Positions 1 to 64,000 of a stretch of DNA of 64,000 nucleotides are shown in pieces. The translations under genes and the position numbers were made by a program. A model generated the notes under the pieces. The model had not been told where the DNA came from and did not search any database. It worked only from the letters and a program-made list of their open reading frames with translations. The stretch comes from Kiloniella sp. EL199. GTDB taxonomy: Bacteria > Pseudomonadota > Alphaproteobacteria > Kiloniellales > Kiloniellaceae. Where the stretch lies: NCBI RefSeq assembly GCF_900313065.1, contig NZ_OMPU01000006.1:502734-566733 (forward strand). The letters run 5' to 3'. Position 1 is the first letter of the stretch. Each line of letters opens with the position of its first letter.

Positions 1-33
1 AGGTAAGCTGGCTTTCATAAACAAGGGTTATCT

Positions 34-813
34 ATGCTTGGTTCTTTTAATGATGAAGGGGTCTTTTTCGCCAAGAAAATAATCCCGAATGATTTGATTA
101 ACGGTTTACTTGAAGAAATTATTACCCTTTCGCAGGAAGAGGAAACTGTGAGGGGAGGGCAAGATGATCTCTTTTCTGCTGCTGAGTACAGTTTGCTTGA
201 GTTACTTCAATCAGTACCCGCTGATGAATACTTGGCCTTGCTTAGAGCGATAAAGTCCTCAGTGTGGGTAAGGCAGATTGCTACATGTTCTGGGGTCGTT
301 GAAATGGCTCGTAAACTGTTGAATTCTTCTCATATCTCCCAGCGAGGAAACCCAGTGTTGCATTTGACGGGGGATAGGTTTCAATTAAGTGATAAATCAC
401 TGGCTGCCCCCTGGCATCAAGATTGGCCTGCTTTACGCTCTTCGAAAAGGACCTTGGTTGTATGGGTTCCCTTGGGCGGAGCGGAAAATTCTGGTGCTTT
501 AAAATTTAAGCTTGGCAGTCATAAAGCCGGTCTTATCAAGACGTCTGAAATAGAGGCTGTCTATGAAATTGATCCGGATGAAATTCATAAGTACGAGACT
601 GTGCAAAGAGGGGTACCTGTCGGAGATGCTGTCTTTTTTGACAGCCTGACGGCCCATTCTTCTGAAGGTACGCAAAGGCTGCGCATGGCCCTTAGTTTTC
701 GCTTTGAGGATCTCAGTTGTGATGAATGGAAGAAGCGGAAGTTTACAAGCTCGCATATTGATGGAATTGAAAAACGAGAGTTAACGGATGCAGAAAAAAA
801 CATTTTCTCCTAG
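34..813 (+). CDS. PhyH-family Fe(II)/2-oxoglutarate dioxygenase
   Basis: The 259-residue protein is a probable non-haem iron, 2-oxoglutarate-dependent oxygenase of the phytanoyl-CoA hydroxylase (PhyH) family, which hydroxylates small molecules or sugar/lipid moieties. The iron triad is visible: H128 and D130 in PWHQD and H208 in AHSS. An arginine near 215-217 could hold 2-oxoglutarate. The segment VVWVPLGGAENSGALKF followed by GSHK is typical of the family core. There is no signal peptide, so it is cytoplasmic. It is the first complete gene of a four-gene chain with overlapping ends, alternating dioxygenase and methyltransferase. That suggests stepwise tailoring of one glycan or metabolite, but the substrate is unknown. 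Its 3' end overlaps the next gene by 26 bases. Confidence 0.85.
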   Translation: MLGSFNDEGVFFAKKIIPNDLINGLLEEIITLSQEEETVRGGQDDLFSAAEYSLLELLQSVPADEYLALLRAIKSSVWVRQIATCSGVVEMARKLLNSSHISQRGNPVLHLTGDRFQLSDKSLAAPWHQDWPALRSSKRTLVVWVPLGGAENSGALKFKLGSHKAGLIKTSEIEAVYEIDPDEIHKYETVQRGVPVGDAVFFDSLTAHSSEGTQRLRMALSFRFEDLSCDEWKKRKFTSSHIDGIEKRELTDAEKNIFS

Positions 814-1522
814 TGAGGAAGGGGCACGAGCCGTAGAGAAGTATGCCGCCGTGCCTCAGTTTGAACGAGCGATTGAACGCTTAGGTGGGCAGTTGCTTGA
901 TAACCCTTTTATGGTGGCTCGATCGGGTTTGATTGCAAAGTTGCTATTTCTTCATGATGTCTATGGGCGGATAAAAGATGTGCCAGGGGATATCATAGAA
1001 CTGGGTGTTTGGTTAGGCCAATCACTTGTGATGTTTGAAAATCTACGGGCCATTCACGAGCCCTTTAACTCCTGTAGAACTATCTATGGGTTTGATACAT
1101 TTGAGGGGTATGTGGAAACCAGCGACCTTCCAATCGCCCAAAGTGAAATTGATAAGTATACCCAGCCTGAAAGTTGGCAAGAGGAGATCGAAGCTCTTTT
1201 TGCGGCACATTGTTCTATAAATAATTCAAATACAAAATTAGAACTCATTAAGGGAGACATACGGGAAACTCTTCCTGAATTCTCCGAAAGTTATAATGGC
1301 TTCGCAGCATGTATTTTTGTGGATATAGCGACTTTTGAAACAACGGAAATCGCTATCACCTTTGCCAATGAGCACTTGGTTAAAGGTGGGGTGCTGGTCA
1401 TTGATGACTATGGTGATACCTATCCTGGTGTTATGAAATCTTTAAAGGCAAATGGTATCGGCGATTACGAATGCGAGCTTAATCCTTATTTCAAAACGAA
1501 GTTACTGCTGTGGAAAAAATAA
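788..1522 (+). CDS. TylF/MycF-like O-methyltransferase
   Basis: The 244-residue protein is a class I SAM-dependent methyltransferase resembling the macrocin O-methyltransferase (TylF/MycF) family, which methylates sugar hydroxyls. Landmarks are the glycine motif IIELGVWLGQS (about 69-79), GFDTFEGY (101-108, the family's FDSFEGLP position), the GDIRETLPEF strand (156-165) and KGGVLVIDDYG (199-209), whose paired aspartates correspond to the metal site in this family. It overlaps both neighbours (26 and 13 bases), which implies translational coupling. In a cluster with RmlA and WbqC, a methylated deoxysugar in a surface or flagellin glycan is a reasonable inference. The exact acceptor cannot be read from the sequence. 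Confidence 0.85.
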   Translation: MQKKTFSPSEEGARAVEKYAAVPQFERAIERLGGQLLDNPFMVARSGLIAKLLFLHDVYGRIKDVPGDIIELGVWLGQSLVMFENLRAIHEPFNSCRTIYGFDTFEGYVETSDLPIAQSEIDKYTQPESWQEEIEALFAAHCSINNSNTKLELIKGDIRETLPEFSESYNGFAACIFVDIATFETTEIAITFANEHLVKGGVLVIDDYGDTYPGVMKSLKANGIGDYECELNPYFKTKLLLWKK

Positions 1523-2295
1523 CTGAAAATGCTAAAACCGCTTTCGATAAAGACGGTGTTTTTGTTGCTGAGAAACTGTTGTCAAATGAACAGGTATCGG
1601 AGTTAAGAGAAGGCTTTTGGGCTTCGCGTGAGTATTGCGCTAAGTTGCAAAAGAAGTATGAGCTGGATGTTCAGCAAACAGATACGGTTCACCATGTGCT
1701 GTTCATGCATGAAATTTTTCAAGAAGTCCTGGATAACCCAGAATATATGGCAATTGTAGAGACCTTCTTTGGAGGAAGTAAATTTGTACTGAACTCTATT
1801 GGCGGGCAAAACAATAGAGGCGATGCAAACTATGCTTCAAACATTCATCGGGATGTTCGCTTTTATACTCAAGATCGCCTGATGTTAAATACGATCCTAA
1901 TTATTGATGATTTTACGGAGACTAACGGTCCAACCGAGTTTTTACTGGGGTCTGATAAAGTTAAGGATAAACCCAGTGAAGAGAGCTTTAGTGAAAAGGC
2001 CGTATCATTAACCTGCCCAGCTGGCTCGATCATATTTTTTGATTCACGTATTTGGCATCGGGCTGGGAAAAGAAAGATCATAGGAGATGATCGGGTAATA
2101 TTTACACCCATATTTGCGAGATCGTTCATCAAGCCCGGTTTTGACTATTCTAAAGCACTACAGGCTTATGGTCTTGAAAAAGTTTCTGATAATATCAAGC
2201 AGCTGTGTAGTTATTACAGCGATATTCCGGCCTCTCACGATGAATGGTATAACCTTAAAGAACGGCGATGTTATTTAGCGGGGCAGGATGATTGA
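1510..2295 (+). CDS. PhyH-family dioxygenase (second copy)
   Basis: A second phytanoyl-CoA dioxygenase-like enzyme (261 residues), divergent from the one at 34-813. The iron ligands are H113 and D115 in NIHRDVRF and H183 in RIWHRAG. TNGPTEFLLGSD (138-149) is the usual strand-turn before the distal histidine. The start is GTG at 1510, inside the end of the methyltransferase gene (13-base overlap). There is no signal peptide. Two different PhyH enzymes flanking a TylF-like methyltransferase suggest two separate oxidations on one pathway. Substrate unknown. Confidence 0.85.
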   Translation: MEKITENAKTAFDKDGVFVAEKLLSNEQVSELREGFWASREYCAKLQKKYELDVQQTDTVHHVLFMHEIFQEVLDNPEYMAIVETFFGGSKFVLNSIGGQNNRGDANYASNIHRDVRFYTQDRLMLNTILIIDDFTETNGPTEFLLGSDKVKDKPSEESFSEKAVSLTCPAGSIIFFDSRIWHRAGKRKIIGDDRVIFTPIFARSFIKPGFDYSKALQAYGLEKVSDNIKQLCSYYSDIPASHDEWYNLKERRCYLAGQDD

Positions 2296-3013
2296 TCGTG
2301 AGTTAACACAGGAAAACAAAGCCTGGGGTAATTCAAAATACGCCACAGATTTTGATTACCTTATGCATGACTATGTTTTGAAGGCACTTAGGCCGTTATT
2401 CTTGGGTAAAGAATGTGCCGAGTTAGGCTGTTATAAGGGAGAGATGACGCGGAAGCTGTCAAAAGAATTTTCCAGTGTTACGGCCATTGATATTGAAGAG
2501 AAATACTGCGATATCATTAAGGGCATGGGGCTACAAAACGTGTCCGTAGTTCAGTCTGATTTTTCCAAATACCAAAACTACAATCAGTTTTCGGACCTGC
2601 TCTCTCTTCATAGTTTAGAGCATGTCGAGGATGATCTGGGGCTGCTTCGTCACATTCAGACTCATAAATCTTCAGATACGAGACTTCATATCGTTGTCCC
2701 CAATGGAACCTCTCTTTCTCGGCAGATCGCAGTAAATATGGGGTTCATGTCTGAGCCCCTGGCCGTTACTGAGTTTGAAGAAGCAATTGGCCATCACAGG
2801 ACATATAATCTGGAATTATTAAAAGATCTGGCTAGTAGGGCGGGACTAAAAGTCATTAAGGCTGGTGGAATTATGCCAAAGATCTTTTCTAATTCTCAAT
2901 ACGATAAGGCATTGCAAGAAGGGATAATAGATAGAGCTTATCTTGATGCTGCTTATGCGTTAAGTGATGAACTTCCTGAGCTCTGTTCGTCCATCTATAT
3001 AACTTGTAACTAG
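2288..3013 (+). CDS. class I SAM-dependent methyltransferase
   Basis: The 241-residue protein has a Rossmann methyltransferase core: motif [13 protein letters not shown] (about 43-54), the acidic residue that binds SAM ribose in AIDIEEKY (D68), and HSLEHVEDD (108-116), typical of the Methyltransf_11/25 families. [11 protein letters not shown] (136-146) and a late [11 protein letters not shown] resemble methyltransferases found in O-antigen and saccharide clusters. It starts 8 bases inside the previous gene. Its stop codon overlaps that of the opposing gene at 3010 through a shared CTAG. It completes the four-gene chain. Substrate unknown. Confidence 0.8.
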
Positions 3014-3933
3014 TCAGTACTTTGTGGGGATACATGTATTATCCCTATACCACTCTTCCCAAAACCATTTCCGTTTATAAGAAGATAGAGATCATCGCCA
3101 ATGTATAGGGGATAAGGGTAACTTGTCTGATAGGTAAATGCTGGGTGGTCGATCTCTATTTTATCTAATGTGCGCTCCCACCCCTCATCAACTTTTCTTG
3201 CAAAACCAACAGTATAACTGTTTGAGCCATCTCGAAAATCAGTCATACCTCTGGAACAGAAACTTAAGAAGCTCTCACCGTTAAAAGAAAAAGCTACGGG
3301 CCTGGAAAAAACTTCTGAAGGGTAGATCGGGGGAATTGTTCTCTCGTAACTACATTCTAGATTGTCGAGGCTTGGTCCAAAGGCAGATTTTACGTAATAC
3401 TCTGGTTCATATCTGTCGGCAATTTTTTCCCAACGTTCTGTCGAAATGTAATAGGTTCTCAATCCTTCACTTTCTTGCACGACAAATGGGGTGACTGCGC
3501 TTGATGGATTTACCCTATCACGTGTTAAAAAAGGGCCTATGGGGATTTCCTCGACCTGAAAGAGCCCATCAACCAGCTCTAGGGTCAGGTAACCGGAAGC
3601 ATTTAAATAGGCAGGTGTGCCGTTCAGCATGTTCCAACCGCTATAAAGGAGATGCCAGCTGTTATCTATCTCTAGAATTTGAGAAGGAATGGCACCGTCG
3701 GTGTCAAAAAAACCCACGCGATTAGGGTGGTAGAAATCGTCATCTTTGTGAATGATATTGAAACTCTTATCTAGCTTTTGATAGCAGATGTAAGATTTAT
3801 TCTCCTCAGTTCGGTTAGAGAAAAACAGATGTATTTCATTGTCTAGCTCTAATGCGCAAGGAGACTGTGCGTAGCTCCGATCGATTTGCGGAGCAGGGAG
3901 TAATTTCTTTAGTTCGAAGTTAAAATGTCTCAT
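3010..3933 (-). CDS. beta-propeller glycosidase-like protein
   Basis: The 307-residue protein consists of repeated strand blocks with the look of the five-bladed beta-propeller fold of GH43/GH32-type enzymes: [18 protein letters not shown] near the start, [13 protein letters not shown] (about 93-105), [11 protein letters not shown] (about 145-155) and [16 protein letters not shown]. Similar propellers occur in bacterial surface-glycan clusters, where they may act as glycosidases or as non-catalytic modules. I cannot assign catalytic acids with confidence. There is no signal peptide, which argues for a cytoplasmic biosynthetic role rather than polymer degradation. It lies 11 bases downstream of the WbqC gene, in the same minus-strand operon. 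Confidence 0.6.
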
Positions 3934-3944
3934 GGCAAATATAA

Positions 3945-4643
3945 TTAGCTAAGGAAAAATGAATTGTTGTCTGTTTTATAAAATTGTAATTGGCCTTGGA
4001 TCTCTTTTCTTATGTTGATAGCTGTTTCGGTTAAGAGGCGTTCGAGAAGGCTTTTCTTCTCCCCTTGATAGGGGGCAAGTACTTTTAGTTCAATGCCGCG
4101 CTGCTCAAAGCCATCAGGCTTATAATAATTCACGCCGCCTTCAAGATTTATATAGCAGTTAGCTTCAAGTTGGCGACAGATTTCTTCGATCCTTCGTTGT
4201 CCTCTAAGTTCAGTTGGAATCTTCAAAGAAGAAGATCGAATTAACTGAGGTCGATAATCAAGGGCCTTCAAAGTGTAGTTGATGGTATCCTCTAGGTAAT
4301 CAACGACTGATCCCTGGGGGTTGCATATGAAAGATGACAACTCTTCAAAATTCGCTAGATTTTGAAAGATATGGGGATAAGAGTTGATCTGCTGCTTTAT
4401 GATTTCGTCGGCATCATTAGCAAACTGTTGAGACAGTATTAGGCTATGATAATCAGATTTGGTGAGGGGCAGGGTGAACCAGCCTTGTGTTCCATCCTGC
4501 TTAGTAAATTTGTTCCTGTGAACCCATCCTCTTCTTGGAAATTGAACGCAATCCAGAAGGACAAAAATATCAGCGGCGGCTGCCAGGCGATAGTAGCCAG
4601 CATAGGGAAAGAAGTAGGGCTGCATAATTGCCACTGAGGTCAT
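3945..4643 (-). CDS. WbqC family protein
   Basis: The 232-residue protein has the unmistakable WbqC (PF08889) N-terminus: [20 protein letters not shown] (6-25), then [14 protein letters not shown]. WbqC proteins are found in O-antigen, exopolysaccharide and glycosylation islands. Their chemistry is not firmly established; a role in making or attaching modified amino sugars is inferred from context. It has no signal peptide or membrane helix. It sits 4 bases from the acyltransferase gene upstream and 11 bases from the propeller gene downstream. Confidence 0.85.
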
Positions 4644-4647
4644 CGGT

Positions 4648-5310
4648 TTATATGCGTCTTAATTTAGAGCTTGGAATTCTGGCAAGGTCAGCTGCATTGG
4701 CGACAAAAACATTCTCGTCTTCTGTATCTTTCAAAATTACGCAACCAGCACCAATGACGTTGGCTTGGCCTATGTTGATATTGTCCCGAAGCGTGGCATT
4801 CACGCCGATGAAGGTATAGGCGCCTACGTTGACGGAGCCAGAGATCACAACGTGCGAGGCTATAAAGCAGTTATCTTCGATAGTGGAATGGTGGCCAATA
4901 TGATTACCACTCCAGAGATACACATTGTCCCCGATTGTGACGAAGGGCTGAATAGTATTGTCTTCTAGGATAAGGCAGTTTTCACCGTATTGAATGTCTG
5001 GAAAGGTCGTGGCTCGGCTAGATAGATAGCTTGCAAGTTGATATCCTTTGTCTTTACAGGACTTTACTTTTTCTGCTCGTAATTTATTCACACCTGTAAA
5101 GCTAACAGCAACAAACATGCTATGGTCTGTTGTTGAGTACTTGTTCTCTATCTCTTCAAAGGGAATAACGGGTAAGCCAAAGAGTTTCGCTTCGGTGATG
5201 TAATCTGCATCGACTGTAAAGGCGACGGGTTGGTAATCACTGTCGTGTTCAAACATGTAATAGACAAGCTCGGCTACTTGCCCATTTCCGAAAATGATCA
5301 GCTTTTCCAT
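4648..5310 (-). CDS. NeuD/PglD-type sugar O/N-acyltransferase
   Basis: The 220-residue protein combines an N-terminal nucleotide-sugar-binding fold (LIIFGNGQVAELVYYMFE, 4-21) with a left-handed beta-helix of hexapeptide repeats (about 105-195). This is the layout of NeuD/PglD acyltransferases, which transfer acetyl or similar groups to amino sugars. The GNHIGHHST segment (135-143) carries the histidine pair where the catalytic base lies in PglD-like enzymes. It differs from plain acetyltransferases of this class in a long loop around 52-90. The neighbouring RmlA suggests a dTDP-linked sugar substrate, by inference only. It is followed after 4 bases by the wbqC-like gene. Confidence 0.75.
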   Translation of the reverse strand: MEKLIIFGNGQVAELVYYMFEHDSDYQPVAFTVDADYITEAKLFGLPVIPFEEIENKYSTTDHSMFVAVSFTGVNKLRAEKVKSCKDKGYQLASYLSSRATTFPDIQYGENCLILEDNTIQPFVTIGDNVYLWSGNHIGHHSTIEDNCFIASHVVISGSVNVGAYTFIGVNATLRDNINIGQANVIGAGCVILKDTEDENVFVANAADLARIPSSKLRRI

Positions 5311-5433
5311 TTTAAGTTCCTGATGGTTGTTACTAGCTACAACAGCATGCCCTAATAACTCTTAAAACTAAGATAAGATTTTTGTCTACTCTATTGTTAA
5401 AGCTTAACTATTGGATAGAGGCAGAATGAGCTT

Positions 5434-6315
5434 CTATTTGTTTTCTTTGGTTTCATTAAGAATTTCCCAAAGATAATTTCCGTATCCACTTGCCATCAGG
5501 TTGTCTGCGAGTTCAGCCAAATTTTGGGATGTGATGTAGCCCATGCGCCAAGCGATTTCTTCGGGGCAGGCTATTTTTATCCCCTGTCGGCTTTCAACGG
5601 ACCTAACAAAAGCAGAGGCGTTATGAAGGGAGTCTACTGTACCTGCATCTAGCCAAGCATAGCCGCGACCTAGTTGTTCGACATGGAGTTGGCCGAGTTC
5701 AAGATACTTTTTGTTTATATCGGTGATATGTTTCTCATTGTTGAGGCCTGGTTTGACATCCCGAGCAATTTTGACCACTTGATTGTCGTAGTAATAAAGA
5801 CCAATAAGAGCATAATTCGTTTTTGGTTTATCTGGTTTTTCTTCTACTTCGGTACCCAGCCCTTTCTCATCAAAGGATATAACACCGTAATTTTCGGGAT
5901 CTTTCACCCGATAGGCAAAAACCGTTGCCCCAGATCTGGGTTGTTTGTAGGTTTGTAATAACCGTGTAAGGCCGTTTCCAAATAAAATATTGTCGCCAAG
6001 CGCTAAGGCGCAATGATCATCACCGATAAAGTTTTCTGATAAGACAAATGCTTCGGCTATGCCGTTAGGTTCATTCTGAACGCACCAGGAAATGTTAATT
6101 CCCCACTGGTGACCATTCCCCAATAAGGTTTGGAATGCTTGTTGGTGTTCTTTTGTTGTGATGATTTGTATATCTCTGATGCCGGATAGCATCAGGGTTG
6201 TCAGGGGGAAGTATATCATCGGCTTATCGTAAACGGGTAACAACTGTTTACTGACAACGCGTGTGATCGGGTAAAGGCGACTACCGGTGCCACCAGCTAA
6301 AATAATCCCTTTCAC
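5434..6315 (-). CDS. rfbA: glucose-1-phosphate thymidylyltransferase
   Basis: The 293-residue length fits RmlA/RfbA, which makes dTDP-glucose from glucose-1-phosphate and dTTP. Motifs are the N-terminal GIILAGGTGSRLYPIT (3-18) with KQLLPVYDKPMI, and EEKPDKPKTNYALIGLYYYD in the middle. The start is GTG at 6315, preceded by a GGGGGA purine run. It is the only dTDP-sugar gene in the window. The next enzymes (RmlB and so on) must lie outside or be shared. A 123-base gap separates it from the acyltransferase. Upstream it follows fliW closely, so read-through from the flagellar operon is possible because no clear terminator lies between them. Confidence 0.93.
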   Translation of the reverse strand: MKGIILAGGTGSRLYPITRVVSKQLLPVYDKPMIYFPLTTLMLSGIRDIQIITTKEHQQAFQTLLGNGHQWGINISWCVQNEPNGIAEAFVLSENFIGDDHCALALGDNILFGNGLTRLLQTYKQPRSGATVFAYRVKDPENYGVISFDEKGLGTEVEEKPDKPKTNYALIGLYYYDNQVVKIARDVKPGLNNEKHITDINKKYLELGQLHVEQLGRGYAWLDAGTVDSLHNASAFVRSVESRQGIKIACPEEIAWRMGYITSQNLAELADNLMASGYGNYLWEILNETKENK

Positions 6316-6357
6316 CTTTTGTCCCCCGGTTTCTAGTTTTACTAGCCCTAGCAGAAA

Positions 6358-6867
6358 TTAATTTACTGCGTGGCGAACGTTATATTTTTCTGAATTTAAA
6401 ATATGCTGCCAAGCCTGTTTTTTCTCTGTGTCTATAAAAACGGGGGCTCTTAGGTTAACTGTTTTTTGAATAGCATTCGGTGTTTGACGTAGAGTTGTCA
6501 CTAGCATTACGGCAAGATTTTCCGGTGCGATAGCATATTGATTCATTGCTCCCGCAAGATCTTTGTCTTCGACCTCTCCACTGCTTAGGTCGTAGGGCTT
6601 AAGAATAAAGGTGAGATCAGCCTCGTCAATGGATTGCAATAGCATGTAACCTTCCAATACAGCATGTGATGGAACAGACAAGCCATATTCTTTATATTCA
6701 GAAAAGCCGACAATACCTTGTGGTATTTTGATGGTTTTATCGCGATCGATTTCCATCACCCCGAAACGGGTTTTCAGCGTAATTACGTTATTTGACACTT
6801 CTTCTGCCTTCGGCATTGTGATCCCGGCGAAATTTTGAGCTGTGTAATTTGTTTCCAAGTCCAACAT
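6358..6867 (-). CDS. fliW: flagellar assembly factor FliW
   Basis: FliW binds flagellin and antagonises the mRNA-binding regulator CsrA, coupling flagellin synthesis to export. The protein shows TRFGVMEIDRDKTIKIPQGIVGF near the N-terminus, the LQSIDEADLTF core and the C-terminal VNLRAPVFID with SEKYNVRH. I place the start at the ATG at 6867 (169 residues) because GGAGAG sits six bases upstream. A TTG at 6894 would add nine residues without a ribosome site. It is the last gene of the flgI-to-fliW minus-strand run, 65 bases after flgL. Its partner csrA is at 28087. FliW is less usual than FlbT/FlaF in alphaproteobacteria, and neither of those is in the window. Confidence 0.92.
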   Translation of the reverse strand: MLDLETNYTAQNFAGITMPKAEEVSNNVITLKTRFGVMEIDRDKTIKIPQGIVGFSEYKEYGLSVPSHAVLEGYMLLQSIDEADLTFILKPYDLSSGEVEDKDLAGAMNQYAIAPENLAVMLVTTLRQTPNAIQKTVNLRAPVFIDTEKKQAWQHILNSEKYNVRHAVN

Positions 6868-6932
6868 AATGGTCTCTCCAGTCACAATAGGCAACCATGA
6901 TTAACGAATAGTAAGCGTGAAATCACAAAGGC

Positions 6933-7853
6933 TTATCTAAGATAGTTTAAAAGTGTTGTTTCATTTATGCGCGTTAAGCTGATATACGAAGCCTGAAGCT
7001 GTACCTGATCGAAGGCCAATTTACTGGTTGCTTCTGCAACATCAACGTCTTCAATGCCGGAAATTGTGTTTTGTACATAGGTTTTAAAATCGGCATGATT
7101 TTTATTTGCACCCTCTAAAACGGTCAGTTGTGCACCGATCTGACTTCGGAATGCAGCAACCCCGTCCAATGAAGTTTGAAGCAAGTTGTACGCTTCTTGT
7201 AATACGGTTGTATCATTGTTTGTACCTGCATATTCAACATAGGCTAAGCTTCTGAGAATTCTTTCAAATGTCGGATCATCGGCTGTGATCCCATAGGTAA
7301 GAGTGGAATCCTGATCAATTCTGTTACTTAGTTTGACATTGTCACCATCGTAGTAGTCAAAATCGGCTGTAAAAACACCTGGCAGGCCTGCTTGGGGAGT
7401 GTATGCAGGATCTGTAACATCAACAGGGGGAGTATCTGTAAGGCTACCGGAAAAAAGGTAGCGCCCTTCATGTTGGGCATTCATTAAGGCGGTGATTTCC
7501 TGACGAAAGCTTACTGCAAACTGCTCTAGTGGAATCTCCTGAATGTTAGAACTATTCAGTCCATTAAGTACGTCACTTAGTAGGTTTGTGAGCCGTGCAG
7601 ACATGGTCGACATGTTGCTGTCCATGATTTCAAGTCTGGTTTTTGTTGTCTGGATATTGCGTTCAAACTGAGTAGTTCGCACATTATCTCGTTGCAAACT
7701 CACCAATTCTAAAGCTTGAGCTGAAATGTTGGTGTACTCTTGCGTTACTTTACCGCTGGCTATTTGCACCGTTCTATCCGAAACTTTAGCCTGAGTTGTG
7801 GCCATGTTGGTATGTAATAGTTGATTTTGGGCATAGCTGGAAACGCGAATCAT
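6933..7853 (-). CDS. flgL: flagellar hook-associated protein 3
   Basis: FlgL forms the second junction layer between hook and filament. The 306-residue protein has the flagellin-like N-terminal helix (MIRVSSYAQNQLLHTNMATTQ, then ASGK) and the C-terminal helix ending QASYISLTRINETTLLNYLR. The FSGSLTDTPPV segment (about 133-143) is the usual central FSG turn. A CTAAGGAG ribosome site precedes ATG 7853. The gap to flgK is only 11 bases, so they are co-transcribed. It has no signal peptide, as expected for a type III export substrate. Confidence 0.92.
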   Translation of the reverse strand: MIRVSSYAQNQLLHTNMATTQAKVSDRTVQIASGKVTQEYTNISAQALELVSLQRDNVRTTQFERNIQTTKTRLEIMDSNMSTMSARLTNLLSDVLNGLNSSNIQEIPLEQFAVSFRQEITALMNAQHEGRYLFSGSLTDTPPVDVTDPAYTPQAGLPGVFTADFDYYDGDNVKLSNRIDQDSTLTYGITADDPTFERILRSLAYVEYAGTNNDTTVLQEAYNLLQTSLDGVAAFRSQIGAQLTVLEGANKNHADFKTYVQNTISGIEDVDVAEATSKLAFDQVQLQASYISLTRINETTLLNYLR

Positions 7854-7864
7854 CTATTTTCTCC

Positions 7865-9742
7865 TTAGGCGAGCTCAATAACGGTATCAAGCATTTCACC
7901 TGTAACCTGTATTACACGTGCTGCGGCGTTGTAGGCATTTTGAAAAACAACCATGTTGGCGAGTTCTTCATCCATGTTGACTCCGGATTCATTCTGCATC
8001 TTAACCCGTAAGTCTCCGGTTAGAGATGATTGGAACGAGAGTGCATTTTCAGAAGCCTGTGCCGTTGTTGCGCTGTAAGATAACATGACACCTGCATAGC
8101 CGCTTATTGTCGTTGATGTTGTGTCCGGACCATTTGCGACCCCATTAAACGATTGATTTTGCTCGAAAACTGCAGCAAGTTGAAGAGCAACATCATTGTT
8201 TCCTGGCCCGAGGGCGTAATTTGGCGGAGTGCCGCTTAGACTGCCTCTCGAGATATTAGAGGGGCTATCAATGATGTCCTGTCTTACAACTATGCCAGAT
8301 GAAATACCTGTTTGACTGCCTTGTCCCTCAACTGCCGGAACTGTTGTTGACAATTGCGGGGTGATGAAAAAATCATTCAAGCCAAAGAAATTTGAAAATC
8401 CATTATAATTCTCTGTAACAGTATCTCCGTTAGCATCATATTGAATAACAGCGTCCCCACTGTTCGTTGCGGCTCCTGTATCCTTAAATGCTAATCTGAC
8501 ATTGTTGTTTAGTTTTATTTGTAATCTGCCATCGGCATCGAAACTTGCATTACCATTTGCGCCAAGAAAGCCATTAATTGCGGCCTGTACTGTGGCCGGT
8601 GTGGTTGCGCCAGCTGTTATTGTGCCCATTCCACCGACCATTGCGCCATTTGCATCCAGAAGAACCATATTAACATCGCTACCAAGGGTCATGGCTTGGG
8701 CAGTATTTGGAAAAGATCTTGAGCCAAGCATAGTGGCTGGATCCAGTGCGCCTGTCCCCAACCCCATAGGTGTATTGGCGCCTCGATTGTGTGCACGGTT
8801 GACCTGGTCTCGCAGTTTTTCAGCCATTTGGTCAAGCTGATTTGTCATCGAAGGCAGAATTGTATCGCGCGCTTTGAACAGAGCCCCCAATTTGCCACTT
8901 GTGATACTTGAGGTGATGTCGTTGGCGGCAGAGGCACTTCCGCCTGCATTTAGGTGTATACCGTCCAATACAGCTGGATAGGTTTCATTCGCGGTAATTA
9001 GCGTTGTCTGGCGAAAGGAAAGGTCTGCCTTAAAGCTACCGCTGATCAAGGTGTGGCCTGTCTTTGTTAAGACGTTTACCTGATTCTTGTCAGTCTGGAA
9101 GTATTGGATATCCATATACTCGGCCAGCTTGTCTATCGCTTGGTCCCGTTTGTCTTCGAGATCCCCTGTTGGAAGACCCAGTGCTGTCTGACCGGGGATA
9201 GTCCCGTTAATTTCAGCAATAATAGCAAGCTGTTGTTCTATATCATCAACGGCTTGTTTTATCTCTTGGTCAGCACGAATACGTTCAGACTGTACGGTGT
9301 CTGCCATATCCCGTATACGTTGGGCCAAGATGGTTCCATTGTTTACGGATGTGAAATAGTTGGAAGAGATTTCAGGGCTGCTTCCCAGAGTTTCCAGAGA
9401 AGCATTGAATTTGTCAATCAGATCACCAACAGAATTTTTGTTTGCGACAGATCCAAACATCTGTTGTATACGATTGAGATAGTTACTTTCTGCTTGTATA
9501 GAGGCAAGCGTCGTTGTTTCTTCTCTGAAGTCCCTTTGAATCAAGGTATTTACATTACGTCTTATCGTGTCAGCTGTTACACCGGCACCAACACCTGCAA
9601 TAACCTGTGTTTCCTGTAAAAGAACTTTACGGGAATAGTTCGCGTTATTGATGTTAGCCAGGTTAGATGATGTGACGGCCAGAGCATTCTGGTTCACTTT
9701 CAATCCTGTCAGCGCGTTGTTCAGTGCTATCGTTAGCGACAT
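7865..9742 (-). CDS. flgK: flagellar hook-associated protein 1
   Basis: FlgK joins hook and filament. The 625-residue protein begins with the rod/hook signature LNNALTGLKVNQNALAVTSSNLANINNANYSR and ends with LANMVVFQNAYNAAARVIQVTGEMLDTVIEL, the coiled-coil ends shared by axial proteins. The middle (about 330-500) is glycine- and threonine-rich and variable. The chaperone-like FlgN gene lies 44 bases upstream, which fits FlgN's known role for FlgK and FlgL. Confidence 0.94.
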   Translation of the reverse strand: MSLTIALNNALTGLKVNQNALAVTSSNLANINNANYSRKVLLQETQVIAGVGAGVTADTIRRNVNTLIQRDFREETTTLASIQAESNYLNRIQQMFGSVANKNSVGDLIDKFNASLETLGSSPEISSNYFTSVNNGTILAQRIRDMADTVQSERIRADQEIKQAVDDIEQQLAIIAEINGTIPGQTALGLPTGDLEDKRDQAIDKLAEYMDIQYFQTDKNQVNVLTKTGHTLISGSFKADLSFRQTTLITANETYPAVLDGIHLNAGGSASAANDITSSITSGKLGALFKARDTILPSMTNQLDQMAEKLRDQVNRAHNRGANTPMGLGTGALDPATMLGSRSFPNTAQAMTLGSDVNMVLLDANGAMVGGMGTITAGATTPATVQAAINGFLGANGNASFDADGRLQIKLNNNVRLAFKDTGAATNSGDAVIQYDANGDTVTENYNGFSNFFGLNDFFITPQLSTTVPAVEGQGSQTGISSGIVVRQDIIDSPSNISRGSLSGTPPNYALGPGNNDVALQLAAVFEQNQSFNGVANGPDTTSTTISGYAGVMLSYSATTAQASENALSFQSSLTGDLRVKMQNESGVNMDEELANMVVFQNAYNAAARVIQVTGEMLDTVIELA

Positions 9743-9786
9743 AATGTCCTCAAATCGTATTTCTTATTTGATCCATAGTTCAGGAA

Positions 9787-10251
9787 TTAAAGGCACTGAT
9801 TTAAGTGCATAGGTGCTGTTGTCTGTGTTGATTGAGCTTTTTGAGCTGCGAGTACCCCCGCTTGTGAATAGCTTGTGCTACTTTTAACCTTTTGTTCCTG
9901 AACTGCTTCGACAACGGCCTGCATTAATCGTTCGTTGCTTGTTTTTGCGGCAAGCAAGGCAGTTTCATTTTCTGTCACAGTGGTGTTGAGTAGCTGAATA
10001 ACGTCGCGGAGTTCCCCTTTTAAGAGGGGGTCCAGATGCTGCATAAATGAAGGATCTTTCTTTAGCTCAGATGAGCCTTGCTCGTAGGCATTTACGAGAA
10101 CAAGCTTTTGTTCCTGTAATTGACTCATTTCTTTGATCTTCATGACACGAAGAAGTTCAATTTCCCGGCTCATGACTGAAACCAACCCCTTAACTGTGGC
10201 TATGACACTGTGAACAGTTGTTTCCGGTGTGTTTTGTGTTGCTGTGGTCAT
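9787..10251 (-). CDS. flgN: FlgN-like export chaperone
   Basis: A 154-residue, mostly helical cytoplasmic protein. Residues 15-60 (VIATVKGLVSVMSREIELLRVMKIKEMSQLQEQK) match the pattern of FlgN: a paired helix with LL...R and KE...L..QK. FlgN proteins escort FlgK and FlgL to the export gate, and this gene sits directly upstream of flgK. The C-terminal 40 residues are Ser/Thr/Gln-rich and probably flexible. The start codon directly abuts the flgJ stop. FlgN sequences diverge strongly, so the assignment relies partly on position. Confidence 0.75.
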   Translation of the reverse strand: MTTATQNTPETTVHSVIATVKGLVSVMSREIELLRVMKIKEMSQLQEQKLVLVNAYEQGSSELKKDPSFMQHLDPLLKGELRDVIQLLNTTVTENETALLAAKTSNERLMQAVVEAVQEQKVKSSTSYSQAGVLAAQKAQSTQTTAPMHLNQCL

Positions 10252-10575
10252 TTAAACCTCCTGCAGCTTCATTATTTCGCGATAGACAGCATCGGAAATT
10301 CCAACGCCACCTGATTCGGCAAGCGACTTTCCGTACTCTTGAACCATGAGAGAGCGAAAAATTTTCTCTCCGGAGCCGCCACCCATTGGACCGTCGGTTG
10401 GTAGGCTCTCAAAAATTGGTGTTAACATTTGTGTTAGAAAAACGGCTTCAAAGTCTTTGGCTGTTGCCATTGCTTCGGCTTCGCTTTTGGGTTTCATACT
10501 GGCAAGAGACTGTGCTCTGCCAACAATCGTTTCGTTGATTACGTTATCTGCGTATGTTTGTGTATCAATCAGCAT
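10252..10575 (-). CDS. flgJ: single-domain FlgJ rod-binding protein
   Basis: The 107-residue protein matches only the N-terminal rod-binding domain of FlgJ: AKDFEAVFLTQMLTPIFESL (about 43-62), GGGSGEKIFRSLMVQEYGKSLAESGGVGISDAVYREI. The muramidase domain of enteric FlgJ is absent, as is usual in alphaproteobacteria (the CheL-type form), where a separate lytic enzyme must open the wall. It sits between flgI and flgN with end-to-end spacing. It probably caps or scaffolds the rod in the periplasm. Confidence 0.88.
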   Translation of the reverse strand: MLIDTQTYADNVINETIVGRAQSLASMKPKSEAEAMATAKDFEAVFLTQMLTPIFESLPTDGPMGGGSGEKIFRSLMVQEYGKSLAESGGVGISDAVYREIMKLQEV

Positions 10576-11729
10576 TATAACAACTCGATATCAGCTTGAA
10601 GGGCACCGGCTGCCTTGATGCTTTGCAGAATTGCAATCATGTCTCTGGGGCCAACACCCAGTGCGTTCAACCCATTGACGACTTCCTGGAGGGTCACACC
10701 TGAAGGAAGAAGCGCCAGGCGTTTATCGCTGTCGTCGTCGATTTCGATTTCAGTACGATCAACAACTTCGGTTGTGCCTGTGTTCGAGAAAGCGTTGGGC
10801 TGACTCACTTGCGGTGTTTCTGTGATCCGGACCGTGAGGTTTCCCTGGGCAATTGCGACAGTGCTGATCCGAACGTCGTTACCAATAACGATGACGCCTG
10901 ATTTTTCATCAATGATGACCTTTGCGGGGGTATCAACGCGCACTGGTAGCTGTTCGATATCTGTCAACATCGCGACAGTATTCCCTCTGTAACGCTCTGG
11001 CACATCCAGTTGAACTGTAGAGGGATCAGTACTAACAGCCGCGCTCCCACCAAGCTGAGTGTTAATTGCCTGTGCGATGCGTCTTGCTGTTGTCAAGTCA
11101 GGGTTTTTAAGGGCAATTTTCACACTCTGAAGTTCCTTGAGATCGAAATCGATTTCCCGCTCAACGATTGCTCCATTTGAAATCCGTCCTACAGTTGGGA
11201 CGCCGCGGGTAATTGTTTCTGCGTTACCGGCCGCACTGAATCCGTTTATGGCTATGGGGCCTTGACCTACAGCGTAAACTTCGCCGTCAGCGCCCATAAG
11301 CGGGGTAACAAGCAATGTTCCCCCTTGAAGGCTTTCAGCTGTCCCGATTGCAGAAACGTTCAAATCTATTCGTGTGCCCTGACGTGCAAACGGTGGTAGA
11401 TTGGCCGTAATCATTACCGCGGCAACATTTTCAGTATCAAGATTGTTGTCTCTGGCACTCACACCCAGGCGCTGCAGTACACCGATTAGGCTTTCCCGTG
11501 TGAAGACAGCACTGTTAATGTCGTCTCCTGTGCCGTTAAGGCCAACAACAAGACCATACCCAACTAACAGGTTATCTCTAATACCTTCGAAATTGGCGAT
11601 GTCTTTAATTCTTGACTGGGCAGAAACGTCTGATACCGGAACAGCAAATAATACCAGCAGCGTACCAAGTAGTGCCGTTGCCCTGTATAAGGTGTTTATA
11701 TGTTGTACTAAGTTCATTCTTCTACCCAT
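10575..11729 (-). CDS. flgI: flagellar P-ring protein
   Basis: FlgI builds the periplasmic P ring around the rod. The 384-residue protein starts with a Sec signal peptide (hydrophobic 16-32, cleavage likely after VSA at 37). The mature part begins SRIKDIANFEGIRDNLLVGYGLVVGLNGTGD, a near-universal FlgI signature. The C-terminus GLNALGVGPRDMIAILQSIKAAGALQADIELL is also diagnostic. A second in-frame ATG four codons in (11717) is an alternative start; neither has a strong ribosome site. It is the first gene of the late operon, with a sigma-54 element at 11786-11801. Confidence 0.95.
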   Translation of the reverse strand: MGRRMNLVQHINTLYRATALLGTLLVLFAVPVSDVSAQSRIKDIANFEGIRDNLLVGYGLVVGLNGTGDDINSAVFTRESLIGVLQRLGVSARDNNLDTENVAAVMITANLPPFARQGTRIDLNVSAIGTAESLQGGTLLVTPLMGADGEVYAVGQGPIAINGFSAAGNAETITRGVPTVGRISNGAIVEREIDFDLKELQSVKIALKNPDLTTARRIAQAINTQLGGSAAVSTDPSTVQLDVPERYRGNTVAMLTDIEQLPVRVDTPAKVIIDEKSGVIVIGNDVRISTVAIAQGNLTVRITETPQVSQPNAFSNTGTTEVVDRTEIEIDDDSDKRLALLPSGVTLQEVVNGLNALGVGPRDMIAILQSIKAAGALQADIELL

Positions 11730-11785
11730 TGTTTGGTTGGTTTCTGTTGTGGTTTAGGAACCAACACGATGTTCACTGTACCTTA

Positions 11786-11801
11786 TGCGAATTTCGTGCC
11801 A
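11786..11801 (-). promoter_or_regulatory. sigma-54 promoter for flgI operon
   Basis: On the minus strand this reads TGGCACGAAATTCGCA. It has the -24 TGGCACG block and GC of the -12 block at the exact sigma-54 spacing (consensus TGGCACG-N4-TTGCW, one mismatch at the second T). It lies about 57-72 bases upstream of the flgI start. In Caulobacter, late rod/ring and hook genes use sigma-54 with FlbD. No FlbD gene is in this window, so the activator is inferred. Confidence 0.75.
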
Positions 11802-11978
11802 ATATGATCAAACCTTGACGATTGACGTGAAACTGCCAATTTATAAGGAATAATTTTGCTTCTGAGCGAGAGCTGGGTAACAATGGTGCTATTGATTTGG
11901 TAAAACTTGCCCACAAGAAGACAAAATTTATCGAGACCTTAACGTTCACCTGTGGTTAGATTAGGTAATAGGCTTGGA

Positions 11979-12395
11979 ATGAAGATTAGAACGGGATCAT
12001 CCGTCACACCTGCTGCCGGGGCAAAGTCGAAACGCAAGACCTCGGGCGTTAGTGGTAGTTTTAGTGATGCTTTGGAAGCCGGTGCTGGAGATTCTGTTTC
12101 AGAGACGGGTGGTGTTTCTGCTACTGGCGGTGTTAGTGGATTGCTTTCAATCCAGGAAGTTCCTGATGCACTGACAGGTAAGCAAAAGGCTAAAAAGCAA
12201 GCTGAAGATATTCTGGACGAGCTGGAAGAGTTGCGTCTTGGCCTGTTGTTTGGTTCTGTTCCTGTTTGGCGATTAGAGAGAATCGAATCGCTTGTCGCGC
12301 AACGAAAAGAACAGATCAATGATCCTCGACTCCTCGAGATTTTGAACGAAGTTGAAGTTCGGGCGGCTGTTGAACTCGCTAAATTAGGGCGATAA
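11979..12395 (+). CDS. fliX: flagellar assembly regulator FliX
   Basis: A 138-residue protein with a flexible Gly/Ser/Val-rich N-terminal half and a helical C-terminal half: KQAEDILDELEELRLGLLFG, RIESLVAQRKEQINDPRLLEILNEVEVRAAVELAKL. This is the pattern of FliX, which in Caulobacter couples early basal-body assembly to FlbD and sigma-54 activity. I prefer the ATG at 11979, giving MKIRTG as in other FliX proteins, over a GTG at 11952. It is divergent from flgI, the same neighbourhood as in Caulobacter. It is consistent with the sigma-54 sites nearby. Confidence 0.8.
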   Translation: MKIRTGSSVTPAAGAKSKRKTSGVSGSFSDALEAGAGDSVSETGGVSATGGVSGLLSIQEVPDALTGKQKAKKQAEDILDELEELRLGLLFGSVPVWRLERIESLVAQRKEQINDPRLLEILNEVEVRAAVELAKLGR

Positions 12396-12449
12396 TCCTC
12401 TGTTTTTAATCGTATAAATAGAAAATAGCATTAATTCTTCATGACTAGC

Positions 12450-12477
12450 TTGTCGTGACAGGGAAATTGCCTATACT
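12450..12477 (+). promoter_or_regulatory. sigma-70-type promoter for dksA
   Basis: TTGTCG (12450-12455) and TATACT (12472-12477) are separated by 16 bases. The -10 box is one mismatch from TATAAT; the -35 box matches 3 of 6 positions plus spacing. The predicted start is near 12484, just upstream of dksA. It suggests dksA has its own housekeeping promoter, separate from fliX. Confidence 0.5.
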
Positions 12478-12510
12478 GCACGCCCGAATTGCCAATTTAT
12501 GGGGGTTGCT

Positions 12511-12927
12511 ATGACCATTCCTCTTCCAATTGATTATCGTCCACAAGAAGACGAGGAGTTTATGAATCCAGTCATGCTGGAGTTTTTTAAGCATAAACTT
12601 TTGGCTTGGAGAGAAGAACTACTTGTTGAATCTTCTGCTACGCTGCAGACGCTCCAAAATGAAACATTACAAGAGCCAGATCTTGCTGATCGTGCCTCAT
12701 CTGAGACCGAGCGCGCTTTGGAGCTTCGTACCAGAGATCGTGAGCGCAAGCTTATAGGCAAGATTGACGAGGCCCTGCGTCGTATTGATGAAAATGAATA
12801 TGGTTTTTGTGAGATTACTGGCGACCCAATTAGCATTAAGCGGCTTGAAGCCCGCCCAATTGCAACAATGACGCTTGAAGCTCAAGAGCAGCATGAGCGG
12901 ATGGAAAAAGTTCACAGAGATGATTGA
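12511..12927 (+). CDS. dksA: DksA/TraR-family RNA polymerase regulator
   Basis: The 138-residue protein is a DksA-type factor that inserts into the RNA polymerase secondary channel and acts with ppGpp. The coiled-coil tip motif DLADRA (57-62) preserves the catalytic DxxDxA. The C-terminal zinc-finger region reads GFCEITGDPISIKRLEARPIA, so only one of four zinc cysteines (C100) remains. That matches the non-classical, zinc-independent DksA of alphaproteobacteria such as Rhodobacter. I chose ATG 12511 because a GGGGG run lies six bases upstream; ATG 12499 would add four residues. A terminator follows at 12943. Confidence 0.92.
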   Translation: MTIPLPIDYRPQEDEEFMNPVMLEFFKHKLLAWREELLVESSATLQTLQNETLQEPDLADRASSETERALELRTRDRERKLIGKIDEALRRIDENEYGFCEITGDPISIKRLEARPIATMTLEAQEQHERMEKVHRDD

Positions 12928-12942
12928 TTCTTCTCTGCTTTA

Positions 12943-12984
12943 ACACAAAAACCCCCGTGAGATGTCTCACGGGGGTTTTTGTGT
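12943..12984. terminator. bidirectional terminator dksA/flgH
   Basis: A perfect inverted repeat with 20-base arms (12943-12962 and 12965-12984) and only TG between them. The arms carry a CCCCCGTGAGA/TCTCACGGGGG core flanked by A-runs and T-runs on both sides. It serves the convergent dksA (plus) and flgA-flgH (minus) transcripts. Confidence 0.95.
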
Positions 12985-12995
12985 TTTTCAGAGTC

Positions 12996-13748
12996 TTAGA
13001 AGGGGAAGATTATATCATACAGCTGCTGGCCGTAGCGAGGTTGTTGAACATCACTAAGTTGACCTCGTCCACCGTAGGCAATACGTGCTTCGGCGATTTG
13101 ATCGTAACTGATTGTGTTTGTTGAGGTGATATCTTCTGGCCGGATCATGCCAGAAACAAGGAGTTCTCTAACTTCAAAGTTGACACGAACTTCCTGTCGT
13201 CCGGAAATGATAAGGTTTCCGTTTGGCATAACCTGTGTGACCAGAGCAGCAACACGAAGATTGATTTCTTCTTCCCGATCAACCTTGCCAACGCCTTTGG
13301 AAGCGCTTGTACTTTGACCATCAACAAGTGTGGCCGGGTTCAGGTTATCGTTAAATATACCGCCAAGATCTGTCTCGTATCCAAGAAAGTTGGTCAAGCC
13401 AGCACCCTCTGAATTTGCTCTTGTTCGTTCTGTCTCATTTGAGAATTCTGCTTTGTCATCGATTTGAATGACAACAGTAAGCAAGTCACCAATTTCATCA
13501 GCTCGCTGGTCCTTCAGGAAAGCTCTTGATCCAGGCCGCCAAAGGGAGTTTGGTTGCCTTGTCGCAACTTGGGGTGCTGGCATAGGTAGGGAAATCGGCT
13601 GAGGGGGAGCCGGGTTTTCTATTTTACTTAACTTGGGAACTTCCCCGATTTCAGAAATACGGGATATTGCATTACAGGCGGTTAAAGAAAGGCCCAGTAT
13701 GCCAGCTACCAAGTATTTGCTTATGTTGGATTTCAGTAAAGTGTTCAT
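12996..13748 (-). CDS. flgH: flagellar L-ring lipoprotein
   Basis: FlgH forms the outer-membrane L ring. The 250-residue protein has a lipoprotein signal peptide with lipobox LTAC (cysteine 25). The family core follows: NSLWRPGSRAFLKDQRADEIGDLLTVVIQI, then LIISGRQEVRVNFEVRELLVSGMIRPEDI and the C-terminal IAYGGRGQLSDVQQPRYGQQLYDIIFPF. It is the last gene of the flgF-flgG-flgA-flgH operon, 11 bases after flgA, and ends at the shared terminator. Confidence 0.95.
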   Translation of the reverse strand: MNTLLKSNISKYLVAGILGLSLTACNAISRISEIGEVPKLSKIENPAPPQPISLPMPAPQVATRQPNSLWRPGSRAFLKDQRADEIGDLLTVVIQIDDKAEFSNETERTRANSEGAGLTNFLGYETDLGGIFNDNLNPATLVDGQSTSASKGVGKVDREEEINLRVAALVTQVMPNGNLIISGRQEVRVNFEVRELLVSGMIRPEDITSTNTISYDQIAEARIAYGGRGQLSDVQQPRYGQQLYDIIFPF

Positions 13749-13759
13749 AGCTGAGCTCC

Positions 13760-14749
13760 TTAGTTAGTGCCGATAATGGTTTTGTTAACAAGGGAGACTG
13801 TGACCAGTCCTGCGCCTGTAACTGTGCCATTGACGATTGTATTAGATTGCGTGTTGACCAAACGAATGACTTCACCTACGGCGCCGCTTTCCAGAGCTCT
13901 ACCCTGTGTGCGAAGGTTAAGGGATCCACTCTGTAAGAGCATTGTAACCAAACCGTTTTTGTTAACGGCTTTTGGTGTATCAACGTCATTGGTTCTAATA
14001 ACTGCTTGATCTTTCAGCGTTTGTTTGGGTGTCATCCCGATTAGGTTATCAACATCGGTTATGGCATTTTTACTGAGTTTGGACTCTTTGATGGAAATCC
14101 ATTGGATGTCCTGTGCCTGAATGATGTCACCTTTGGAAATGCGGCGCTTGAGAACGGGTACGTTGGCCATCTTAATTAAATGGCCAGATACTGTTTTGTT
14201 GATGTGTGGACGACCTTCGGCAGGGATTACAATTTGTGCTGTGAAACGATTACGGCCCGGTCTGTAGCTAATATTTTCCACACGTAGAGTTGGTTCGATT
14301 TCTGCCGGAATTTTAAGGTCGCGATCTTTCCGGTCAAATTCGATTTTTTTGTTATCTACCAGGCCTCTTTCCAGCAAAGCCGTTTCAACGCTGTTACGAA
14401 TATCAGCCGCATCAATTGTTTGGCTGGCGCGGCTTACCATCGCCGTATCCAAGTGTGACCTTGGTTGCCAGTCGAGTTCATTTTGTTGCGCCAGTGCCCA
14501 AAGCCATCTGGCAGAAAGTTCAACATCTTTTCCCAGGGCAGGAGATCTGGCAATTGCTGTTCTGTTTTCAGTGCTGACACCAGAAAATATATCATCCAGA
14601 TAAACAATATCTCCTTCAATCACGATGTCTTTGTTCAGATTAATAATTGATGGGACCGAATTTGCATTTGCCTCGGCAAAACTTGCCCCGGTAGAACCAA
14701 CTTGGAGGGACAGGCTGGTAGCAAATAATAATGTTTTGAATAGACGCAT
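13760..14749 (-). CDS. flgA: P-ring assembly chaperone FlgA
   Basis: FlgA is the periplasmic chaperone for FlgI polymerisation. The 329-residue protein starts with a Sec signal peptide (cleavage probably after SFA near residue 25). An N-terminal family-specific region follows, then a SAF-like domain (KMANVPVLKRRISKGDIIQAQDIQWI, about 185-210) and the C-terminal beta domain ending ALESGAVGEVIRLVNTQSNTIVNGTVTGAGLV. The ATG at 14749 has GGAGAAG in front; the GTG at 14761 would place the ribosome site inside the gene. Confidence 0.9.
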   Translation of the reverse strand: MRLFKTLLFATSLSLQVGSTGASFAEANANSVPSIINLNKDIVIEGDIVYLDDIFSGVSTENRTAIARSPALGKDVELSARWLWALAQQNELDWQPRSHLDTAMVSRASQTIDAADIRNSVETALLERGLVDNKKIEFDRKDRDLKIPAEIEPTLRVENISYRPGRNRFTAQIVIPAEGRPHINKTVSGHLIKMANVPVLKRRISKGDIIQAQDIQWISIKESKLSKNAITDVDNLIGMTPKQTLKDQAVIRTNDVDTPKAVNKNGLVTMLLQSGSLNLRTQGRALESGAVGEVIRLVNTQSNTIVNGTVTGAGLVTVSLVNKTIIGTN

Positions 14750-14771
14750 TTTCTTCTCCACCGGATCTCAA

Positions 14772-15557
14772 TTATCTCAAGTTCGCAACAGAACGCATCA
14801 TTTCGTCGGATGCTGTCAGAATCTTCGAATTCATTTCATAGGCGCGTTGTGCAGTGATCAGATTTGTAATCTCGGAAACGGCATTGACGTTTGATGTTTC
14901 CAGTGCACCTTGGAGAAGGCTGCCGAACCCGATTGAGTTCGGTGCGCCGTTTGTAGGAGCGCCTGATGCAGGCGTTTCCAGAAAGTAGTTGTCACCAATG
15001 GCTTCCAGCCCTGCCTCATTGGCAAATATTGCAAGGTCGAACTGTCCAGCTAATGCTGCGTTAACCTGACCATCAAGTTTTACGTAAACTTCTCCTGCAG
15101 AGTTGATAGAAATGGATACTGCGTTTGTGGGTACATTGATGCCCGGCTGCACTGTGTATCCATCCGGGGTCACAATGTCTCCGGTTGGTGACAGTTGAAG
15201 TGCTCCGGCACGTGTATAGCCGGTTTCTCCGCTTGGCAGTTCAACGTTGAAGTAACCTTCTCCGTTAATCGCAACGTCGAGAGAGTTATCCGTGATGTTC
15301 ATTTCCCCTTGGCTGGTAATGCGGTAGGTTGCAGATGGTTTCACACCCAACCCGAGCTGAATACCCGTCGGAACCACAGTACCGGTATCTGAAGAGTTGG
15401 TTCCGACACGGCGTAGATTTTGATAAAGCAGGTCACTGAATTCAGCGCGCTGGCGTTTAAAGCCTGTAGTATTGATGTTAGCAATGTTGTTTGAAATGAC
15501 TTCAACATTAAGCTGTTGGGCCAGCATTCCAGTTGCACCGATGTTTAAGGATCTCAT
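14772..15557 (-). CDS. flgG: distal rod protein
   Basis: FlgG builds the distal rod. The start at ATG 15557 gives 261 residues, the family's usual length, beginning MRSLNIGATGMLAQQLNVEVISNNIANINTTGFKR. CAGGAG sits eight bases upstream. An earlier ATG at 15620 lies inside flgF and has no ribosome site. The end SNVNAVSEITNLITAQRAYEMNSKILTASDEMM is diagnostic. It follows flgF by 13 bases. Confidence 0.95.
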   Translation of the reverse strand: MRSLNIGATGMLAQQLNVEVISNNIANINTTGFKRQRAEFSDLLYQNLRRVGTNSSDTGTVVPTGIQLGLGVKPSATYRITSQGEMNITDNSLDVAINGEGYFNVELPSGETGYTRAGALQLSPTGDIVTPDGYTVQPGINVPTNAVSISINSAGEVYVKLDGQVNAALAGQFDLAIFANEAGLEAIGDNYFLETPASGAPTNGAPNSIGFGSLLQGALETSNVNAVSEITNLITAQRAYEMNSKILTASDEMMRSVANLR

Positions 15558-15570
15558 GTTACGGCTCCTG

Positions 15571-16299
15571 TTAGACTTTTGTACTGGCCAGAGCCCGAAT
15601 GGCTTGAAGCTGGCGATCATGCTCTTGTTTTATAAACTTAGCCATAGAGGTATAGCTACGTGTCGTGTCGATCATTCGGGTCATCTCAATGACGCCTTGT
15701 ACGTTAGAGCCCTCGATTGCCCCCTGAATGATTTCACCGGTTATCTGATCAATTGGTTCTTGATTGTCCGCCGGGCTGAAAACGCTACCGGCTCCCTTTA
15801 CGAGAAGTTGCTCGTCTTCAAAATCAACAGTTTTTAGACGCCCCGCAGTTCCGGCGCTAGATGCAATGGTGCCATCACGGGTAATTGTTATATCTGTTGC
15901 TGTCGTTGGAATTGTAATCGGTGCGTCACCATCACCAAGTACCAGATATCCTTCTGATGTGACGAGTTCGCCATCAGGGCTTAGTTTGAATGAACCGTTT
16001 CTTGTGTAGCGATTTTCACCATCGACTTCGACTGTAAAGTAACCTCTGCCGGAAATGGCAACATCCAAAGGATTGTTTGTTGTGTGAAGTTCACCTTCGG
16101 CAAGATTTCTGACCAGTCGCAGGTCTTGTGTAAAGCTAAGATTTTCACCAGTCTTTGTATCCTTCAGATACTCAACAAACATCATGCCTTCGTTCTTGTA
16201 GGCATTGGTGTTCATGTTTGCAACGTTGTTAGCAATAATAGCCATCTCTCTGCCGAGAGCCATCTGTCTTGAAAGAGCTATATAACTGGGATTTTCCAT
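15571..16299 (-). CDS. flgF: proximal rod protein FlgF
   Basis: A 242-residue rod protein. The N-terminus YIALSRQMALGREMAIIANNVANMNTNAYKNE and the C-terminus GSNVQGVIEMTRMIDTTRSYTSMAKFIKQEHDRQLQAIRALA match FlgF. The internal GRGYFTVEVDGENRYTRNGSFKLSPDGELV is the shared rod/hook core. It is first in the flgF-flgG-flgA-flgH operon and has a sigma-54 element about 40 bases upstream. The same gene order, divergent from fliL, is known in Caulobacter. Confidence 0.94.
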   Translation of the reverse strand: MENPSYIALSRQMALGREMAIIANNVANMNTNAYKNEGMMFVEYLKDTKTGENLSFTQDLRLVRNLAEGELHTTNNPLDVAISGRGYFTVEVDGENRYTRNGSFKLSPDGELVTSEGYLVLGDGDAPITIPTTATDITITRDGTIASSAGTAGRLKTVDFEDEQLLVKGAGSVFSPADNQEPIDQITGEIIQGAIEGSNVQGVIEMTRMIDTTRSYTSMAKFIKQEHDRQLQAIRALASTKV

Positions 16300-16339
16300 C
16301 CTGGATACTTCCTTGCCATCTTGTGTTCGCCTTCATCAA

Positions 16340-16355
16340 TGCATGATGTGTGCCA
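16340..16355 (-). promoter_or_regulatory. sigma-54 promoter for flgF operon
   Basis: The minus strand reads TGGCACACATCATGCA. It has TGGCAC at -24 and TGCA at -12, with GG-to-GC spacing exactly as in TGGCACG-N4-TTGCW. The predicted start is near 16328, about 30 bases before the flgF ATG. This matches the class III status of the orthologous Caulobacter operon. Confidence 0.82.
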
Positions 16356-16683
16356 GTTGTGTGATGACTTGAATATCAAGGGGTGTCGGAAAAGATCGCC
16401 AGCATAATTCTGACTTTCGCTGGCTAATAATTTCCGGCGTGGGGAAACATTTACCGCTGGACAGGAAAATTATGATATTCTTTGCTTGTATTTCGTTGGG
16501 TTTATTGTGAACAGGCTTGGTATCGATACAAGGAAAGCTTTCCGATGGGATGTTATCTGGTTGTAGAGTAGATATTAACACTTTTCGAGTACACTGCTTT
16601 CGGATACAAATTATTTAAACGAAAGGTTTACTTATTAAACCGGTCTTTTTACTTATAAGTATCTGATTTAACATCTATACTAC

Positions 16684-16698
16684 TTAACGACTTTTTAA
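16684..16698 (+). promoter_or_regulatory. CtrA-type box upstream of fliL
   Basis: TTAA-CGACTTT-TTAA followed by C is an exact match to the alphaproteobacterial CtrA consensus TTAA-N7-TTAAC. It lies 54 bases before the fliL start, where CtrA sites of class II flagellar promoters sit in Caulobacter. CtrA itself is not in the window. The upstream kinase CckA is, at 32027. Confidence 0.75.
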
Positions 16699-16752
16699 CC
16701 ATCTTGACCCCTTATTAGGTGGGGTATTTTAATTGGAGGCTTATATCAGCGT

Positions 16753-17277
16753 ATGACTGATGAAACTGTTGGCGAAGAAGAACTAGAGGTAGAAGCCCGA
16801 CCGACAGGCGGGATGTCGGGGAAGAAACTCGTTCTTTTTTTCATATTGCCTTTGTTGTTAATATTAATAGCAGGTGCCGGCGCTTATTTTACAGGTATGC
16901 TTGATTCATTGTTGGGTAAAGAAGAAGTCGTTGAAGAAGAGGTTGTTGAGGAGGTTATTCCTGCGCATGGCCCTGCAGCATTTTATGATGTGCCGGAATT
17001 ACTGGTTAATCTTAATTCTTCTGGTAACAAGAAACACTTTTTGAAGATTACAATTAGTCTGGAACTGGAAGCGCAAACAGATATTCCTGGTATAGAAGCA
17101 GTGATGCCGCGGATTGTTGACAACTTTCAGGTATATTTACGTGAACTCAGAATTGAAGATTTGAGCGGGTCAGCCGGTATTCAGCGTTTGAGAGAAGAGT
17201 TACTCCTTCGGGTCAATGCTGCGGCTGCTCCTATTAAGGTGAAAGATGTATTGTTTCAGGAAATGCTGGTACAGTAA
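16753..17277 (+). CDS. fliL: flagellar basal body protein FliL
   Basis: FliL is a single-pass inner-membrane protein that surrounds and supports the stator. The 174-residue protein has a short cytoplasmic tail, one membrane helix (about 25-46, LVLFFILPLLLILIAGAGAY), a Glu/Val-rich linker (EEVVEEEVVEEVIP) and the periplasmic FliL domain. That domain runs from YDVPELLVNLNSSGNKKHFLKITISLEL to RIEDLSGSAGIQRLREELLLRVN. It is first in the fliL-fliM-DUF6468-motE operon. Confidence 0.93.
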   Translation: MTDETVGEEELEVEARPTGGMSGKKLVLFFILPLLLILIAGAGAYFTGMLDSLLGKEEVVEEEVVEEVIPAHGPAAFYDVPELLVNLNSSGNKKHFLKITISLELEAQTDIPGIEAVMPRIVDNFQVYLRELRIEDLSGSAGIQRLREELLLRVNAAAAPIKVKDVLFQEMLVQ

Positions 17278-17292
17278 CCTGTAAGGTAAGAA

Positions 17293-18381
17293 ATGGCTGA
17301 CGAAACGGAAGAAGAAGTCGATCAGGAAGCCATGATGGCCGAATGGGAGGCTATGGCGGATGAAGATGCGGATGAGGCTGATGATGTTTTCGATGAAGTC
17401 GATGACGGTCCTGGCGGTACGCGTGTTCTAGACCAAAGTGAAATTGACAGTCTCCTTGGTGTTGACGCCGGAGATGATGATGGTGGAGACAATTCGGGAA
17501 TTCAGGCAATTCTCAATTCTGCTCTGGTATCTTACGAGCGTCTCCCAATGCTGGATATTGTTTTTGACCGTCTGGTCAGAATGATGTCCACGTCTTTACG
17601 TAATTTTACTTCCGATAATGTTGAAGTGAGTTTGGATAACATTACATCAGCGCGATTTGGTGATTATCTCAATTCAATCCCTCTGCCTGCAATGTTGACT
17701 GTCTTCAAGGCTGAAGAGTGGGATAACTACGGTCTGATGACTGTTGATTCAGCGTTGATATATTCAATCGTTGATGTGTTGCTTGGCGGACGTCGAGGTA
17801 CAGCAGCGATGAGAATTGAGGGGCGCCCCTATACAACAATTGAGCGAAACCTGATTCAAAGGCTGGCCCATGTTGTTTTGGCGGACCTGTCCAGTGCATT
17901 TGATCCTCTTTCTCCTGTTACTTTTAGGTTTGATCGGCTGGAAACAAATCCGCGGTTTGCTACAATCGCGCGGCATGAGAATGCTGCTATTGTGATCACC
18001 TTACGTGTCGACATGGAAGATCGAGGCGGGCGTGTTGAACTCCTCATTCCCTACGCAACGCTTGAGCCAGTTCGTGAACTGTTACTACAGATGTTTATGG
18101 GGGAAAAGTTTGGTCGGGATTCCATTTGGGAGGGGCATCTTACTGCTGAGTTATGGCAGACAGATGTTTCTATTTTGGCTGTGTTAGAGCAGGTGAATAT
18201 CTCTCTTGGTGATGTAATGAATTGGAAAGTTGGTGATACGATGGATCTCACTGTTTCTCCGGAATCACTGGTGGAATTGAGATGTGGTGATGTTTCCATG
18301 TTTAAAGGTAATATGGGCCGGAAGAGTGGTAACATTGCGGTGAAAATCGCCAATAAGATCGCTCGTGATGATGGCGAATAA
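17293..18381 (+). CDS. fliM: flagellar switch protein FliM
   Basis: FliM is the C-ring switch component that binds CheY-P. The 362-residue protein carries the CheY-binding motif LDQSEIDSLLG at 46-56. A 45-residue, very acidic N-terminal extension (EEEVDQEAMMAEWEAMADEDADEADD) precedes it, whereas in enteric FliM the motif is at the extreme N-terminus. The CheC-like middle (LDIVFDRLVRMMSTSLRNFTS, DVLLGGRRG) and the SpoA-type C-terminal domain (VEQVNISLGDVMNWKVGDTM) are intact. No fliN or fliG is in the window. Confidence 0.95.
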   Translation: MADETEEEVDQEAMMAEWEAMADEDADEADDVFDEVDDGPGGTRVLDQSEIDSLLGVDAGDDDGGDNSGIQAILNSALVSYERLPMLDIVFDRLVRMMSTSLRNFTSDNVEVSLDNITSARFGDYLNSIPLPAMLTVFKAEEWDNYGLMTVDSALIYSIVDVLLGGRRGTAAMRIEGRPYTTIERNLIQRLAHVVLADLSSAFDPLSPVTFRFDRLETNPRFATIARHENAAIVITLRVDMEDRGGRVELLIPYATLEPVRELLLQMFMGEKFGRDSIWEGHLTAELWQTDVSILAVLEQVNISLGDVMNWKVGDTMDLTVSPESLVELRCGDVSMFKGNMGRKSGNIAVKIANKIARDDGE

Positions 18382-18384
18382 GTG

Positions 18385-18870
18385 ATGTTGGATATCTCGA
18401 ATATTGAGCTTGGATTTAATATCCTCGTTGCGATCTTGCTGGTCGCAACGATTGTGTATGCCGTGATCTTGAATAAAAAGCTGGATGCCTTACGAGAAGC
18501 CAAGGCCGAGATGGAAGGGTTGATTGTCTCCTTTGCTGATACAACGGCAAAGGCGGAAAAAAGCCTTGCTGAATTTAAGGCCCATGCTTCTGATACTGGA
18601 TCAGGCCTCAAGGAGAATACTGTTAAAGCTGATGGAATATTATCTGACTTGAGCTATTTGGTTGATCGGGCCGAGGTTGTCGCGGATCGTTTGGAAGAAG
18701 ACCTTGGTCTGGCCCGGGAAAAATCTCCTGAAACTGTACTCCCCAAAGGCGTGAAACCAGGAGATATCAAACAGAACAAGGTCAAGCCCGTTAATCAAAA
18801 AGGGGAGGCAAAAAAAGATTTGTCACCTGCTGCAGAAGACCTTTTGAAAACCCTCAAAGGCATGCGTTAA
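18385..18870 (+). CDS. DUF6468 flagellar-operon protein
   Basis: A 161-residue protein with one N-terminal membrane helix (about 9-29, LGFNILVAILLVATIVYAVIL), a long helical, probably coiled-coil stretch (30-115) and a Lys/Pro-rich tail ending LLKTLKGMR. It matches the alphaproteobacterial family I know as DUF6468, found between fliM and motE. Its role in the flagellum is not established. I take ATG 18385; a GTG directly before it (18382) is equally possible. It starts right after the fliM stop. Confidence 0.7.
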   Translation: MLDISNIELGFNILVAILLVATIVYAVILNKKLDALREAKAEMEGLIVSFADTTAKAEKSLAEFKAHASDTGSGLKENTVKADGILSDLSYLVDRAEVVADRLEEDLGLAREKSPETVLPKGVKPGDIKQNKVKPVNQKGEAKKDLSPAAEDLLKTLKGMR

Positions 18871-18880
18871 GGAGAATAAG

Positions 18881-19579
18881 ATGCGTTTGCTGCCTGTATT
18901 AATTGCTGTGTCTTCATTGACTTTGCTTGTTAAGGCCGGGGGGGTCTGGGAAGGGTTTAATCAATCGGGTGAAGCCTTTGCGCAGGCTTCGCCGGAAGTT
19001 GAGGATAAGACAGAAGAGCAAGCTGAAACTGAGGCTCCGAATAATGAAGAAGGTGAGGCTGCTGAGGTAATTGATCAGGAAAGTGAACCTGAGACAGCCT
19101 CGGTGAGTGAAGATGTAAAAGAAGTTCCTAAAGTCCAAGGAATTGAAGCGGATCCTTTTTCAATGACGGACGAAGAAATTGAGTTACTCCAATCTTTGTC
19201 TGCCAGAAGAGAACAGCTAGAAACCCGCGAGCGTGATGTCGAGCAACGGGAAACTCTTTTACTTGCAGCAGAACGCCGTATAGATGAAAAAATTGCAGAA
19301 CTGGGCAAACTTCAAAATACGATTGAAGGACTAATTGTTAAGCATGACGAGCAGAGTGAGAAGCAAATGCTTAGTCTCGTAAAGATATACGAAAGTATGA
19401 AACCGAAAGATGCTGCCCGGATTTTTGAAGAACTGGATATGATTGTACTTCTTGATGTTGTCGAGCGGATGAAAGAAAGAAAGACAGCTCCGATTCTGGC
19501 AAGTATGAATCCGAAAAGAGCAAAAGCCATTACGCTTGAATTGGCACAAAGAAGAGAATTACCCCTATCAAAAGAGTAA
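18881..19579 (+). CDS. motE: MotE-like periplasmic flagellar protein
   Basis: A 232-residue protein with an N-terminal signal or anchor segment (4-22), a long Glu-rich disordered region (35-95), a coiled coil (100-155, LSARREQLETRERDVEQRETLL) and a C-terminal MgtE-N-like helical domain (KIYESMKPKDAARIFEELD...LASMNPKRAKAITLELAQRR). This matches MotE, which in Sinorhizobium is a periplasmic motility chaperone. AAGGAG precedes the ATG. It is last in the fliL operon, and a terminator follows at 19641. Confidence 0.8.
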   Translation: MRLLPVLIAVSSLTLLVKAGGVWEGFNQSGEAFAQASPEVEDKTEEQAETEAPNNEEGEAAEVIDQESEPETASVSEDVKEVPKVQGIEADPFSMTDEEIELLQSLSARREQLETRERDVEQRETLLLAAERRIDEKIAELGKLQNTIEGLIVKHDEQSEKQMLSLVKIYESMKPKDAARIFEELDMIVLLDVVERMKERKTAPILASMNPKRAKAITLELAQRRELPLSKE

Positions 19580-19640
19580 TCGAATCCCTAATGAGAATTA
19601 TGGTTAATTTTCTTTAGGCAGAACTCGAAACACCAAATAT

Positions 19641-19677
19641 GCCCTGTATCCGTTGGGATATGGGGCTTTCTTTTTCT
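19641..19677 (+). terminator. terminator after fliL-motE operon
   Basis: GCCCTGTATCC (19641-19651) pairs with GGATATGGGGC (19656-19666) with two G-U pairs around a GTTG loop. A T-rich run of TTTCTTTTTCTT follows. Confidence 0.8.
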
Positions 19678-19733
19678 TAAAGTTGGTTTTTTTACAAACC
19701 TAAAAGTCTAAGATCTTGAAAAACTGTGGTTTG

Positions 19734-19748
19734 TTTACACTGCGTTAA
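19734..19748 (+). promoter_or_regulatory. near-consensus CtrA-type box upstream of cheY
   Basis: TTTA-CACTGCG-TTAA is one base away from TTAA-N7-TTAA. It lies 72 bases before the cheY start, a position similar to the fliL and flgB boxes. Weaker than the exact sites; could be chance in A/T-rich DNA. Confidence 0.4.
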
Positions 19749-19819
19749 TTCTATGCTGGTAGCTTGAAATCACAATTTAAGCGAATGTGTGTGCAAGAGA
19801 GATAGTTAAGGAGTTGCTG

Positions 19820-20209
19820 ATGTCGGATGTCGACATGAATATGCCAATCCTCATCGTGGATGATTATAAAACCATGTTGCGTATTGTGCGCAATTTGCTC
19901 AAGCAGCTAGGCTTCAACAATGTTGATGAAGCGACAGACGGCAGCAGTGCGTTACAAAAATTGCGTGGCAAGCAGTATAGTCTGGTTATTTCTGACTGGA
20001 ATATGGAGCCAATGAGTGGTCTTCAGTTACTTAAAGAGTGCCGTGCAGATGCACATTTGAAAGATCTGTCTTTCATTATGGTCACCGCTGAGAGTAAAAC
20101 AGAAAACGTTATCGCTGCAAAACAGGCGGGTGTGAACAATTATATTGTGAAACCATTTAATGCTGCGACCCTCAAGAAGAAGTTAATCGCGGTACTTGGG
20201 AACTTCTAA
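19820..20209 (+). CDS. cheY: chemotaxis response regulator CheY
   Basis: A 129-residue single receiver domain. It has the acidic pocket D14/D15, phospho-acceptor D59 ([10 protein letters not shown]), switch threonine T89 in VTAES and K111 in VKPFNA. The sequence closely follows classical motor-binding CheY. The start is ATG 19820 with AAGGAG six bases upstream; a GTG 33 bases earlier lacks a ribosome site. It heads an operon with cheZ and motB genes. CheA and the receptors are not in the window. Confidence 0.93.
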
Positions 20210-20221
20210 GAGGTTAATGTT

Positions 20222-20872
20222 ATGGCCAACCCGGTCAGAGAAGAGTTGCTCGAAAAACTAAAGACCTTTGAAAGTAATGCACAAGATGCAGACCTTGAAG
20301 CATTGGTGGACAGTTTGTTGCAAAACTTTGGTGAAGATGCAGTTGAAACCAATCATAAGCTTTTAGCTGAGATTGGATCTGTTGCAAGTTATATTCACGA
20401 TATGAAAACGCAACTGGCTTCCTTGAGGCCTGATGAGATTAAAAGTGACTTTCTTCCTACCGCGGCGGATGAACTGGATGCTATTGTGGGGGCTACTGAA
20501 CAAGCCACCCACAACATCTTGTCCGCTATGGAAACCTTAGAAGAAGTATCTGAAAAGCTTGAAGATTCTCCTCTTACTGACAAAGTAAATGATGCGGTGA
20601 CTCAAGTTTATGAAGCCTGCAGTTTTCAGGATATTACGGGCCAACGTATTTCAAGAGTAGTAAATGCTCTTCAACACGTGGAAATTAAAGTAGATAAATT
20701 GCTCGGCGCATTTGGTGGTGAGGAATTTCTACCGGATAATACAGACGCGAAACCGACACCTAAACGTGCTGACGGGGTGGAGAGGCCTGATGAAGACCTT
20801 CTCAATGGACCTCAATTACCGGGCGAAGGTGTTAGCCAAGATGATATTGATGCCTTAATGGGATTTGATTAG
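20222..20872 (+). CDS. cheZ: CheY-P phosphatase CheZ
   Basis: CheZ dephosphorylates CheY-P. The 216-residue helical protein contains the catalytic-helix signature ACSFQDITGQRISRVVNAL (about 131-149). The glutamine in FQDITGQ is the catalytic residue of the family. A flexible Pro/Asp-rich linker leads to the C-terminal CheY-docking helix VSQDDIDALMGFD, which closely resembles the CheY-binding motif of FliM in this genome. CheZ is found in only part of the alphaproteobacteria. It lies 12 bases after cheY. Confidence 0.9.
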   Translation: MANPVREELLEKLKTFESNAQDADLEALVDSLLQNFGEDAVETNHKLLAEIGSVASYIHDMKTQLASLRPDEIKSDFLPTAADELDAIVGATEQATHNILSAMETLEEVSEKLEDSPLTDKVNDAVTQVYEACSFQDITGQRISRVVNALQHVEIKVDKLLGAFGGEEFLPDNTDAKPTPKRADGVERPDEDLLNGPQLPGEGVSQDDIDALMGFD

Positions 20873-20877
20873 TTGAT

Positions 20878-21567
20878 ATGCTTGGCCTTCTATTTCGCAG
20901 ACGCCGAGACGATGGTGATCGAAATTATGTCGCTTTATTAAGCCTTAAGCTCCTGCTTTTGGCTTTTTTCATTATGCTCAATGCACTTTCTTCCTATGAA
21001 GAAGAAAAAGCCAGAGCAGTTTTGGAATCAGTGAATAATACTTTCCAGGGTGATGCAAGTCATATGGAGCGCCATGCTTCTTTTGATCAAGCGCTTGATA
21101 ATATTGATGATAAATCTGATCTCGTTGTAGAAATCGAACGATTGTTTGAAACCACGATTCCTGCCGTTGAAAGAGAGCAGGGGAGTACTCAGAACTTTTT
21201 ACGGTTAAGATTACCTGTTCGGGCAATGTTTCTCGAAGATGAAGTCGACCTTGCCTCAGGACGAGAACTTCTCTTGAAAAGGTTGGCCCAGTCTCTACAG
21301 AAACTTGATCTTGAAGAGCGTTACTATGAATTTGAATTTCTCTATGGGACTGCTGCACGTAATACAGACTCTCAAGCCGAATTATCTGACTTGATACTCA
21401 AGCGTTTGGAAGCTGTTGCAAACGAGATCGTTGCTGCGGGTATTCTCAAAAACAGGCTGGTCGTAGGTTTGCAACCCAATAGAGCTGGTTCTGTTTTTGT
21501 CGTTATTCGCATATATGATAAAGCTCCGCCAAATATCACTTTCAGCTCTTATCGGGAGGAAAGGTAA
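20878..21567 (+). CDS. MotB-like protein without proton-binding aspartate
   Basis: A 229-residue, single-pass membrane protein (helix about 18-37) whose N-terminus aligns with MotB of the next gene: SLKLLLLAFFIMLNALSSYEEEK against DLVALMLTFFVLLYSMS-VMEEK. The aspartate that carries protons in MotB (D86 there) is serine here (S22). The periplasmic part (100-225) looks like a shortened, degenerate OmpA-like domain (YEFEFLYGTAARN...ANEIVAAGILKNRLVVGLQP). It probably joins or regulates the stator but should not conduct protons alone. TAATG coupling to motB. Confidence 0.65.
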   Translation: MLGLLFRRRRDDGDRNYVALLSLKLLLLAFFIMLNALSSYEEEKARAVLESVNNTFQGDASHMERHASFDQALDNIDDKSDLVVEIERLFETTIPAVEREQGSTQNFLRLRLPVRAMFLEDEVDLASGRELLLKRLAQSLQKLDLEERYYEFEFLYGTAARNTDSQAELSDLILKRLEAVANEIVAAGILKNRLVVGLQPNRAGSVFVVIRIYDKAPPNITFSSYREER

Positions 21568-22472
21568 TGTCTGATCCCGGAAACACAAATAGAAACACAA
21601 ATAATAGTGGGAATGGAAAGCGGGCTGACGAACAAACTTCTACTCGTGCTGATAAGGTTTATGAAAATAGCAAGGGTGCCTCTAAGGATAGCGGCCAAGA
21701 GACTAAGGAACAAAAAGCTATTGCCCGGGTTATGCCAAAGATCAAACCTTGGATGAGCAGAAGGCAAAATGAGCAAACTGTTGCTGTGAATTACAGTTCT
21801 AGCTGGATGGTGACTTTCACCGATCTCGTTGCATTGATGCTGACCTTTTTCGTTCTATTGTATTCCATGTCTGTTATGGAAGAGAAGCAATGGAGAAACT
21901 TGATTGATTCTCTCGCAAGTAACTTGAAAATTGAAAGAATTATTGCAGAACCCAAACCAGCAAAAAGCCTGACAATGGAACCTGTTGATTTTATTCCAGG
22001 TGAAGATTTGGATTATCTCCAAGCCTTGTTATCAGAAAAGTTCAAAGAAGATGAGGGGTTATCTCAGGCCATTCTTACTCGATTGGAAGATAGTATTGTG
22101 GTTTCTGTTCCCGGTGATATTCTGTTTCCAACGGGCGCTAGCGAACCTTTGGAAGAGGCTAAACCTGTTTTGAAAAGGCTGGGCCGGATATTTCAGAACA
22201 TTGATAACCGCATTGAAATTGCAGGTCATGCAGATCCGGCGATTCCGTTAGGGCAGCAGAAGTTTCAAACAAACTGGCCACTATCTGTTGCCAGAGCTGA
22301 CTATGTTGCTGGTTTATTGGAAAAAACTGGGTATAAGAGTACAATTCTATCGCGTGGGTATGGTGATTCGCGTTATGATGAGATAGCCGATAGCTTACCC
22401 GAAGATCAAAGGAAAAAACTCGCGCGCCGTGTTGATATTATTGTGCATTCCTATGCAGGAGAAAATGGTTGA
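21567..22472 (+). CDS. motB: flagellar stator protein MotB
   Basis: A 301-residue stator subunit. It has a long hydrophilic N-terminal tail (1-75) and a membrane helix with the proton-binding aspartate D86 in MVTFTDLVALMLTFFVLLYSMS. A plug/linker and an OmpA-like peptidoglycan-binding domain (about 180-297, ILFPTGASEPLEEAKPVL, IEIAGHADPA, SVARADYVAGLL, RRVDIIV) follow. The N-terminal extension is longer than usual. No motA is adjacent, so MotA must be encoded elsewhere. Its ATG overlaps the upstream stop. Confidence 0.92.
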   Translation: MSDPGNTNRNTNNSGNGKRADEQTSTRADKVYENSKGASKDSGQETKEQKAIARVMPKIKPWMSRRQNEQTVAVNYSSSWMVTFTDLVALMLTFFVLLYSMSVMEEKQWRNLIDSLASNLKIERIIAEPKPAKSLTMEPVDFIPGEDLDYLQALLSEKFKEDEGLSQAILTRLEDSIVVSVPGDILFPTGASEPLEEAKPVLKRLGRIFQNIDNRIEIAGHADPAIPLGQQKFQTNWPLSVARADYVAGLLEKTGYKSTILSRGYGDSRYDEIADSLPEDQRKKLARRVDIIVHSYAGENG

Positions 22473-25400
22473 TTAAAGCGTTATGCCAAACATTTCTGGC
22501 AGGAGCGTTTTTGTTGTTTTTTTCTTCTGCTCCTGATGCTCAGGAAATTCCTGTCAGGGCAGGAATTCATCCTGGCTATGGCCGGATTGTTTTTGACTGG
22601 CCGCGGCAGGTATCCTATAGCGCGAGAATAGATAATGAACAGCTGATAATAGAATTTGATAATGCTGCTGACTATCGATTAGATAAAGTGCTTCAAGGCG
22701 TTAAGGGTTTTACGGGCAAGCCATCTATTGGTCCCGATAAAAAGGTTCTGACTTTTCCTTTGCTTGATGATTTTTCACTCAAGACTTTCAAGGCGGGGAC
22801 AAAAGTTATTGTCGATCTAAGGGTTGACGTGAATCAACCTCAAAGCCAATCAATTGGAAAAAACAAAAGTCCGTCTGTGCAGAGTGTTGGCTTTCGTTTT
22901 GCCGAACATCCTGATTATAACAGACTTGTTTTTGATTGGCCTGAAAAGATCAAAGGGGCTCTTTCTCAGTCAGGAAGTTCGCTGACTGTTCGTTTTGACA
23001 AAGATGCGACCGTTGACCTTCGGAAATTGAACAAACAAAAAATGCCTTTTGTGCAAAAAGGTCGGGTTATTGCAACGGAACCAAAGTTGATCATTGAGTT
23101 TGGGCTAGTCCCGCAAACACAAGCGCGTCTTTTTAATGTTGGTCCTAAATCCGTTATTGATGTTCAGACTGTCCCAGAAAAGCCAGTTGGGGCAAAGCCA
23201 AACGGGGAACAGAAAGTAGCTAACTCAAACAAGGTTGATGAGAAAAAGGCTGCTGCTAATACAATCAATTCAAAGAATTCACAACCAAAAAAAGAAGAAG
23301 ATGTCCCAGAGGTAAAAGCCACTCAGGCTCTCGACAAGAAGATTGAGAATGCAAACGAGGGAGCTTCAATCACCTTGCCTGAACTACAAGAACTCGCAGG
23401 GCCTGGACCTTTATCTCTCTTGCCAAAACCGGTGGGTTCTGAGGCCACCCAGGCTGTAGAAGAAACAGTAGAGACAGAAGATCGTGCAAAGCCGGCTGGT
23501 AATTCTGCAGTGGAAGAGAACGGCGGTAATGATCAGGCTGTAATCTCAAATGAGAGCAATGATCCAGTAAAACCAAGCACAGGTAATAAAGTAAGCACAG
23601 GGAATAAAAAGAGACTTTCCAAACCACAGGGGAGTAACTCTGGTCCTGTAAGGTTGTCAGAGTTCAAATTGGAGGATGATGACACTATTGGTGAAAGTGC
23701 AGAAGTTGGAGTTGAACAGGATCTTGTTACTCTGACTGAGCCCTTGGAAATTCCAAACCTTGTTCCTCCACCCGGACGTACCGCCAATTTGTTGCCTCCG
23801 ACAATTTTGAATTTCAACTGGGATCAACCAACTGGGGCTGTTGTCTTTCGGCGCGGAGAACACCTCTGGCTTGTTTTTGATCGTGAAGGGCCGGACAATT
23901 TGGCCGAAGCCATCGAAGCAATGGTGCCGCACTTTGCGCCCGTTGATACCCAGGAGGTTGCGGGGGCGACTGTAATTCGCCTTAGTGCCCCGGGTACACA
24001 GGTCCCAAGGTTAAGTAAGGCAGATAATACGTGGACTGTCGATATTCGCCGTCGTTCTCCTTTGCCTGTCCAGTCTATTTCAAATGTCTTGGGCGAGGGC
24101 GAAGATGGGCCAGAAGTTCGTTTCCTTGTTAAATCAGTTAGTCGTTTACTATCGCTTTCTCATCCTGAACTTGGGGATCGACTGATTGTTGCCCCTATAG
24201 GAGAGCCTAATCTTGGATCATCGAATATTGATGAGTTTCCACAGTTCAGATCCTTACCCTCTTATCAGGGAGTTGTTTTGCAGCCGACGGCTGAGGGGCT
24301 CGTTGTTGCTCTGACGCCCCGTGCTGTCGTTGTTCGCAGTCGTGACCAGTTGATTGTTTCAGACGAAACAGCCCGGTCACTCCCGCGTAGTGGTGAGATT
24401 ACTCCTTCAATACCTGTACGTATGCTTAATCTGGGTGCCGATCGATTGGGCAGTGAAGATGATTACCTAAGAAACCTCCAGGATCTTCAGCAAGCAGCTG
24501 TTGAAACAACAGGGATGCAGCAAGGCCTGGCACGTTTGGATTTGGCACGGTTCTTTTTTGCACATGGTCGTGTTGCAGAAGCGGCCGGCATGCTTAAGCT
24601 TATAGGTCAGGAAAATCGCCGCCTGAGTGATGATCCTTCCTATCAACTTCTGTTGGGTGCGTCTCAGTTTTTAAGTGATAAATTTGACGAGGCACAAAAG
24701 ACACTCTCAAGTCCGGTCTTGGCAGGTGAATGGGAAGCTAATCTGTGGCAGGCTGCGCTTGCTGCATCGGGGCAGGATTGGGGACCTGCGGCGATTGGTT
24801 TCACTGAAACCGAGGCCTTGATAGAAGATTTCCCTCGGAACATCCGAAATAAACTCTATTTGCTTGCTGCTGATTCGAAACTTCATGTGGGAGATACAGG
24901 AAGTGCAAGCCTGTTCATCGGGAAGGCTTTATCGGGAAATCCAACCGAGTTTGAAAAAGCTCAGGCTGATTTCCTTGAGGGCCAAAGGTTACTTCAAGAT
25001 GGTTTTCCTGAAGAAGCGCGAGCAATATGGAAAGGCCTGAAATATAACAGGCACCGTCCTACAAGTGCCAGGGCGCGGCATGCCCTTACAAAATTGGGAA
25101 TAGACGAAGGAACCATTACGCAGGAAGAAGGTATTGAGCAGCTTGAACAACTCAGATTTGCATGGCGAGGTGATAAATTTGAGTTTGCTATTCTGAGTGA
25201 GTTGGGGGACCGTTACGCTGATATTCTGGATTTTAGAAAAAGTTTGCACTCATTACGACAGGCAGCATCTTATTTTCCGCATTCTGAGCGTGCCGATAAA
25301 ATTGCAAAGCGGATGCAAGAAATCTTTGAAGGTATGTATATTGAAGATGGAGGGGAAAGAATACCTCCGCTGTCTTCCATTGCCCTTTATGAAGAATTTA

Positions 25401-26122
25401 AAGAACTGACCCCTTTGGGTGACAAGGGGGATACCATGATTACCAAGCTGGCGGATCGTCTTGTTGATGTTGATCTGCTTGAACAAGCAGGTAACTTGTT
25501 GGAAGAGCAGGTTGAATTCCGCCTTGAAGGCGAAGAAAAAGCTCGTGTTGGAAGTCGTTTGGCCCTTATTCGTTTGCTTGAAAAGGACGCGGAAGAAAGC
25601 CTTGCTGCTCTGGATAAAACGAGTAGTGATAATTTACCAAAGGATTTGATTCAACAACGCTTACACTTGCGTGCACGGGCTTTGGCTGAACTCTCACAGG
25701 AAAAAGAAGCGTTGGATTTACTGGCTAAAGATCAAAGTCTGGATGCTTTACGTTTAAAAGCGGATATTCTCTGGAAACAACGAAAATGGGATGAGGCAGG
25801 AAAGATGCTTGGGAAACTGATTCCGGCCTCTCCACCTACAGATCGTATTTTGGGTGACAAAGAAAGTCAGGCTGTTATTAATCTTGCTATTGCACAAACT
25901 CTGTCTGGTGATAACGAGGGGCTTAAGCTCTTGAGAGACAGTTATAGTTCTATTATGAGTAAGGGGACACATAGCGATACCTTCAAGCTTTTAACCAATA
26001 GCTTGAATTCCGGTTCTGTAACATCGATCGCAGATGAGTTAAAACAAGTTTCTCAGGTTCAGGCCTTTATGGATCAGTATCGTAGTAAACTTAAGTCATC
26101 CCCTCTGAGTGAAATAAATTAA
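22469..26122 (+). CDS. large exported AMIN/TPR-like protein
   Basis: A 1217-residue protein with a Sec signal peptide (cleavage after DAQ region, about 24). Two similar beta modules (about 28-110 and 136-210: HPGYGRIVFDWP and HPDYNRLVFDWP) are followed by a low-complexity Lys/Glu/Asn linker (215-430) and a third related module near 446-520 (FNWDQPTGAVVFRRGEHLWLVFD). A long helical repeat region of TPR type runs from about 665 to the end. The beta modules resemble AMIN domains, which bind peptidoglycan or secretin-like partners. The TTG start overlaps the motB stop and has GGAGAA upstream. Its coupling to motB suggests a periplasmic motor or envelope scaffold; function unknown. Confidence 0.7.
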   Translation: MIKALCQTFLAGAFLLFFSSAPDAQEIPVRAGIHPGYGRIVFDWPRQVSYSARIDNEQLIIEFDNAADYRLDKVLQGVKGFTGKPSIGPDKKVLTFPLLDDFSLKTFKAGTKVIVDLRVDVNQPQSQSIGKNKSPSVQSVGFRFAEHPDYNRLVFDWPEKIKGALSQSGSSLTVRFDKDATVDLRKLNKQKMPFVQKGRVIATEPKLIIEFGLVPQTQARLFNVGPKSVIDVQTVPEKPVGAKPNGEQKVANSNKVDEKKAAANTINSKNSQPKKEEDVPEVKATQALDKKIENANEGASITLPELQELAGPGPLSLLPKPVGSEATQAVEETVETEDRAKPAGNSAVEENGGNDQAVISNESNDPVKPSTGNKVSTGNKKRLSKPQGSNSGPVRLSEFKLEDDDTIGESAEVGVEQDLVTLTEPLEIPNLVPPPGRTANLLPPTILNFNWDQPTGAVVFRRGEHLWLVFDREGPDNLAEAIEAMVPHFAPVDTQEVAGATVIRLSAPGTQVPRLSKADNTWTVDIRRRSPLPVQSISNVLGEGEDGPEVRFLVKSVSRLLSLSHPELGDRLIVAPIGEPNLGSSNIDEFPQFRSLPSYQGVVLQPTAEGLVVALTPRAVVVRSRDQLIVSDETARSLPRSGEITPSIPVRMLNLGADRLGSEDDYLRNLQDLQQAAVETTGMQQGLARLDLARFFFAHGRVAEAAGMLKLIGQENRRLSDDPSYQLLLGASQFLSDKFDEAQKTLSSPVLAGEWEANLWQAALAASGQDWGPAAIGFTETEALIEDFPRNIRNKLYLLAADSKLHVGDTGSASLFIGKALSGNPTEFEKAQADFLEGQRLLQDGFPEEARAIWKGLKYNRHRPTSARARHALTKLGIDEGTITQEEGIEQLEQLRFAWRGDKFEFAILSELGDRYADILDFRKSLHSLRQAASYFPHSERADKIAKRMQEIFEGMYIEDGGERIPPLSSIALYEEFKELTPLGDKGDTMITKLADRLVDVDLLEQAGNLLEEQVEFRLEGEEKARVGSRLALIRLLEKDAEESLAALDKTSSDNLPKDLIQQRLHLRARALAELSQEKEALDLLAKDQSLDALRLKADILWKQRKWDEAGKMLGKLIPASPPTDRILGDKESQAVINLAIAQTLSGDNEGLKLLRDSYSSIMSKGTHSDTFKLLTNSLNSGSVTSIADELKQVSQVQAFMDQYRSKLKSSPLSEIN

Positions 26123-26182
26123 GATTTGTGAAAGCCAGGTTCTGAAATCAATAAAGAGCTTATATTTGCATGAGTTAAGGGG

Positions 26183-26935
26183 CTATCCGAAACTTCGAAC
26201 CAGACTTCCGGCAATCAGATACCAACCATCAACCATCACAAAGAAAATCAGTTTAAAGGGCAGTGAAAGCATAATTGGTGGTAACATCATCATTCCCATA
26301 GACATGAGAACTGAAGCCACGACCATGTCTATAATCAGAAAGGGAAGGAAGATCAGGAAACCTATTTCAAAAGCTCTTCTTAGCTCACTGATCATAAAGG
26401 CAGGTATAAGTGCTCGAAGAGGTGTTGTAGAAGGTTCCGCTACTTCCCCCGTCTCTGCCAAATCAAGGAAAAGGCGCAGATCTTTTTCCCGAACGTGCTG
26501 TAGCATAAAATCCCTGATCGGTCCCGTGCCTCTATCCCATGCCTCTATTTCGGATATTTCTTCATCAACAAGAGGTTTTATTGCACCTTCGTAAACCTTT
26601 TCCATTGTCGGGGTCATGATAAAAGCAGTTAGGAAGAGCGCTAGGCTGATTAAAACAGTATTGGGTGGGGCTTGTTGAATACCCATCGCGGTACGAATGA
26701 AGGATAGGACGACGATAATTCTGGTAAAAGAGGTTACCATCATAAGTATAGCCGGAGCTAGACTGAGGATGGTGAGCAGGGCCAGCATCTGTAATATGCG
26801 ACCACTGCCTGAACCAAGTATTTCGTTATTCAAATCAAGAGTAAGAGCCTGGGCCCAACTGTGGTCTGGAATGAATGATAAACCTGCCACCAGTGCCGCA
26901 ACAGTAACAACTCTAGGGGTAAAATATTTTGTCAT
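26183..26935 (-). CDS. fliP: flagellar export gate protein FliP
   Basis: FliP forms the core of the type III export gate with FliQ and FliR. The 250-residue protein has a cleavable signal peptide (to SWA near 28) and the signature ILMMVTSFTRIIVVLSFIRTAMGIQQAPPN. RALIPAFMISELRRAFEIGFLIFLPFLIIDMVVASVLMSMGMMMLPP follows. It overlaps fliO by four bases and ends the minus-strand run from csrA. Confidence 0.96.
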   Translation of the reverse strand: MTKYFTPRVVTVAALVAGLSFIPDHSWAQALTLDLNNEILGSGSGRILQMLALLTILSLAPAILMMVTSFTRIIVVLSFIRTAMGIQQAPPNTVLISLALFLTAFIMTPTMEKVYEGAIKPLVDEEISEIEAWDRGTGPIRDFMLQHVREKDLRLFLDLAETGEVAEPSTTPLRALIPAFMISELRRAFEIGFLIFLPFLIIDMVVASVLMSMGMMMLPPIMLSLPFKLIFFVMVDGWYLIAGSLVRSFG

Positions 26936-27270
26936 ACCCTTGAACTTTCGTCCGCTTTTTTGAAGTCAATAACATCTTCCGGGCTGTCCGCCTGATTTGA
27001 AGATGGATCGCAAGGAATAGTATCAATATGGAGGTCGTTTGTTCCGCCAACTAAAACAACGTGTTCTTTGTTGTCGCATTGTACAATGACTACTTTTCTT
27101 TTTGCATCAAGCGGTCGAACTTCTTTGATTTGAAGGCGTTTTTGTTTGTTTCCGGTTATTGCCGGGCCATGGCCTAAGCCTAGCTTTTTGGCGATCAGTG
27201 AAAAGGCAAAAATAAGGCCGATAATGAAGATCAGGCTAAGGAAAAACTGGAAATAGTTGCCATATTCCAT
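26932..27270 (-). CDS. fliO: flagellar biosynthesis protein FliO
   Basis: The 112-residue protein has one N-terminal membrane helix (8-27) and a small cytoplasmic domain with the FliO pattern RLQIKEVRPLDAKRKVVIVQCDNKEHVVLVGG. FliO helps FliP assemble. The last 30 residues are acidic and variable. It overlaps fliP by four bases. Confidence 0.88.
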   Translation of the reverse strand: MEYGNYFQFFLSLIFIIGLIFAFSLIAKKLGLGHGPAITGNKQKRLQIKEVRPLDAKRKVVIVQCDNKEHVVLVGGTNDLHIDTIPCDPSSNQADSPEDVIDFKKADESSRV

Positions 27271-27274
27271 CGGG

Positions 27275-27604
27275 TTATTTTTTACCGGGTATGTTGGCGC
27301 TGGTATATGCGCGCGCAGCTTTATTGTGACTGGTCGTTTCTTTTATTTCAACGCGAACTCTGTCTAGATTACTGTTGATGGTAATTGTCAAATTATCTAG
27401 TTCCTCAATCAAGGCTAACAACTTGGGAGATAATTTTGACCGCTCTTTTGACGGAAGGTGTTGTAGTTCCTGGCACAAGAAATCTGTAACCTTGGGCAAA
27501 TCAGTTACGTCAAAGTCTTCGCCGGACTTGATTGTCGAATTGGCTAAAGCAATTTGTCGGGAAAGATGAGTTATCTGTTCCTTAAGTTCTTCAAACGTTG
27601 TCAT
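27275..27604 (-). CDS. unknown helical protein in fliO operon
   Basis: A 109-residue protein that I do not recognise. It is soluble, has no cysteine-rich or catalytic motif, and is predicted mostly helical (MTTFEELKEQITHLSRQIALANSTI; SPKLLALIEELDNLTITINSNLDRVRVEI), with a basic tail. Its size and helix pattern recall small flagellar chaperones such as FlgN or FliT, but this is inference. It overlaps the fhlB-like gene by four bases and lies four bases before fliO, so it is surely co-expressed with export-apparatus genes. Confidence 0.6.
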   Translation of the reverse strand: MTTFEELKEQITHLSRQIALANSTIKSGEDFDVTDLPKVTDFLCQELQHLPSKERSKLSPKLLALIEELDNLTITINSNLDRVRVEIKETTSHNKAARAYTSANIPGKK

Positions 27605-27975
27605 GACTGCTTAAGTGTTTCATCAAAAGGTTGTTTTTGTTCATCATAAACATAGTTTAGGATTGTGGCTACAGCTGTTAATGCTTCCAGAGGAATTTCG
27701 CTTTCTAATTCAACATTTGCAAGTATTTGGGCCAAGTCTGAATCTGTTCTGACTTTAACGCCTTGGTCAAAGGCTATTTGCAGTATTTGTTCTGCAATTT
27801 CCCCTGTTCCCTTCGCGATTACCTTGGTCTGTCCTGCGGTATTCCTTTTTACAGCAATCGAAAGCTGTGGCGTATCTTCTGTTTTTTCCTCACTGACATC
27901 AGATATTAATCCGTTTTGCGTGTCTGAAAACGAAGGCGCTAATTTTTTTTCAGGATCTTCGTCAGTTACACTCAT
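27601..27975 (-). CDS. FhlB-like orphan FlhB C-terminal domain
   Basis: The 124-residue protein has a disordered acidic N-terminal half and a C-terminal domain matching the cytoplasmic FlhB/YscU family: AVKRNTAGQTKVIAKGTGEIAEQILQIAFDQGV, then SEIPLEALTAVATILNYVYDEQ. Such stand-alone domains (FhlB, YlqH) occur beside flagellar genes and can partly replace the FlhB C-terminus. The NPTH autocleavage site is absent, so it is not processed. I take ATG 27975; a GTG at 28020 would add 15 residues. Full-length flhB is separate at 30887. Confidence 0.8.
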   Translation of the reverse strand: MSVTDEDPEKKLAPSFSDTQNGLISDVSEEKTEDTPQLSIAVKRNTAGQTKVIAKGTGEIAEQILQIAFDQGVKVRTDSDLAQILANVELESEIPLEALTAVATILNYVYDEQKQPFDETLKQS

Positions 27976-28086
27976 TCTGTCTTCTCTAATGAAATCAGAA
28001 AGCCTGCATACAGTCTGCACTGATTATGCTTAATGAAAGGTTATAAAAGCAATTTATATTATAGGGTTGTGTAGGCGGAGCAGGGG

Positions 28087-28320
28087 TTAGTCTTCTTCTG
28101 CGGTAAGATCAATGTCGATACCTAGCATGTCGAGAGACCCAGCTACTGCAGCTTTATTTTCTTCCTGAATACGTTCGTGAAGTTCCTGCCGTAGAACGGT
28201 TGCATCTTCGGGAAAGGTAAAGCCAATTTTTACTGATTTTCCACGTATATCAACAACCTTGACCTCTATGTCATTGTTAATGATGACTGATTCACCAATT
28301 TTCCGGGTAAGGTATAACAT
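28087..28320 (-). CDS. csrA: carbon storage/flagellin translation regulator CsrA
   Basis: A 77-residue CsrA. It begins MLYLTRKIGESVIINNDIEVKVVDIRGKSVKIGF, the dimeric beta-sheet RNA-binding domain, with the conserved LTRK and the later RQELHERIQEEN. CsrA binds GGA-loop hairpins and represses translation; FliW (6358) is its protein antagonist. The tail (60-77) is acidic and longer than in enteric CsrA. It is divergent from flgB and 111 bases upstream of the fhlB-like gene. Confidence 0.95.
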   Translation of the reverse strand: MLYLTRKIGESVIINNDIEVKVVDIRGKSVKIGFTFPEDATVLRQELHERIQEENKAAVAGSLDMLGIDIDLTAEED

Positions 28321-28330
28321 CGTGGACTTT

Positions 28331-28343
28331 GGACTCCCTGTCC
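28331..28343 (-). promoter_or_regulatory. candidate CsrA-binding hairpin in csrA leader
   Basis: On the minus strand GGAC-AGGGA-GTCC forms a four-pair hairpin that presents GGA in a five-base loop, 10 bases before the csrA start. It overlaps the only purine-rich ribosome-site candidate (GGGAG). This is the geometry of known CsrA sites, so autoregulation is likely but untested. Confidence 0.5.
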
Positions 28344-28476
28344 CTATATGCCAAGTGCTGACTGGAAGGATTTTTAATTAACTACCTGTTCTGTCCACGT
28401 ATTTATACGTGCATTTTTTACTTAGGTCGAGCCAAACTTGGTATTTTTGATCATTTTTTACTAGATCTGGAATTCG

Positions 28477-28491
28477 TTAACAGGTTATTAA
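28477..28491 (+). promoter_or_regulatory. CtrA-type box upstream of flgB
   Basis: TTAA-CAGGTTA-TTAA is an exact TTAA-N7-TTAA match, 60 bases before the flgB start and in the csrA/flgB divergent region. It would place flgB-flgC-fliE-fliQ-fliR-flhB in the early, CtrA-controlled class, as in Caulobacter. Confidence 0.7.
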
Positions 28492-28551
28492 GTGAGCAAG
28501 CGTATTATTTCGAGGGTTGCGGACCTTATTGTAATGTGAGGAGAACTGGTA

Positions 28552-28953
28552 TTGGCAGATAAGCTGAAAATTACAGATGTTTTAGCCAGAAAAATGGATT
28601 GGTTGACGCAGCGGCAGGCTGTGATCTCCAAGAATATTGCCAATTCGGACACTCTGAACTACGTCCCGCTTGATTTGAAAGATAACCATTTCAAGTCTCT
28701 TGTTAGCCGATCTGCGCCTGTGATGGCACAGCGATCCAGCCACGAAGGGCATCTGTCAAATAATCCGCTCAAAGGGGATCAGGCAAGGGCAAACAAGGCT
28801 AAAGATATTTATGAAACTGCTCCGGCGGGAAACGCTGTTATTCTGGAAGAGCAGATGATCAAGATGTCACAGACGCAACTGGATTATCAGGGCATGGTGC
28901 GTCTTTATAAAAAGCATCAGGATATGTTTAAGATGGTTCTCAAAGGGCCATAA
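28552..28953 (+). CDS. flgB: proximal rod protein FlgB
   Basis: A 133-residue rod protein: MDWLTQRQAVISKNIANSDTLNYVPLDLK near the N-terminus and EEQMIKMSQTQLDYQGMVRLYKKHQDMFKMVLKG at the end. It uses a TTG start preceded by GAGGAG; no usable ATG lies nearby. It opens the operon that continues with flgC and fliE. Confidence 0.92.
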   Translation: MADKLKITDVLARKMDWLTQRQAVISKNIANSDTLNYVPLDLKDNHFKSLVSRSAPVMAQRSSHEGHLSNNPLKGDQARANKAKDIYETAPAGNAVILEEQMIKMSQTQLDYQGMVRLYKKHQDMFKMVLKGP

Positions 28954-29011
28954 GGAAAACTTGGCATAAATCTTGTACGTAAAGAATTGGCGATAAATTA
29001 GGAAAAACGCG

Positions 29012-29422
29012 ATGTCTGATCTATATAAATCGATGCAGGTTTCTGCTTCCGGGATGCGAGCCCAGGGAACCAGGTTGCGCATAATTTCTGAAAATATCGC
29101 CAATGCTGATTCTGTTGCTCAGGAACCGGGCGGCGCGCCTTATCGACGTAAAATGGTCTCTTTTGGTGCTGAATTAAACCGAGAGCTGGGCGTCGAAAAA
29201 GTCGTCGTTAAGGATGTCCTGACAGATAAATCTGAGTTTAAAAGAGAATACTTACCTGGACATCCAGCAGCTGATGAGGATGGATACGTGCTTCAACCGA
29301 ATGTTAACTCTCTGGTTGAGATGACGGACATGCGTGAAGCTCAACGAAGCTTTGAAGCCAACTTACAAGCGATACAAGCATCGAAAAGTATGTTGCAGCG
29401 TACCTTGGAAATACTTCAGTAG
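29012..29422 (+). CDS. flgC: proximal rod protein FlgC
   Basis: A 136-residue protein with MQVSASGMRAQGTRLRIISENIANADS at the N-terminus, PYRRK and the C-terminal NSLVEMTDMREAQRSFEANLQAIQASKSMLQRTLEIL. All are classic FlgC features and the length is usual. It is 58 bases after flgB. Confidence 0.95.
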   Translation: MSDLYKSMQVSASGMRAQGTRLRIISENIANADSVAQEPGGAPYRRKMVSFGAELNRELGVEKVVVKDVLTDKSEFKREYLPGHPAADEDGYVLQPNVNSLVEMTDMREAQRSFEANLQAIQASKSMLQRTLEILQ

Positions 29423-29445
29423 AATAGGCGTGAGAGGATTTAATT

Positions 29446-29754
29446 ATGGCTGTAAATTTTGTTGATGCAGTAAACGCTTATAATCAAGCTGCTGAGAAAG
29501 GGCTGGCTGGTAAAAAAGGGACAGCTGATCCGGTAGGTGAAGACTTTGCTTCAACCTTGCGTGATGTTGCGACGGACACCTTGGCTACAATGCAAACCGC
29601 TGAAAATAAAACATTAATGGCAGCGGCAGGCAAAGCAGATGTCACAGATGTGGTGACGGCGATGTCCGAAGCCGAAGTGACGTTGCAAACAGTTGTTGCA
29701 GTCAGGGATAAGGTTGTTCAGGCCTATCAGGAAATTTTGCGGATGCCTATTTGA
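29446..29754 (+). CDS. fliE: hook-basal body protein FliE
   Basis: The 102-residue protein links the MS ring to the rod and is the first export substrate. The C-terminal half is diagnostic: VTDVVTAMSEAEVTLQTVVAVRDKVVQAYQEILRMPI. It is 23 bases after flgC. Confidence 0.93.
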   Translation: MAVNFVDAVNAYNQAAEKGLAGKKGTADPVGEDFASTLRDVATDTLATMQTAENKTLMAAAGKADVTDVVTAMSEAEVTLQTVVAVRDKVVQAYQEILRMPI

Positions 29755-29815
29755 TCTGGCTTTGCTGATGTTCTAGGCTGGCTATATATCAAGAATTGAA
29801 ATTTACAGGTGGGGC

Positions 29816-30082
29816 ATGAGTGAAACCGACGTCATCGAATATGGTAAAGAAGCAGTATGGGTGATGTTGAAAATGAGTGCGCCCGTGCTGTCGATTGCGT
29901 TGCTTGTTGGTTTGATCATTTCTTTATTTCAGGCTTTGACACAACTTCAGGAAATGACACTTACCTTTGTGCCCAAGCTCATTATCATTAGCTTGACGCT
30001 TGTTGCAACTGCCCCGTTTATGGCGCAAACTCTAGGTACATTTACTGAAGAGCTCATGGACAGGATTGTCGCCTTAGGATAG
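29816..30082 (+). CDS. fliQ: flagellar export gate protein FliQ
   Basis: An 88-residue protein with two membrane helices. The signature VGLIISLFQALTQLQEMTLTFVPKL lies in the loop region. It is three bases before fliR. Confidence 0.95.
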   Translation: MSETDVIEYGKEAVWVMLKMSAPVLSIALLVGLIISLFQALTQLQEMTLTFVPKLIIISLTLVATAPFMAQTLGTFTEELMDRIVALG

Positions 30083-30085
30083 GTC

Positions 30086-30844
30086 ATGCTCTATGATTTA
30101 CTCCCTTCCAGTGTTTACATTGTTTTAATTGTGTTTACACGTATCGGCAGTGCGATGATATTATTGCCGGGATTTGGTGAGTCATATGTATCACCACGTA
30201 CCAGATTAGCTTTATCTATGTTGATCAGTATTCTGGTTGCCCCAATTCTGGCATCCAGTATTCCTGCTATGCCTGATGAAGTTTCTGGGCTTGGACTTTT
30301 AGTTTTTAGCGAAGCTATCATCGGCTTTTTTATGGGCACAGTCGCGCGTATGTTTTTAAGCGCGGCTGCGTCAGCGGGCATGATAGCGGCGACAATGTCT
30401 TCGTTGGCAAATGCATTGATTCAAGACCCGGTTTCAGCCCAACAAGCTTCTATTATGGGAACATTCTTAACGGCGATTGCCATCGTGTTAATTATGGTTT
30501 TGGATATTCATCACCTTTTCATTCTGGGGCTGGTGGATAGTTATGAACTTTTTGTCCCGGGACAGATATTACCTACGGGTGATTTTTCAAACATGATTGC
30601 CCGTGTTGTCGGTGACACCTTTATATTGGCGACACGAATGGCTGCGCCTTTTATTGTTGTTGGGATGATTTTCTTTCTGGGTTTAGGGTTACTCGCGAAG
30701 TTGATGCCTCAGATGCAGGTATTTTTTGTGGCCATGCCTCTTCAGGTTGCTATGGGGATTACGGTGCTATTTTTGTGTGTGCCTGTTATGATCAAGGTTT
30801 ACATGATTAGCCTGGAAGAGCATTGGATGGCATTTGTGAAATGA
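30086..30844 (+). CDS. fliR: flagellar export gate protein FliR
   Basis: A 252-residue membrane protein with about six hydrophobic helices. Family marks are RIGSAMILLPGFGESYVSPRTRLALSMLISILVAP and the late LGLGLLAKLMPQMQVFFVAMPLQVAMG. It completes the FliPQR gate with fliP at 26183. Confidence 0.95.
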   Translation: MLYDLLPSSVYIVLIVFTRIGSAMILLPGFGESYVSPRTRLALSMLISILVAPILASSIPAMPDEVSGLGLLVFSEAIIGFFMGTVARMFLSAAASAGMIAATMSSLANALIQDPVSAQQASIMGTFLTAIAIVLIMVLDIHHLFILGLVDSYELFVPGQILPTGDFSNMIARVVGDTFILATRMAAPFIVVGMIFFLGLGLLAKLMPQMQVFFVAMPLQVAMGITVLFLCVPVMIKVYMISLEEHWMAFVK

Positions 30845-30886
30845 TGGATGTACCCGTTGATTTCACATTTTTAGAAGGGGCGCATC

Positions 30887-31948
30887 ATGTCAGATGAGAG
30901 TGATGAGTCCCAGAAAACAGAAGAGCCAACCGCAAAGAAGCTGGCTGACGCACGTGAAAAAGGGGATGTTCCTAAATCTCAGGAAATGAACTCATGGTTT
31001 TCGTTTTTTGGGTTTTTGTTGTTTCTGTCTTTTTTCGCAGTCTGGATTAGTCAGGAATTGGGATCAACCTTTGCTACATTCTTTGAACGTCCTGATACAA
31101 TACGGTTTGAAACCGGTCATATCTACGAGGCAATGATTTCTCTTGTCAAAGATGTAGGTATTCTTTTTATCGCACCTGCGATTATCATGGTCGCTTTTGC
31201 GATTGCATCGGGGTTAATGCAGCACGGATTTTTATTGTCATCTGAATCTTTGACACCAAAATTAAGTAAAATTTCGCCTCTTGCAGGATTCAAGCGACTT
31301 TTTTCTCTTCAATCTGTCATGAATCTGGTCAAAGGCTTGGCAAAGCTTATTATTGTTGGTGGCATTATTGGCTTTGTTTTGTGGCCTAAACGCTCTGTCG
31401 TGCCTCAACTCTCAGAACTTGATGTGACACAAATGACAATGATGTTGTTAGATTGGGCGACGCTTATTGTCATTGCTGTGGTTGCTGTCATGGCTGTGAT
31501 TGCTGGACTGGATTACCTGTATCAATATTTCGAATACATGAAAAAACTTCGAATGACGAAACAGGAAGTAAAGGATGAGTCCAAGCAAAGTGAAGGTGAC
31601 CCGATGATCAAGGGGCGCTTGCGCCAGTTGCGTATGGAGAAAGCACGTCAACGAATGATGGCAGCTGTACCTAATGCCGATGTGGTTATAACAAACCCAA
31701 CGCACTTTGCTGTTGCCTTAGAGTACAATGGGATGATGATGGAAGCGCCAAAACTAACGGCTAAAGGTGTAGATGCTGTTGCTTTTCGTATTCGTAATGT
31801 TGCAGAAGAGAATAAAGTTCCGATAATCGAAAATCCACCGCTCGCCAGAGCGCTTTATGCAGGTGTTGAAATTGATCAAGAGATCCCGCCGGAACACTAT
31901 AAAGCAGTGGCTGAAATCATTGGCTACATCATGAAACTGAAAAAATAA
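30887..31948 (+). CDS. flhB: flagellar export switch protein FlhB
   Basis: The 353-residue protein begins with the cytoplasmic SQKTEEPTAKKLADAREKGDVPKSQE. Four membrane helices follow, then the cytoplasmic domain with the autocleavage motif N270-P-T-H273 in VVITNPTHFAVALEY. It controls the change from rod/hook to filament export. It is the last gene of the flgB operon; cckA follows after 78 bases. Confidence 0.96.
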   Translation: MSDESDESQKTEEPTAKKLADAREKGDVPKSQEMNSWFSFFGFLLFLSFFAVWISQELGSTFATFFERPDTIRFETGHIYEAMISLVKDVGILFIAPAIIMVAFAIASGLMQHGFLLSSESLTPKLSKISPLAGFKRLFSLQSVMNLVKGLAKLIIVGGIIGFVLWPKRSVVPQLSELDVTQMTMMLLDWATLIVIAVVAVMAVIAGLDYLYQYFEYMKKLRMTKQEVKDESKQSEGDPMIKGRLRQLRMEKARQRMMAAVPNADVVITNPTHFAVALEYNGMMMEAPKLTAKGVDAVAFRIRNVAEENKVPIIENPPLARALYAGVEIDQEIPPEHYKAVAEIIGYIMKLKK

Positions 31949-32026
31949 CCAAACTTAAGCTATCTGGTTTGTTTTTAAACGATTTTCAGGTTAATCTTTC
32001 ATTTACTGTCTTTTATCTCTTTTCTC

Positions 32027-34429
32027 GTGCCAGATTTGCGACGGGAAAAGGAGGCATTTCGTGGGGGAAACAGGGAAGTGTCACCTACCATCTGGATCGC
32101 TATTTGTAGTTTTTTAGCGTTGATCATATTTTTTCTTGGCTTCGTTATCTGGCGGTACAGAAAAACACTTGCCTTGCGTCAGTATGCTTTTGCTGCAGTT
32201 CCCCGTCCTCGACAAATTGTGGACCCTAACGGAAAATGCCTTTTTGCAAATCCTGCGTTTGAAGATTTCTTTGGCGGAGACTTAAGAGCCGTTCCCGACT
32301 TGATTCTTGATGAGAGTAATGGAAATGAAGAGATCGGCCGTAAACTGGAAACCCTTCAGCTAAATGCAAAAAACGGTGTTTCTGGACATGTTGAGATTGA
32401 GATACCGGGGGCGGGACCCGGATATAATGATGTACAGTGGCGTCATGTCGCGGCCTATCCTTTGCCAAACCGTCCTGGGTACGTATTCTGGTTTGTTGAT
32501 GACATTACAATGCGTCGACAGATGGAGAAGGTCATTAATGATCAACAACAACGTTTTGTTGATCTTTTGGAAAATGCACCGATCGGTTTCTTCTCTGTAG
32601 ATGCGGATGGCGCGTTTCTTTTTGCGAATCAAACATTAACAGACTGGCTGGGTTATTCATCGTCTGAGTTGGAAAGTGGGCAAACAAAGCTTCATGATAT
32701 TGTGGCTGATGCATCCTTGGATGAAGTTCCGGCCTATCATCCCTTTGAAGATGTCGAGAGTCGATCAGGAGAGGTTTTCCTCAAAACTGCGGATGGGGAG
32801 AAACGCATTCTTGCTGTTATCAGTCAGCACATCGCCGAAGGTGGTGGTGATAAAGGCTTTAGAACAAGGTCTGTTGTGCGAAACCTGACACTTGAACGGG
32901 AGATGGCAACAGCACTGGAACAGTCCGAAAAGCGATTCCGCAAGTTTTTTAACGAAGCCCCGGTTGGTATTGTCTTGCTGAATGAACGGGGCGTTATTAC
33001 GGAAAATAACAGAGCATTCCAAGAACTTTTGGCGACAGCAGGAGAAGTTAAGGGCAAACCCCTTCTTTCCTTGATTGGTGATCAGGAAAGAGAAGGCGTG
33101 CGAGAGGCTTTGGTTTCAGCAACGACCTATGAACGCAAAGCCATGGAAGTGCATCTCACGGGAAATGCAGATATTGTCTGTAATATGAACGTGACGCATG
33201 TCGACGAAAACTCCGGACTGCCGAGTGGGTATATCCTGAATTTCACGGACACGACAGAACAGCGCAGTCTGGAAGCTCAGTTCGCGCAATCTCAAAAAAT
33301 GCAGGCGGTTGGGCAGTTGGCCGGGGGTATTGCACACGATTTTAATAATCTGCTGACAGCCATGATCGGGTTTTCTGATCTATTGCTTCTACGTCACCGT
33401 CCGGGGGATCAATCTTTTGCAGATATTATGCAGATTAAGCAAAACGCCAATCGCGCTGCAAACCTTGTTCGTCAATTATTGGCTTTTTCTCGTCAGCAAA
33501 CGCTCCAGCCCAGGCGTTTGAATGTAACGGATATTATTGCAGAGCTTGCTCACCTTTTGCGTCGCCTTATCGGGGAAACGATTGAATTGCGTATTACGCA
33601 TGGCCGGGATCTGGGAGATGTCAAGGCAGATCAGGGACAGTTAGAGCAGGTTATTATTAATCTTGCCGTGAACGCCCGTGATGCTATGGATCAAGGTGGT
33701 GTTTTGGAGATTATCACGTCGAATGTGATGGTTGATGCGCCATACAAGGTTAAAGGGGAAGAAATCCCCCCTGGTGATTATGTCTTGGTCAAGGTTCAAG
33801 ACACAGGACATGGCATTCCGACAGAAATTATTGACCGCATTTTTGATCCCTTTTTCTCGACAAAAGAGGTGGGAGCAGGCACTGGTCTTGGTCTATCAAC
33901 GGTCTATGGTATTGTTAAACAGTCTGGTGGGTTTGTTTTTGTTGATTCAACTGCAGATGAAGGAACGGTCTTCTCTTTGTTGTTGCCACACTTTCAGGAA
34001 GATGCGCAAGATCAGGAAGAGCTTGCAGCTGACGCACCGAAGGCACAGGATTTGACAGGTCGTGGCAATATTCTTTTGGTTGAAGATGAAGATGCCGTGC
34101 GATCTTTTAGTGCGCGGGCTTTGGAGAACAAAGGATATAAGGTGCTTGAAGCAAACTCAGGTGAAGCGGCACTTGAGATCCTTCAGCAAGACGGGGAAAC
34201 TATTGATTTGGTCATAACAGATGTTGTGATGCCAAAGATGGATGGCCCGACTTTAATCAAGAAGCTTTATGAAACACATCCGAGCTTAAAAGTTATTTTT
34301 ATTTCTGGTTACACGGAAGATTCTTTTCGGAAAACGCTGGATGTAGATTCTGCAATTGAATTCCTGCCAAAGCCTTTCAGTCTGAAGCAATTGGCGTCCA
34401 AGGTGAAGGACGTTCTTGCCGCACAGTGA
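32027..34429 (+). CDS. cckA: CckA-type hybrid histidine kinase
   Basis: An 800-residue hybrid kinase that, in alphaproteobacteria, phosphorylates CtrA through ChpT. It has one membrane helix (about 23-44) and three PAS-like segments (about 50-160, 180-290, 305-415). The HisKA motif AGGIAHDFNNLL carries the phospho-histidine H437. A HATPase domain (NLAVNARDAM, DTGHGIP, GTGLGLSTVYGIV) and a C-terminal receiver with D732 in ITDVVMPKMDG follow. The ending EFLPKPFSLKQLASKVKDVL is characteristic of CckA. The GTG start at 32027 is uncertain: the strong AAGGAGG lies 20 bases inside the frame. Confidence 0.88.
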   Translation: MPDLRREKEAFRGGNREVSPTIWIAICSFLALIIFFLGFVIWRYRKTLALRQYAFAAVPRPRQIVDPNGKCLFANPAFEDFFGGDLRAVPDLILDESNGNEEIGRKLETLQLNAKNGVSGHVEIEIPGAGPGYNDVQWRHVAAYPLPNRPGYVFWFVDDITMRRQMEKVINDQQQRFVDLLENAPIGFFSVDADGAFLFANQTLTDWLGYSSSELESGQTKLHDIVADASLDEVPAYHPFEDVESRSGEVFLKTADGEKRILAVISQHIAEGGGDKGFRTRSVVRNLTLEREMATALEQSEKRFRKFFNEAPVGIVLLNERGVITENNRAFQELLATAGEVKGKPLLSLIGDQEREGVREALVSATTYERKAMEVHLTGNADIVCNMNVTHVDENSGLPSGYILNFTDTTEQRSLEAQFAQSQKMQAVGQLAGGIAHDFNNLLTAMIGFSDLLLLRHRPGDQSFADIMQIKQNANRAANLVRQLLAFSRQQTLQPRRLNVTDIIAELAHLLRRLIGETIELRITHGRDLGDVKADQGQLEQVIINLAVNARDAMDQGGVLEIITSNVMVDAPYKVKGEEIPPGDYVLVKVQDTGHGIPTEIIDRIFDPFFSTKEVGAGTGLGLSTVYGIVKQSGGFVFVDSTADEGTVFSLLLPHFQEDAQDQEELAADAPKAQDLTGRGNILLVEDEDAVRSFSARALENKGYKVLEANSGEAALEILQQDGETIDLVITDVVMPKMDGPTLIKKLYETHPSLKVIFISGYTEDSFRKTLDVDSAIEFLPKPFSLKQLASKVKDVLAAQ

Positions 34430-34524
34430 CGTTGCCTTGCGAGTTTACATTCAGGTGTATTTACTTAAATAACAATAATTTACGGTGAATGATTTGTAGA
34501 GCGTTTGCCTTTTTATATATACTT

Positions 34525-34539
34525 GTTCTCTTAATGTTC
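34525..34539 (+). promoter_or_regulatory. SOS (LexA) box of recA
   Basis: GTTC-TCTTAAT-GTTC is an exact match to the alphaproteobacterial LexA operator GTTC-N7-GTTC. It lies 83 bases before recA, within a plausible promoter (TATATA at 34515-34520). Confidence 0.85.
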
Positions 34540-34555
34540 TTTTTTATTGCGTATT

Positions 34556-34581
34556 GAGAACAAAAGGGGTACGTTGTTCTC
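34556..34581. repeat. inverted repeat in recA leader
   Basis: GAGAACAA (34556-34563) and TTGTTCTC (34574-34581) are perfect 8-base arms around 10 bases. The right arm repeats the GTTCTC half of the SOS box 49 bases upstream, and the left arm is its complement. It could be a second LexA contact or a leader hairpin. Confidence 0.6.
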
Positions 34582-34621
34582 GTTGCAGCAAGTGTGAGCC
34601 TGTGGGATAAGGGAGGCAACG

Positions 34622-35692
34622 ATGGCACAAAACGTCTTACAGTTAGTGGAGAATAGCACGGTGGACAAACAAAAGGCATTAGATGCAGCCCTGGGACAGA
34701 TTGAACGCGCTTTTGGTAAAGGCTCGGTTATGAAGTTGGGCGAAGGCACGACAGTAGAGACCGAAGTTATTTCCACAGGATCTTTGGGATTGGATATTGG
34801 CCTTGGTATTGGTGGCTTGCCGCGTGGACGTATTGTCGAAGTTTACGGCCCGGAATCATCCGGTAAAACAACTTTGGCTTTGCATGTTGTTGCCGAAGCG
34901 CAAAAAGCGGGTGGCACATGTGCTTTTATTGATGCCGAGCATGCTCTTGATCCTGCCTATGCAAACAAGCTTGGTGTTGACGTAAACGAGTTGTTGATCT
35001 CTCAGCCAGATGCTGGAGAACAGGCATTGGAAATTACAGATACATTGGTGCGTTCAGGTGCACTGGATGTGTTGGTTGTGGATTCCGTGGCTGCCTTGGT
35101 TCCCAAGGCTGAACTTGAAGGCGATATGGGGGACTCTCTTCCTGGTTTGCAGGCTCGTTTGATGAGCCAGGCGATGCGTAAATTGACGAGCTCAATTTCC
35201 AAATCCCGTACATTGGTGATCTTTATCAATCAGATCCGCATGAAAATCGGGGTGATGTTTGGCAATCCGGAAACAACAACAGGTGGTAACGCCCTTAAAT
35301 TCTATTCTTCTGTGCGTCTGGACATTCGTCGTATTGGCGCGATTAAAGATCGCGAAAATATTACCGGTAATCAAACCCGGGTGAAAGTTGTTAAGAATAA
35401 AATGGCCCCTCCATTCCGCGTGATTGAATTTGATATCATGTACGGTGAAGGTATTTCCAAAACAGGTGAAATGCTGGATCTCGGGGTTCAGGCCGGTGTT
35501 GTTGAAAAAGCGGGTGCCTGGTTCTCTTGTGATGGTCAACGCATTGGTCAAGGACGTGAAAATGCCAAAAAATTCCTGATGGAAAACCCTGAAGTAGCTG
35601 CAAAAATTGAAACGGCTGTCCGTAAAAATGCGGGAATTGTTGCGAATGCAATGCTTGAAGGAAAAGAAGAAGATGAAACGGAAGACGCTTAA
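34622..35692 (+). CDS. recA: recombinase RecA
   Basis: A 356-residue RecA: Walker [10 protein letters not shown] (about 77-85), [21 protein letters not shown], the DNA-binding loop [17 protein letters not shown] and a typical acidic C-terminal tail ([11 protein letters not shown]). It mediates homologous recombination and LexA cleavage. GGGAGG precedes ATG 34622. The upstream SOS box and the downstream terminator mark it as a single-gene unit; alaS follows on the same strand after the opposing IalB-family gene. Confidence 0.98.
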
Positions 35693-35714
35693 TAGTCTTC
35701 TCTTTTAAGAATAT

Positions 35715-35743
35715 AAAAGGAGCCGTTTTACGGCTCCTTTTTT
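35715..35743 (+). terminator. terminator after recA
   Basis: AAAAGGAGCCG (35715-35725) pairs perfectly with CGGCTCCTTTT (35731-35741) around TTTTA, and a T run follows. Confidence 0.93.
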
Positions 35744-35768
35744 GCATGATTTTAATTTGAATATGGAA

Positions 35769-36296
35769 TCATGGATTAGTGACTCGTCCAAAAGCTTTTG
35801 TGAAACCTTTAAGAGAAAAGGGGATAGCAACTTTTTTATTTATTGCATCAGAGATAATGATGCGACCTTCATTTCCTTTTTTAAAGCTATCGAGAAGTTC
35901 TTCATCAAAACTTAACTCTGATTGGCATCCTGAATGGATGCATCGAATGAAGGGGTATTGCCGATCTATTTTATCTCCTACCTGAATCCTGAAACCTTCG
36001 GGTAATCTAATTCCCAATGGTAAGGTCACAATCATGATCACATTTGAAGGATTTGTATTTGGTCTGCCAATGTTTATTTCCAAAGCTGGTTTAGAGCTGT
36101 TTCCGAGGAGTATTTGGTGCTTTATATGACAACTCAGAGGCTCGTTAACAGTGCATAATGCTGACCAATCTCCAAAACGTTCTGTTGATCTTTGTGGCGG
36201 TTGTTGCTGTGCTGTTGCAATTGAAGACATTGCAATGAGAAACAGACTACAACTCGCAACAAATTTAAAAATATTTAGGAGATTTATAAAGGCCAT
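35769..36296 (-). CDS. invasion-associated locus B (IalB) family protein
   Basis: The 175-residue protein has a Sec signal peptide (hydrophobic 11-27, cleavage near ATA-QQ at 29). RFGDWSALCTVNEPLSCHIKHQIL shows the paired cysteines of the IalB family, and IRCIHSGCQSELSFDEELLDSFKKG follows, with four cysteines in all. IalB proteins are periplasmic or outer-membrane-associated; in Bartonella one member aids red-cell invasion, but most occur in free-living alphaproteobacteria with unknown function. It is convergent with recA; the terminator between them may serve both. Confidence 0.85.
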   Translation of the reverse strand: MAFINLLNIFKFVASCSLFLIAMSSIATAQQQPPQRSTERFGDWSALCTVNEPLSCHIKHQILLGNSSKPALEINIGRPNTNPSNVIMIVTLPLGIRLPEGFRIQVGDKIDRQYPFIRCIHSGCQSELSFDEELLDSFKKGNEGRIIISDAINKKVAIPFSLKGFTKAFGRVTNP

Positions 36297-36557
36297 GATT
36301 TCAAGCTTGTCAGTTTAGTAAATAGATGGACGTGAACGTTGATTTATAAGATATGGCTTCTAGCTATATCGAATAATCGTGGAAAATTAAAGGCAAGTTA
36401 TCACAAGCGCTGTGTTAAGGGTGGGGCGGGTAAATCGTAATGCTGTAAGCGAAGTCTAGACAGAGCCTTGGCAGCACGTTAAAACCGCAGATAAGATTTC
36501 CCGTATTCTGTTGTGAAAAGAATGCGTCCTGTCCAAGTTTTAGGGTAAGTGATTAAA

Positions 36558-39212
36558 ATGATTACCGGTAATGAGATCCGTAGGGTCTTTCTCGACTATT
36601 TTGCAAAACATGGTCATCAAACCGTAGAATCTTCGCCGCTGGTGCCGCGAAATGACCCGACGTTGATGTTTACCAATGCGGGGATGGTGCAATTTAAAAA
36701 CGTTTTTACTGGTAACGAAACACGTCCCTATAACCGAGCGGCAACCTCGCAGAAATGTGTACGTGCAGGTGGTAAGCATAACGATCTGGAAAACGTCGGC
36801 TATACAGCAAGGCATCACACATTCTTTGAAATGATGGGAAACTTTTCCTTTGGAGATTATTTCAAGGATGTGGCTATTGAACATGCCTGGAACCTGATCA
36901 CAAAAGAATATGGTGTTCCAGAAGAGAAGCTATTGGTTACAGTCTATTCCAAAGACGAAGAAGCTGCTGCTCTCTGGCGTAAAATTGCTGGCCTTAGTGA
37001 TGATCGTATCATCCGGATTTCCACGAGTGATAATTTCTGGTCAATGGGGCCGACGGGACCTTGTGGACCTTGTTCCGAAATTTTTTACGATCACGGAGAT
37101 CATATCTTTGGGGGTCCTCCGGGAAGTCCGGATGAAGATGGCGACAGATTTATTGAAATCTGGAATCTCGTGTTTATGCAATATGAGCAAATTGATGCAC
37201 AGACACGGGTCGACCTGCCCAAGCCATCAATTGACACCGGAATGGGCCTGGAGCGTATTACCGCAGTGCTTCAAGGAAAACACGATAACTACGATGTTGA
37301 TTTGCTTCGCACGATCATTGAAGCTTCAGCACACGAAACAGGTGTTGATGCAGACGGGGATCATGCGGTTTCTCACCGTGTTATTGCCGATCATCTTCGT
37401 TCGACTGCATTCTTGATTGCTGATGGTGTTTTACCGTCTAACGAAGGACGTGGTTATGTTCTGCGTCGTATTATGCGACGTGCCATGCGCCATGTTCACA
37501 AACTTGGTGTGAAAGATCCGGCGATTTACAAGCTGGTTCCTTCTTTGGTGGGGATGATGGGAACTGCCTTCCCAGAGTTGTCTCGTGCTGAAGCTCTCAT
37601 CACGGAAACTCTCAAACTGGAAGAAAATCGGTTCGGCCAAACACTGGATCGCGGTATGAAATTACTTTCAGCGGAAACGGACAAGTTGGGCGACAAGGGA
37701 ACGCTTAATGGTGAAGTTGCCTTTAAGCTTTATGATACCTATGGCTTCCCGCTTGATTTGACGCAAGATGTTTTGCGTGGGCAGGGACAATCTGTTGATA
37801 CTGAAGGTTTCAATGCAGCCATGGAACAGCAGCGTGCTGCTGCGCGTAAAGCATGGAGTGGGTCCGGAGATGCAGCAACGGAAAAAGTTTGGTTTGAAAT
37901 CCAAGAACGTGTCGGAGGGACAGAATTTCTTGGCTACGATACCGAGACAGCCGAAGGTCAAATTCTGGCAATTTTGAAAGACGGAGACGAAGTTTCTGCT
38001 GCAAAGGCTGGTGATCAGGTGATGATTATCACCAATCAGACGCCATTTTACGGCGAAAGTGGTGGTCAACAAGGCGATCATGGTTTGTTGTTCTCAGCCG
38101 AAGGTGCAGAAGTTACGGTTAAGGATACGCAAAAAAAGCTAGGCAATTTGTTTGTTCATATAGGTGAAGTTACCCGTGGTGAGATCGCGGTTGATCTTGC
38201 ACTGGAAATGAAGGTCGATGTGTCTCGTCGATCTGCTCTGCGTGCCCATCACTCTGCCACACATCTGTTGCACGAAGCCCTTCGTCGGCGTTTGGGAACA
38301 CATGTAACCCAAAAAGGCTCTTTGGTGGCGAAGGAACGTCTTCGTTTTGACATCAGTCAGCCAAAACCTTTGGAAGCAGATGATATTGTGGCTGTTGAAC
38401 GTGAGGTAAATGAATACATTCGTCGCAATGATCCGGTTATAACGCGTTTGATGACTCCGGATGAGGCAATCAAAGAAGGGGCGATGGCTCTCTTTGGTGA
38501 GAAGTACGGAGAAGAAGTCCGCGTTGTCTCCATGGGCGGCTCAGATAGCTCTACGGGAAGCGGCTATTATTCGACAGAGTTGTGTGGTGGCACCCATGTC
38601 AGAAGAACCGGAGATATCGGTTTCTTTAAGATTGTGTCCGAAGCGGCACTTGCTTCTGGCGTTCGTCGTGTTGAAGCTGTTACAGGCCAAGCTGCACTGG
38701 AATACGTATCGGTACAGGAAAATCAACTGGCAGCAGCAGCAGCGGCAATGAAGGCATCGCCTGCTGAGTTGGAAGCAAGGGTTACATCGCTTCTGGAAGA
38801 AAGAAAACGACTGGAGCGTGATTTGACTGATGCGCGTCGTAAACTGGCTGCTGGCGGTGGCGGTACAACTGGTGAGGCCGAATTCAAGGATGTAAACGGG
38901 ATTAAAGTTGCTGCTCGGGTTCTCGAAGGTGTTTTACCAAAAGATCTGAAGCCAACGGCAGATGAATTGAAGAAACAGATCGGCACGGGCGTGATTGTTC
39001 TAATCGCAGATACCGATGGCAAAGCTTCTATTGTTGTTGCTGTGACGGATGATCTTACTGCCAAGATCTCAGCAGTTGACCTTGTTCGTGCTGGTTCCGC
39101 AGCACTTGGTGGAAAGGGCGGCGGTGGGCGCCCGGATATGGCACAGGCAGGTGGTCCAGATGCTTCGAAAGCCCAAGAGGCAATCGAGGCAATCGAAGCT
39201 TTGCTTGGCTGA
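36558..39212 (+). CDS. alaS: alanine-tRNA ligase
   Basis: An 884-residue alanyl-tRNA synthetase. The N-terminal class II core ([42 protein letters not shown]) is followed by the editing domain with zinc ligands H565 and H569 (HSATH) and C676/H680 (CGGTH). The C-terminal oligomerisation domain has the G-rich [17 protein letters not shown] use ATG 36558 because homologues begin at this point; a GTG at 36549 adds three residues. The recA-alaS neighbourhood is common in alphaproteobacteria. Confidence 0.97.
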
Positions 39213-39232
39213 TTAACATTTGATCAAAGATA

Positions 39233-39269
39233 AAAAGCTCCGCGTTTATGAAAACTGCGGAGCTTTTTT
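39233..39269. terminator. terminator after alaS
   Basis: AAAAGCTCCGC (39233-39243) and GCGGAGCTTTT (39257-39267) are perfect 11-base arms with T-runs on both strands. It can end both alaS and the convergent MFS gene. Confidence 0.93.
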
Positions 39270-39291
39270 GTGAAGGTGATATTTTCAAGAA

Positions 39292-40497
39292 TTATCTTTT
39301 ACCGTTGGCAAGTTTTCGTGCGTCGGGGTGCTTTCGTAATTTTGTCATGGCCCAAACGCCAAGGAACGGACCAATGGCCAGGGGCGCAAAAGCATAGTGC
39401 CAACTCAAAAGATCAACAGCGTATGGCATCAAGTGAATAGTTATTAGGGTGAGTGTAAAGCCTAATGACGTTTGTAATGTTAGCATTGTTCCGACAATTC
39501 CAGGCGGGGATAGTTCAGCGACGGATGCTGAAAATTGAGCAGAATCAGCAATGATGCTGATGCCCCACAAAATACAAAGTAATGTCAGCCACAGAGGTGA
39601 CGCGCCAAATAGAAAACCTACTGACAAGGCACAGATACCACTCGTCAACATTGCGATGATGGTTAAGGTGGTCCTGCCAAGTTTATCTGCGAGATAACCA
39701 GCTGCCAAACAGCCAATGGCACCCGCGGCCATTGTTGCAAAGGTTGCCAGCTTGGCAAAATCATTTGCTTCGGAGCTTTGCATAGATAGCGAAAAGCTGG
39801 CTGTCAGGAATATGCCAATCCAGGCCCACATAGCGTACAGTTCCCACATATGTCCCAGATAGCCAAGATTTGCCAGACGGACAGATTTGATTTTCCAGGC
39901 AGAGAGAATGTGGAGGGGGTGAAACTTCGGTGCCTTTGTATAAGCAGGGCCTATTTTAAAAAAGAGGATACCGATAGCTGCAGCAATGGCACAAATAGAT
40001 GCCGTTGCAATTGTAAAGCGCCAGTCAATGCCACCGATTGCGTTAAAAAAGTGTGGAGAAGCCGACCCCAGAGTTAGAGCGCCGACCAGAATACCAACAA
40101 GCAGTCCCATGTCACCTTTTGCCCACGTTGCAGCCATTCGCATGCCCACTGGATATATACCAGCCATGCAAACGCCGGTGATAAAACGAAGTATGGGGAC
40201 AATCACATCGGTTGGTTCAATGACGAGTAACAGGGCGTTGGCTATAGCTGCAATGATCGCTGAACTTAGGAAAAATAATTTCGGTGGCAAGCGATCCGCA
40301 AATCCGAACAGTGCAGAGGACAGACTACCGATAACAAAGCCAATCTGAACGGTCGAGGTAAACAGGGCTTGTTGGAAAGAGTTCAGGCCGTACTCAGAGA
40401 TAAGGGATGGCAAAACTGCTGAGGCCGAGAACCAGAGTGCCATAGCTGCGACCTGACAAAGCGCCAGTATACTCAAAGAAAGCCATTTATCATACAT
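39292..40497 (-). CDS. MFS transporter
   Basis: A 401-residue protein with about twelve hydrophobic helices. The conserved loop 2-3 is LFGFADRLPPKLFF, and helices 4-5 read FITGVCMAGIYPVGMRMAATW. The second half has the matching LAAGYLADKLGRTTL. The CMAGIYPVGM-type helix is seen in the nitrate/cyanate/sugar-like MFS branches, but the substrate cannot be assigned. No linked enzyme gene gives a clue. Confidence 0.85.
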   Translation of the reverse strand: MYDKWLSLSILALCQVAAMALWFSASAVLPSLISEYGLNSFQQALFTSTVQIGFVIGSLSSALFGFADRLPPKLFFLSSAIIAAIANALLLVIEPTDVIVPILRFITGVCMAGIYPVGMRMAATWAKGDMGLLVGILVGALTLGSASPHFFNAIGGIDWRFTIATASICAIAAAIGILFFKIGPAYTKAPKFHPLHILSAWKIKSVRLANLGYLGHMWELYAMWAWIGIFLTASFSLSMQSSEANDFAKLATFATMAAGAIGCLAAGYLADKLGRTTLTIIAMLTSGICALSVGFLFGASPLWLTLLCILWGISIIADSAQFSASVAELSPPGIVGTMLTLQTSLGFTLTLITIHLMPYAVDLLSWHYAFAPLAIGPFLGVWAMTKLRKHPDARKLANGKR

Positions 40498-40714
40498 AGA
40501 CGTCGTATTGCTCTGATGCGATGCAAGAAGAATGATTTACAAGGTATGGAGCAGATCAGGATTTGTCGAATAGGAATTTGATCTGAAAAATCACGATCTC
40601 GTGTTTAGATCAGATAGGGGGCGTTACTGAATATGATGTCTCAGTATGTATTCATTAAACGCTTCATTATTCATGAAGAGACTTGAATTTTGACAATCTC
40701 TAAATACAAACAAA

Positions 40715-40750
40715 AGAGGCAGAAAGATCATAACAAATCTTTCTGCCTCT
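40715..40750 (-). terminator. distal terminator after mscS
   Basis: Perfect 14-base arms AGAGGCAGAAAGAT (40715-40728) and ATCTTTCTGCCTCT (40737-40750). On the minus strand the hairpin is followed by TTTTGTTTG. Confidence 0.85.
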
Positions 40751-40758
40751 CAATGTAT

Positions 40759-40782
40759 AAGGCCGCATTTTTTTGCGGCCTT
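40759..40782 (-). terminator. proximal hairpin after mscS
   Basis: AAGGCCGCA (40759-40767) and TGCGGCCTT (40774-40782) with a poly-A/T loop form a stable stem just after the mscS stop. With the next hairpin it makes a tandem terminator; a T-run is lacking on the minus strand side, so alone it may be weak. Confidence 0.6.
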
Positions 40783-40808
40783 TCCTTGTTGTGCTGTATG
40801 CGCTGATA

Positions 40809-41657
40809 TCAAGTTTTTGCTTTTACGTCAGAGATAATATGTAAATCACGTTGTGGGAATGGGATAGAAATGCCTTCTTTGTCAAAGGCTTCTTTTATTG
40901 CCCGACGATTATCACTCAGCGCAGGCCAGTAATCACCGCTGTCAGTCCAATAGCGGATATTCAGATCTACAGAGCTTTCACCCAATCCATTGGTGATTAC
41001 CTGTGCGGCAGGATCTTTATGGATACGTGCGTCGCCAGAGAGAACGGCGAGTGCGACTTTCTCTGCTTTTGCAATGTCATCCCCATAGCCGATACCAATA
41101 GCCAGATCAGTCCGTCGTGTGTTGTTTCTGCTGTAATTCGTGACTGTTGCAGACCATAGCTTGGAATTGGGTACGGAAAGGTACAGACCATCAACTGTTG
41201 TCATATGTGTGATAAACAGGCTGATTTCTTCAACAGTACCTGAAATACCGTCTGCATCAACAAACTCACCAACTTTCAAGGGGCGGAGAAACAAAAGCAT
41301 GAAGCCGGCGGCAATATTTTGCATTGTCCCTTGCAAGGCAAGGCCGATGGCCAGACCGGCAGCACCAAGAACGGCTATGATGCTTGTGGTTTCAACACCA
41401 AAACGTGCCAGAACTGCAATGAGCACGAAAACCATAATCGTATAGCGGACGATCTTAACGATAACAGGCTTCAATGTTGAATCTATTTTGCCGGAATTGG
41501 TGAGTAGTTTGTCAGTATATTTCGCAATACGTCCTGCGATAAAAATACCGACAATAAGAATGGCCAGCGCAGCCAGAATTTCCAACGAGAAATCCAGCGC
41601 CGTCTGTGTCAGTTGCTCTACAAGCTGTGTATATTCTTCGGTGATTGTCACAACCAA
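40809..41657 (-). CDS. small-conductance mechanosensitive channel (MscS family)
   Basis: A 282-residue channel with three membrane helices in the first 120 residues. The pore helix is AAGLAIGLALQGTMQNIAAGFMLLFLRPLKVGEFVD (about 98-133), and the cytoplasmic beta domain contains VDGLYLSVPNSKLWSATVTNYSRN. It releases solutes on hypo-osmotic shock. The apparent TTG start at 41657 is only three bases after GAGGA; a GTG two codons later has better spacing and may be the true start. Confidence 0.9.
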   Translation of the reverse strand: MVVTITEEYTQLVEQLTQTALDFSLEILAALAILIVGIFIAGRIAKYTDKLLTNSGKIDSTLKPVIVKIVRYTIMVFVLIAVLARFGVETTSIIAVLGAAGLAIGLALQGTMQNIAAGFMLLFLRPLKVGEFVDADGISGTVEEISLFITHMTTVDGLYLSVPNSKLWSATVTNYSRNNTRRTDLAIGIGYGDDIAKAEKVALAVLSGDARIHKDPAAQVITNGLGESSVDLNIRYWTDSGDYWPALSDNRRAIKEAFDKEGISIPFPQRDLHIISDVKAKT

Positions 41658-41709
41658 AGTTCCTCTTTTTTAGGTTACAGGCTGTCCCCCGGATAAACCC
41701 TCATTGGAC

Positions 41710-41740
41710 AAAACCCCCGCTGCAGATAATACAGCGAGGG
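41710..41740 (-). terminator. terminator after cyclophilin gene
   Basis: On the minus strand CCCTCGCTG pairs with CAGCGGGGG (plus coordinates 41732-41740 and 41714-41722), with one G-U pair and a TTTT tail. Confidence 0.75.
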
Positions 41741-41813
41741 CTATAAAAAATCACCTAGTAATAATACCAACCTTATTCAACGTGATATTCGGTATGGAGA
41801 ATTCGTGATCAAA

Positions 41814-42305
41814 CTAGTCTATATCAGCAAGAACTTTAACTGATACCATACGATCAGGATCGTCAACAGCACCGCTACCCGGGGCACCTTTTTTTATACC
41901 ATCAACCAAATCCATACCATCCGTGACACGTCCCCAAACGGTGTATTGACCATTGAGTGATGGTGCACTGTCGAACATGATAAAGAACTGGCTGTCACCA
42001 GAATGCGGATTTTGCGCACGTGCCATACCTACGACACCACGAACAAATGGTTCCTGGGTAAATTCAGCCCGTAGCTTTTTGCCTGAACCGCTTGTGCCTG
42101 TTCCTGTTGGGTCACCTGTTTGAGCCATGAAGCCGTCAATAACACGGTGGAATACTATACCATCGTAAAAGCCTTCACGTGTGAGTTCTTTAATGCGTGC
42201 AACATGTGTCGGGGCCAGATCTGGTAGCATTTCAATCGTCACTTTTCCGGTTTCCAACTCGATAACGAGGGTGTTTTCCAGATCGGGTGTTGTTTCTTCT
42301 GTCAT
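41814..42305 (-). CDS. ppiB: cyclophilin-type peptidyl-prolyl isomerase (cytoplasmic)
   Basis: A 163-residue cyclophilin that speeds proline isomerisation. It shows the catalytic FHRVIDGFMAQTGDPTGTG, KKLRAEF, GMARAQNPHSGDSQFFIMFD and LNGQYTVWGRVTDGMDLVD. The active-site R is in FHRV and the Q in SQFFIM. It has no signal peptide. A closely related exported copy lies 187 bases upstream at 42493; the two are clear paralogues. Confidence 0.93.
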   Translation of the reverse strand: MTEETTPDLENTLVIELETGKVTIEMLPDLAPTHVARIKELTREGFYDGIVFHRVIDGFMAQTGDPTGTGTSGSGKKLRAEFTQEPFVRGVVGMARAQNPHSGDSQFFIMFDSAPSLNGQYTVWGRVTDGMDLVDGIKKGAPGSGAVDDPDRMVSVKVLADID

Positions 42306-42434
42306 GGCTTAGGCCTTAAATCAGTGTGATAAACTATCAGCAAAATAAGTATCGGAATGTGTTTTTGCAAGGCGGCATCTGTGAGAAGTCGGAAATTTTG
42401 GAAAGCTTCGTGTGATGGTTGTTTCCAAAAAAAG

Positions 42435-42471
42435 AAAAGGCGCCGTAATTCAAAAGAGTACAGCGCCTTTT
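42435..42471 (-). terminator. terminator between the cyclophilin genes
   Basis: AAAAGGCGC (42435-42443) and GCGCCTTTT (42463-42471) form a stem with a 19-base loop. On the minus strand CTTTTT follows. It ends the icd/exported cyclophilin transcript. Confidence 0.75.
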
Positions 42472-42492
42472 CTATATCCTGCTTACCGTGTT

Positions 42493-43038
42493 TTACTGGA
42501 TATCAGCAAGAACGCGTACAGAAATCATTTTATCTGGATTGCTAACTTTACCGCTGCTGGGCTGACCCTTTTTAATGGCATCAACATGTTCCATACCTTG
42601 AATGACTTTACCCCATACAGTGTATTGACCATCTAGTGACGGTGTTCTTTTGAACATGATAAAGAACTGGCTGTCCCCGGAATTGATATTCTGGGAACGT
42701 GCCATGCCAACTGTACCGCGTGCATAAGGTTCGCGAGAAAACTCAGCCTTCAGTTTTTTGCCTGATCCACCTGTACCAAGGCCTTTGGGATCACCTGTCT
42801 GTGCCATAAACCCGTCAATCACCCGATGGAAAACAATCCCGTCATAAAAGCCATCGCGGGTCAGTTCTTTTATCCTTGCCACGTGGTTAGGGGCAAGATT
42901 GGGAAGCATCTCAATGAAGACTTTGCCGGTTTTAAGCTCAATCACCAGTGTGTTTTCAGGGTCAGCAGCCTGTGAACTGGCTGATGCGAAGGTCAGGGCA
43001 AGTAGGCCAGCGAGTAAATTACGTAGGATCTTTGGCAT
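42493..43038 (-). CDS. ppiA: cyclophilin-type peptidyl-prolyl isomerase (exported)
   Basis: A 181-residue cyclophilin with a Sec signal peptide (ILRNLLAGLLALTFASASSQAA, cleavage near residue 24), so it is periplasmic. The core repeats the cytoplasmic copy almost motif for motif (FHRVIDGFMAQTGDPKGLGTGGSGKKLKAEFSREP, SGDSQFFIMFKRTPSLDGQYTVWGKVIQGM). It lies five bases after icd on the same strand, so icd and this gene are probably one transcript. Confidence 0.93.
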   Translation of the reverse strand: MPKILRNLLAGLLALTFASASSQAADPENTLVIELKTGKVFIEMLPNLAPNHVARIKELTRDGFYDGIVFHRVIDGFMAQTGDPKGLGTGGSGKKLKAEFSREPYARGTVGMARSQNINSGDSQFFIMFKRTPSLDGQYTVWGKVIQGMEHVDAIKKGQPSSGKVSNPDKMISVRVLADIQ

Positions 43039-43043
43039 CTTTA

Positions 43044-44258
43044 TTAGCCCATTGCTTTCTGTAGATTTGCATCAATTGCATCGAGGAATTGATCTGTAGT
43101 CAACCAGTCCTGATTTGGACTGATCAGGAGCGCCAGATCTTTTGTCATTTGACCGGATTCAACTGTATCAATACATACTTTTTCAAGTGTTTCTGCGAAC
43201 TTGACAACTTCTGGAGTTTCGTCAAATTGTCCGCGGAATTTGAGGCCGCGTGACCATGCAAAAATAGAGGCAATTGGGTTTGTTGATGTGTCTTTACCTT
43301 GCTGATGCAGACGATAATGACGTGTTACTGTACCGTGTGCTGCTTCTGCTTCTACGGTCTGTCCATCGGGTGTCATCAGAACAGATGTCATCAGACCGAG
43401 AGAGCCAAAGCCCTGTGCAACAGTATCTGACTGAACATCGCCATCATAGTTTTTACAAGCCCAAACAAAACCACCGGACCATTTCATAGCTGCAGCAACC
43501 ATGTCATCAATTAGACGATGCTCATATGAAATACCTTTGGCAGCAAACTTGTCGGCGAACTCAGTCTGATAAACTTCTTCGAATAGATCTTTAAAGCGAC
43601 CATCGTAAGCTTTCAGGATAGTGTTTTTTGTTGATAGGTATACAGGCCAGCCAAGATCAAGACCGTAGTTCATACAGGCACGGGCGAAACCGCGAATTGA
43701 TTCATCCAGATTATACATGCCCATTGCGACACCAGCTTCCGGAAATTCAAAGATCTCACGGGTAATTGGCTCTCCACCATCTTCCGGCTGGAAGGTCATG
43801 GTCAGTTTACCTGCGCCGGGGACAAGGAAATCAGTTGCTTTATACTGATCGCCGAAAGCGTGACGGCCAATAACAATAGGTTGTGTCCAGCCAGGAACAA
43901 GCCGTGGAACATTTTCCATAATAATTGGTTGGCGGAAAACTGTACCACCAAGAATGTTACGAATAGTTCCGTTTGGCGAACGCCACATTTTTTTCAGATC
44001 AAACTCTTCAACACGTGCTTCATCAGGCGTGATCGTCGCACACTTGACGCCAACGCGATGTTCTTTGATTGCGTTGGCGGCATCAATAGTGATTTGATCA
44101 TCTGTTGCATCACGGCTTTCGATAGAAAGATCAAAGTATTTCAAATCAACATCAAGATAGGGAAGAATGAATTTTTGTTTGATTTTTTCCCAGATGATGC
44201 GAGTCATCTCATCGCCATCTAGTTCGACAACTGGATTTTTAACCTTAATTTTGGACAT
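43044..44258 (-). CDS. icd: isocitrate dehydrogenase (NADP)
   Basis: A 404-residue NADP-dependent isocitrate dehydrogenase of the dimeric, eukaryote-like type. The N-terminus is [26 protein letters not shown], with substrate-binding [19 protein letters not shown], and [13 protein letters not shown] with nearby NPIASIFAW in the cofactor region. It makes 2-oxoglutarate and NADPH in the TCA cycle. GGAGGCGAAC precedes the ATG. Confidence 0.97.
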
Positions 44259-44361
44259 GTTCGCCTCCTTGTTTGTCGGCTTGTTTAATATAATTTGGGA
44301 AACTCACAGAGGAAAATAACAGTCTTTCGCTGCAGTGCAAGATAACTCGGGGTAACAATTG

Positions 44362-44393
44362 ATATCAAAGCAGTTTGATGTCTGCTTTGATAT
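44362..44393. repeat. inverted repeat over LOG stop codon
   Basis: ATATCAAAGCAG (44362-44373) and CTGCTTTGATAT (44382-44393) are perfect 12-base arms with an 8-base loop. They cover the last codons and the stop of the LOG-family gene. No T-run follows on the minus strand, so it may protect the 3' end rather than terminate. Confidence 0.7.
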
Positions 44394-44949
44394 GTGATTC
44401 AGGCATGCTTTGAATCCGGGTGAATACGTCATCTATGTTGTTGACAATGCTGTATATATCATCGGGGTTTTGTCTTAAATACCCGGCTGATATTTGATGG
44501 TTTATCAGCTCCAGAAGCGGGGTCCAAAAATTTTCCAGATTGATAATAATAATGGGTTTGTCATGCATCCCCAATTGTTTCCAGGTCGCAATTTCGAAAA
44601 ATTCGTCCAGTGTTCCAAGACCGCCGGGAAGAATACAAAATGCATCAGAGCGTTCAAACATCGCCATTTTTCGTGTGTGCATGGAATCAACAACGATAAG
44701 TTCATTAACTTCTTTGTGACCAACTTCAAATTTATCGAGATACTCTGGTATAATACCAGTTACCTTTCCGTTATGAGCCAGTGCCCCGTCGGCAACCTGT
44801 CCCATGGACCCAACCCGGCCGCCGCCATATATAACTTCTATGTTGTTTTCTGCGGCTAATTTTCCGAGTTGATTGGCGCTTGCCAAATGTTTTTCACTAA
44901 CCGCATTGGAAGAACCACAGTAAATACAGATGGATTTAATTTTGGTCAT
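44365..44949 (-). CDS. LOG-family nucleotide phosphoribohydrolase
   Basis: A 194-residue protein of the TIGR00730/LOG family, which cleaves nucleoside 5'-monophosphates to base and ribose phosphate (in plants, to active cytokinin). SICIYCGSS opens the fold, GGGRVGSMGQVADGAL follows, and the signature PGGLGTLDEFFE (about 108-119) is complete. The ATG at 44949 has AAAGGA upstream; an earlier in-frame start at 45027 is not needed. Confidence 0.9.
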   Translation of the reverse strand: MTKIKSICIYCGSSNAVSEKHLASANQLGKLAAENNIEVIYGGGRVGSMGQVADGALAHNGKVTGIIPEYLDKFEVGHKEVNELIVVDSMHTRKMAMFERSDAFCILPGGLGTLDEFFEIATWKQLGMHDKPIIIINLENFWTPLLELINHQISAGYLRQNPDDIYSIVNNIDDVFTRIQSMPESHIKADIKLL

Positions 44950-45274
44950 TGTTGAATTCCTTTTATTATTGTTTTTGTGCAAATTTGCAAAACGGCACGC
45001 AGATAGCGAGATTTGACCCCTATCCAACGTGCCGACGACCTTATTATATCTTTAGCTCGGATAATGGCAATAATCAGGAATAAATAGAAGAGCATGAATT
45101 ACCCAGGAATTTTTCTCACCTAAAATTTGTCATAACTCTTGTTCTTTTCCCATAAGGACTTAACCTAGAGTCATAAGAATGTTAGTCTGCGGGAATAATT
45201 TCCCAGCTGCCTCGACAATAGAAACGTGGACGCTATAAACCTGTCAGCCACTATAAAGCCCTAAGGAGGCATTT
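44950..45274. other. LOG/LysM divergent intergenic region (325 bases)
   Basis: No gene. Next to the LOG gene is a perfect 12-base palindrome, TGCAAATTTGCA (44978-44989). Then come CGGCACG (44993-44999) and CGTGCCG (45028-45034) in inverted orientation 28 bases apart. Both could be operators. AAGGAGG at 45262-45268 is the ribosome site for the LysM gene. Confidence 0.55.
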
Positions 45275-46444
45275 TTGAGCCGTACCCTCATTCTTTCTCT
45301 TCTCGCTGTGCTCATCCTGATTGGTGGAAGCGTCTCGGTTTGGTATGCCTTGGACGATGATTCTGTTGTTGTGGCTGATAATTCAAGCTCTTCAACGAAT
45401 GCTCCTAAGACGATTGTGAAGAAACTTAACGGGAAAAGTTCGGATACAAGAGCAGAAACATCCGAGAATGAAGAGGCGTCGAATATAGCGGAACAGAAGG
45501 ATGAAGTTGACCCTTCTGCTCCTGTTGTTTCAGAACAAAGTCAAAGCTCTGCCGAGCAAAATGTTGAAGGTGAAGCTGTCAGTGCTGAAGAGCAGGTTTC
45601 AGATGATGAACAGAAGGCTTCTTTTATTGTTGAGCCATCCCTTTCATTTGATGTGATCAGAGTTGAGAAAACCGGGGATACTGTGCTTGCAGGCAGAGCA
45701 CCGGCAGGGAGTGATGTGCGTATTGTTGATGGTACAACGCTGTTGGGAAGTGTCGAAGCGGATCAAAATGGTCAATGGGCATATGTTTTGGAAACGCCTC
45801 TGGAACCAGGCACGCACGAACTGGGGTTGCTAATCAATAAAGAAGACGGTGTGAAATTAAAGTCAAAAGACGTTGCAATTGTTGATGTCCCGGTCGGGAA
45901 TCAATCTGCCCTTGCCGTTTTGGTCCCCGACGATGTCGGCGGTTCTTCAAAGATTATTCAACGCCCCGAAAAGGTTGAAGATCACGGCATAAAAGATGGG
46001 GAACTGGCGCTTGATAGTGTTGATTATGATGATGCCGGACAAACCGTGATCGGGGGAACATCGCAACCGGGGCAAAAGGTCGTGGGGTATCTGAACAACG
46101 AATTCATAGGGCAGGGCGTGACAGATGATGCCGGACGCTGGACGGTTGAAGCGGAAGACAAGGTAGAAGAAGGCCTGCATCAATTGCGTATCGATCAGGT
46201 AGATGATAAGGGAAAGGTTATTGCACGTGTTGAAATTCCTTTCTCCAGGTCTGGTAAAATAGAATCCCGGCCTGATGAGCGAGTTGTAACCGTGCAACCG
46301 GGAAACAGTTTATGGCGAATTTCCCGTGCCATTTATGGTGAGGGGGCGCGTTATGCAGTCATATTTGACCGAAACAAAGATCAAATCAGAAACCCGGATT
46401 TGATTTATCCCGGGCAAATTTTTGTGTTGCCCAAGAATAATTAA
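45275..46444 (+). CDS. membrane-anchored LysM protein with Ig-like repeats
   Basis: The 389-residue protein uses a TTG start with AAGGAGG five bases upstream. An N-terminal membrane anchor or signal (4-25) is followed by an acidic Ser/Glu-rich linker (30-120), two bacterial Ig-like modules (about 125-205 and 240-330, each with DxxGxW: DQNGQWAYVLE, DDAGRWTVEAE) and a C-terminal LysM domain (VQPGNSLWRISRAIYGEG...IYPGQIFVLP, 338-387). It should be periplasmic and bind peptidoglycan. Function unknown beyond envelope association. Confidence 0.8.
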   Translation: MSRTLILSLLAVLILIGGSVSVWYALDDDSVVVADNSSSSTNAPKTIVKKLNGKSSDTRAETSENEEASNIAEQKDEVDPSAPVVSEQSQSSAEQNVEGEAVSAEEQVSDDEQKASFIVEPSLSFDVIRVEKTGDTVLAGRAPAGSDVRIVDGTTLLGSVEADQNGQWAYVLETPLEPGTHELGLLINKEDGVKLKSKDVAIVDVPVGNQSALAVLVPDDVGGSSKIIQRPEKVEDHGIKDGELALDSVDYDDAGQTVIGGTSQPGQKVVGYLNNEFIGQGVTDDAGRWTVEAEDKVEEGLHQLRIDQVDDKGKVIARVEIPFSRSGKIESRPDERVVTVQPGNSLWRISRAIYGEGARYAVIFDRNKDQIRNPDLIYPGQIFVLPKNN

Positions 46445-46500
46445 GCAATTGTTCTGATGTTAAATTAAGATTTTTGTGGAAAATACCTTACATTGATCTT

Positions 46501-46517
46501 TGTAATACAGTATTACA
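46501..46517. promoter_or_regulatory. perfect 17-base palindrome upstream of psd
   Basis: TGTAATACAGTATTACA is a perfect odd-centred palindrome (8+1+8), 81 bases before the psd start. It looks like an operator for a dimeric repressor (TetR-like size), which is not identifiable here. Confidence 0.55.
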
Positions 46518-46597
46518 GCCCACATGTTATACATAGTTCATGACATTAATTGTTGAGCTATGCCATTGATTGTCAAAATTATTGAATGGAGACGGCA

Positions 46598-47284
46598 GTG
46601 CTGAAGCACATTCTGGTGCCTATTAATAAAGCTGGTTGGCCTTTTGTCGGTGGCGCACTTGCGCTGAGTGTCGGGTTTGCGCTGATATGGAAGCCACTGG
46701 CGATTGTTGGACTAATCATTGCAGCCTTCTGTACTTATTTTTTCCGCGATCCGGAAAGACAAACACCTCTACGGGAAGGACTTGTTGTTAGTCCGGCAGA
46801 TGGTCATATCAGTGCAGTTGAAACTGCTGTACCACCAGCAGAATTGAATATGGGCACAGAACCTCTGATGCGGGTTTCCGTTTTCTTGAGTGTCTTTGAT
46901 GTGCACGTAAATCGCGTTCCTGCGACAGGTAAGATTACTGAACTGGCATATCATCATGGTGCTTTTCTGAACGCTGCTCTTGATAAAGCTTCCGAGTTAA
47001 ACGAACGTATGTCCGTTAAAATGGAAACAAATGACGGTAAAGAAATTGCGTTCGTTCAGATCGCAGGTTTAATTGCCCGTCGTATCATTTGCAATCTCAC
47101 ACTGGATCAGGAAGTTAAAACCGGCGAACGCTTTGGTCTGATCCGCTTTGGTAGTCGTACAGATATTTATCTGCCAAATGGTGTTGCTCCTCTCGTCGCT
47201 GTTGGACAGCAAATGGTTGGTGGCGAGACTGTGATCGCTGATCTTCTGTCTGATGAAGCACAACGCGAAACAGAGGTACGGTAA
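46598..47284 (+). CDS. psd: phosphatidylserine decarboxylase
   Basis: The 228-residue short-type Psd makes phosphatidylethanolamine. It has an N-terminal membrane segment, FFRDPERQTP, SPADGHIS, VFLSVFDVHVNRVP and the self-cleavage Gly-Ser within RFGSRTD, which yields the pyruvoyl group. I choose GTG 46598 because GGAG lies seven bases upstream and homologues begin near this point; an ATG at 46586 has no ribosome site. TAATG overlap with pssA. Confidence 0.93.
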   Translation: MLKHILVPINKAGWPFVGGALALSVGFALIWKPLAIVGLIIAAFCTYFFRDPERQTPLREGLVVSPADGHISAVETAVPPAELNMGTEPLMRVSVFLSVFDVHVNRVPATGKITELAYHHGAFLNAALDKASELNERMSVKMETNDGKEIAFVQIAGLIARRIICNLTLDQEVKTGERFGLIRFGSRTDIYLPNGVAPLVAVGQQMVGGETVIADLLSDEAQRETEVR

Positions 47285-48108
47285 TGCCAGGTTTCAAGCG
47301 CCGCCGCCGACTTCACGGTTTTTCTGTAAATCGTCTGATACCAAATGCCATTACGTTGATGGCGTTGTGTTCAGGCTTGTCTGCAATCCGTGCGGCGCTT
47401 GAAAGTAACTGGAAGCTAGCTGTTATTGGCATCGTTGTTGCGATGATCCTTGATGGTTTGGATGGTCCGGTTGCCCGCTTGATGAAAGGGACAAGTGAGT
47501 TTGGTGCGCAGCTTGATTCACTGGCTGATTTTGTAAACTTTGGTGTTGTTCCTTCACTGGTGATTTATCTCTGGGCAATGGATGGCACAGGTGGTTTGGC
47601 GTGGGCTGTATCACTTTTCTTTGCAATCTGTTGCGGTATGCGTCTTGCTCGGTTTAACACCAGCTTACTTGATGAAAATCCGCCTCCCTGGGCATCTAAA
47701 TTTTTTACCGGTATTCCTGCACCCTGTGGTGCCGGGTTAGTACTTATCCCTGTTGTTCTGTCATTTGAACTGGGCGATGATATCCTTCGCTCTTCTATTT
47801 TGAATGGCGTTATGCTGGTTGTCGTTGGGGGACTTTTTGTCAGCACGATCCCGACCTATTCATCCAAACGTATTCGTATCCCAAGACGTTATGTTGGTCT
47901 CGTACTTCTGGGCTTTGCTGTTTGCATTATGCTTCTGTACAGCACGCCTTGGGTTTCCCTGAGTGTTGCAGGTATCGGATATCTGGTTTCTATTATTCTG
48001 GCTCAGTTTTCTTATCAGGCAACGCGTAAGAAGATGCTGGTTCAGGAAGGCAAGGAAGCCGAGACTGCAAACATGCCTGTTGACGATACGACATCTGAAA
48101 AAGAATAA
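47284..48108 (+). CDS. pssA: CDP-diacylglycerol-serine O-phosphatidyltransferase
   Basis: The 274-residue membrane enzyme makes phosphatidylserine, the substrate of Psd. The CDP-alcohol motif is complete: D60-G-PVA-R65, G74, D78, D82, within LDGLDGPVARLMKGTSEFGAQLDSLADFV. About eight hydrophobic helices and a Lys/Glu-rich tail are seen. It is translationally coupled to psd. Confidence 0.93.
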   Translation: MPGFKRRRRLHGFSVNRLIPNAITLMALCSGLSAIRAALESNWKLAVIGIVVAMILDGLDGPVARLMKGTSEFGAQLDSLADFVNFGVVPSLVIYLWAMDGTGGLAWAVSLFFAICCGMRLARFNTSLLDENPPPWASKFFTGIPAPCGAGLVLIPVVLSFELGDDILRSSILNGVMLVVVGGLFVSTIPTYSSKRIRIPRRYVGLVLLGFAVCIMLLYSTPWVSLSVAGIGYLVSIILAQFSYQATRKKMLVQEGKEAETANMPVDDTTSEKE

Positions 48109-48122
48109 GTTTCAGGCACGTT

Positions 48123-48731
48123 ATGTTTGATGCCTGGATGAGAACAAAAATTGATCCTCCTCTCGATAAAATAGGGGAGGTTCTTTCGCGATCTGGATTG
48201 AGTGCTAACCAGATAACCTGGGCGGGATTTATCGGTGGGATGTTCGTTGTTCCTGCGTTAGCGACTCAGTCTTATTACCTTGCTATTGCTGCGATAGCCT
48301 TTAATCGGTTATGTGATGGTCTGGACGGTGCTGTTGCCAGAAAGAGAGGTATTACTGATCTGGGCGGGTACCTTGATATCACGCTCGATTTTATCTTTTA
48401 TTCTGCAGTTGTTTTTGGTTTTGCCTTGGCAATGCCTGAAGAAAATAGTTTGGCGGCAGCCTTTCTGATTTTCTCGTTTATGGGAACCGGGGCGTCGTTT
48501 TTATCTTTTGCAATTGTTGCGGCCAAAAAAAATATATCTACTGAAATTCGCGGTAAAAAAAGCATTTATTACCTTGGTGGTTTGACCGAGGGAACAGAGA
48601 CTATTCTGCTTTTCCTCGCGCTATGTCTTTGGCCTGATAAATTTGCTTTAATGGCTTGGGTTTTCGGTGCCCTGTGCTGGTTGACCACTAGTTTCAGAAT
48701 ACACGCTGCGTTGAGTCTTTTTGACGATTAA
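48123..48731 (+). CDS. CDP-alcohol phosphatidyltransferase family protein
   Basis: The 202-residue membrane protein contains the full CDP-alcohol transferase motif in CDGLDGAVARKRGITDLGGYLDITLDF (about 62-88). It differs from PssA and PgsA and resembles the uncharacterised YnjF-type branch. It follows pssA by 14 bases, so it belongs to the same phospholipid operon. Product lipid unknown. Confidence 0.8.
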   Translation: MFDAWMRTKIDPPLDKIGEVLSRSGLSANQITWAGFIGGMFVVPALATQSYYLAIAAIAFNRLCDGLDGAVARKRGITDLGGYLDITLDFIFYSAVVFGFALAMPEENSLAAAFLIFSFMGTGASFLSFAIVAAKKNISTEIRGKKSIYYLGGLTEGTETILLFLALCLWPDKFALMAWVFGALCWLTTSFRIHAALSLFDD

Positions 48732-48733
48732 AT

Positions 48734-48763
48734 AAAAAAGCCGGCAACAGAAAATGCCGACTT
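48734..48763 (-). terminator. terminator of the RND operon
   Basis: On the minus strand AAGTCGGCA pairs with TGCCGGCTT (one G-U pair) and TTTTTT follows (plus coordinates 48734-48763). It may also end the opposing phospholipid operon, with one mismatch. Confidence 0.75.
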
Positions 48764-48789
48764 CTTCATAAGATAAATACTCATCCCTT

Positions 48790-51700
48790 TTATTCGGCTG
48801 GTATAACCTTTTCATCATCTTGTACGGGGTCAGATGATGGTGGTTCAGATGGTGTGTCATCTTTTTTAAATCTTGCTTTTATCCGCTTAACAAGATTGCG
48901 ACTGTTTACCCTTACCATTAAAGAGCAGGGGGTAATCACAAGTGTGAGTATGGTCGCAAAGCAAAGACCAAATGCAATCGCCGTGGCAAGTTGTGTCCAC
49001 CATTGAGTAGAGGGGGCACCAACCTGAATGGTTCTGTTGATCAAATCAATATTGGTCGCCAGAACCATAGGCATCAAACCGAGGATGGTCGTGATTGTTG
49101 TTAGCATCACGGGTCTTAGGCGTTGCGCACCTGTCCGGATAATTGCCTCTTTCTGATCTTTGAACTTTGTTGAAACATAATCAAAGGTATCTATCAGAAC
49201 GATGTTGTTGTTCACAACAATACCAGCCAGCGCAATGACACCGATCCCGGACATCACAATACCAAAGGGTTGATCTGTAATAAGAAGACCAATCAAAACC
49301 CCGATTGTTGACATGATTACAGCGGACAGGATCAGGAATGCACTGTAAAAACTGTTGAACTGGGTGACCAGAATTATCGCGATCATAAAGAGAGCGACGC
49401 CAAAGGCTTTTACAAGGAAGTCCTGAGATTCCTTCTGATCTTCGTTTTCTCCTTTGAATTGAATTGTAACCCTCGGGTCAAGTTCCTGAGATGACATCCA
49501 TTCCGTCAGTTCCTTGACTTTATCATCTGCGAGAATGCCCGGGGCGATGTCGGATTTCACTGTTGCAACACGCTGCCCATCAACACGGTTGATAACACCA
49601 ACCTTCGGGGCCGCTGTTCGTGTGATGAAGTTGGATATGGGGATCAAGCCAACATTGGTTTGAATTTTGATTTGATCAAGGTGCTCAATATTTCGGTTGC
49701 TTCGGGGAAGACGGACAACAAGATCAATTTCTTCATCGCTATCGTCGGGACGATAGCTGCCCAGCTTCATGCCGTTTGTGATCATTCTAATGTAACTGCC
49801 GATCAGGGCAATGTCAGCACCGAATTTTGCCGCTTGGGCACGATCAACATCAATACGCCATTCTATGCCGGGGACGGGTAAACCATCTTCGATATCGACA
49901 AAACCGTTTGCCTCTCTCAGATGGTTGGCAACTTTTGTTGCCCAAGGATAAACAAGGCTGGGTTCAACGGACGCAATCTCTATTTGAATGGGTTTACCGG
50001 ATGATGGCCCCTTATCCTCTTTCCTCGGTTCGACTGAAATACCGCCCAGAACTGCTGTTCTTTCACGAATTTCAGTAAGAATTTCATCAGCCGGACGACG
50101 ATTGAACCAGTCAGTAAATTCCATCTGAATGTTACCGATCACGTCTTCAGGCTGATCCTTGTTTGTTGTACTCTCTGCATTTGTACTGACATAGATGTTA
50201 TGCAGTTCATGCTTTTCATTCTGGAGATCAAGAACAATCTGTTCTACCTGTCTGACAAGATGATCGCGTTCATCAATAGACATGTTACCTTGTGCACGTA
50301 CTTGCAGAACTGCATTGTCAGGCTCAATATCCGGGAAAAATTCAACGCCTCTACCAAAATTACTGTAGAGCATGATAACGCCGATGAGAGAAGCAAAGGT
50401 CAGGGTGGCGATAGTTCCCGGGATTTTCAGAACCACATGCATCAGCTTGATGTAAAGGCCTGTAAAGCCTGTAACGGCCCTTAGATCACCGGTCTCTGAT
50501 GCGGCCAGATTTTCCATCGATTTTTTATCTGCAGCACCGCCAGCTTTCCCGATCAGGCCCCCAATTGTTGGAACCACAATCAAAGCCATGACAAGTGAGG
50601 CACTTAGTGTCGCGATAAGGGTAATAGGCATGAACTTCATGAATTCACCCATAATACCGGGCCAGAAGATCAGGGGAGCAAAAGCCGCCAGTGTGGTCGC
50701 GGTTGACGCAATGATCGGCCAGGCCATACGAAGACTTGCTTGTTTGTAAGCTTCTCTTCTGTGCAGGCCTTCGCTCATTTTTCGATCTGCGAATTCAGTA
50801 ACGACAATGGCACCGTCCACGAGCATACCGACAGACAGAATCAAGCTAAAGAGAACAACAACGTTTACTGTTAATCCTGCGGCGTGCAGGATCATAATGG
50901 AGGCAAGGAAAGAACCCGGTATTGCAATGCCCACAAGGATGGAAGATCTAAAGCCCAGGGCGGCAACTACGACAATCATCACCAGAATGATAGCTGACAG
51001 AACATTGTTTTGCAGATCTTGGAGCATGGTACGAATACCTGTTGACTGATCCTGACTATAGGAAACGTCAATTGCATCGGGCCAGAGGATCTGTTGTTGA
51101 CTGACGACTGCACGTACCTGTTCAATTGTTTCAATAATGTTTGTGCCTGTTCGTTTGGATATCTCCATGGTTAAGGCGGGTTTATTGTTTACGCGGGCAT
51201 ACTCTGTTGTGTCTTTAAAGGTTTTGCGCAAAATTCCGATATCTTTTACGCGAACAACAGCATCGCCATTGACTTTAACCGGCATGTTCAAAATGTCTGT
51301 TGTATCTTCGAACAGGCCGGGAACCTGAATTGCAAAACGTCCTTGGCCTGTATCCAAAGATCCTGCGGCAACGACAAGATTTGATTTGCCAACAGCAGTG
51401 ATAATATCGTTGGCATCAAGGCTATAGCTTTCCAGAATAAGAGGATCGACGACAATCTCGATCAACTCGTCCCTGTCACCAACCAGCTTGGCTTCCAGAA
51501 CGTTGGGAATGGCCTCCAGTTTATTTTGAAGGTCCTTTGCAATGGCAAGCAGAGCTCTTTCCGGAACATCACCGGACAGGTTAACGACAAGAATAGGGAA
51601 CAGGCTGAGGTTAACCTCATGTACTGTTGGCTCATCCGCATCATCAGGCAGCTCGGCTTTGGCGATATCGACCTTTTCCCTGACATCTGTCAACGCGAGA

Positions 51701-52008
51701 TCAATGTCTGAACCAGCATCGAATTCCATGACGACGTTGCCACCGCCAAGAAATGAACTGGAGCTCATTTCTTTCACGCCTTCAATGCTTCGAAGTTCTT
51801 TTTCCATCGGTTTTAGTAACAGGCGTTCGGCATCAACCGGGGAAATTCCTTCGTGGTGCATACTGACGTAAATGATCGGTATGGTGATGTCCGGGTTATC
51901 TTCTTTGGGGATGGTGACGTAAGACACCGCACCGGCAATGAGAATAAGGATTAATCCAAGTATTACGGTACGTGAGCGTCCAAGAGCACCTGAGATGATA
52001 TTTGTCAT
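48790..52008 (-). CDS. RND efflux permease
   Basis: A 1072-residue, twelve-helix inner-membrane pump of the HAE-RND (AcrB-like) superfamily. It has RTVILGLILILIAGAVSYVTIPKEDNPDI at the N-terminus, and a helix-4 region VFSLILSVGMLVDGAIVVTEF with the acidic residues of proton relay. GIGVIALAGIVVNNNIVLIDTFDY and LGLMPMVLA follow. The substrate is unknown. The adaptor gene overlaps it by four bases, and no outer-membrane TolC gene lies alongside. Confidence 0.93.
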   Translation of the reverse strand: MTNIISGALGRSRTVILGLILILIAGAVSYVTIPKEDNPDITIPIIYVSMHHEGISPVDAERLLLKPMEKELRSIEGVKEMSSSSFLGGGNVVMEFDAGSDIDLALTDVREKVDIAKAELPDDADEPTVHEVNLSLFPILVVNLSGDVPERALLAIAKDLQNKLEAIPNVLEAKLVGDRDELIEIVVDPLILESYSLDANDIITAVGKSNLVVAAGSLDTGQGRFAIQVPGLFEDTTDILNMPVKVNGDAVVRVKDIGILRKTFKDTTEYARVNNKPALTMEISKRTGTNIIETIEQVRAVVSQQQILWPDAIDVSYSQDQSTGIRTMLQDLQNNVLSAIILVMIVVVAALGFRSSILVGIAIPGSFLASIMILHAAGLTVNVVVLFSLILSVGMLVDGAIVVTEFADRKMSEGLHRREAYKQASLRMAWPIIASTATTLAAFAPLIFWPGIMGEFMKFMPITLIATLSASLVMALIVVPTIGGLIGKAGGAADKKSMENLAASETGDLRAVTGFTGLYIKLMHVVLKIPGTIATLTFASLIGVIMLYSNFGRGVEFFPDIEPDNAVLQVRAQGNMSIDERDHLVRQVEQIVLDLQNEKHELHNIYVSTNAESTTNKDQPEDVIGNIQMEFTDWFNRRPADEILTEIRERTAVLGGISVEPRKEDKGPSSGKPIQIEIASVEPSLVYPWATKVANHLREANGFVDIEDGLPVPGIEWRIDVDRAQAAKFGADIALIGSYIRMITNGMKLGSYRPDDSDEEIDLVVRLPRSNRNIEHLDQIKIQTNVGLIPISNFITRTAAPKVGVINRVDGQRVATVKSDIAPGILADDKVKELTEWMSSQELDPRVTIQFKGENEDQKESQDFLVKAFGVALFMIAIILVTQFNSFYSAFLILSAVIMSTIGVLIGLLITDQPFGIVMSGIGVIALAGIVVNNNIVLIDTFDYVSTKFKDQKEAIIRTGAQRLRPVMLTTITTILGLMPMVLATNIDLINRTIQVGAPSTQWWTQLATAIAFGLCFATILTLVITPCSLMVRVNSRNLVKRIKARFKKDDTPSEPPSSDPVQDDEKVIPAE

Positions 52009-53162
52009 GACTGAGGTGCTCCCGATGTTGTTTCTTGTGTTTCCCCAGCAGGAACGTCCGGATTCAGTTCTTTTAAAGTGTCAGCATCAATTGCCTTCAC
52101 TTCTTGCCCGTCTTTGATCAATTCTTGGCCGATAACAACAAAGGTTACTTCTTTTGGTAAACCACCAAGCCATAGGCCGTCAGTTGTGTTCTCAAGAATG
52201 CTGGCTTCTTTAAATTCAATCCTGTTGTTTTCGCCGAGTGTTTTCACACCAATAGTGCCGTTGGCATCAATCGTCAGAATTCCGGGTGAAACTTTATGAG
52301 CCTGCATGTCATTAAGGGTGAGAACTGTTTCGGCTGTGATACCATCAGCAATTTTCATATCCGGGTTAGGGACTGCGACTTCAATGCGAAAGGTACGGGT
52401 GCCAGCATCAGCCATTGAAGCAATATACTTAACCTTGCCTTCGACCGTTTGGCCTGTGATCAAACGAACCTTGGCAGTGTGCCCGACTGATATGAAGGGA
52501 ACCAGTCTTTCACTAACGTCTGACACAACAAGGATTGTTGATAGATCAACGATCGTTCCGATCTTGTCACCAACATCGACATACTCACCAATTTCAACAG
52601 CGCGACTGTTCAATACGCCTGTAAAGGGGGCAGGAATGAGTGTGTTGGAAAGAGCAACCTGTGCACGTCTTAATTCTGCCTGTGCTGATTCGAGGGCTGC
52701 TTTACTGGCGGCAAGTTTTGTTTCAGCTTTAAAGCCTTTTTGTGAAAGGCGTTTTGCAGCTTTATATTCAATAGCGCGTTGTTCTTTCAAAGCTTTGAAT
52801 TCCTGTACCTTGGCTGAGCGTTCATTGACGTCAAGCTTGGCAATTAGCTTTCCAGATTCAACGGCATCACCTTTATTGATCGCCAACTCAATGATCTTTC
52901 CACTGGCTTCGCTTTTTATTTCCACAGTGCGTAGTGCTTCTGTTCTCCCACGTACTGTCAGGTAGCGAGTGTAAGGAACCGCGGCTTGAGTCTGTACGCG
53001 AACTGAGGGGATCTTGGTTTCGCGTGAAAGGTTGACCGGAGGTTTCTTGATTTCTGGCTGTCCGGTCTCACCTGCTTCAGAGCTATCTGACAATTGCCCA
53101 GACATAACCCAGCCAGCAGTTCCGACGGCGAGTACGAATGCGAGTAAATAGGAAACTTTCAT
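52005..53162 (-). CDS. RND periplasmic adaptor (membrane fusion protein)
   Basis: A 385-residue HlyD/AcrA-like adaptor. It has an N-terminal membrane anchor (3-20), a barrel-sandwich domain (VRGRTEALRTVEIKSEASGKIIELAINKGDAVESGKLIAKLD, about 70-111) and a coiled-coil hairpin (115-165). The second half of the lipoyl-like domain reads LIPAPFTGVLNSRAVEIGEYVDVGDKIGTIVDL. It overlaps both PadR and the pump gene by four bases. Confidence 0.92.
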   Translation of the reverse strand: MKVSYLLAFVLAVGTAGWVMSGQLSDSSEAGETGQPEIKKPPVNLSRETKIPSVRVQTQAAVPYTRYLTVRGRTEALRTVEIKSEASGKIIELAINKGDAVESGKLIAKLDVNERSAKVQEFKALKEQRAIEYKAAKRLSQKGFKAETKLAASKAALESAQAELRRAQVALSNTLIPAPFTGVLNSRAVEIGEYVDVGDKIGTIVDLSTILVVSDVSERLVPFISVGHTAKVRLITGQTVEGKVKYIASMADAGTRTFRIEVAVPNPDMKIADGITAETVLTLNDMQAHKVSPGILTIDANGTIGVKTLGENNRIEFKEASILENTTDGLWLGGLPKEVTFVVIGQELIKDGQEVKAIDADTLKELNPDVPAGETQETTSGAPQS

Positions 53163-53767
53163 GATGCGTGCCTGCTTGTATCTATCTGCTTGAGATTTGT
53201 ATCTTGGGTATTTGTCTTCGATGTAGAAGAAGAAGTTGCTTCGTGCTGAGAGCGAAGTTCAGCAATGAAACGTTCTTTGTTTTCTTCCAGGTAGGTGAGG
53301 GAATTTTGATAAACTGTTAATCCCAAACCGTGGCAAAGTCGCCGCCCGGTGGGTAACAGAGCTGGGTCACACTGTGTCATGCGCTCAATGGTTTCTTGGT
53401 AAAAAGAAATTCTTTGATCCAGTAGTTTTATGACCTGTGGTAAAGGCAAGAGTTCAGCAAAATAAAGAACAAAGAAAAAGTCAGATGTAAATCTATCTGG
53501 TGTGGGAGGTGTCAAAAGACTTGTGATAAGTGTGTCTTCGCCGCTTTGCGTCAGTTTATACACCTTTTTATCGGGCCTTTTTTCCTGGGCCATCTGAGTG
53601 CATTCAACAAGACCTTCTGAAGAAAGCCGCCCAAGAGCTGGGTAGATAGAACCAAAACTCGCGTCCTGAAAGTGGCTGAAGGCTCCTTCTTTGAACGCTT
53701 TTTTGATTTCATATCCGCTTGCTTCTCCTTGGTACAGGACTGCAAGGCATAGTGTTCTGACATCCAT
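53159..53767 (-). CDS. PadR-family transcriptional regulator
   Basis: The 202-residue protein has the PadR winged helix at the N-terminus: TLCLAVLYQGEASGYEIKKAF, DASFGSIYPALGRLSSEGLVECTQM, KKVYKLTQSGEDTL. A C-terminal helical dimerisation domain (90-180) follows. PadR repressors often control efflux genes in response to toxic compounds; here it is the first gene of the efflux operon. Strong palindromes upstream (53802-53915) are the likely operators. Confidence 0.9.
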   Translation of the reverse strand: MDVRTLCLAVLYQGEASGYEIKKAFKEGAFSHFQDASFGSIYPALGRLSSEGLVECTQMAQEKRPDKKVYKLTQSGEDTLITSLLTPPTPDRFTSDFFFVLYFAELLPLPQVIKLLDQRISFYQETIERMTQCDPALLPTGRRLCHGLGLTVYQNSLTYLEENKERFIAELRSQHEATSSSTSKTNTQDTNLKQIDTSRHAS

Positions 53768-53801
53768 AATTAATAATTACCTGAATTCGTTTTCTCATTG
53801 A

Positions 53802-53824
53802 AGATCAAAAGATTTGATCTTTTG
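53802..53824. repeat. overlapping inverted repeats upstream of padR
   Basis: AGATCAAA-AGA-TTTGATCT (53802-53820) and the shifted CAAAAGAT-TTG-ATCTTTTG (53806-53824) are both perfect 8-base-arm inverted repeats within 45 bases of the padR start. Candidate repressor site. Confidence 0.6.
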
Positions 53825-53846
53825 TATCTCGCAGCTTTTGTATCTC
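53819..53846. repeat. 12-base direct repeat, period 16
   Basis: CTTTTGTATCTC occurs at 53819-53830 and again at 53835-53846. The first copy overlaps the adjacent inverted repeat. Likely regulatory rather than coding. Confidence 0.6.
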
Positions 53847-53890
53847 ATAGAGGAGTCATTGACTTATGTAGGACAGATATACATCAATTC

Positions 53891-53915
53891 AATATATATC
53901 AAGTCGATATATATT
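53891..53915. promoter_or_regulatory. 25-base palindromic operator candidate for PadR
   Basis: AATATATATC (53891-53900) and GATATATATT (53906-53915) are perfect 10-base arms around AAGTC. Dyads of the ATATC/GATAT type are common PadR-family operators. It lies 124 bases upstream of padR. Confidence 0.6.
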
Positions 53916-53981
53916 ATTTATTTCTGACAAAGAGATGCAGTGAATAAAAGAGATTTTGAATGAGTGCTTTAAATGATTGCT

Positions 53982-53996
53982 TTAAAGGTCATTTAA
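53982..53996 (+). promoter_or_regulatory. CtrA-type box upstream of orphan rod-like gene
   Basis: TTAA-AGGTCAT-TTAA is an exact TTAA-N7-TTAA match, 75 bases before the gene at 54071. A further TTAA lies nine bases upstream of it. Same relative position as the fliL and flgB boxes. Confidence 0.65.
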
Positions 53997-54070
53997 ATGG
54001 GATTTATCTAAAATACCCGAAATTGTAATCGAGTTTGAGATAGAGTATTATAGGGAAAAGGATTTATTAT

Positions 54071-54448
54071 ATGGACTATTCTATCCCTCTGTCGGGACTA
54101 CAGTATCAGGCACAGCGTATTTCAGTGTCTGCAAATAATATTGTAAACGCGGGATCACTTGATTCTTCGCGCTTGCCAGAGCGTGTTCCTTTTGCGCCAA
54201 GCAGATTGGATGCGGTAAGCCGTGAACCTGGTGTATCTGGAAGTTTACAGCAGCTGGGACCAAATGCACCTTTGTCTGAGCCTGGGCAGAGTGCTGGTTT
54301 TGCAGAGGTTTTTTCTGCAACGGGCGTAAATATAGAGAGAGAATTGGTTGATCAAAAACTGGCTTCTGTTGCTTATAAGGCAAATGCGGCTGTGATTAAA
54401 ACCTTTACTGAACTGGATGAGACGCTCCTTGATACGATTAAGGACTAA
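54071..54448 (+). CDS. orphan FlgC-like flagellar rod-family protein
   Basis: The 125-residue protein has the shape of a rod protein: an N-terminal SGLQYQAQRISVSANNIVNAGS (8-29, matching the flagellar rod/hook signature SGL.AQ..R....ANNIAN) and a C-terminal helix VNIERELVDQKLASVAYKANAAVIKTF (84-115, matching VDLAEEMVNMIQAQRAYEAN-type ends). A Pro/Ser-rich middle separates them. It lies far from the main flagellar block and probably reaches the rod or hook region through the export gate. It could be a variant structural or signalling subunit. Confidence 0.7.
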   Translation: MDYSIPLSGLQYQAQRISVSANNIVNAGSLDSSRLPERVPFAPSRLDAVSREPGVSGSLQQLGPNAPLSEPGQSAGFAEVFSATGVNIERELVDQKLASVAYKANAAVIKTFTELDETLLDTIKD

Positions 54449-54540
54449 AATAGTAATGGAGCCCTATTGCAGTCATTAACCATAAAAAATAAATTATTGT
54501 AATTTGTTAGCTGTTTCATGGTTTTTTGATTGTGGTTTTG

Positions 54541-54564
54541 ACTAAATTCTATTCATAATTTAGT
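54541..54564. repeat. inverted repeat upstream of PilZ gene
   Basis: ACTAAATT (54541-54548) and AATTTAGT (54557-54564) are perfect 8-base arms with an 8-base spacer, 103 bases before the PilZ gene. Possible operator; could also be chance in A/T-rich DNA. Confidence 0.4.
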
Positions 54565-54666
54565 AAGATTTATTCGGCAATCTTTGTACCTGTTGCCAGT
54601 TTAATATGAATTAAATACGGAAATATTTAGTCCTTTCCGTGTGATGGTTGAGTACTCTGAAGTCCT

Positions 54667-55032
54667 ATGTCTGAAAAAAAACTAACTGTTAAAAAACACA
54701 CGATAGAAGATAATCATGCCGAAGTAAGCGATGACAAACGTCGTTTCCAGCGGGTTTCGGTTCTTTGGTCAGGCGAGTATGCAGATGACCAAGGGGCGGA
54801 ACAGCAATGTGTTATTTTTGATGTTTCAGTAAATGGGGTCCGGGCAAAATTTGATCAGGCTCTTGAAATTGGAACGCAGTTTGTTTTGAAAATTGCTGGC
54901 GGGGTTCAGTTAATGATAGAAGTGGTCTGGTCCCGGGGCCAAACTGTTGGGCTGCGATTTAGGGATAATCCGAATAAACTTGCCAGTATCATGGCCGGGG
55001 TTTTGCCAAGGAAGTGTTTGGAGTTTGCGTAG
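54667..55032 (+). CDS. PilZ-domain c-di-GMP-binding protein
   Basis: The 121-residue protein is essentially one PilZ domain. The RxxxR motif is in KRRFQRVSV (about 24-32) and the second c-di-GMP motif, D-x-S-x-x-G, in DVSVNGVRA (56-64), both intact. The C-terminal IEVVWSRGQTVGLRFRD strand pair is typical. Single-domain PilZ proteins tune motility or polysaccharide output; here it lies 218 bases after the rod-like gene. A terminator follows. Confidence 0.9.
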   Translation: MSEKKLTVKKHTIEDNHAEVSDDKRRFQRVSVLWSGEYADDQGAEQQCVIFDVSVNGVRAKFDQALEIGTQFVLKIAGGVQLMIEVVWSRGQTVGLRFRDNPNKLASIMAGVLPRKCLEFA

Positions 55033-55079
55033 CACAAACGCAATTTCTGTTCATATGTCTGGTTCATGGATAGTTTATT

Positions 55080-55109
55080 AAGGTGCTCTGGTTTTTGAGC
55101 GCCTTTTTT
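55080..55109 (+). terminator. terminator after PilZ gene
   Basis: AAGGTGCTC (55080-55088) pairs with GAGCGCCTT (55097-55105), one T-G pair, followed by a T run. Confidence 0.85.
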
Positions 55110-55499
55110 ATTGCTATTCATTTTTTGTAAGGGACATCGTTTCTATAAGGAGTGTGCTTCTACAATGAGAGGTGAGGCTAAGTTCTTTAAATGATTGTTT
55201 GTATTTTTAACTTTTGTATTTTGTGAACACGAATCTTCAATTGTTCTCATCTTTGGGTTGTTTAGGGAGGTGGGTCATGTGCTTTATGCTATTACTTCTT
55301 TGGAAAAGGTGTGAAATTTTATTGCTTTTTTAGGCGCTTTAGTGTTTGATAATGTTGCTTCCGTGTTGGTGAAATGCTAAGGAAAATAATTTTATCCAAT
55401 TGAATTTAAATATATAATTCTGTAATGTTCTTGTATGATTCTTATCTTCAATAAGGCGCGAACTTTGTATACAATTTTATTGTACTATCCAACTGTAAA

Positions 55500-55528
55500 T
55501 TGACTATGCAACTCCAGATGGATAGCTT
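55500..55528 (+). promoter_or_regulatory. possible dppA promoter
   Basis: TTGACT (55500-55505) and TAGCTT (55523-55528) are 17 bases apart. The -35 box is good and the -10 box weak. It would give a leader of about 80 bases. Confidence 0.35.
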
Positions 55529-55618
55529 AAAACCATCCTTATTTGATTAGGTAACTACAACACTAATTAATAAAAAGAGGCGCATCCTGCGCTTATTTGC
55601 GACATTTGGGAGGATATC

Positions 55619-57217
55619 GTGATTAAAAGAGGACTTTTAGCTACTGCGGCTTTCGCCAGTATGCTTTCAATGGGTGCTGTAACAGCAGAAGCAAAAACTT
55701 TTGTTTACTGTTCTGAAGGTAGCCCGGAAGGTTTCACACCTGCTCTGTATACATCAGGTACTTCATTCGATGCCAGCTCTCGTAACATCTACAACCGTCT
55801 TGTAGAGTTCGAAAGAGGCTCAACCATCATGCAACCTGGTTTGGCTGAATCCTGGGAAGTTTCCGAAGATGGTCTTTCTTACACCTTTAAACTACGTCCA
55901 GGTGTTAAGTTCCACACGACAAAATATTTCACACCATCACGTGAATTGAATGCTGATGATGTACTCTTCAGCTTTAACCGTCAGTGGAAAGCAGATCATC
56001 CGTATCACAAAGTATCTGGTGGTACTTATGAATACTTCACCGGTTATGTTAGTTTCCCTGACATTCTGCAAACAATCGAGAAAGTTGACGACCTAACAGT
56101 CAAGTTTACTCTGCAGAAGCCAGATGCTGCTTTCATTTCCAAAATCGCTATCGATTTTGCTTCTATTCACTCTGCAGAATACGCTCAGCAGATGATGGAT
56201 GCTGGTACACCTGAGAAATTTGACCAAGAGCCAATCGGTACAGGTCCTTTCCAGTTCGTGTCTTATCAGAAAGATGCTTTCATTCGCTATCAGGCTAATG
56301 AAACCTACTGGTCTGGTCGTGCACCACTAGACAAGCTCGTGTTTGCGATTACACCTGACGCGCAAGTTGCGTATCAGAAGCTAGCTGCTGGCGAGTGCCA
56401 TCTTGTTCCTTATCCAAATCAGGCTGATCTTGCTGCGATTGAAGCAAACAAAGATCTGACTGTGGATAGTCAGGAAGGCATGAACGTTGGTTACCTTGCG
56501 TTCAACACCGAGAAAAAACCATTTGATGACAAGCGTGTTCGTCAGGCTCTTAACTATGCCATGAACAAAGAGTCTATCATCAAAGCTGTTTTCCAAGGCG
56601 CTGGTAATGCGGCTAAAAACCCGCTTCCACCAACACTTTGGGGCTATAACGAAGAGATCCAGGATTATCCTTACGATCCTGCAAAAGCAAAAGCTCTCTT
56701 GGCTGAAGCTGGTGTAACAGACCTAAGCACAAACATCTGGGCAATGCCTGTGAAACGTCCATACAACCCGAATGCTCGTCGTATGGCTGAGCTTATTCAG
56801 GCTGACTGGGCAAACGTTGGTGTGAATGCCGAGATCGTTTCCATGGAATGGGGTGAGTATCTTTCCCGTTCACAGAAAGGCGATCACGACACGGTACTTC
56901 TAGGTTGGACTGCGGATTATCCGGATCCGGATAACTTCCTGTCACTTCTGAACTGTGCATCTGCCAAGTCCGGTGGTAACCGTGCGCGCTGGTGTCACAA
57001 AGAATTTGACGATCTTTTCCAGGAAGCTGTGAAAGTATCTGACCCGGATAAGCGTACTCAACTTTATGAACAGGCTCAGGCTGTCTTCAAAGAAGAAGCT
57101 CCTTGGGTAACTGTTGCTCACTCTGTTGTTCACAAAGCTATGAGCAACAAAGTTGTTGATTTCCGTATTGATCCACTTGGTGGTCATGTATTCTACGGCG
57201 TTGATTTAGAAGAATAA
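55619..57217 (+). CDS. dppA: dipeptide ABC transporter substrate-binding protein
   Basis: A 532-residue periplasmic binding protein of the DppA type. It has a Sec signal peptide (cleavage after AEA near 25), then KTFVYCSEGSPEGFTPALYTSG, NADDVLFSFNRQ, YHKVSGGTYEYF, EPIGTGPFQF and RPYNPNARRMAELIQADW. These blocks parallel Escherichia coli DppA closely. The start is GTG 55619 with GGGAGG five to ten bases upstream. It is first in dppABCDF; a hairpin after it probably raises its expression over the membrane genes. Confidence 0.95.
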   Translation: MIKRGLLATAAFASMLSMGAVTAEAKTFVYCSEGSPEGFTPALYTSGTSFDASSRNIYNRLVEFERGSTIMQPGLAESWEVSEDGLSYTFKLRPGVKFHTTKYFTPSRELNADDVLFSFNRQWKADHPYHKVSGGTYEYFTGYVSFPDILQTIEKVDDLTVKFTLQKPDAAFISKIAIDFASIHSAEYAQQMMDAGTPEKFDQEPIGTGPFQFVSYQKDAFIRYQANETYWSGRAPLDKLVFAITPDAQVAYQKLAAGECHLVPYPNQADLAAIEANKDLTVDSQEGMNVGYLAFNTEKKPFDDKRVRQALNYAMNKESIIKAVFQGAGNAAKNPLPPTLWGYNEEIQDYPYDPAKAKALLAEAGVTDLSTNIWAMPVKRPYNPNARRMAELIQADWANVGVNAEIVSMEWGEYLSRSQKGDHDTVLLGWTADYPDPDNFLSLLNCASAKSGGNRARWCHKEFDDLFQEAVKVSDPDKRTQLYEQAQAVFKEEAPWVTVAHSVVHKAMSNKVVDFRIDPLGGHVFYGVDLEE

Positions 57218-57245
57218 GAGATAAATCTTATAGCTAAATATGAAA

Positions 57246-57277
57246 CGGGGAGGGTGTAAACCTTCCCCGCTTTTCTT
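57246..57277 (+). terminator. intra-operon hairpin dppA/dppB
   Basis: CGGGGAGGG (57246-57254) pairs with CCTTCCCCG (57261-57269), one G-U pair, followed by CTTTTCTT. It likely acts as a partial terminator or mRNA stabiliser, giving excess binding protein. Confidence 0.75.
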
Positions 57278-57298
57278 ATAAGCGAAGTCAGGATCGCG

Positions 57299-58315
57299 AT
57301 GTTACGCTTTATTTTATCAAAGTTGGGAGTGCTTATCCCAACGTTTCTTGGTGTTACTCTGATTGCATTCAGTTTCATCAGGATGTTACCAGGAGACCCA
57401 ATTGAGCTACTCGCCGGGGAACGCGGTGTTTCCGCAGAACGGCATGCCCAGCTTATGGCAGATCTCGGATTTGATCGCCCGATTTGGGAACAGTATTTTT
57501 CATTCCTTTGGGGAATTTTACAGGGGGACTTTGGTGTCTCCTTTACCAGTCGTACACCAGTTCTAGAAGAGTTCCTGACGCGGTTTCCTGCGACGGTTGA
57601 GCTCGCTGGGTGCGCAATTATTTTTGCTGCGCTGATCGGTTTACCAGCTGGTATCATCGCTGCTGTAAAACGTGGATCAGCTTTTGATCATACCTTGATG
57701 GGTATTTCGCTGACCGGGTATTCCATGCCGATTTTCTGGTGGGGACTTCTCTTGATTATCTTGTTCTCCAGCCCTGATATGCTTGGGTTGACGCCAGTTT
57801 CTGGTCGTCTGTCGGCATTGTTCTGGATCGATCAGGATACAGGATTCATGCTGATCGATGCTTTTGTCAGTGATGAAAAAGGCGCGTTTAAGTCAGCGGT
57901 TTCGCATCTTATTTTGCCGACGATTGTTTTGGGAACCATACCGATGGCCATCATCGCACGTCAGACACGTTCTGCGATGCTGGAAGTTCTTGGTGAAGAT
58001 TATGTTCGTACCGCCAGAGCCAAGGGGCTTTCTCCCATGCGTATTGTGGGCGTTCACGCTCTTCGTAATGCTCTGATCACTGTCGTTACCGTGATCGGTC
58101 TGCAGGTCGGTGTTCTTTTGGCCGGTGCTATCCTGACGGAAACAATTTTCTCTTGGCCCGGCATTGGTAAGTGGATGATTGATTCCATTTCTAGACGTGA
58201 TTATTTCGCGGTTCAGGGTGGTATTGTCCTGATTGCATCGATTGTCATGATGGTGAACCTGTTGGTTGACTTCATGTACGGTCTGATCAATCCAAGAATT
58301 CTGCATCGGAGGTAA
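57299..58315 (+). CDS. dppB: dipeptide ABC transporter permease DppB
   Basis: A 338-residue permease with about six membrane helices. It has the N-terminal LGVLIPTFLGVTLIAFSFIRMLPGDPIELLAG and the EAA-type loop YVRTARAKGLSPMRIVGVHALRNALI, which contacts the ATPases. The C-terminal FSWPGIGKWMIDSISRRDYFAVQG fits. It pairs with DppC. Confidence 0.95.
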   Translation: MLRFILSKLGVLIPTFLGVTLIAFSFIRMLPGDPIELLAGERGVSAERHAQLMADLGFDRPIWEQYFSFLWGILQGDFGVSFTSRTPVLEEFLTRFPATVELAGCAIIFAALIGLPAGIIAAVKRGSAFDHTLMGISLTGYSMPIFWWGLLLIILFSSPDMLGLTPVSGRLSALFWIDQDTGFMLIDAFVSDEKGAFKSAVSHLILPTIVLGTIPMAIIARQTRSAMLEVLGEDYVRTARAKGLSPMRIVGVHALRNALITVVTVIGLQVGVLLAGAILTETIFSWPGIGKWMIDSISRRDYFAVQGGIVLIASIVMMVNLLVDFMYGLINPRILHRR

Positions 58316-58317
58316 TG

Positions 58318-59238
58318 ATGAGCCAAGTTCAAAATACAGCCGAACAGTCTTCGGCACCTGAACAGATCAGTCCTCTGCGTCAACAGTTCAGAGAGTTCTG
58401 GTTCTATTTTTCGGAAAACAAAGGTGCCGTCGTTGGCCTGTTTTTCTTCCTGTTTGTCGTTTTTGTTGCTCTTTTTGCTGATGTGATTGCACCACATTCG
58501 CCAGATCAACAAAACCGCGATTTTATTCTGATCCCGCCGTTTTGGCAGGATGGCGGTAGCATTGAGTTCTTGTTGGGCACCGATGCTGTTGGTCGTGATC
58601 TTTTGTCTCGCCTTATGCATGGATCACGCTTTTCTCTGTTTGCCGGATGTATTGTGATTGTCATCAGTTTGACATTTGGTGTTTTGCTCGGTTTGTCTGC
58701 CGGATATTTCAGAGGCTTCTATGAAGTTATTGTAATGCGGATCATGGATGTGATCCTGTCCATCCCAAGCCTTCTGATGGCGTTGGTTCTTGTTGCTATG
58801 CTTGGCCCTGGTCTCAGGAATGCGATGATCGCGATTTCCATTACTTATCTGCCGCATTATGTGCGTCTCGCGCGTGCTTCTGCTGTTGCTGAATCTGCCA
58901 GAGATTATGTGACTGCGAGTAAAGTTGCTGGGGCAGGTACTATGAGGCTAATGCTTGTAACAATCTTGCCAAACTGTATGGCACCATTGATTGTTCAGGC
59001 TTCGTTAAGTTTCTCTACTGCTATTCTGGATACAGCAGCACTTGGGTTCCTTGGTATGGGCGCGCAGCCGCCTGCATCAGAGTGGGGAACAATGTTGGCC
59101 GAAGCACGTGAATTTATTCTCAGTGCATGGTGGGTTGTTACCTTCCCGGGTATTGCTATTCTCTTGACCGTTCTCGCTATCAACCTGATGGGTGATGGTC
59201 TGCGCGATGCCCTTGATCCTAAGATGAAGAGGTCTTGA
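58318..59238 (+). CDS. dppC: dipeptide ABC transporter permease DppC
   Basis: A 306-residue permease. It shows [24 protein letters not shown], the EAA loop [31 protein letters not shown] and [25 protein letters not shown]. Two adjacent ATGs occur; I use the second (58318) because GGAGG is five bases before it, while the first overlaps the dppB stop. Confidence 0.95.
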
Positions 59239-59242
59239 TCCC

Positions 59243-60256
59243 ATGAGTTTATTGGATATTAAAAATCTCTCTGTCGAGTTCCAGACGGCGCATGGTTTGT
59301 TCCGTGCTGTTGATGGAGTTGATTTGGAAATTGATCAGGGTGAAATGGTCGCGATCGTGGGTGAATCCGGATCAGGTAAATCTGTTTCCATGCTGGCGTT
59401 GATGGGCTTACTTCCCTGGACGGCTAACATCACGGCTGATCGGATGTTTTTCGATGGCATCGATCTATTGTCAATTTCAAAAAAAGAACGTCGTCAAATC
59501 ATTGGTAAAGATATTTCCATGATTTTTCAGGAGCCGATGACCAGCTTGAATCCCTGCTTTACCGTTGGTTATCAGATCATGGAAGTGATCAAAGAGCATT
59601 TGGGTGGCACAAGGAAAGAGCTGGAAAAAAGAGCAATCGAACTTCTGGGAATGGTTGGTATTCCTGCTCCGGAAACAAGATTGCGCGCTTTTCCGCACCA
59701 AATGTCTGGTGGCATGAACCAGCGTGTAATGATTGCGATGATGATTGCCTGTAATCCGCGCTTGCTGATTGCTGATGAACCAACAACGGCTTTGGATGTG
59801 ACAATTCAGGCGCAAATTCTTGAGCTTCTGGGCGAGTTACAGAAAGAACAAGGCATGGCCTTGGTTCTTATTACTCATGATATGGGTGTTGTTGCCGAAA
59901 CTGCTGAAGTCGTGAATGTTCAGTATGCAGGTCAACAAGTTGAGCGTCAGGATGTGGTTGGTTTGTTTGACAAGCCGCAACACCCCTATACCTATGCCTT
60001 GCTTAATGCTTTGCCAGAACGAGCAACAAGTAAACGTCTACCATCAATTCCCGGCGTTGTTCCCGGACTACTGGATAGACCAACGGGGTGTCTTTTCAAT
60101 CCGCGTTGTCAGTTTGCCACGGATAAATGCAGAAAAGAAGCACCGGATCATGCCAACAAGGTTTTGTGTCACTATCCTTTGGTTGATGGCAAGCCAACAA
60201 ACAATCATCCAGGTGTTGCTACTTCGGATGTCGCTGTTTCAGGGGGAGCTGCATAA
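59243..60256 (+). CDS. dppD: dipeptide ABC transporter ATPase DppD
   Basis: The 337-residue ATPase has Walker A GESGSGKS (40-47), the signature [33 protein letters not shown] and the oligopeptide-family C-terminus with the cysteine cluster [14 protein letters not shown], which in related proteins binds an iron-sulfur centre. It overlaps dppF by one base. Confidence 0.95.
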
Positions 60257-61236
60257 TGGGTGTTGAGACCGTATTAAAAGCCGATAATCTCAAGCGTTAT
60301 TACGAGGTTAAAGGGGGCATGTTCTCCAAAGGCGGCACTGTCAAGGCGCTTGACGGAGCTACTTTTCAGTTGGAGGCGGGCAAAACACTGGCAGTGGTTG
60401 GTGAATCAGGTTGTGGTAAGTCCACACTTGCGCGTTTGGTGACGTTGATTGAAAAGCCAACACAAGGTGAACTTCTTCTTGGCGGGATGGATATTGCATC
60501 TGTCCATAGCAAAGAAGATATGATTACGCTGCGCCAAATGGTGCAGATTGTTTTTCAGGATCCCTATGGTTCTTTGAACCCGCGCCAGAAAATCAGTGAT
60601 ATTCTGGCCGAGCCTTTGAAAATCAATACAAAGATGTCAGCATCTGAAAGACGCGAAGAAGTGCTTTCTATGATGTCACGTGTTGGCCTTCGTCCTGAAC
60701 AGGCTGATCGCTATCCGCATATGTTCTCTGGCGGACAGCGTCAGCGTATTGCTGTTGCTCGCGCGCTGATGTTACGCCCAAAGATTGTCATCTTGGATGA
60801 ACCTGTTTCTGCGTTGGATGTTTCCATTCAGGCGCAAGTGCTGAACTTGCTGACAGATCTACAAGAAGAAATGGACTTGGCCTATCTCTTCATTTCGCAT
60901 GATTTGTCAGTCGTTAAGCACATCGCGGATGACGTTCTGGTGATGTATTTGGGGCAGCCCGTCGAGCACGGAACACGGGATGAAATCTTCAGTAACCCGC
61001 AACATCCCTATACACGTGCATTGTTGTCTGCGACACCTGTTGCTGATCCGAACAGAAAGAAAGAGCGTATCAAGCTGGTCGGGGAGCTTCCGTCTCCATT
61101 AAACCCGCCATCGGGTTGCTCTTTCCATCCTCGCTGTCCTCTCGCAAATGATCGCTGCAAAGCAGAGCGCCCTGTTTTGACATCTACAAGCAGTGCTCTT
61201 GTTTCATGTCATGCTGTTGAAGAAGGACGAAGTTGA
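60256..61236 (+). CDS. dppF: dipeptide ABC transporter ATPase DppF
   Basis: The 326-residue partner ATPase has Walker A GESGCGKST, signature FSGGQRQRIAVARALMLRPKIVILDEPVSALDVS and the C-terminal CSFHPRCPLANDRC cluster. With DppD it forms the heterodimer that powers DppBC. It is last in the operon; a terminator follows. Confidence 0.95.
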   Translation: MGVETVLKADNLKRYYEVKGGMFSKGGTVKALDGATFQLEAGKTLAVVGESGCGKSTLARLVTLIEKPTQGELLLGGMDIASVHSKEDMITLRQMVQIVFQDPYGSLNPRQKISDILAEPLKINTKMSASERREEVLSMMSRVGLRPEQADRYPHMFSGGQRQRIAVARALMLRPKIVILDEPVSALDVSIQAQVLNLLTDLQEEMDLAYLFISHDLSVVKHIADDVLVMYLGQPVEHGTRDEIFSNPQHPYTRALLSATPVADPNRKKERIKLVGELPSPLNPPSGCSFHPRCPLANDRCKAERPVLTSTSSALVSCHAVEEGRS

Positions 61237-61263
61237 ATCTGGCTTTGATTTGTTATAGTTGCA

Positions 61264-61293
61264 AATGCGCTCAACTCTGTTGGGCGCATTTTT
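61264..61293. terminator. terminator after dppF
   Basis: AATGCGCTCAAC (61264-61275) pairs with GTTGGGCGCATT (61279-61290), one T-G pair, then TTT. It sits between convergent operons. Confidence 0.85.
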
Positions 61294-61400
61294 CTATACA
61301 AACTTGAGACTACTTAATATTGCCCTTGTACCTAATTATTCTGATGATATTTCTACGCGGCAAGCGAATGCTAACCCTCTTGTTCAGAAGTATTTCACCT

Positions 61401-62471
61401 TCAATTAATTCGGTTCCCTTCAGAGGTAAATAGGTGATAATGGTCTTGCGAGGCATTGAACGAAATGTTTTCCCCCGTTCGCACTGCTGATATGCCGTCG
61501 AGCCTTGCAACAGCTTGATCTTTGGCCTCTGAATTGAAATAAATATAAGTATCTGATCCAAGTTGTTCGGCGCTTGTAACAATACCTTTTATTGCCCCTT
61601 CGTTTGAGGGCGTCATGTGTTCCGGGCGAATACCCAGCTGTAACCCCTGATTGGAATTGACCGCTGTGTTGATCATCAACTTGTCGGATGATCCAATTAA
61701 ATTGATCTTGGTTCCGTTGGTTAGATTGTCGGCGACCATTGCTGGAAACAGATTCATTTTTGGCGAACCAATAAACTCGGCAACAAAGGTATTCACCGGT
61801 TTTGTGTAGAGGTCGAGTGGCGAACCAATCTGTACAATTTCCCCGTTATTGAGGATAACAATTCGATCAGCCAAGGTCATTGCTTCAACTTGATCATGAG
61901 TAACGTAAATCATTGTGGCTTCAAGTTGCTTGTGCAGTTTCGCCAGTTCTATACGCATTTCTAATCGTAGAGCCGCATCCAGATTGGAAAGAGGTTCATC
62001 CAGTAAAATAACCTTTGGATCCCGGGCAAGTGCGCGCCCTATGGCAACACGTTGACGTTGCCCACCAGAAATTTGCCCGGGTTTCCTGTCGAGGAGCTGC
62101 TCAAGGCGAAGGATAGAGGCAATATCCTGTACCTTTTTGTCTATTATTTCTTTTGGTTGTTTTCCCAAGCGAAGCGGAAAGCCAATGTTTTCAGCAAGCG
62201 TCATGTGGGGATAAAGTGCATATGATTGAAAAACCATTGCGATGTCCCGTTCAGAAGCGGGCAGTTGATCTGCACGCCGATCACCGATCCAGAATTCTCC
62301 TGAACTGATTTCTTCCAGACCTGCAACCATGCGTAGCAGAGTGGATTTCCCACAGCCCGAAGGGCCGACAAAAACAACAAACTCGCCGGGCTGGATATCA
62401 AGATTTATATTGCGGATTACCTGGATGTCGTCGAAATTTTTATCAATGTTTTTAAGTGAAAGAGCGGTCAT
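61401..62471 (-). CDS. carbohydrate ABC transporter ATPase (MalK/UgpC type)
   Basis: A 356-residue ATPase. It has Walker A GPSGCGKST (36-44), signature ISGGQRQRVAIGRALARDPKVILLDEPLSNLDAALR, the switch MIYVTHDQVEAMTLADRI and a C-terminal TOBE-type regulatory domain (about 240-350) as in MalK and UgpC. I start at ATG 62471, whose ATGA overlaps the PfkB stop; a further upstream ATG (62525) lies inside that gene. It powers the permease at 63499. Sugar unknown. Confidence 0.92.
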   Translation of the reverse strand: MTALSLKNIDKNFDDIQVIRNINLDIQPGEFVVFVGPSGCGKSTLLRMVAGLEEISSGEFWIGDRRADQLPASERDIAMVFQSYALYPHMTLAENIGFPLRLGKQPKEIIDKKVQDIASILRLEQLLDRKPGQISGGQRQRVAIGRALARDPKVILLDEPLSNLDAALRLEMRIELAKLHKQLEATMIYVTHDQVEAMTLADRIVILNNGEIVQIGSPLDLYTKPVNTFVAEFIGSPKMNLFPAMVADNLTNGTKINLIGSSDKLMINTAVNSNQGLQLGIRPEHMTPSNEGAIKGIVTSAEQLGSDTYIYFNSEAKDQAVARLDGISAVRTGENISFNASQDHYHLFTSEGNRIN

Positions 62472-63502
62472 ATTGCCTGCTTCCTTTTCTTGAAGATCTT
62501 TTGTGCTGATCGTTGATCGGGGCATTCTTTTAAACCGACATCTTGATTGTTTGGGTAAGACCTTGGATGTGAAGAAATAGCGTGCCTTGCCGTATCAATA
62601 GCGATTTTGAGGCATGTTTCTATGGATTGAGATCTTGCGTAAGCTGCAAGAAACCCTGCATTAAAGGAATCGCCAGCCCCGATTGTATCTTTGACGATGG
62701 TTTCTGTTGATCTTTTTACCAAAGCAGGAGAACCAAACCTGTCCACTCTTGCGCCTTGCTTTCCAAGCTTGGTAACAAACAAGGAATTTTGGGGCATTTG
62801 CTTTAAGATAGATTGATAATCAAGCTCGGTTTTTTCTGACTGTTGTGATCTTTCAGTAGCTAAAAGACCCCGAGCTTCTGCTTCATTGAGTAAAACAATA
62901 TCTGTATAGAGGAGCCAGCTTAGGACTTCAGCACGTATACTGTTCGTCCATCCATTTGTTGGCCACGCTGTATCTAATGCAATTAAGCCACCTTTGGATT
63001 TAACAAATTTAAATATTTTTGTCAGAGCGGGGCGAATTGTTGGCATCAGAGATGTGCCGACGAATAGAACAACAACATTATTGAGATCCATCCCGGCAAG
63101 TCTGTTTTGTAGTTCGAGCGGCTGAAACTGGGCGACGTGGCCCGGTGTACTGAAAAAAGTTCGCTCTCCATCAGGGTGGGTAATGCCTACGGTCAAGGCT
63201 GTATCCACACTGTCTATAATCCAGTCATCGACGAGATCTGGATACTGCTTCATAAGCCAATCACCAAAGAGATCGTTGCCAATATTGACGACCATGCGGT
63301 GGCGAATACCCAATGCAGTGAGTGCTTTGGCTGTTATACCTGCCCCACCACCTTCGCGTAGATTTGCATCAGGCAAGATAACTTCGGTCCCAGGTGTTGG
63401 CCAGGGAGCTTGTGGTCCCATGATCAAATCAACATTCACTGTTCCGACTGTAATAATCTCTGGGTTCTTTAGTTTATCTTTTGGATTAGGAGCTTCTATC
63501 AT
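62468..63502 (-). CDS. PfkB-family carbohydrate kinase
   Basis: A 344-residue ribokinase-like sugar or nucleoside kinase. It shows TVGTVNVDLIMGP near the N-terminus, the glycine-rich EGGGAGITAKALTALG and the C-terminal PfkB signature DTIGAGDSFNAGFLAAYA, where GAGD holds the catalytic aspartate. It overlaps the permease gene and the ATPase gene by four bases each. Kinase and transporter thus form one catabolic operon: the imported sugar or its product is phosphorylated. Confidence 0.9.
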   Translation of the reverse strand: MIEAPNPKDKLKNPEIITVGTVNVDLIMGPQAPWPTPGTEVILPDANLREGGGAGITAKALTALGIRHRMVVNIGNDLFGDWLMKQYPDLVDDWIIDSVDTALTVGITHPDGERTFFSTPGHVAQFQPLELQNRLAGMDLNNVVVLFVGTSLMPTIRPALTKIFKFVKSKGGLIALDTAWPTNGWTNSIRAEVLSWLLYTDIVLLNEAEARGLLATERSQQSEKTELDYQSILKQMPQNSLFVTKLGKQGARVDRFGSPALVKRSTETIVKDTIGAGDSFNAGFLAAYARSQSIETCLKIAIDTARHAISSHPRSYPNNQDVGLKECPDQRSAQKIFKKRKQAI

Positions 63503-64000
63503 CCTTTAACACTCCCGCTCATTAACCCGGATACGAGCGATTTTTGTAGAAAATAAGCCATTGATACTGGTGGAATAGTGGCCAAGATTCCTGCGGCAGA
63601 GATAAGGCCATAGTCTGCAACACGCCCGGCGGCAAAGTCTGCGATGGTAACTGGAAGGGTTTTGGCCCGGACATCGTTTGTGAACAAAAGGGCATAGAAG
63701 AATTCATCCCACGCCATTAATACAGCCATTAACGCAGCTGCACCTAGTGCCGGTTTGGCGACGGGAAGGGTGATGTGCCAAATAATCTGAAGACGATTAG
63801 CGCCATCTATGAGAGGGGCCTCGTCCAGATCTATCGGGATTGCATCAAAGTTACTTTTCAGTAGCCATGTGGTGAAGGGAACAAGAATGCCGCAATATAT
63901 AGCAATCAGGGCAACATGGGTGTTGAGAAGCCCGAAAGATGCCATGGCAGAATAGAGAGGCAAGACAAGAGCGACAGGCGGCATCATAAAGGTTGCAATG
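63499..64000 (-). CDS. carbohydrate ABC transporter permease (partial)
   Basis: The C-terminal 167 residues of a MalG-type permease. Its 5' part lies beyond the window: the frame stays open through 64000 as IATFMMPPVALVLPLY. The EAA loop DEAPLIDGANRLQIIWHITLPVAKPALG is intact, and AWDEFFYALLFTNDVRAKTLPVTIADF is typical of the second permease of sugar transporters. The companion permease and binding protein are presumably upstream. Confidence 0.9.
   Translation of the reverse strand, partial: IATFMMPPVALVLPLYSAMASFGLLNTHVALIAIYCGILVPFTTWLLKSNFDAIPIDLDEAPLIDGANRLQIIWHITLPVAKPALGAAALMAVLMAWDEFFYALLFTNDVRAKTLPVTIADFAAGRVADYGLISAAGILATIPPVSMAYFLQKSLVSGLMSGSVKG

Follow-up and report, generated by a model that had tools for sequence, protein, structure and literature searches.

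What is the role of a large, probably exported protein whose start codon overlaps the stop codon of a motB-type gene? We analysed a window of 64,000 nucleotides of Kiloniella sp. EL199 (genome assembly of 4.18 Mb in 19 contigs), in which an open reading frame without internal stops, hereafter P, begins with TTG. The named records closest to this genome are those of Kiloniella majae and K. spongiae (85% in the best segment) and K. litopenaei (78%). Specifically, in the sequence TTGA the start of P shares bases with the TGA stop of the upstream motB-type frame, giving a 4-nt overlap. The initial annotation took this overlap as a sign of coupling, and the arrangement recurs: among 38 measurable relatives, 28 show the 4-nt overlap between the motB stop and the nearest start codon of P, and the junction between the two MotB-like genes upstream of P (MB1 and MB2) has a 4-nt overlap in 25 of 36, both counts being biased upward because the start nearest the upstream stop was taken. 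P of close relatives starts at the identical place, with TTG or GTG. We infer that translational coupling sets the ratio of P to MotB. As argued below, P is very probably the Kiloniellales representative of the MotK/FssB (CC_2058)/PflA-like spokes that link the E-ring, the cell wall and the stators.

Table 1. Features of the P locus (positions in the window; aa, residues of unprocessed P)
Feature	Position	Strand	Basis
fliL	16753..17277	+	domain/profile search
fliM	17293..18381	+	domain/profile search
DUF6468 protein, member of the same cluster	18382..18870	+	Pfam
MotE/FlgY/FlbB-type E-ring protein, 232 aa	18881..19579	+	MgtE_N 27.2 bits, above cut-off of 25.9
cheY	19787..20209	+	domain/profile search
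cheZ	20222..20872	+	Pfam
MB1, Asp-less MotB-like protein, 229 aa	20878..21567	+	MotB_plug 26.6 bits, above cut-off of 24
MB2, MotB-type, 301 aa: plug/TM with channel Asp, OmpA-like domain	21567..22472	+	Pfam MotB_plug and OmpA, over cut-off
P, probable MotK/FssB/PflA-like periplasmic scaffold	22469..26122	+	1217 aa, TTG start
Export-type N-terminal segment, aa 1-25	22469..22543	+	hydrophobic N-terminus kept in relatives, judged by eye
AMIN module 1, aa 26-120	22544..22828	+	AlphaFold fold; hhalign to MotK AMIN, prob 96.1
AMIN module 2, aa 137-235	22877..23173	+	AlphaFold; hhalign to MotK AMIN, prob 98.0, E 2.4e-13
Disordered linker, aa 237-417 (~180 residues)	23177..23719	+	pLDDT <50; conservation in 24 sequences
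Likely AMIN-like module 3, about aa 440-530	23786..24058	+	AlphaFold strand order; hhalign of AMIN1-2 to middle region, prob 96.6
Additional beta module, about aa 535-625	24071..24343	+	AlphaFold
TPR superhelix, aa 654-1210	24428..26098	+	AlphaFold; TPR matches by Foldseek and VIA

The structure of P was predicted with AlphaFold from 24 aligned sequences (alignment A1, 24 of the available sequences), with a mean pLDDT of 74.8 and a pTM of 0.49. In mature numbering, where residue 1 is aa 26, the model opens with a pair of AMIN-like beta domains (residues 1-95 and 112-210); beyond a segment of disorder (212-392) come further beta structure (395-600) and an array of TPR helices (629-1185). Residues 420-503 repeat AMIN1 in strand order, and an hhalign comparison of AMIN1-2 with the middle region of P gives E 6e-10; a third AMIN-like module, at about residues 415-505, is therefore likely. 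The structure prediction thus recovers the layout proposed from the sequence: two or three AMIN-like beta modules, a long disordered linker and a TPR-like half. Pfam matches to P are all under cut-off (AMIN-like 19.6 bits against 27, TPR_19 23.3 against 25, ANAPC3 24.9 against 27.2). The linker is mostly unconserved among the 24 sequences, with one conserved short stretch, P-x-SLLP (aa 314-319), which is a candidate motif for binding a partner. The linker of C. jejuni PflA is described as wrapping its partner PflB (PMC11870540, PMC12222027).

The surroundings of P are those of a flagellar motor. The order fliL-fliM-DUF6468-motE-cheY-cheZ-MB1-MB2-P is nearly invariant among 40 loci of the order, and the MotE-type gene also matches an FlbB collar model (E 6.6e-7, under the cut-off of the model). 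Of these loci, 38 have motE upstream of P, the remaining two (L058 and L074) being interrupted by contig ends; MB2 is present in 38 (absent in L069 and L074) and MB1 in 36 (absent in L058, L066, L069 and L074). In L069/L124, cheY, cheZ, MB1 and MB2 are missing and P directly follows motE. Eleven further loci of the class were selected outside the order, mostly because MB1 is missing. Six of them have motE and P without MB1 or MB2, with motE shortly upstream of P in L258, L259 and L263 and cheZ intervening in L255, L256 and L260; three (L261, L262 and L265) have motE, MB1, MB2 and P; and in the stretch fetched for L257 and L264, P has no motE or MotB-pair match. Linkage of P to motE within the flagellar cluster is thus seen in 38 of 40 loci of the order and in 9 of the 11 chosen class loci.

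P also tracks with flagella. Within the order, 55 of 61 genomes have a P homologue, as do 203 of 387 genomes of a class sample; Novispirillum itersonii is among the species that have it. FliM occurs in 219 of the 387; P and FliM occur together in 193, FliM without P in 26, P without a FliM match in 10 and neither in 158 (Fisher p 2e-66, relatedness of the genomes ignored). In 18 of the 26 genomes with FliM only, the FliM match is weak (E >1e-30), and we suspect that the FliM-only genomes have rhizobial-type flagella, which use MotC.

By sequence profile, P is related to MotK-like proteins of Rhodobacterales. The gene order of Paracoccaceae is given as fliL-pflI-motE-motA-motK (PMC10954123), and at locus L120, of Rhodobacterales type, a MotK-like AMIN protein of 747 aa is encoded behind motE and motA, with fliL a short gap further upstream. 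We searched 61 genomes of this Rhodobacterales-type family for MotK-like relatives, found a match in 40 and aligned 30 sequences; the comparison with MotK rests on these proteins of one family, the Cereibacter sphaeroides protein itself being taken by description. The P family and the 30 MotK-like proteins align over the TPR region (hhalign prob 99.8, E 2.5e-29) and the AMIN region (prob 98.0, E 2.4e-13), with 0.4 for a reversed control, and 16 of the 30 proteins gave the same result (TPR 99.7, AMIN 97.8, reversed 0.7). The middle beta region of P has no MotK counterpart in this comparison (prob 1.0), so that module 3 is unmatched by MotK. At a search size of 177,635, the MotK profile recovers every one of the 24 P proteins (E<=1.6e-6). 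In the other direction, 18 of the 30 MotK-like proteins are matched by the P profile at E<1e-5 and 20 at E<0.01; ten have no P-profile match under E 0.01, three of these ten being unlisted.

Known structures were searched by sequence and by fold. By sequence, a single P protein finds no PDB chain at E<=1, and the best chains for the P profile are a designed TPR (E 0.015) and PilQ (E 0.031), under default filters where the MotK searches were unfiltered. In a Foldseek comparison with 350,542 PDB chains, 9hmf_K, the C. jejuni periplasmic scaffold, ranks first (E 6.5e-10); from the chain length and the title of the entry, we infer that chain K is PflA. The superposition is loose and global (TM 0.14-0.19, rmsd 38), and the next chains, at E 1e-8, are other TPR proteins; the fold alone is therefore no proof of family. 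The 50 rows shown by VIA-align contain TPR proteins and one entry for PilQ (3jc8; Z 12.7, rmsd 13.2, 186 aligned); 9hmf is absent among these rows, which excludes nothing.

The link to FssB runs through Caulobacteraceae-type homologues. A Caulobacter FlgE model scores 845 and 844 bits in two genomes (cut-off 750) and 640 bits in a third of the same family. All three genomes contain P homologues at E 7e-140 to 4e-167, and the MotK profile matches these homologues at E 1.9e-12, 6.7e-6 and 3.8e-5. CC_2058 is thus connected to P by description and by these homologues, which are what was compared in sequence.

Published work describes what such proteins do. MotK and MotE are reported to be periplasmic, to bind each other and MotB2 and to be required for rotation, the mutants keeping their filaments; MotK-sfGFP lies at the flagellated pole, and its placement requires MotA2/MotB2 (PMC10954123). 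Deletion of Caulobacter fssB (CC_2058) leaves filaments present and motility absent, as does deletion of motB, and the authors infer a role of FssB in stator activity (PMC7885107). PflA is described as an AMIN domain, a linker and a TPR spoke (PMC11870540); in C. jejuni, PflA spokes carry the PflB rim and position the stators, and the E-ring spaces PflA from the MS-ring (PMC11870540, PMC12222027). A 2026 review groups MotC, MotK and CC_2058 as PflA-like E-ring partners (PMC13023049).

By analogy with these relatives, P would be periplasmic and would bind MotE and MotB, and its loss would probably paralyse the flagellum. Specifically, P would be exported and its AMIN modules would probably bind peptidoglycan and partners; the TPR superhelix would form a spoke from the MotE E-ring around the MS-ring to the stator units, which would be the products of the genes just upstream; and the spoke would recruit MotB to the motor and unplug it. 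The suggestion in the initial annotation of a periplasmic scaffold for stators is well supported by the synteny with motE and motB, the profile homology to MotK-like proteins and the fold match to the C. jejuni scaffold, and also by the paralysed-flagellum phenotype published for FssB/CC_2058 (PMC7885107).

The best-surviving alternative is a special case of the scaffold, in which P would act as a peptidoglycan anchor, taking over part of the grip of MotB on the cell wall and bearing load for stators with a decayed MotB domain. P has two AMIN modules and a third AMIN-like one. In 23 of 79 MB2 sequences (16 of 39 from the order, 7 of 40 class-wide) another residue stands in place of the peptidoglycan-motif Asp, and P is retained in all 23; two of them (L063 and L065) have also lost the motif Arg. 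Such losses may be a sign that MB2 and the scaffold divide the load of anchoring between them. However, the Arg is retained in 77 of the 79, and MB2 of the window retains both residues; we consider this special case unlikely.

An improbable alternative is that P is a MotC-like stability or assembly factor, which would keep MotB and MotE folded and unplugged without being a lasting structural spoke. The coupled start codons would suit a fixed ratio of such a factor to MotB. However, MotK-sfGFP is polar and depends on MotA2/MotB2 (PMC10954123), MotC is described as being without the AMIN domain of MotK (PMC13023049), and the best fold match of P is a structural scaffold.

The initial annotation also named a polar landmark and a FimV-type layout. 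In this reading P would be FimV/HubP-like and organise the cell pole, and the motor would be one of its clients. The general shape of P, with its exported-type N-terminus, long disordered linker and TPR half, does recall FimV, but FimV carries LysM, and a Pfam scan of P found no LysM at E<=1. Together with the tight linkage of P to motE, fliM and motB and the presence of FliM in 193 of the 203 genomes with P, this speaks against the landmark, which is barely credible. A plain AMIN protein unrelated to the motor is ruled out by synteny.

The operon that contains P is unusual in composition. The initial annotation placed P in a stator operon, which is right as far as it goes; however, this operon holds two MotB-like genes and no motA. 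The likely motA, of PomA type, lies ~42 kb upstream in the opposite orientation, next to fliH and fliN (both named by eye), and a canonical motAB pair is separate, on another contig of the same genome.

MB1 is a true MotB homologue, with a TM/plug segment and an OmpA-like periplasmic domain. It aligns with MB2 (hhalign prob 98.9, E 3e-17), and structure prediction gives its periplasmic domain an OmpA/MotB-like fold. The site of the ion-carrying Asp is Ser, Gly or Ala in all 77 MB1 sequences (37 including that of the window, and 40 class-wide), and the channel Asp is kept in all 79 MB2 sequences. With the channel Asp of the TM helix absent in 77 of 77, MB1 does not qualify as an ion-conducting MotB; in MB1 of one locus (L045) an Asp lies elsewhere, toward the helix end. 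The 40 class-wide pairs were drawn from the strongest-scoring genomes. Alignments A2 and A3 leave out L053 and L063, respectively, for doubtful coordinates; the count of peptidoglycan-motif residues of MB2 covers all 79 sequences, L063 included. A pseudogene is ruled out for MB1, because its frame is open, its sequence is conserved and its periplasmic domain folds well.

The MotB-like pair travels with P and with a particular MotA. P is present in all 92 genomes with MB1 (E<=1e-10). Among the 50 top-scoring genomes, 48 have MB1 within 6 kb on the upstream side of P, and in the remaining two a contig break separates the genes. The next 42 MB1 genomes include 30 that are assessable, and MB1 is adjacent to P in 23 of these; among the others, five have the genes on different contigs, in draft assemblies or with a contig end at or close to them, and MB1 lies on another contig in G344 and nearby on the opposite strand in G173. 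A PomA-type MotA (E<=1e-50) occurs in 89 of the 92 MB1 genomes (all except G107, G163 and G165) compared with 10 of 111 P genomes without MB1, for related genomes and with both thresholds chosen after the lists were viewed. Twelve genomes have the PomA-type MotA and no MB1 at threshold, and five of them have weaker matches to the MB1 profile (G126 2e-10, G302 1.2e-9, G277 3.6e-9, G088 1.3e-8 and G223 8.9e-8), which may be MB1 or another MotB. From co-occurrence and adjacency, MB1, MB2 and the PomA-type MotA therefore look like one inherited unit.

We consider it possible, with the balance leaning against it, that these proteins form a second kind of stator, in which five PomA-type MotA subunits would surround one MB2 with the Asp and one MB1 without it. 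Such a stator would be one-site and asymmetric, and would be held and unplugged by the multi-AMIN scaffold. MB1, conserved class-wide without its Asp, would then be a partner with a structural role, or would anchor the scaffold in the membrane. Alternatively, MB1 may be a membrane anchor for P or a spacer that does not conduct. A precedent for two MotB homologues per MotA homologue may be seen in the AglRQS gliding motor of Myxococcus, which is described as having one MotA homologue and two different MotB homologues, AglQ and AglS (PMC9120999); it resembles the MB1/MB2 case in this respect, but is not flagellar. A literature search of titles and abstract openings, with subscription papers outside its scope, found no description of an Asp-less MotB partner, and such a partner is what would surprise a specialist here. 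If real, a one-site stator bears on whether both MotB chains of the 5:2 stator need the ion-binding Asp, and nature may have built such a version here.

Work on the E-ring/spoke scaffold has until now dealt with a few genera (Cereibacter, Sinorhizobium, Caulobacter, Campylobacter, Helicobacter and Borrelia); these results extend it to roughly half of the genomes in a broad sample of Alphaproteobacteria. They also provide usable sequence profiles for proteins that are stated to be unconserved at the sequence level (PMC11870540).

Among the known systems, P may be set beside MotK of Cereibacter sphaeroides Fla2, an exported protein, as P probably is, which likewise has AMIN and TPR parts and is encoded in a flagellar cluster with motE. 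However, MotK is about half the size, has one AMIN domain and follows motA, whereas P adjoins motB. FssB/CC_2058 of Caulobacter crescentus is described as having TPRs, like P, and a Sec signal (PMC7885107), to which the hydrophobic N-terminus of P may correspond. The Caulobacteraceae-type homologue at L257 has 959 aa, with no MB1, MB2 or motE match within the 10 kb examined. PflA of Campylobacter jejuni and Helicobacter pylori shares with P an AMIN-like beta-sandwich, a flexible linker and a TPR spoke; the match to P (9hmf) is one of fold without a match of sequence, and no PflB-type partner of P was identified. MotC of Sinorhizobium meliloti is, according to the papers, a periplasmic TPR protein encoded directly downstream of motB and a partner of MotE, as P would be, but by description MotC has no AMIN domain, unlike P with its AMIN modules. 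P is thus a larger form of a known kind of protein; new are its architecture with several AMIN modules, the wide distribution of its family and the two MotB-like genes that precede it.

The MotB-like ORF MB1 lacks the channel Asp in all copies read (77/77), and appears to be co-inherited with the downstream motB, MB2, and with a PomA-type motA. Of 79 MB2 homologues, 23 have another residue in place of the peptidoglycan-binding Asp in their OmpA-like domain, and two (L063 and L065) lack the Arg of the peptidoglycan motif.

Features in the window and the source genome
Feature	Position	Description
MB1, MotB-like ORF	window 20878-21567	Ser at the channel-Asp site
PomA-type motA	source genome contig C16:480948-481784 (locus L033), outside the window	next to fliH-like and fliN-like genes
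P-x-SLLP motif	window 23408-23425 (aa 314-319 of the scaffold protein)	short, conserved; in the disordered linker
11-pair stem, then T-rich tail	window 19641-19666	between motE and cheY

In the putative periplasmic stator scaffold, the linker around P-x-SLLP is disordered and mostly without conservation; the motif is a candidate docking site. At L124/L069, the scaffold-gene locus of genome G012, the interval from motE to the scaffold gene contains neither cheY, cheZ nor the two motB-like genes, and no match to fliM was found nearby.

The stem with its T-rich tail possibly splits the operon; such sites in the region are scarcely above chance, with 12 found versus 10.3 expected.

The window's motB probably has its partner in the PomA-type motA, whose neighbours resemble fliH and fliN. 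Source-genome contig C8 carries a separate, canonical motA-motB pair (L034, L036), and thus the organism has two stator sets.
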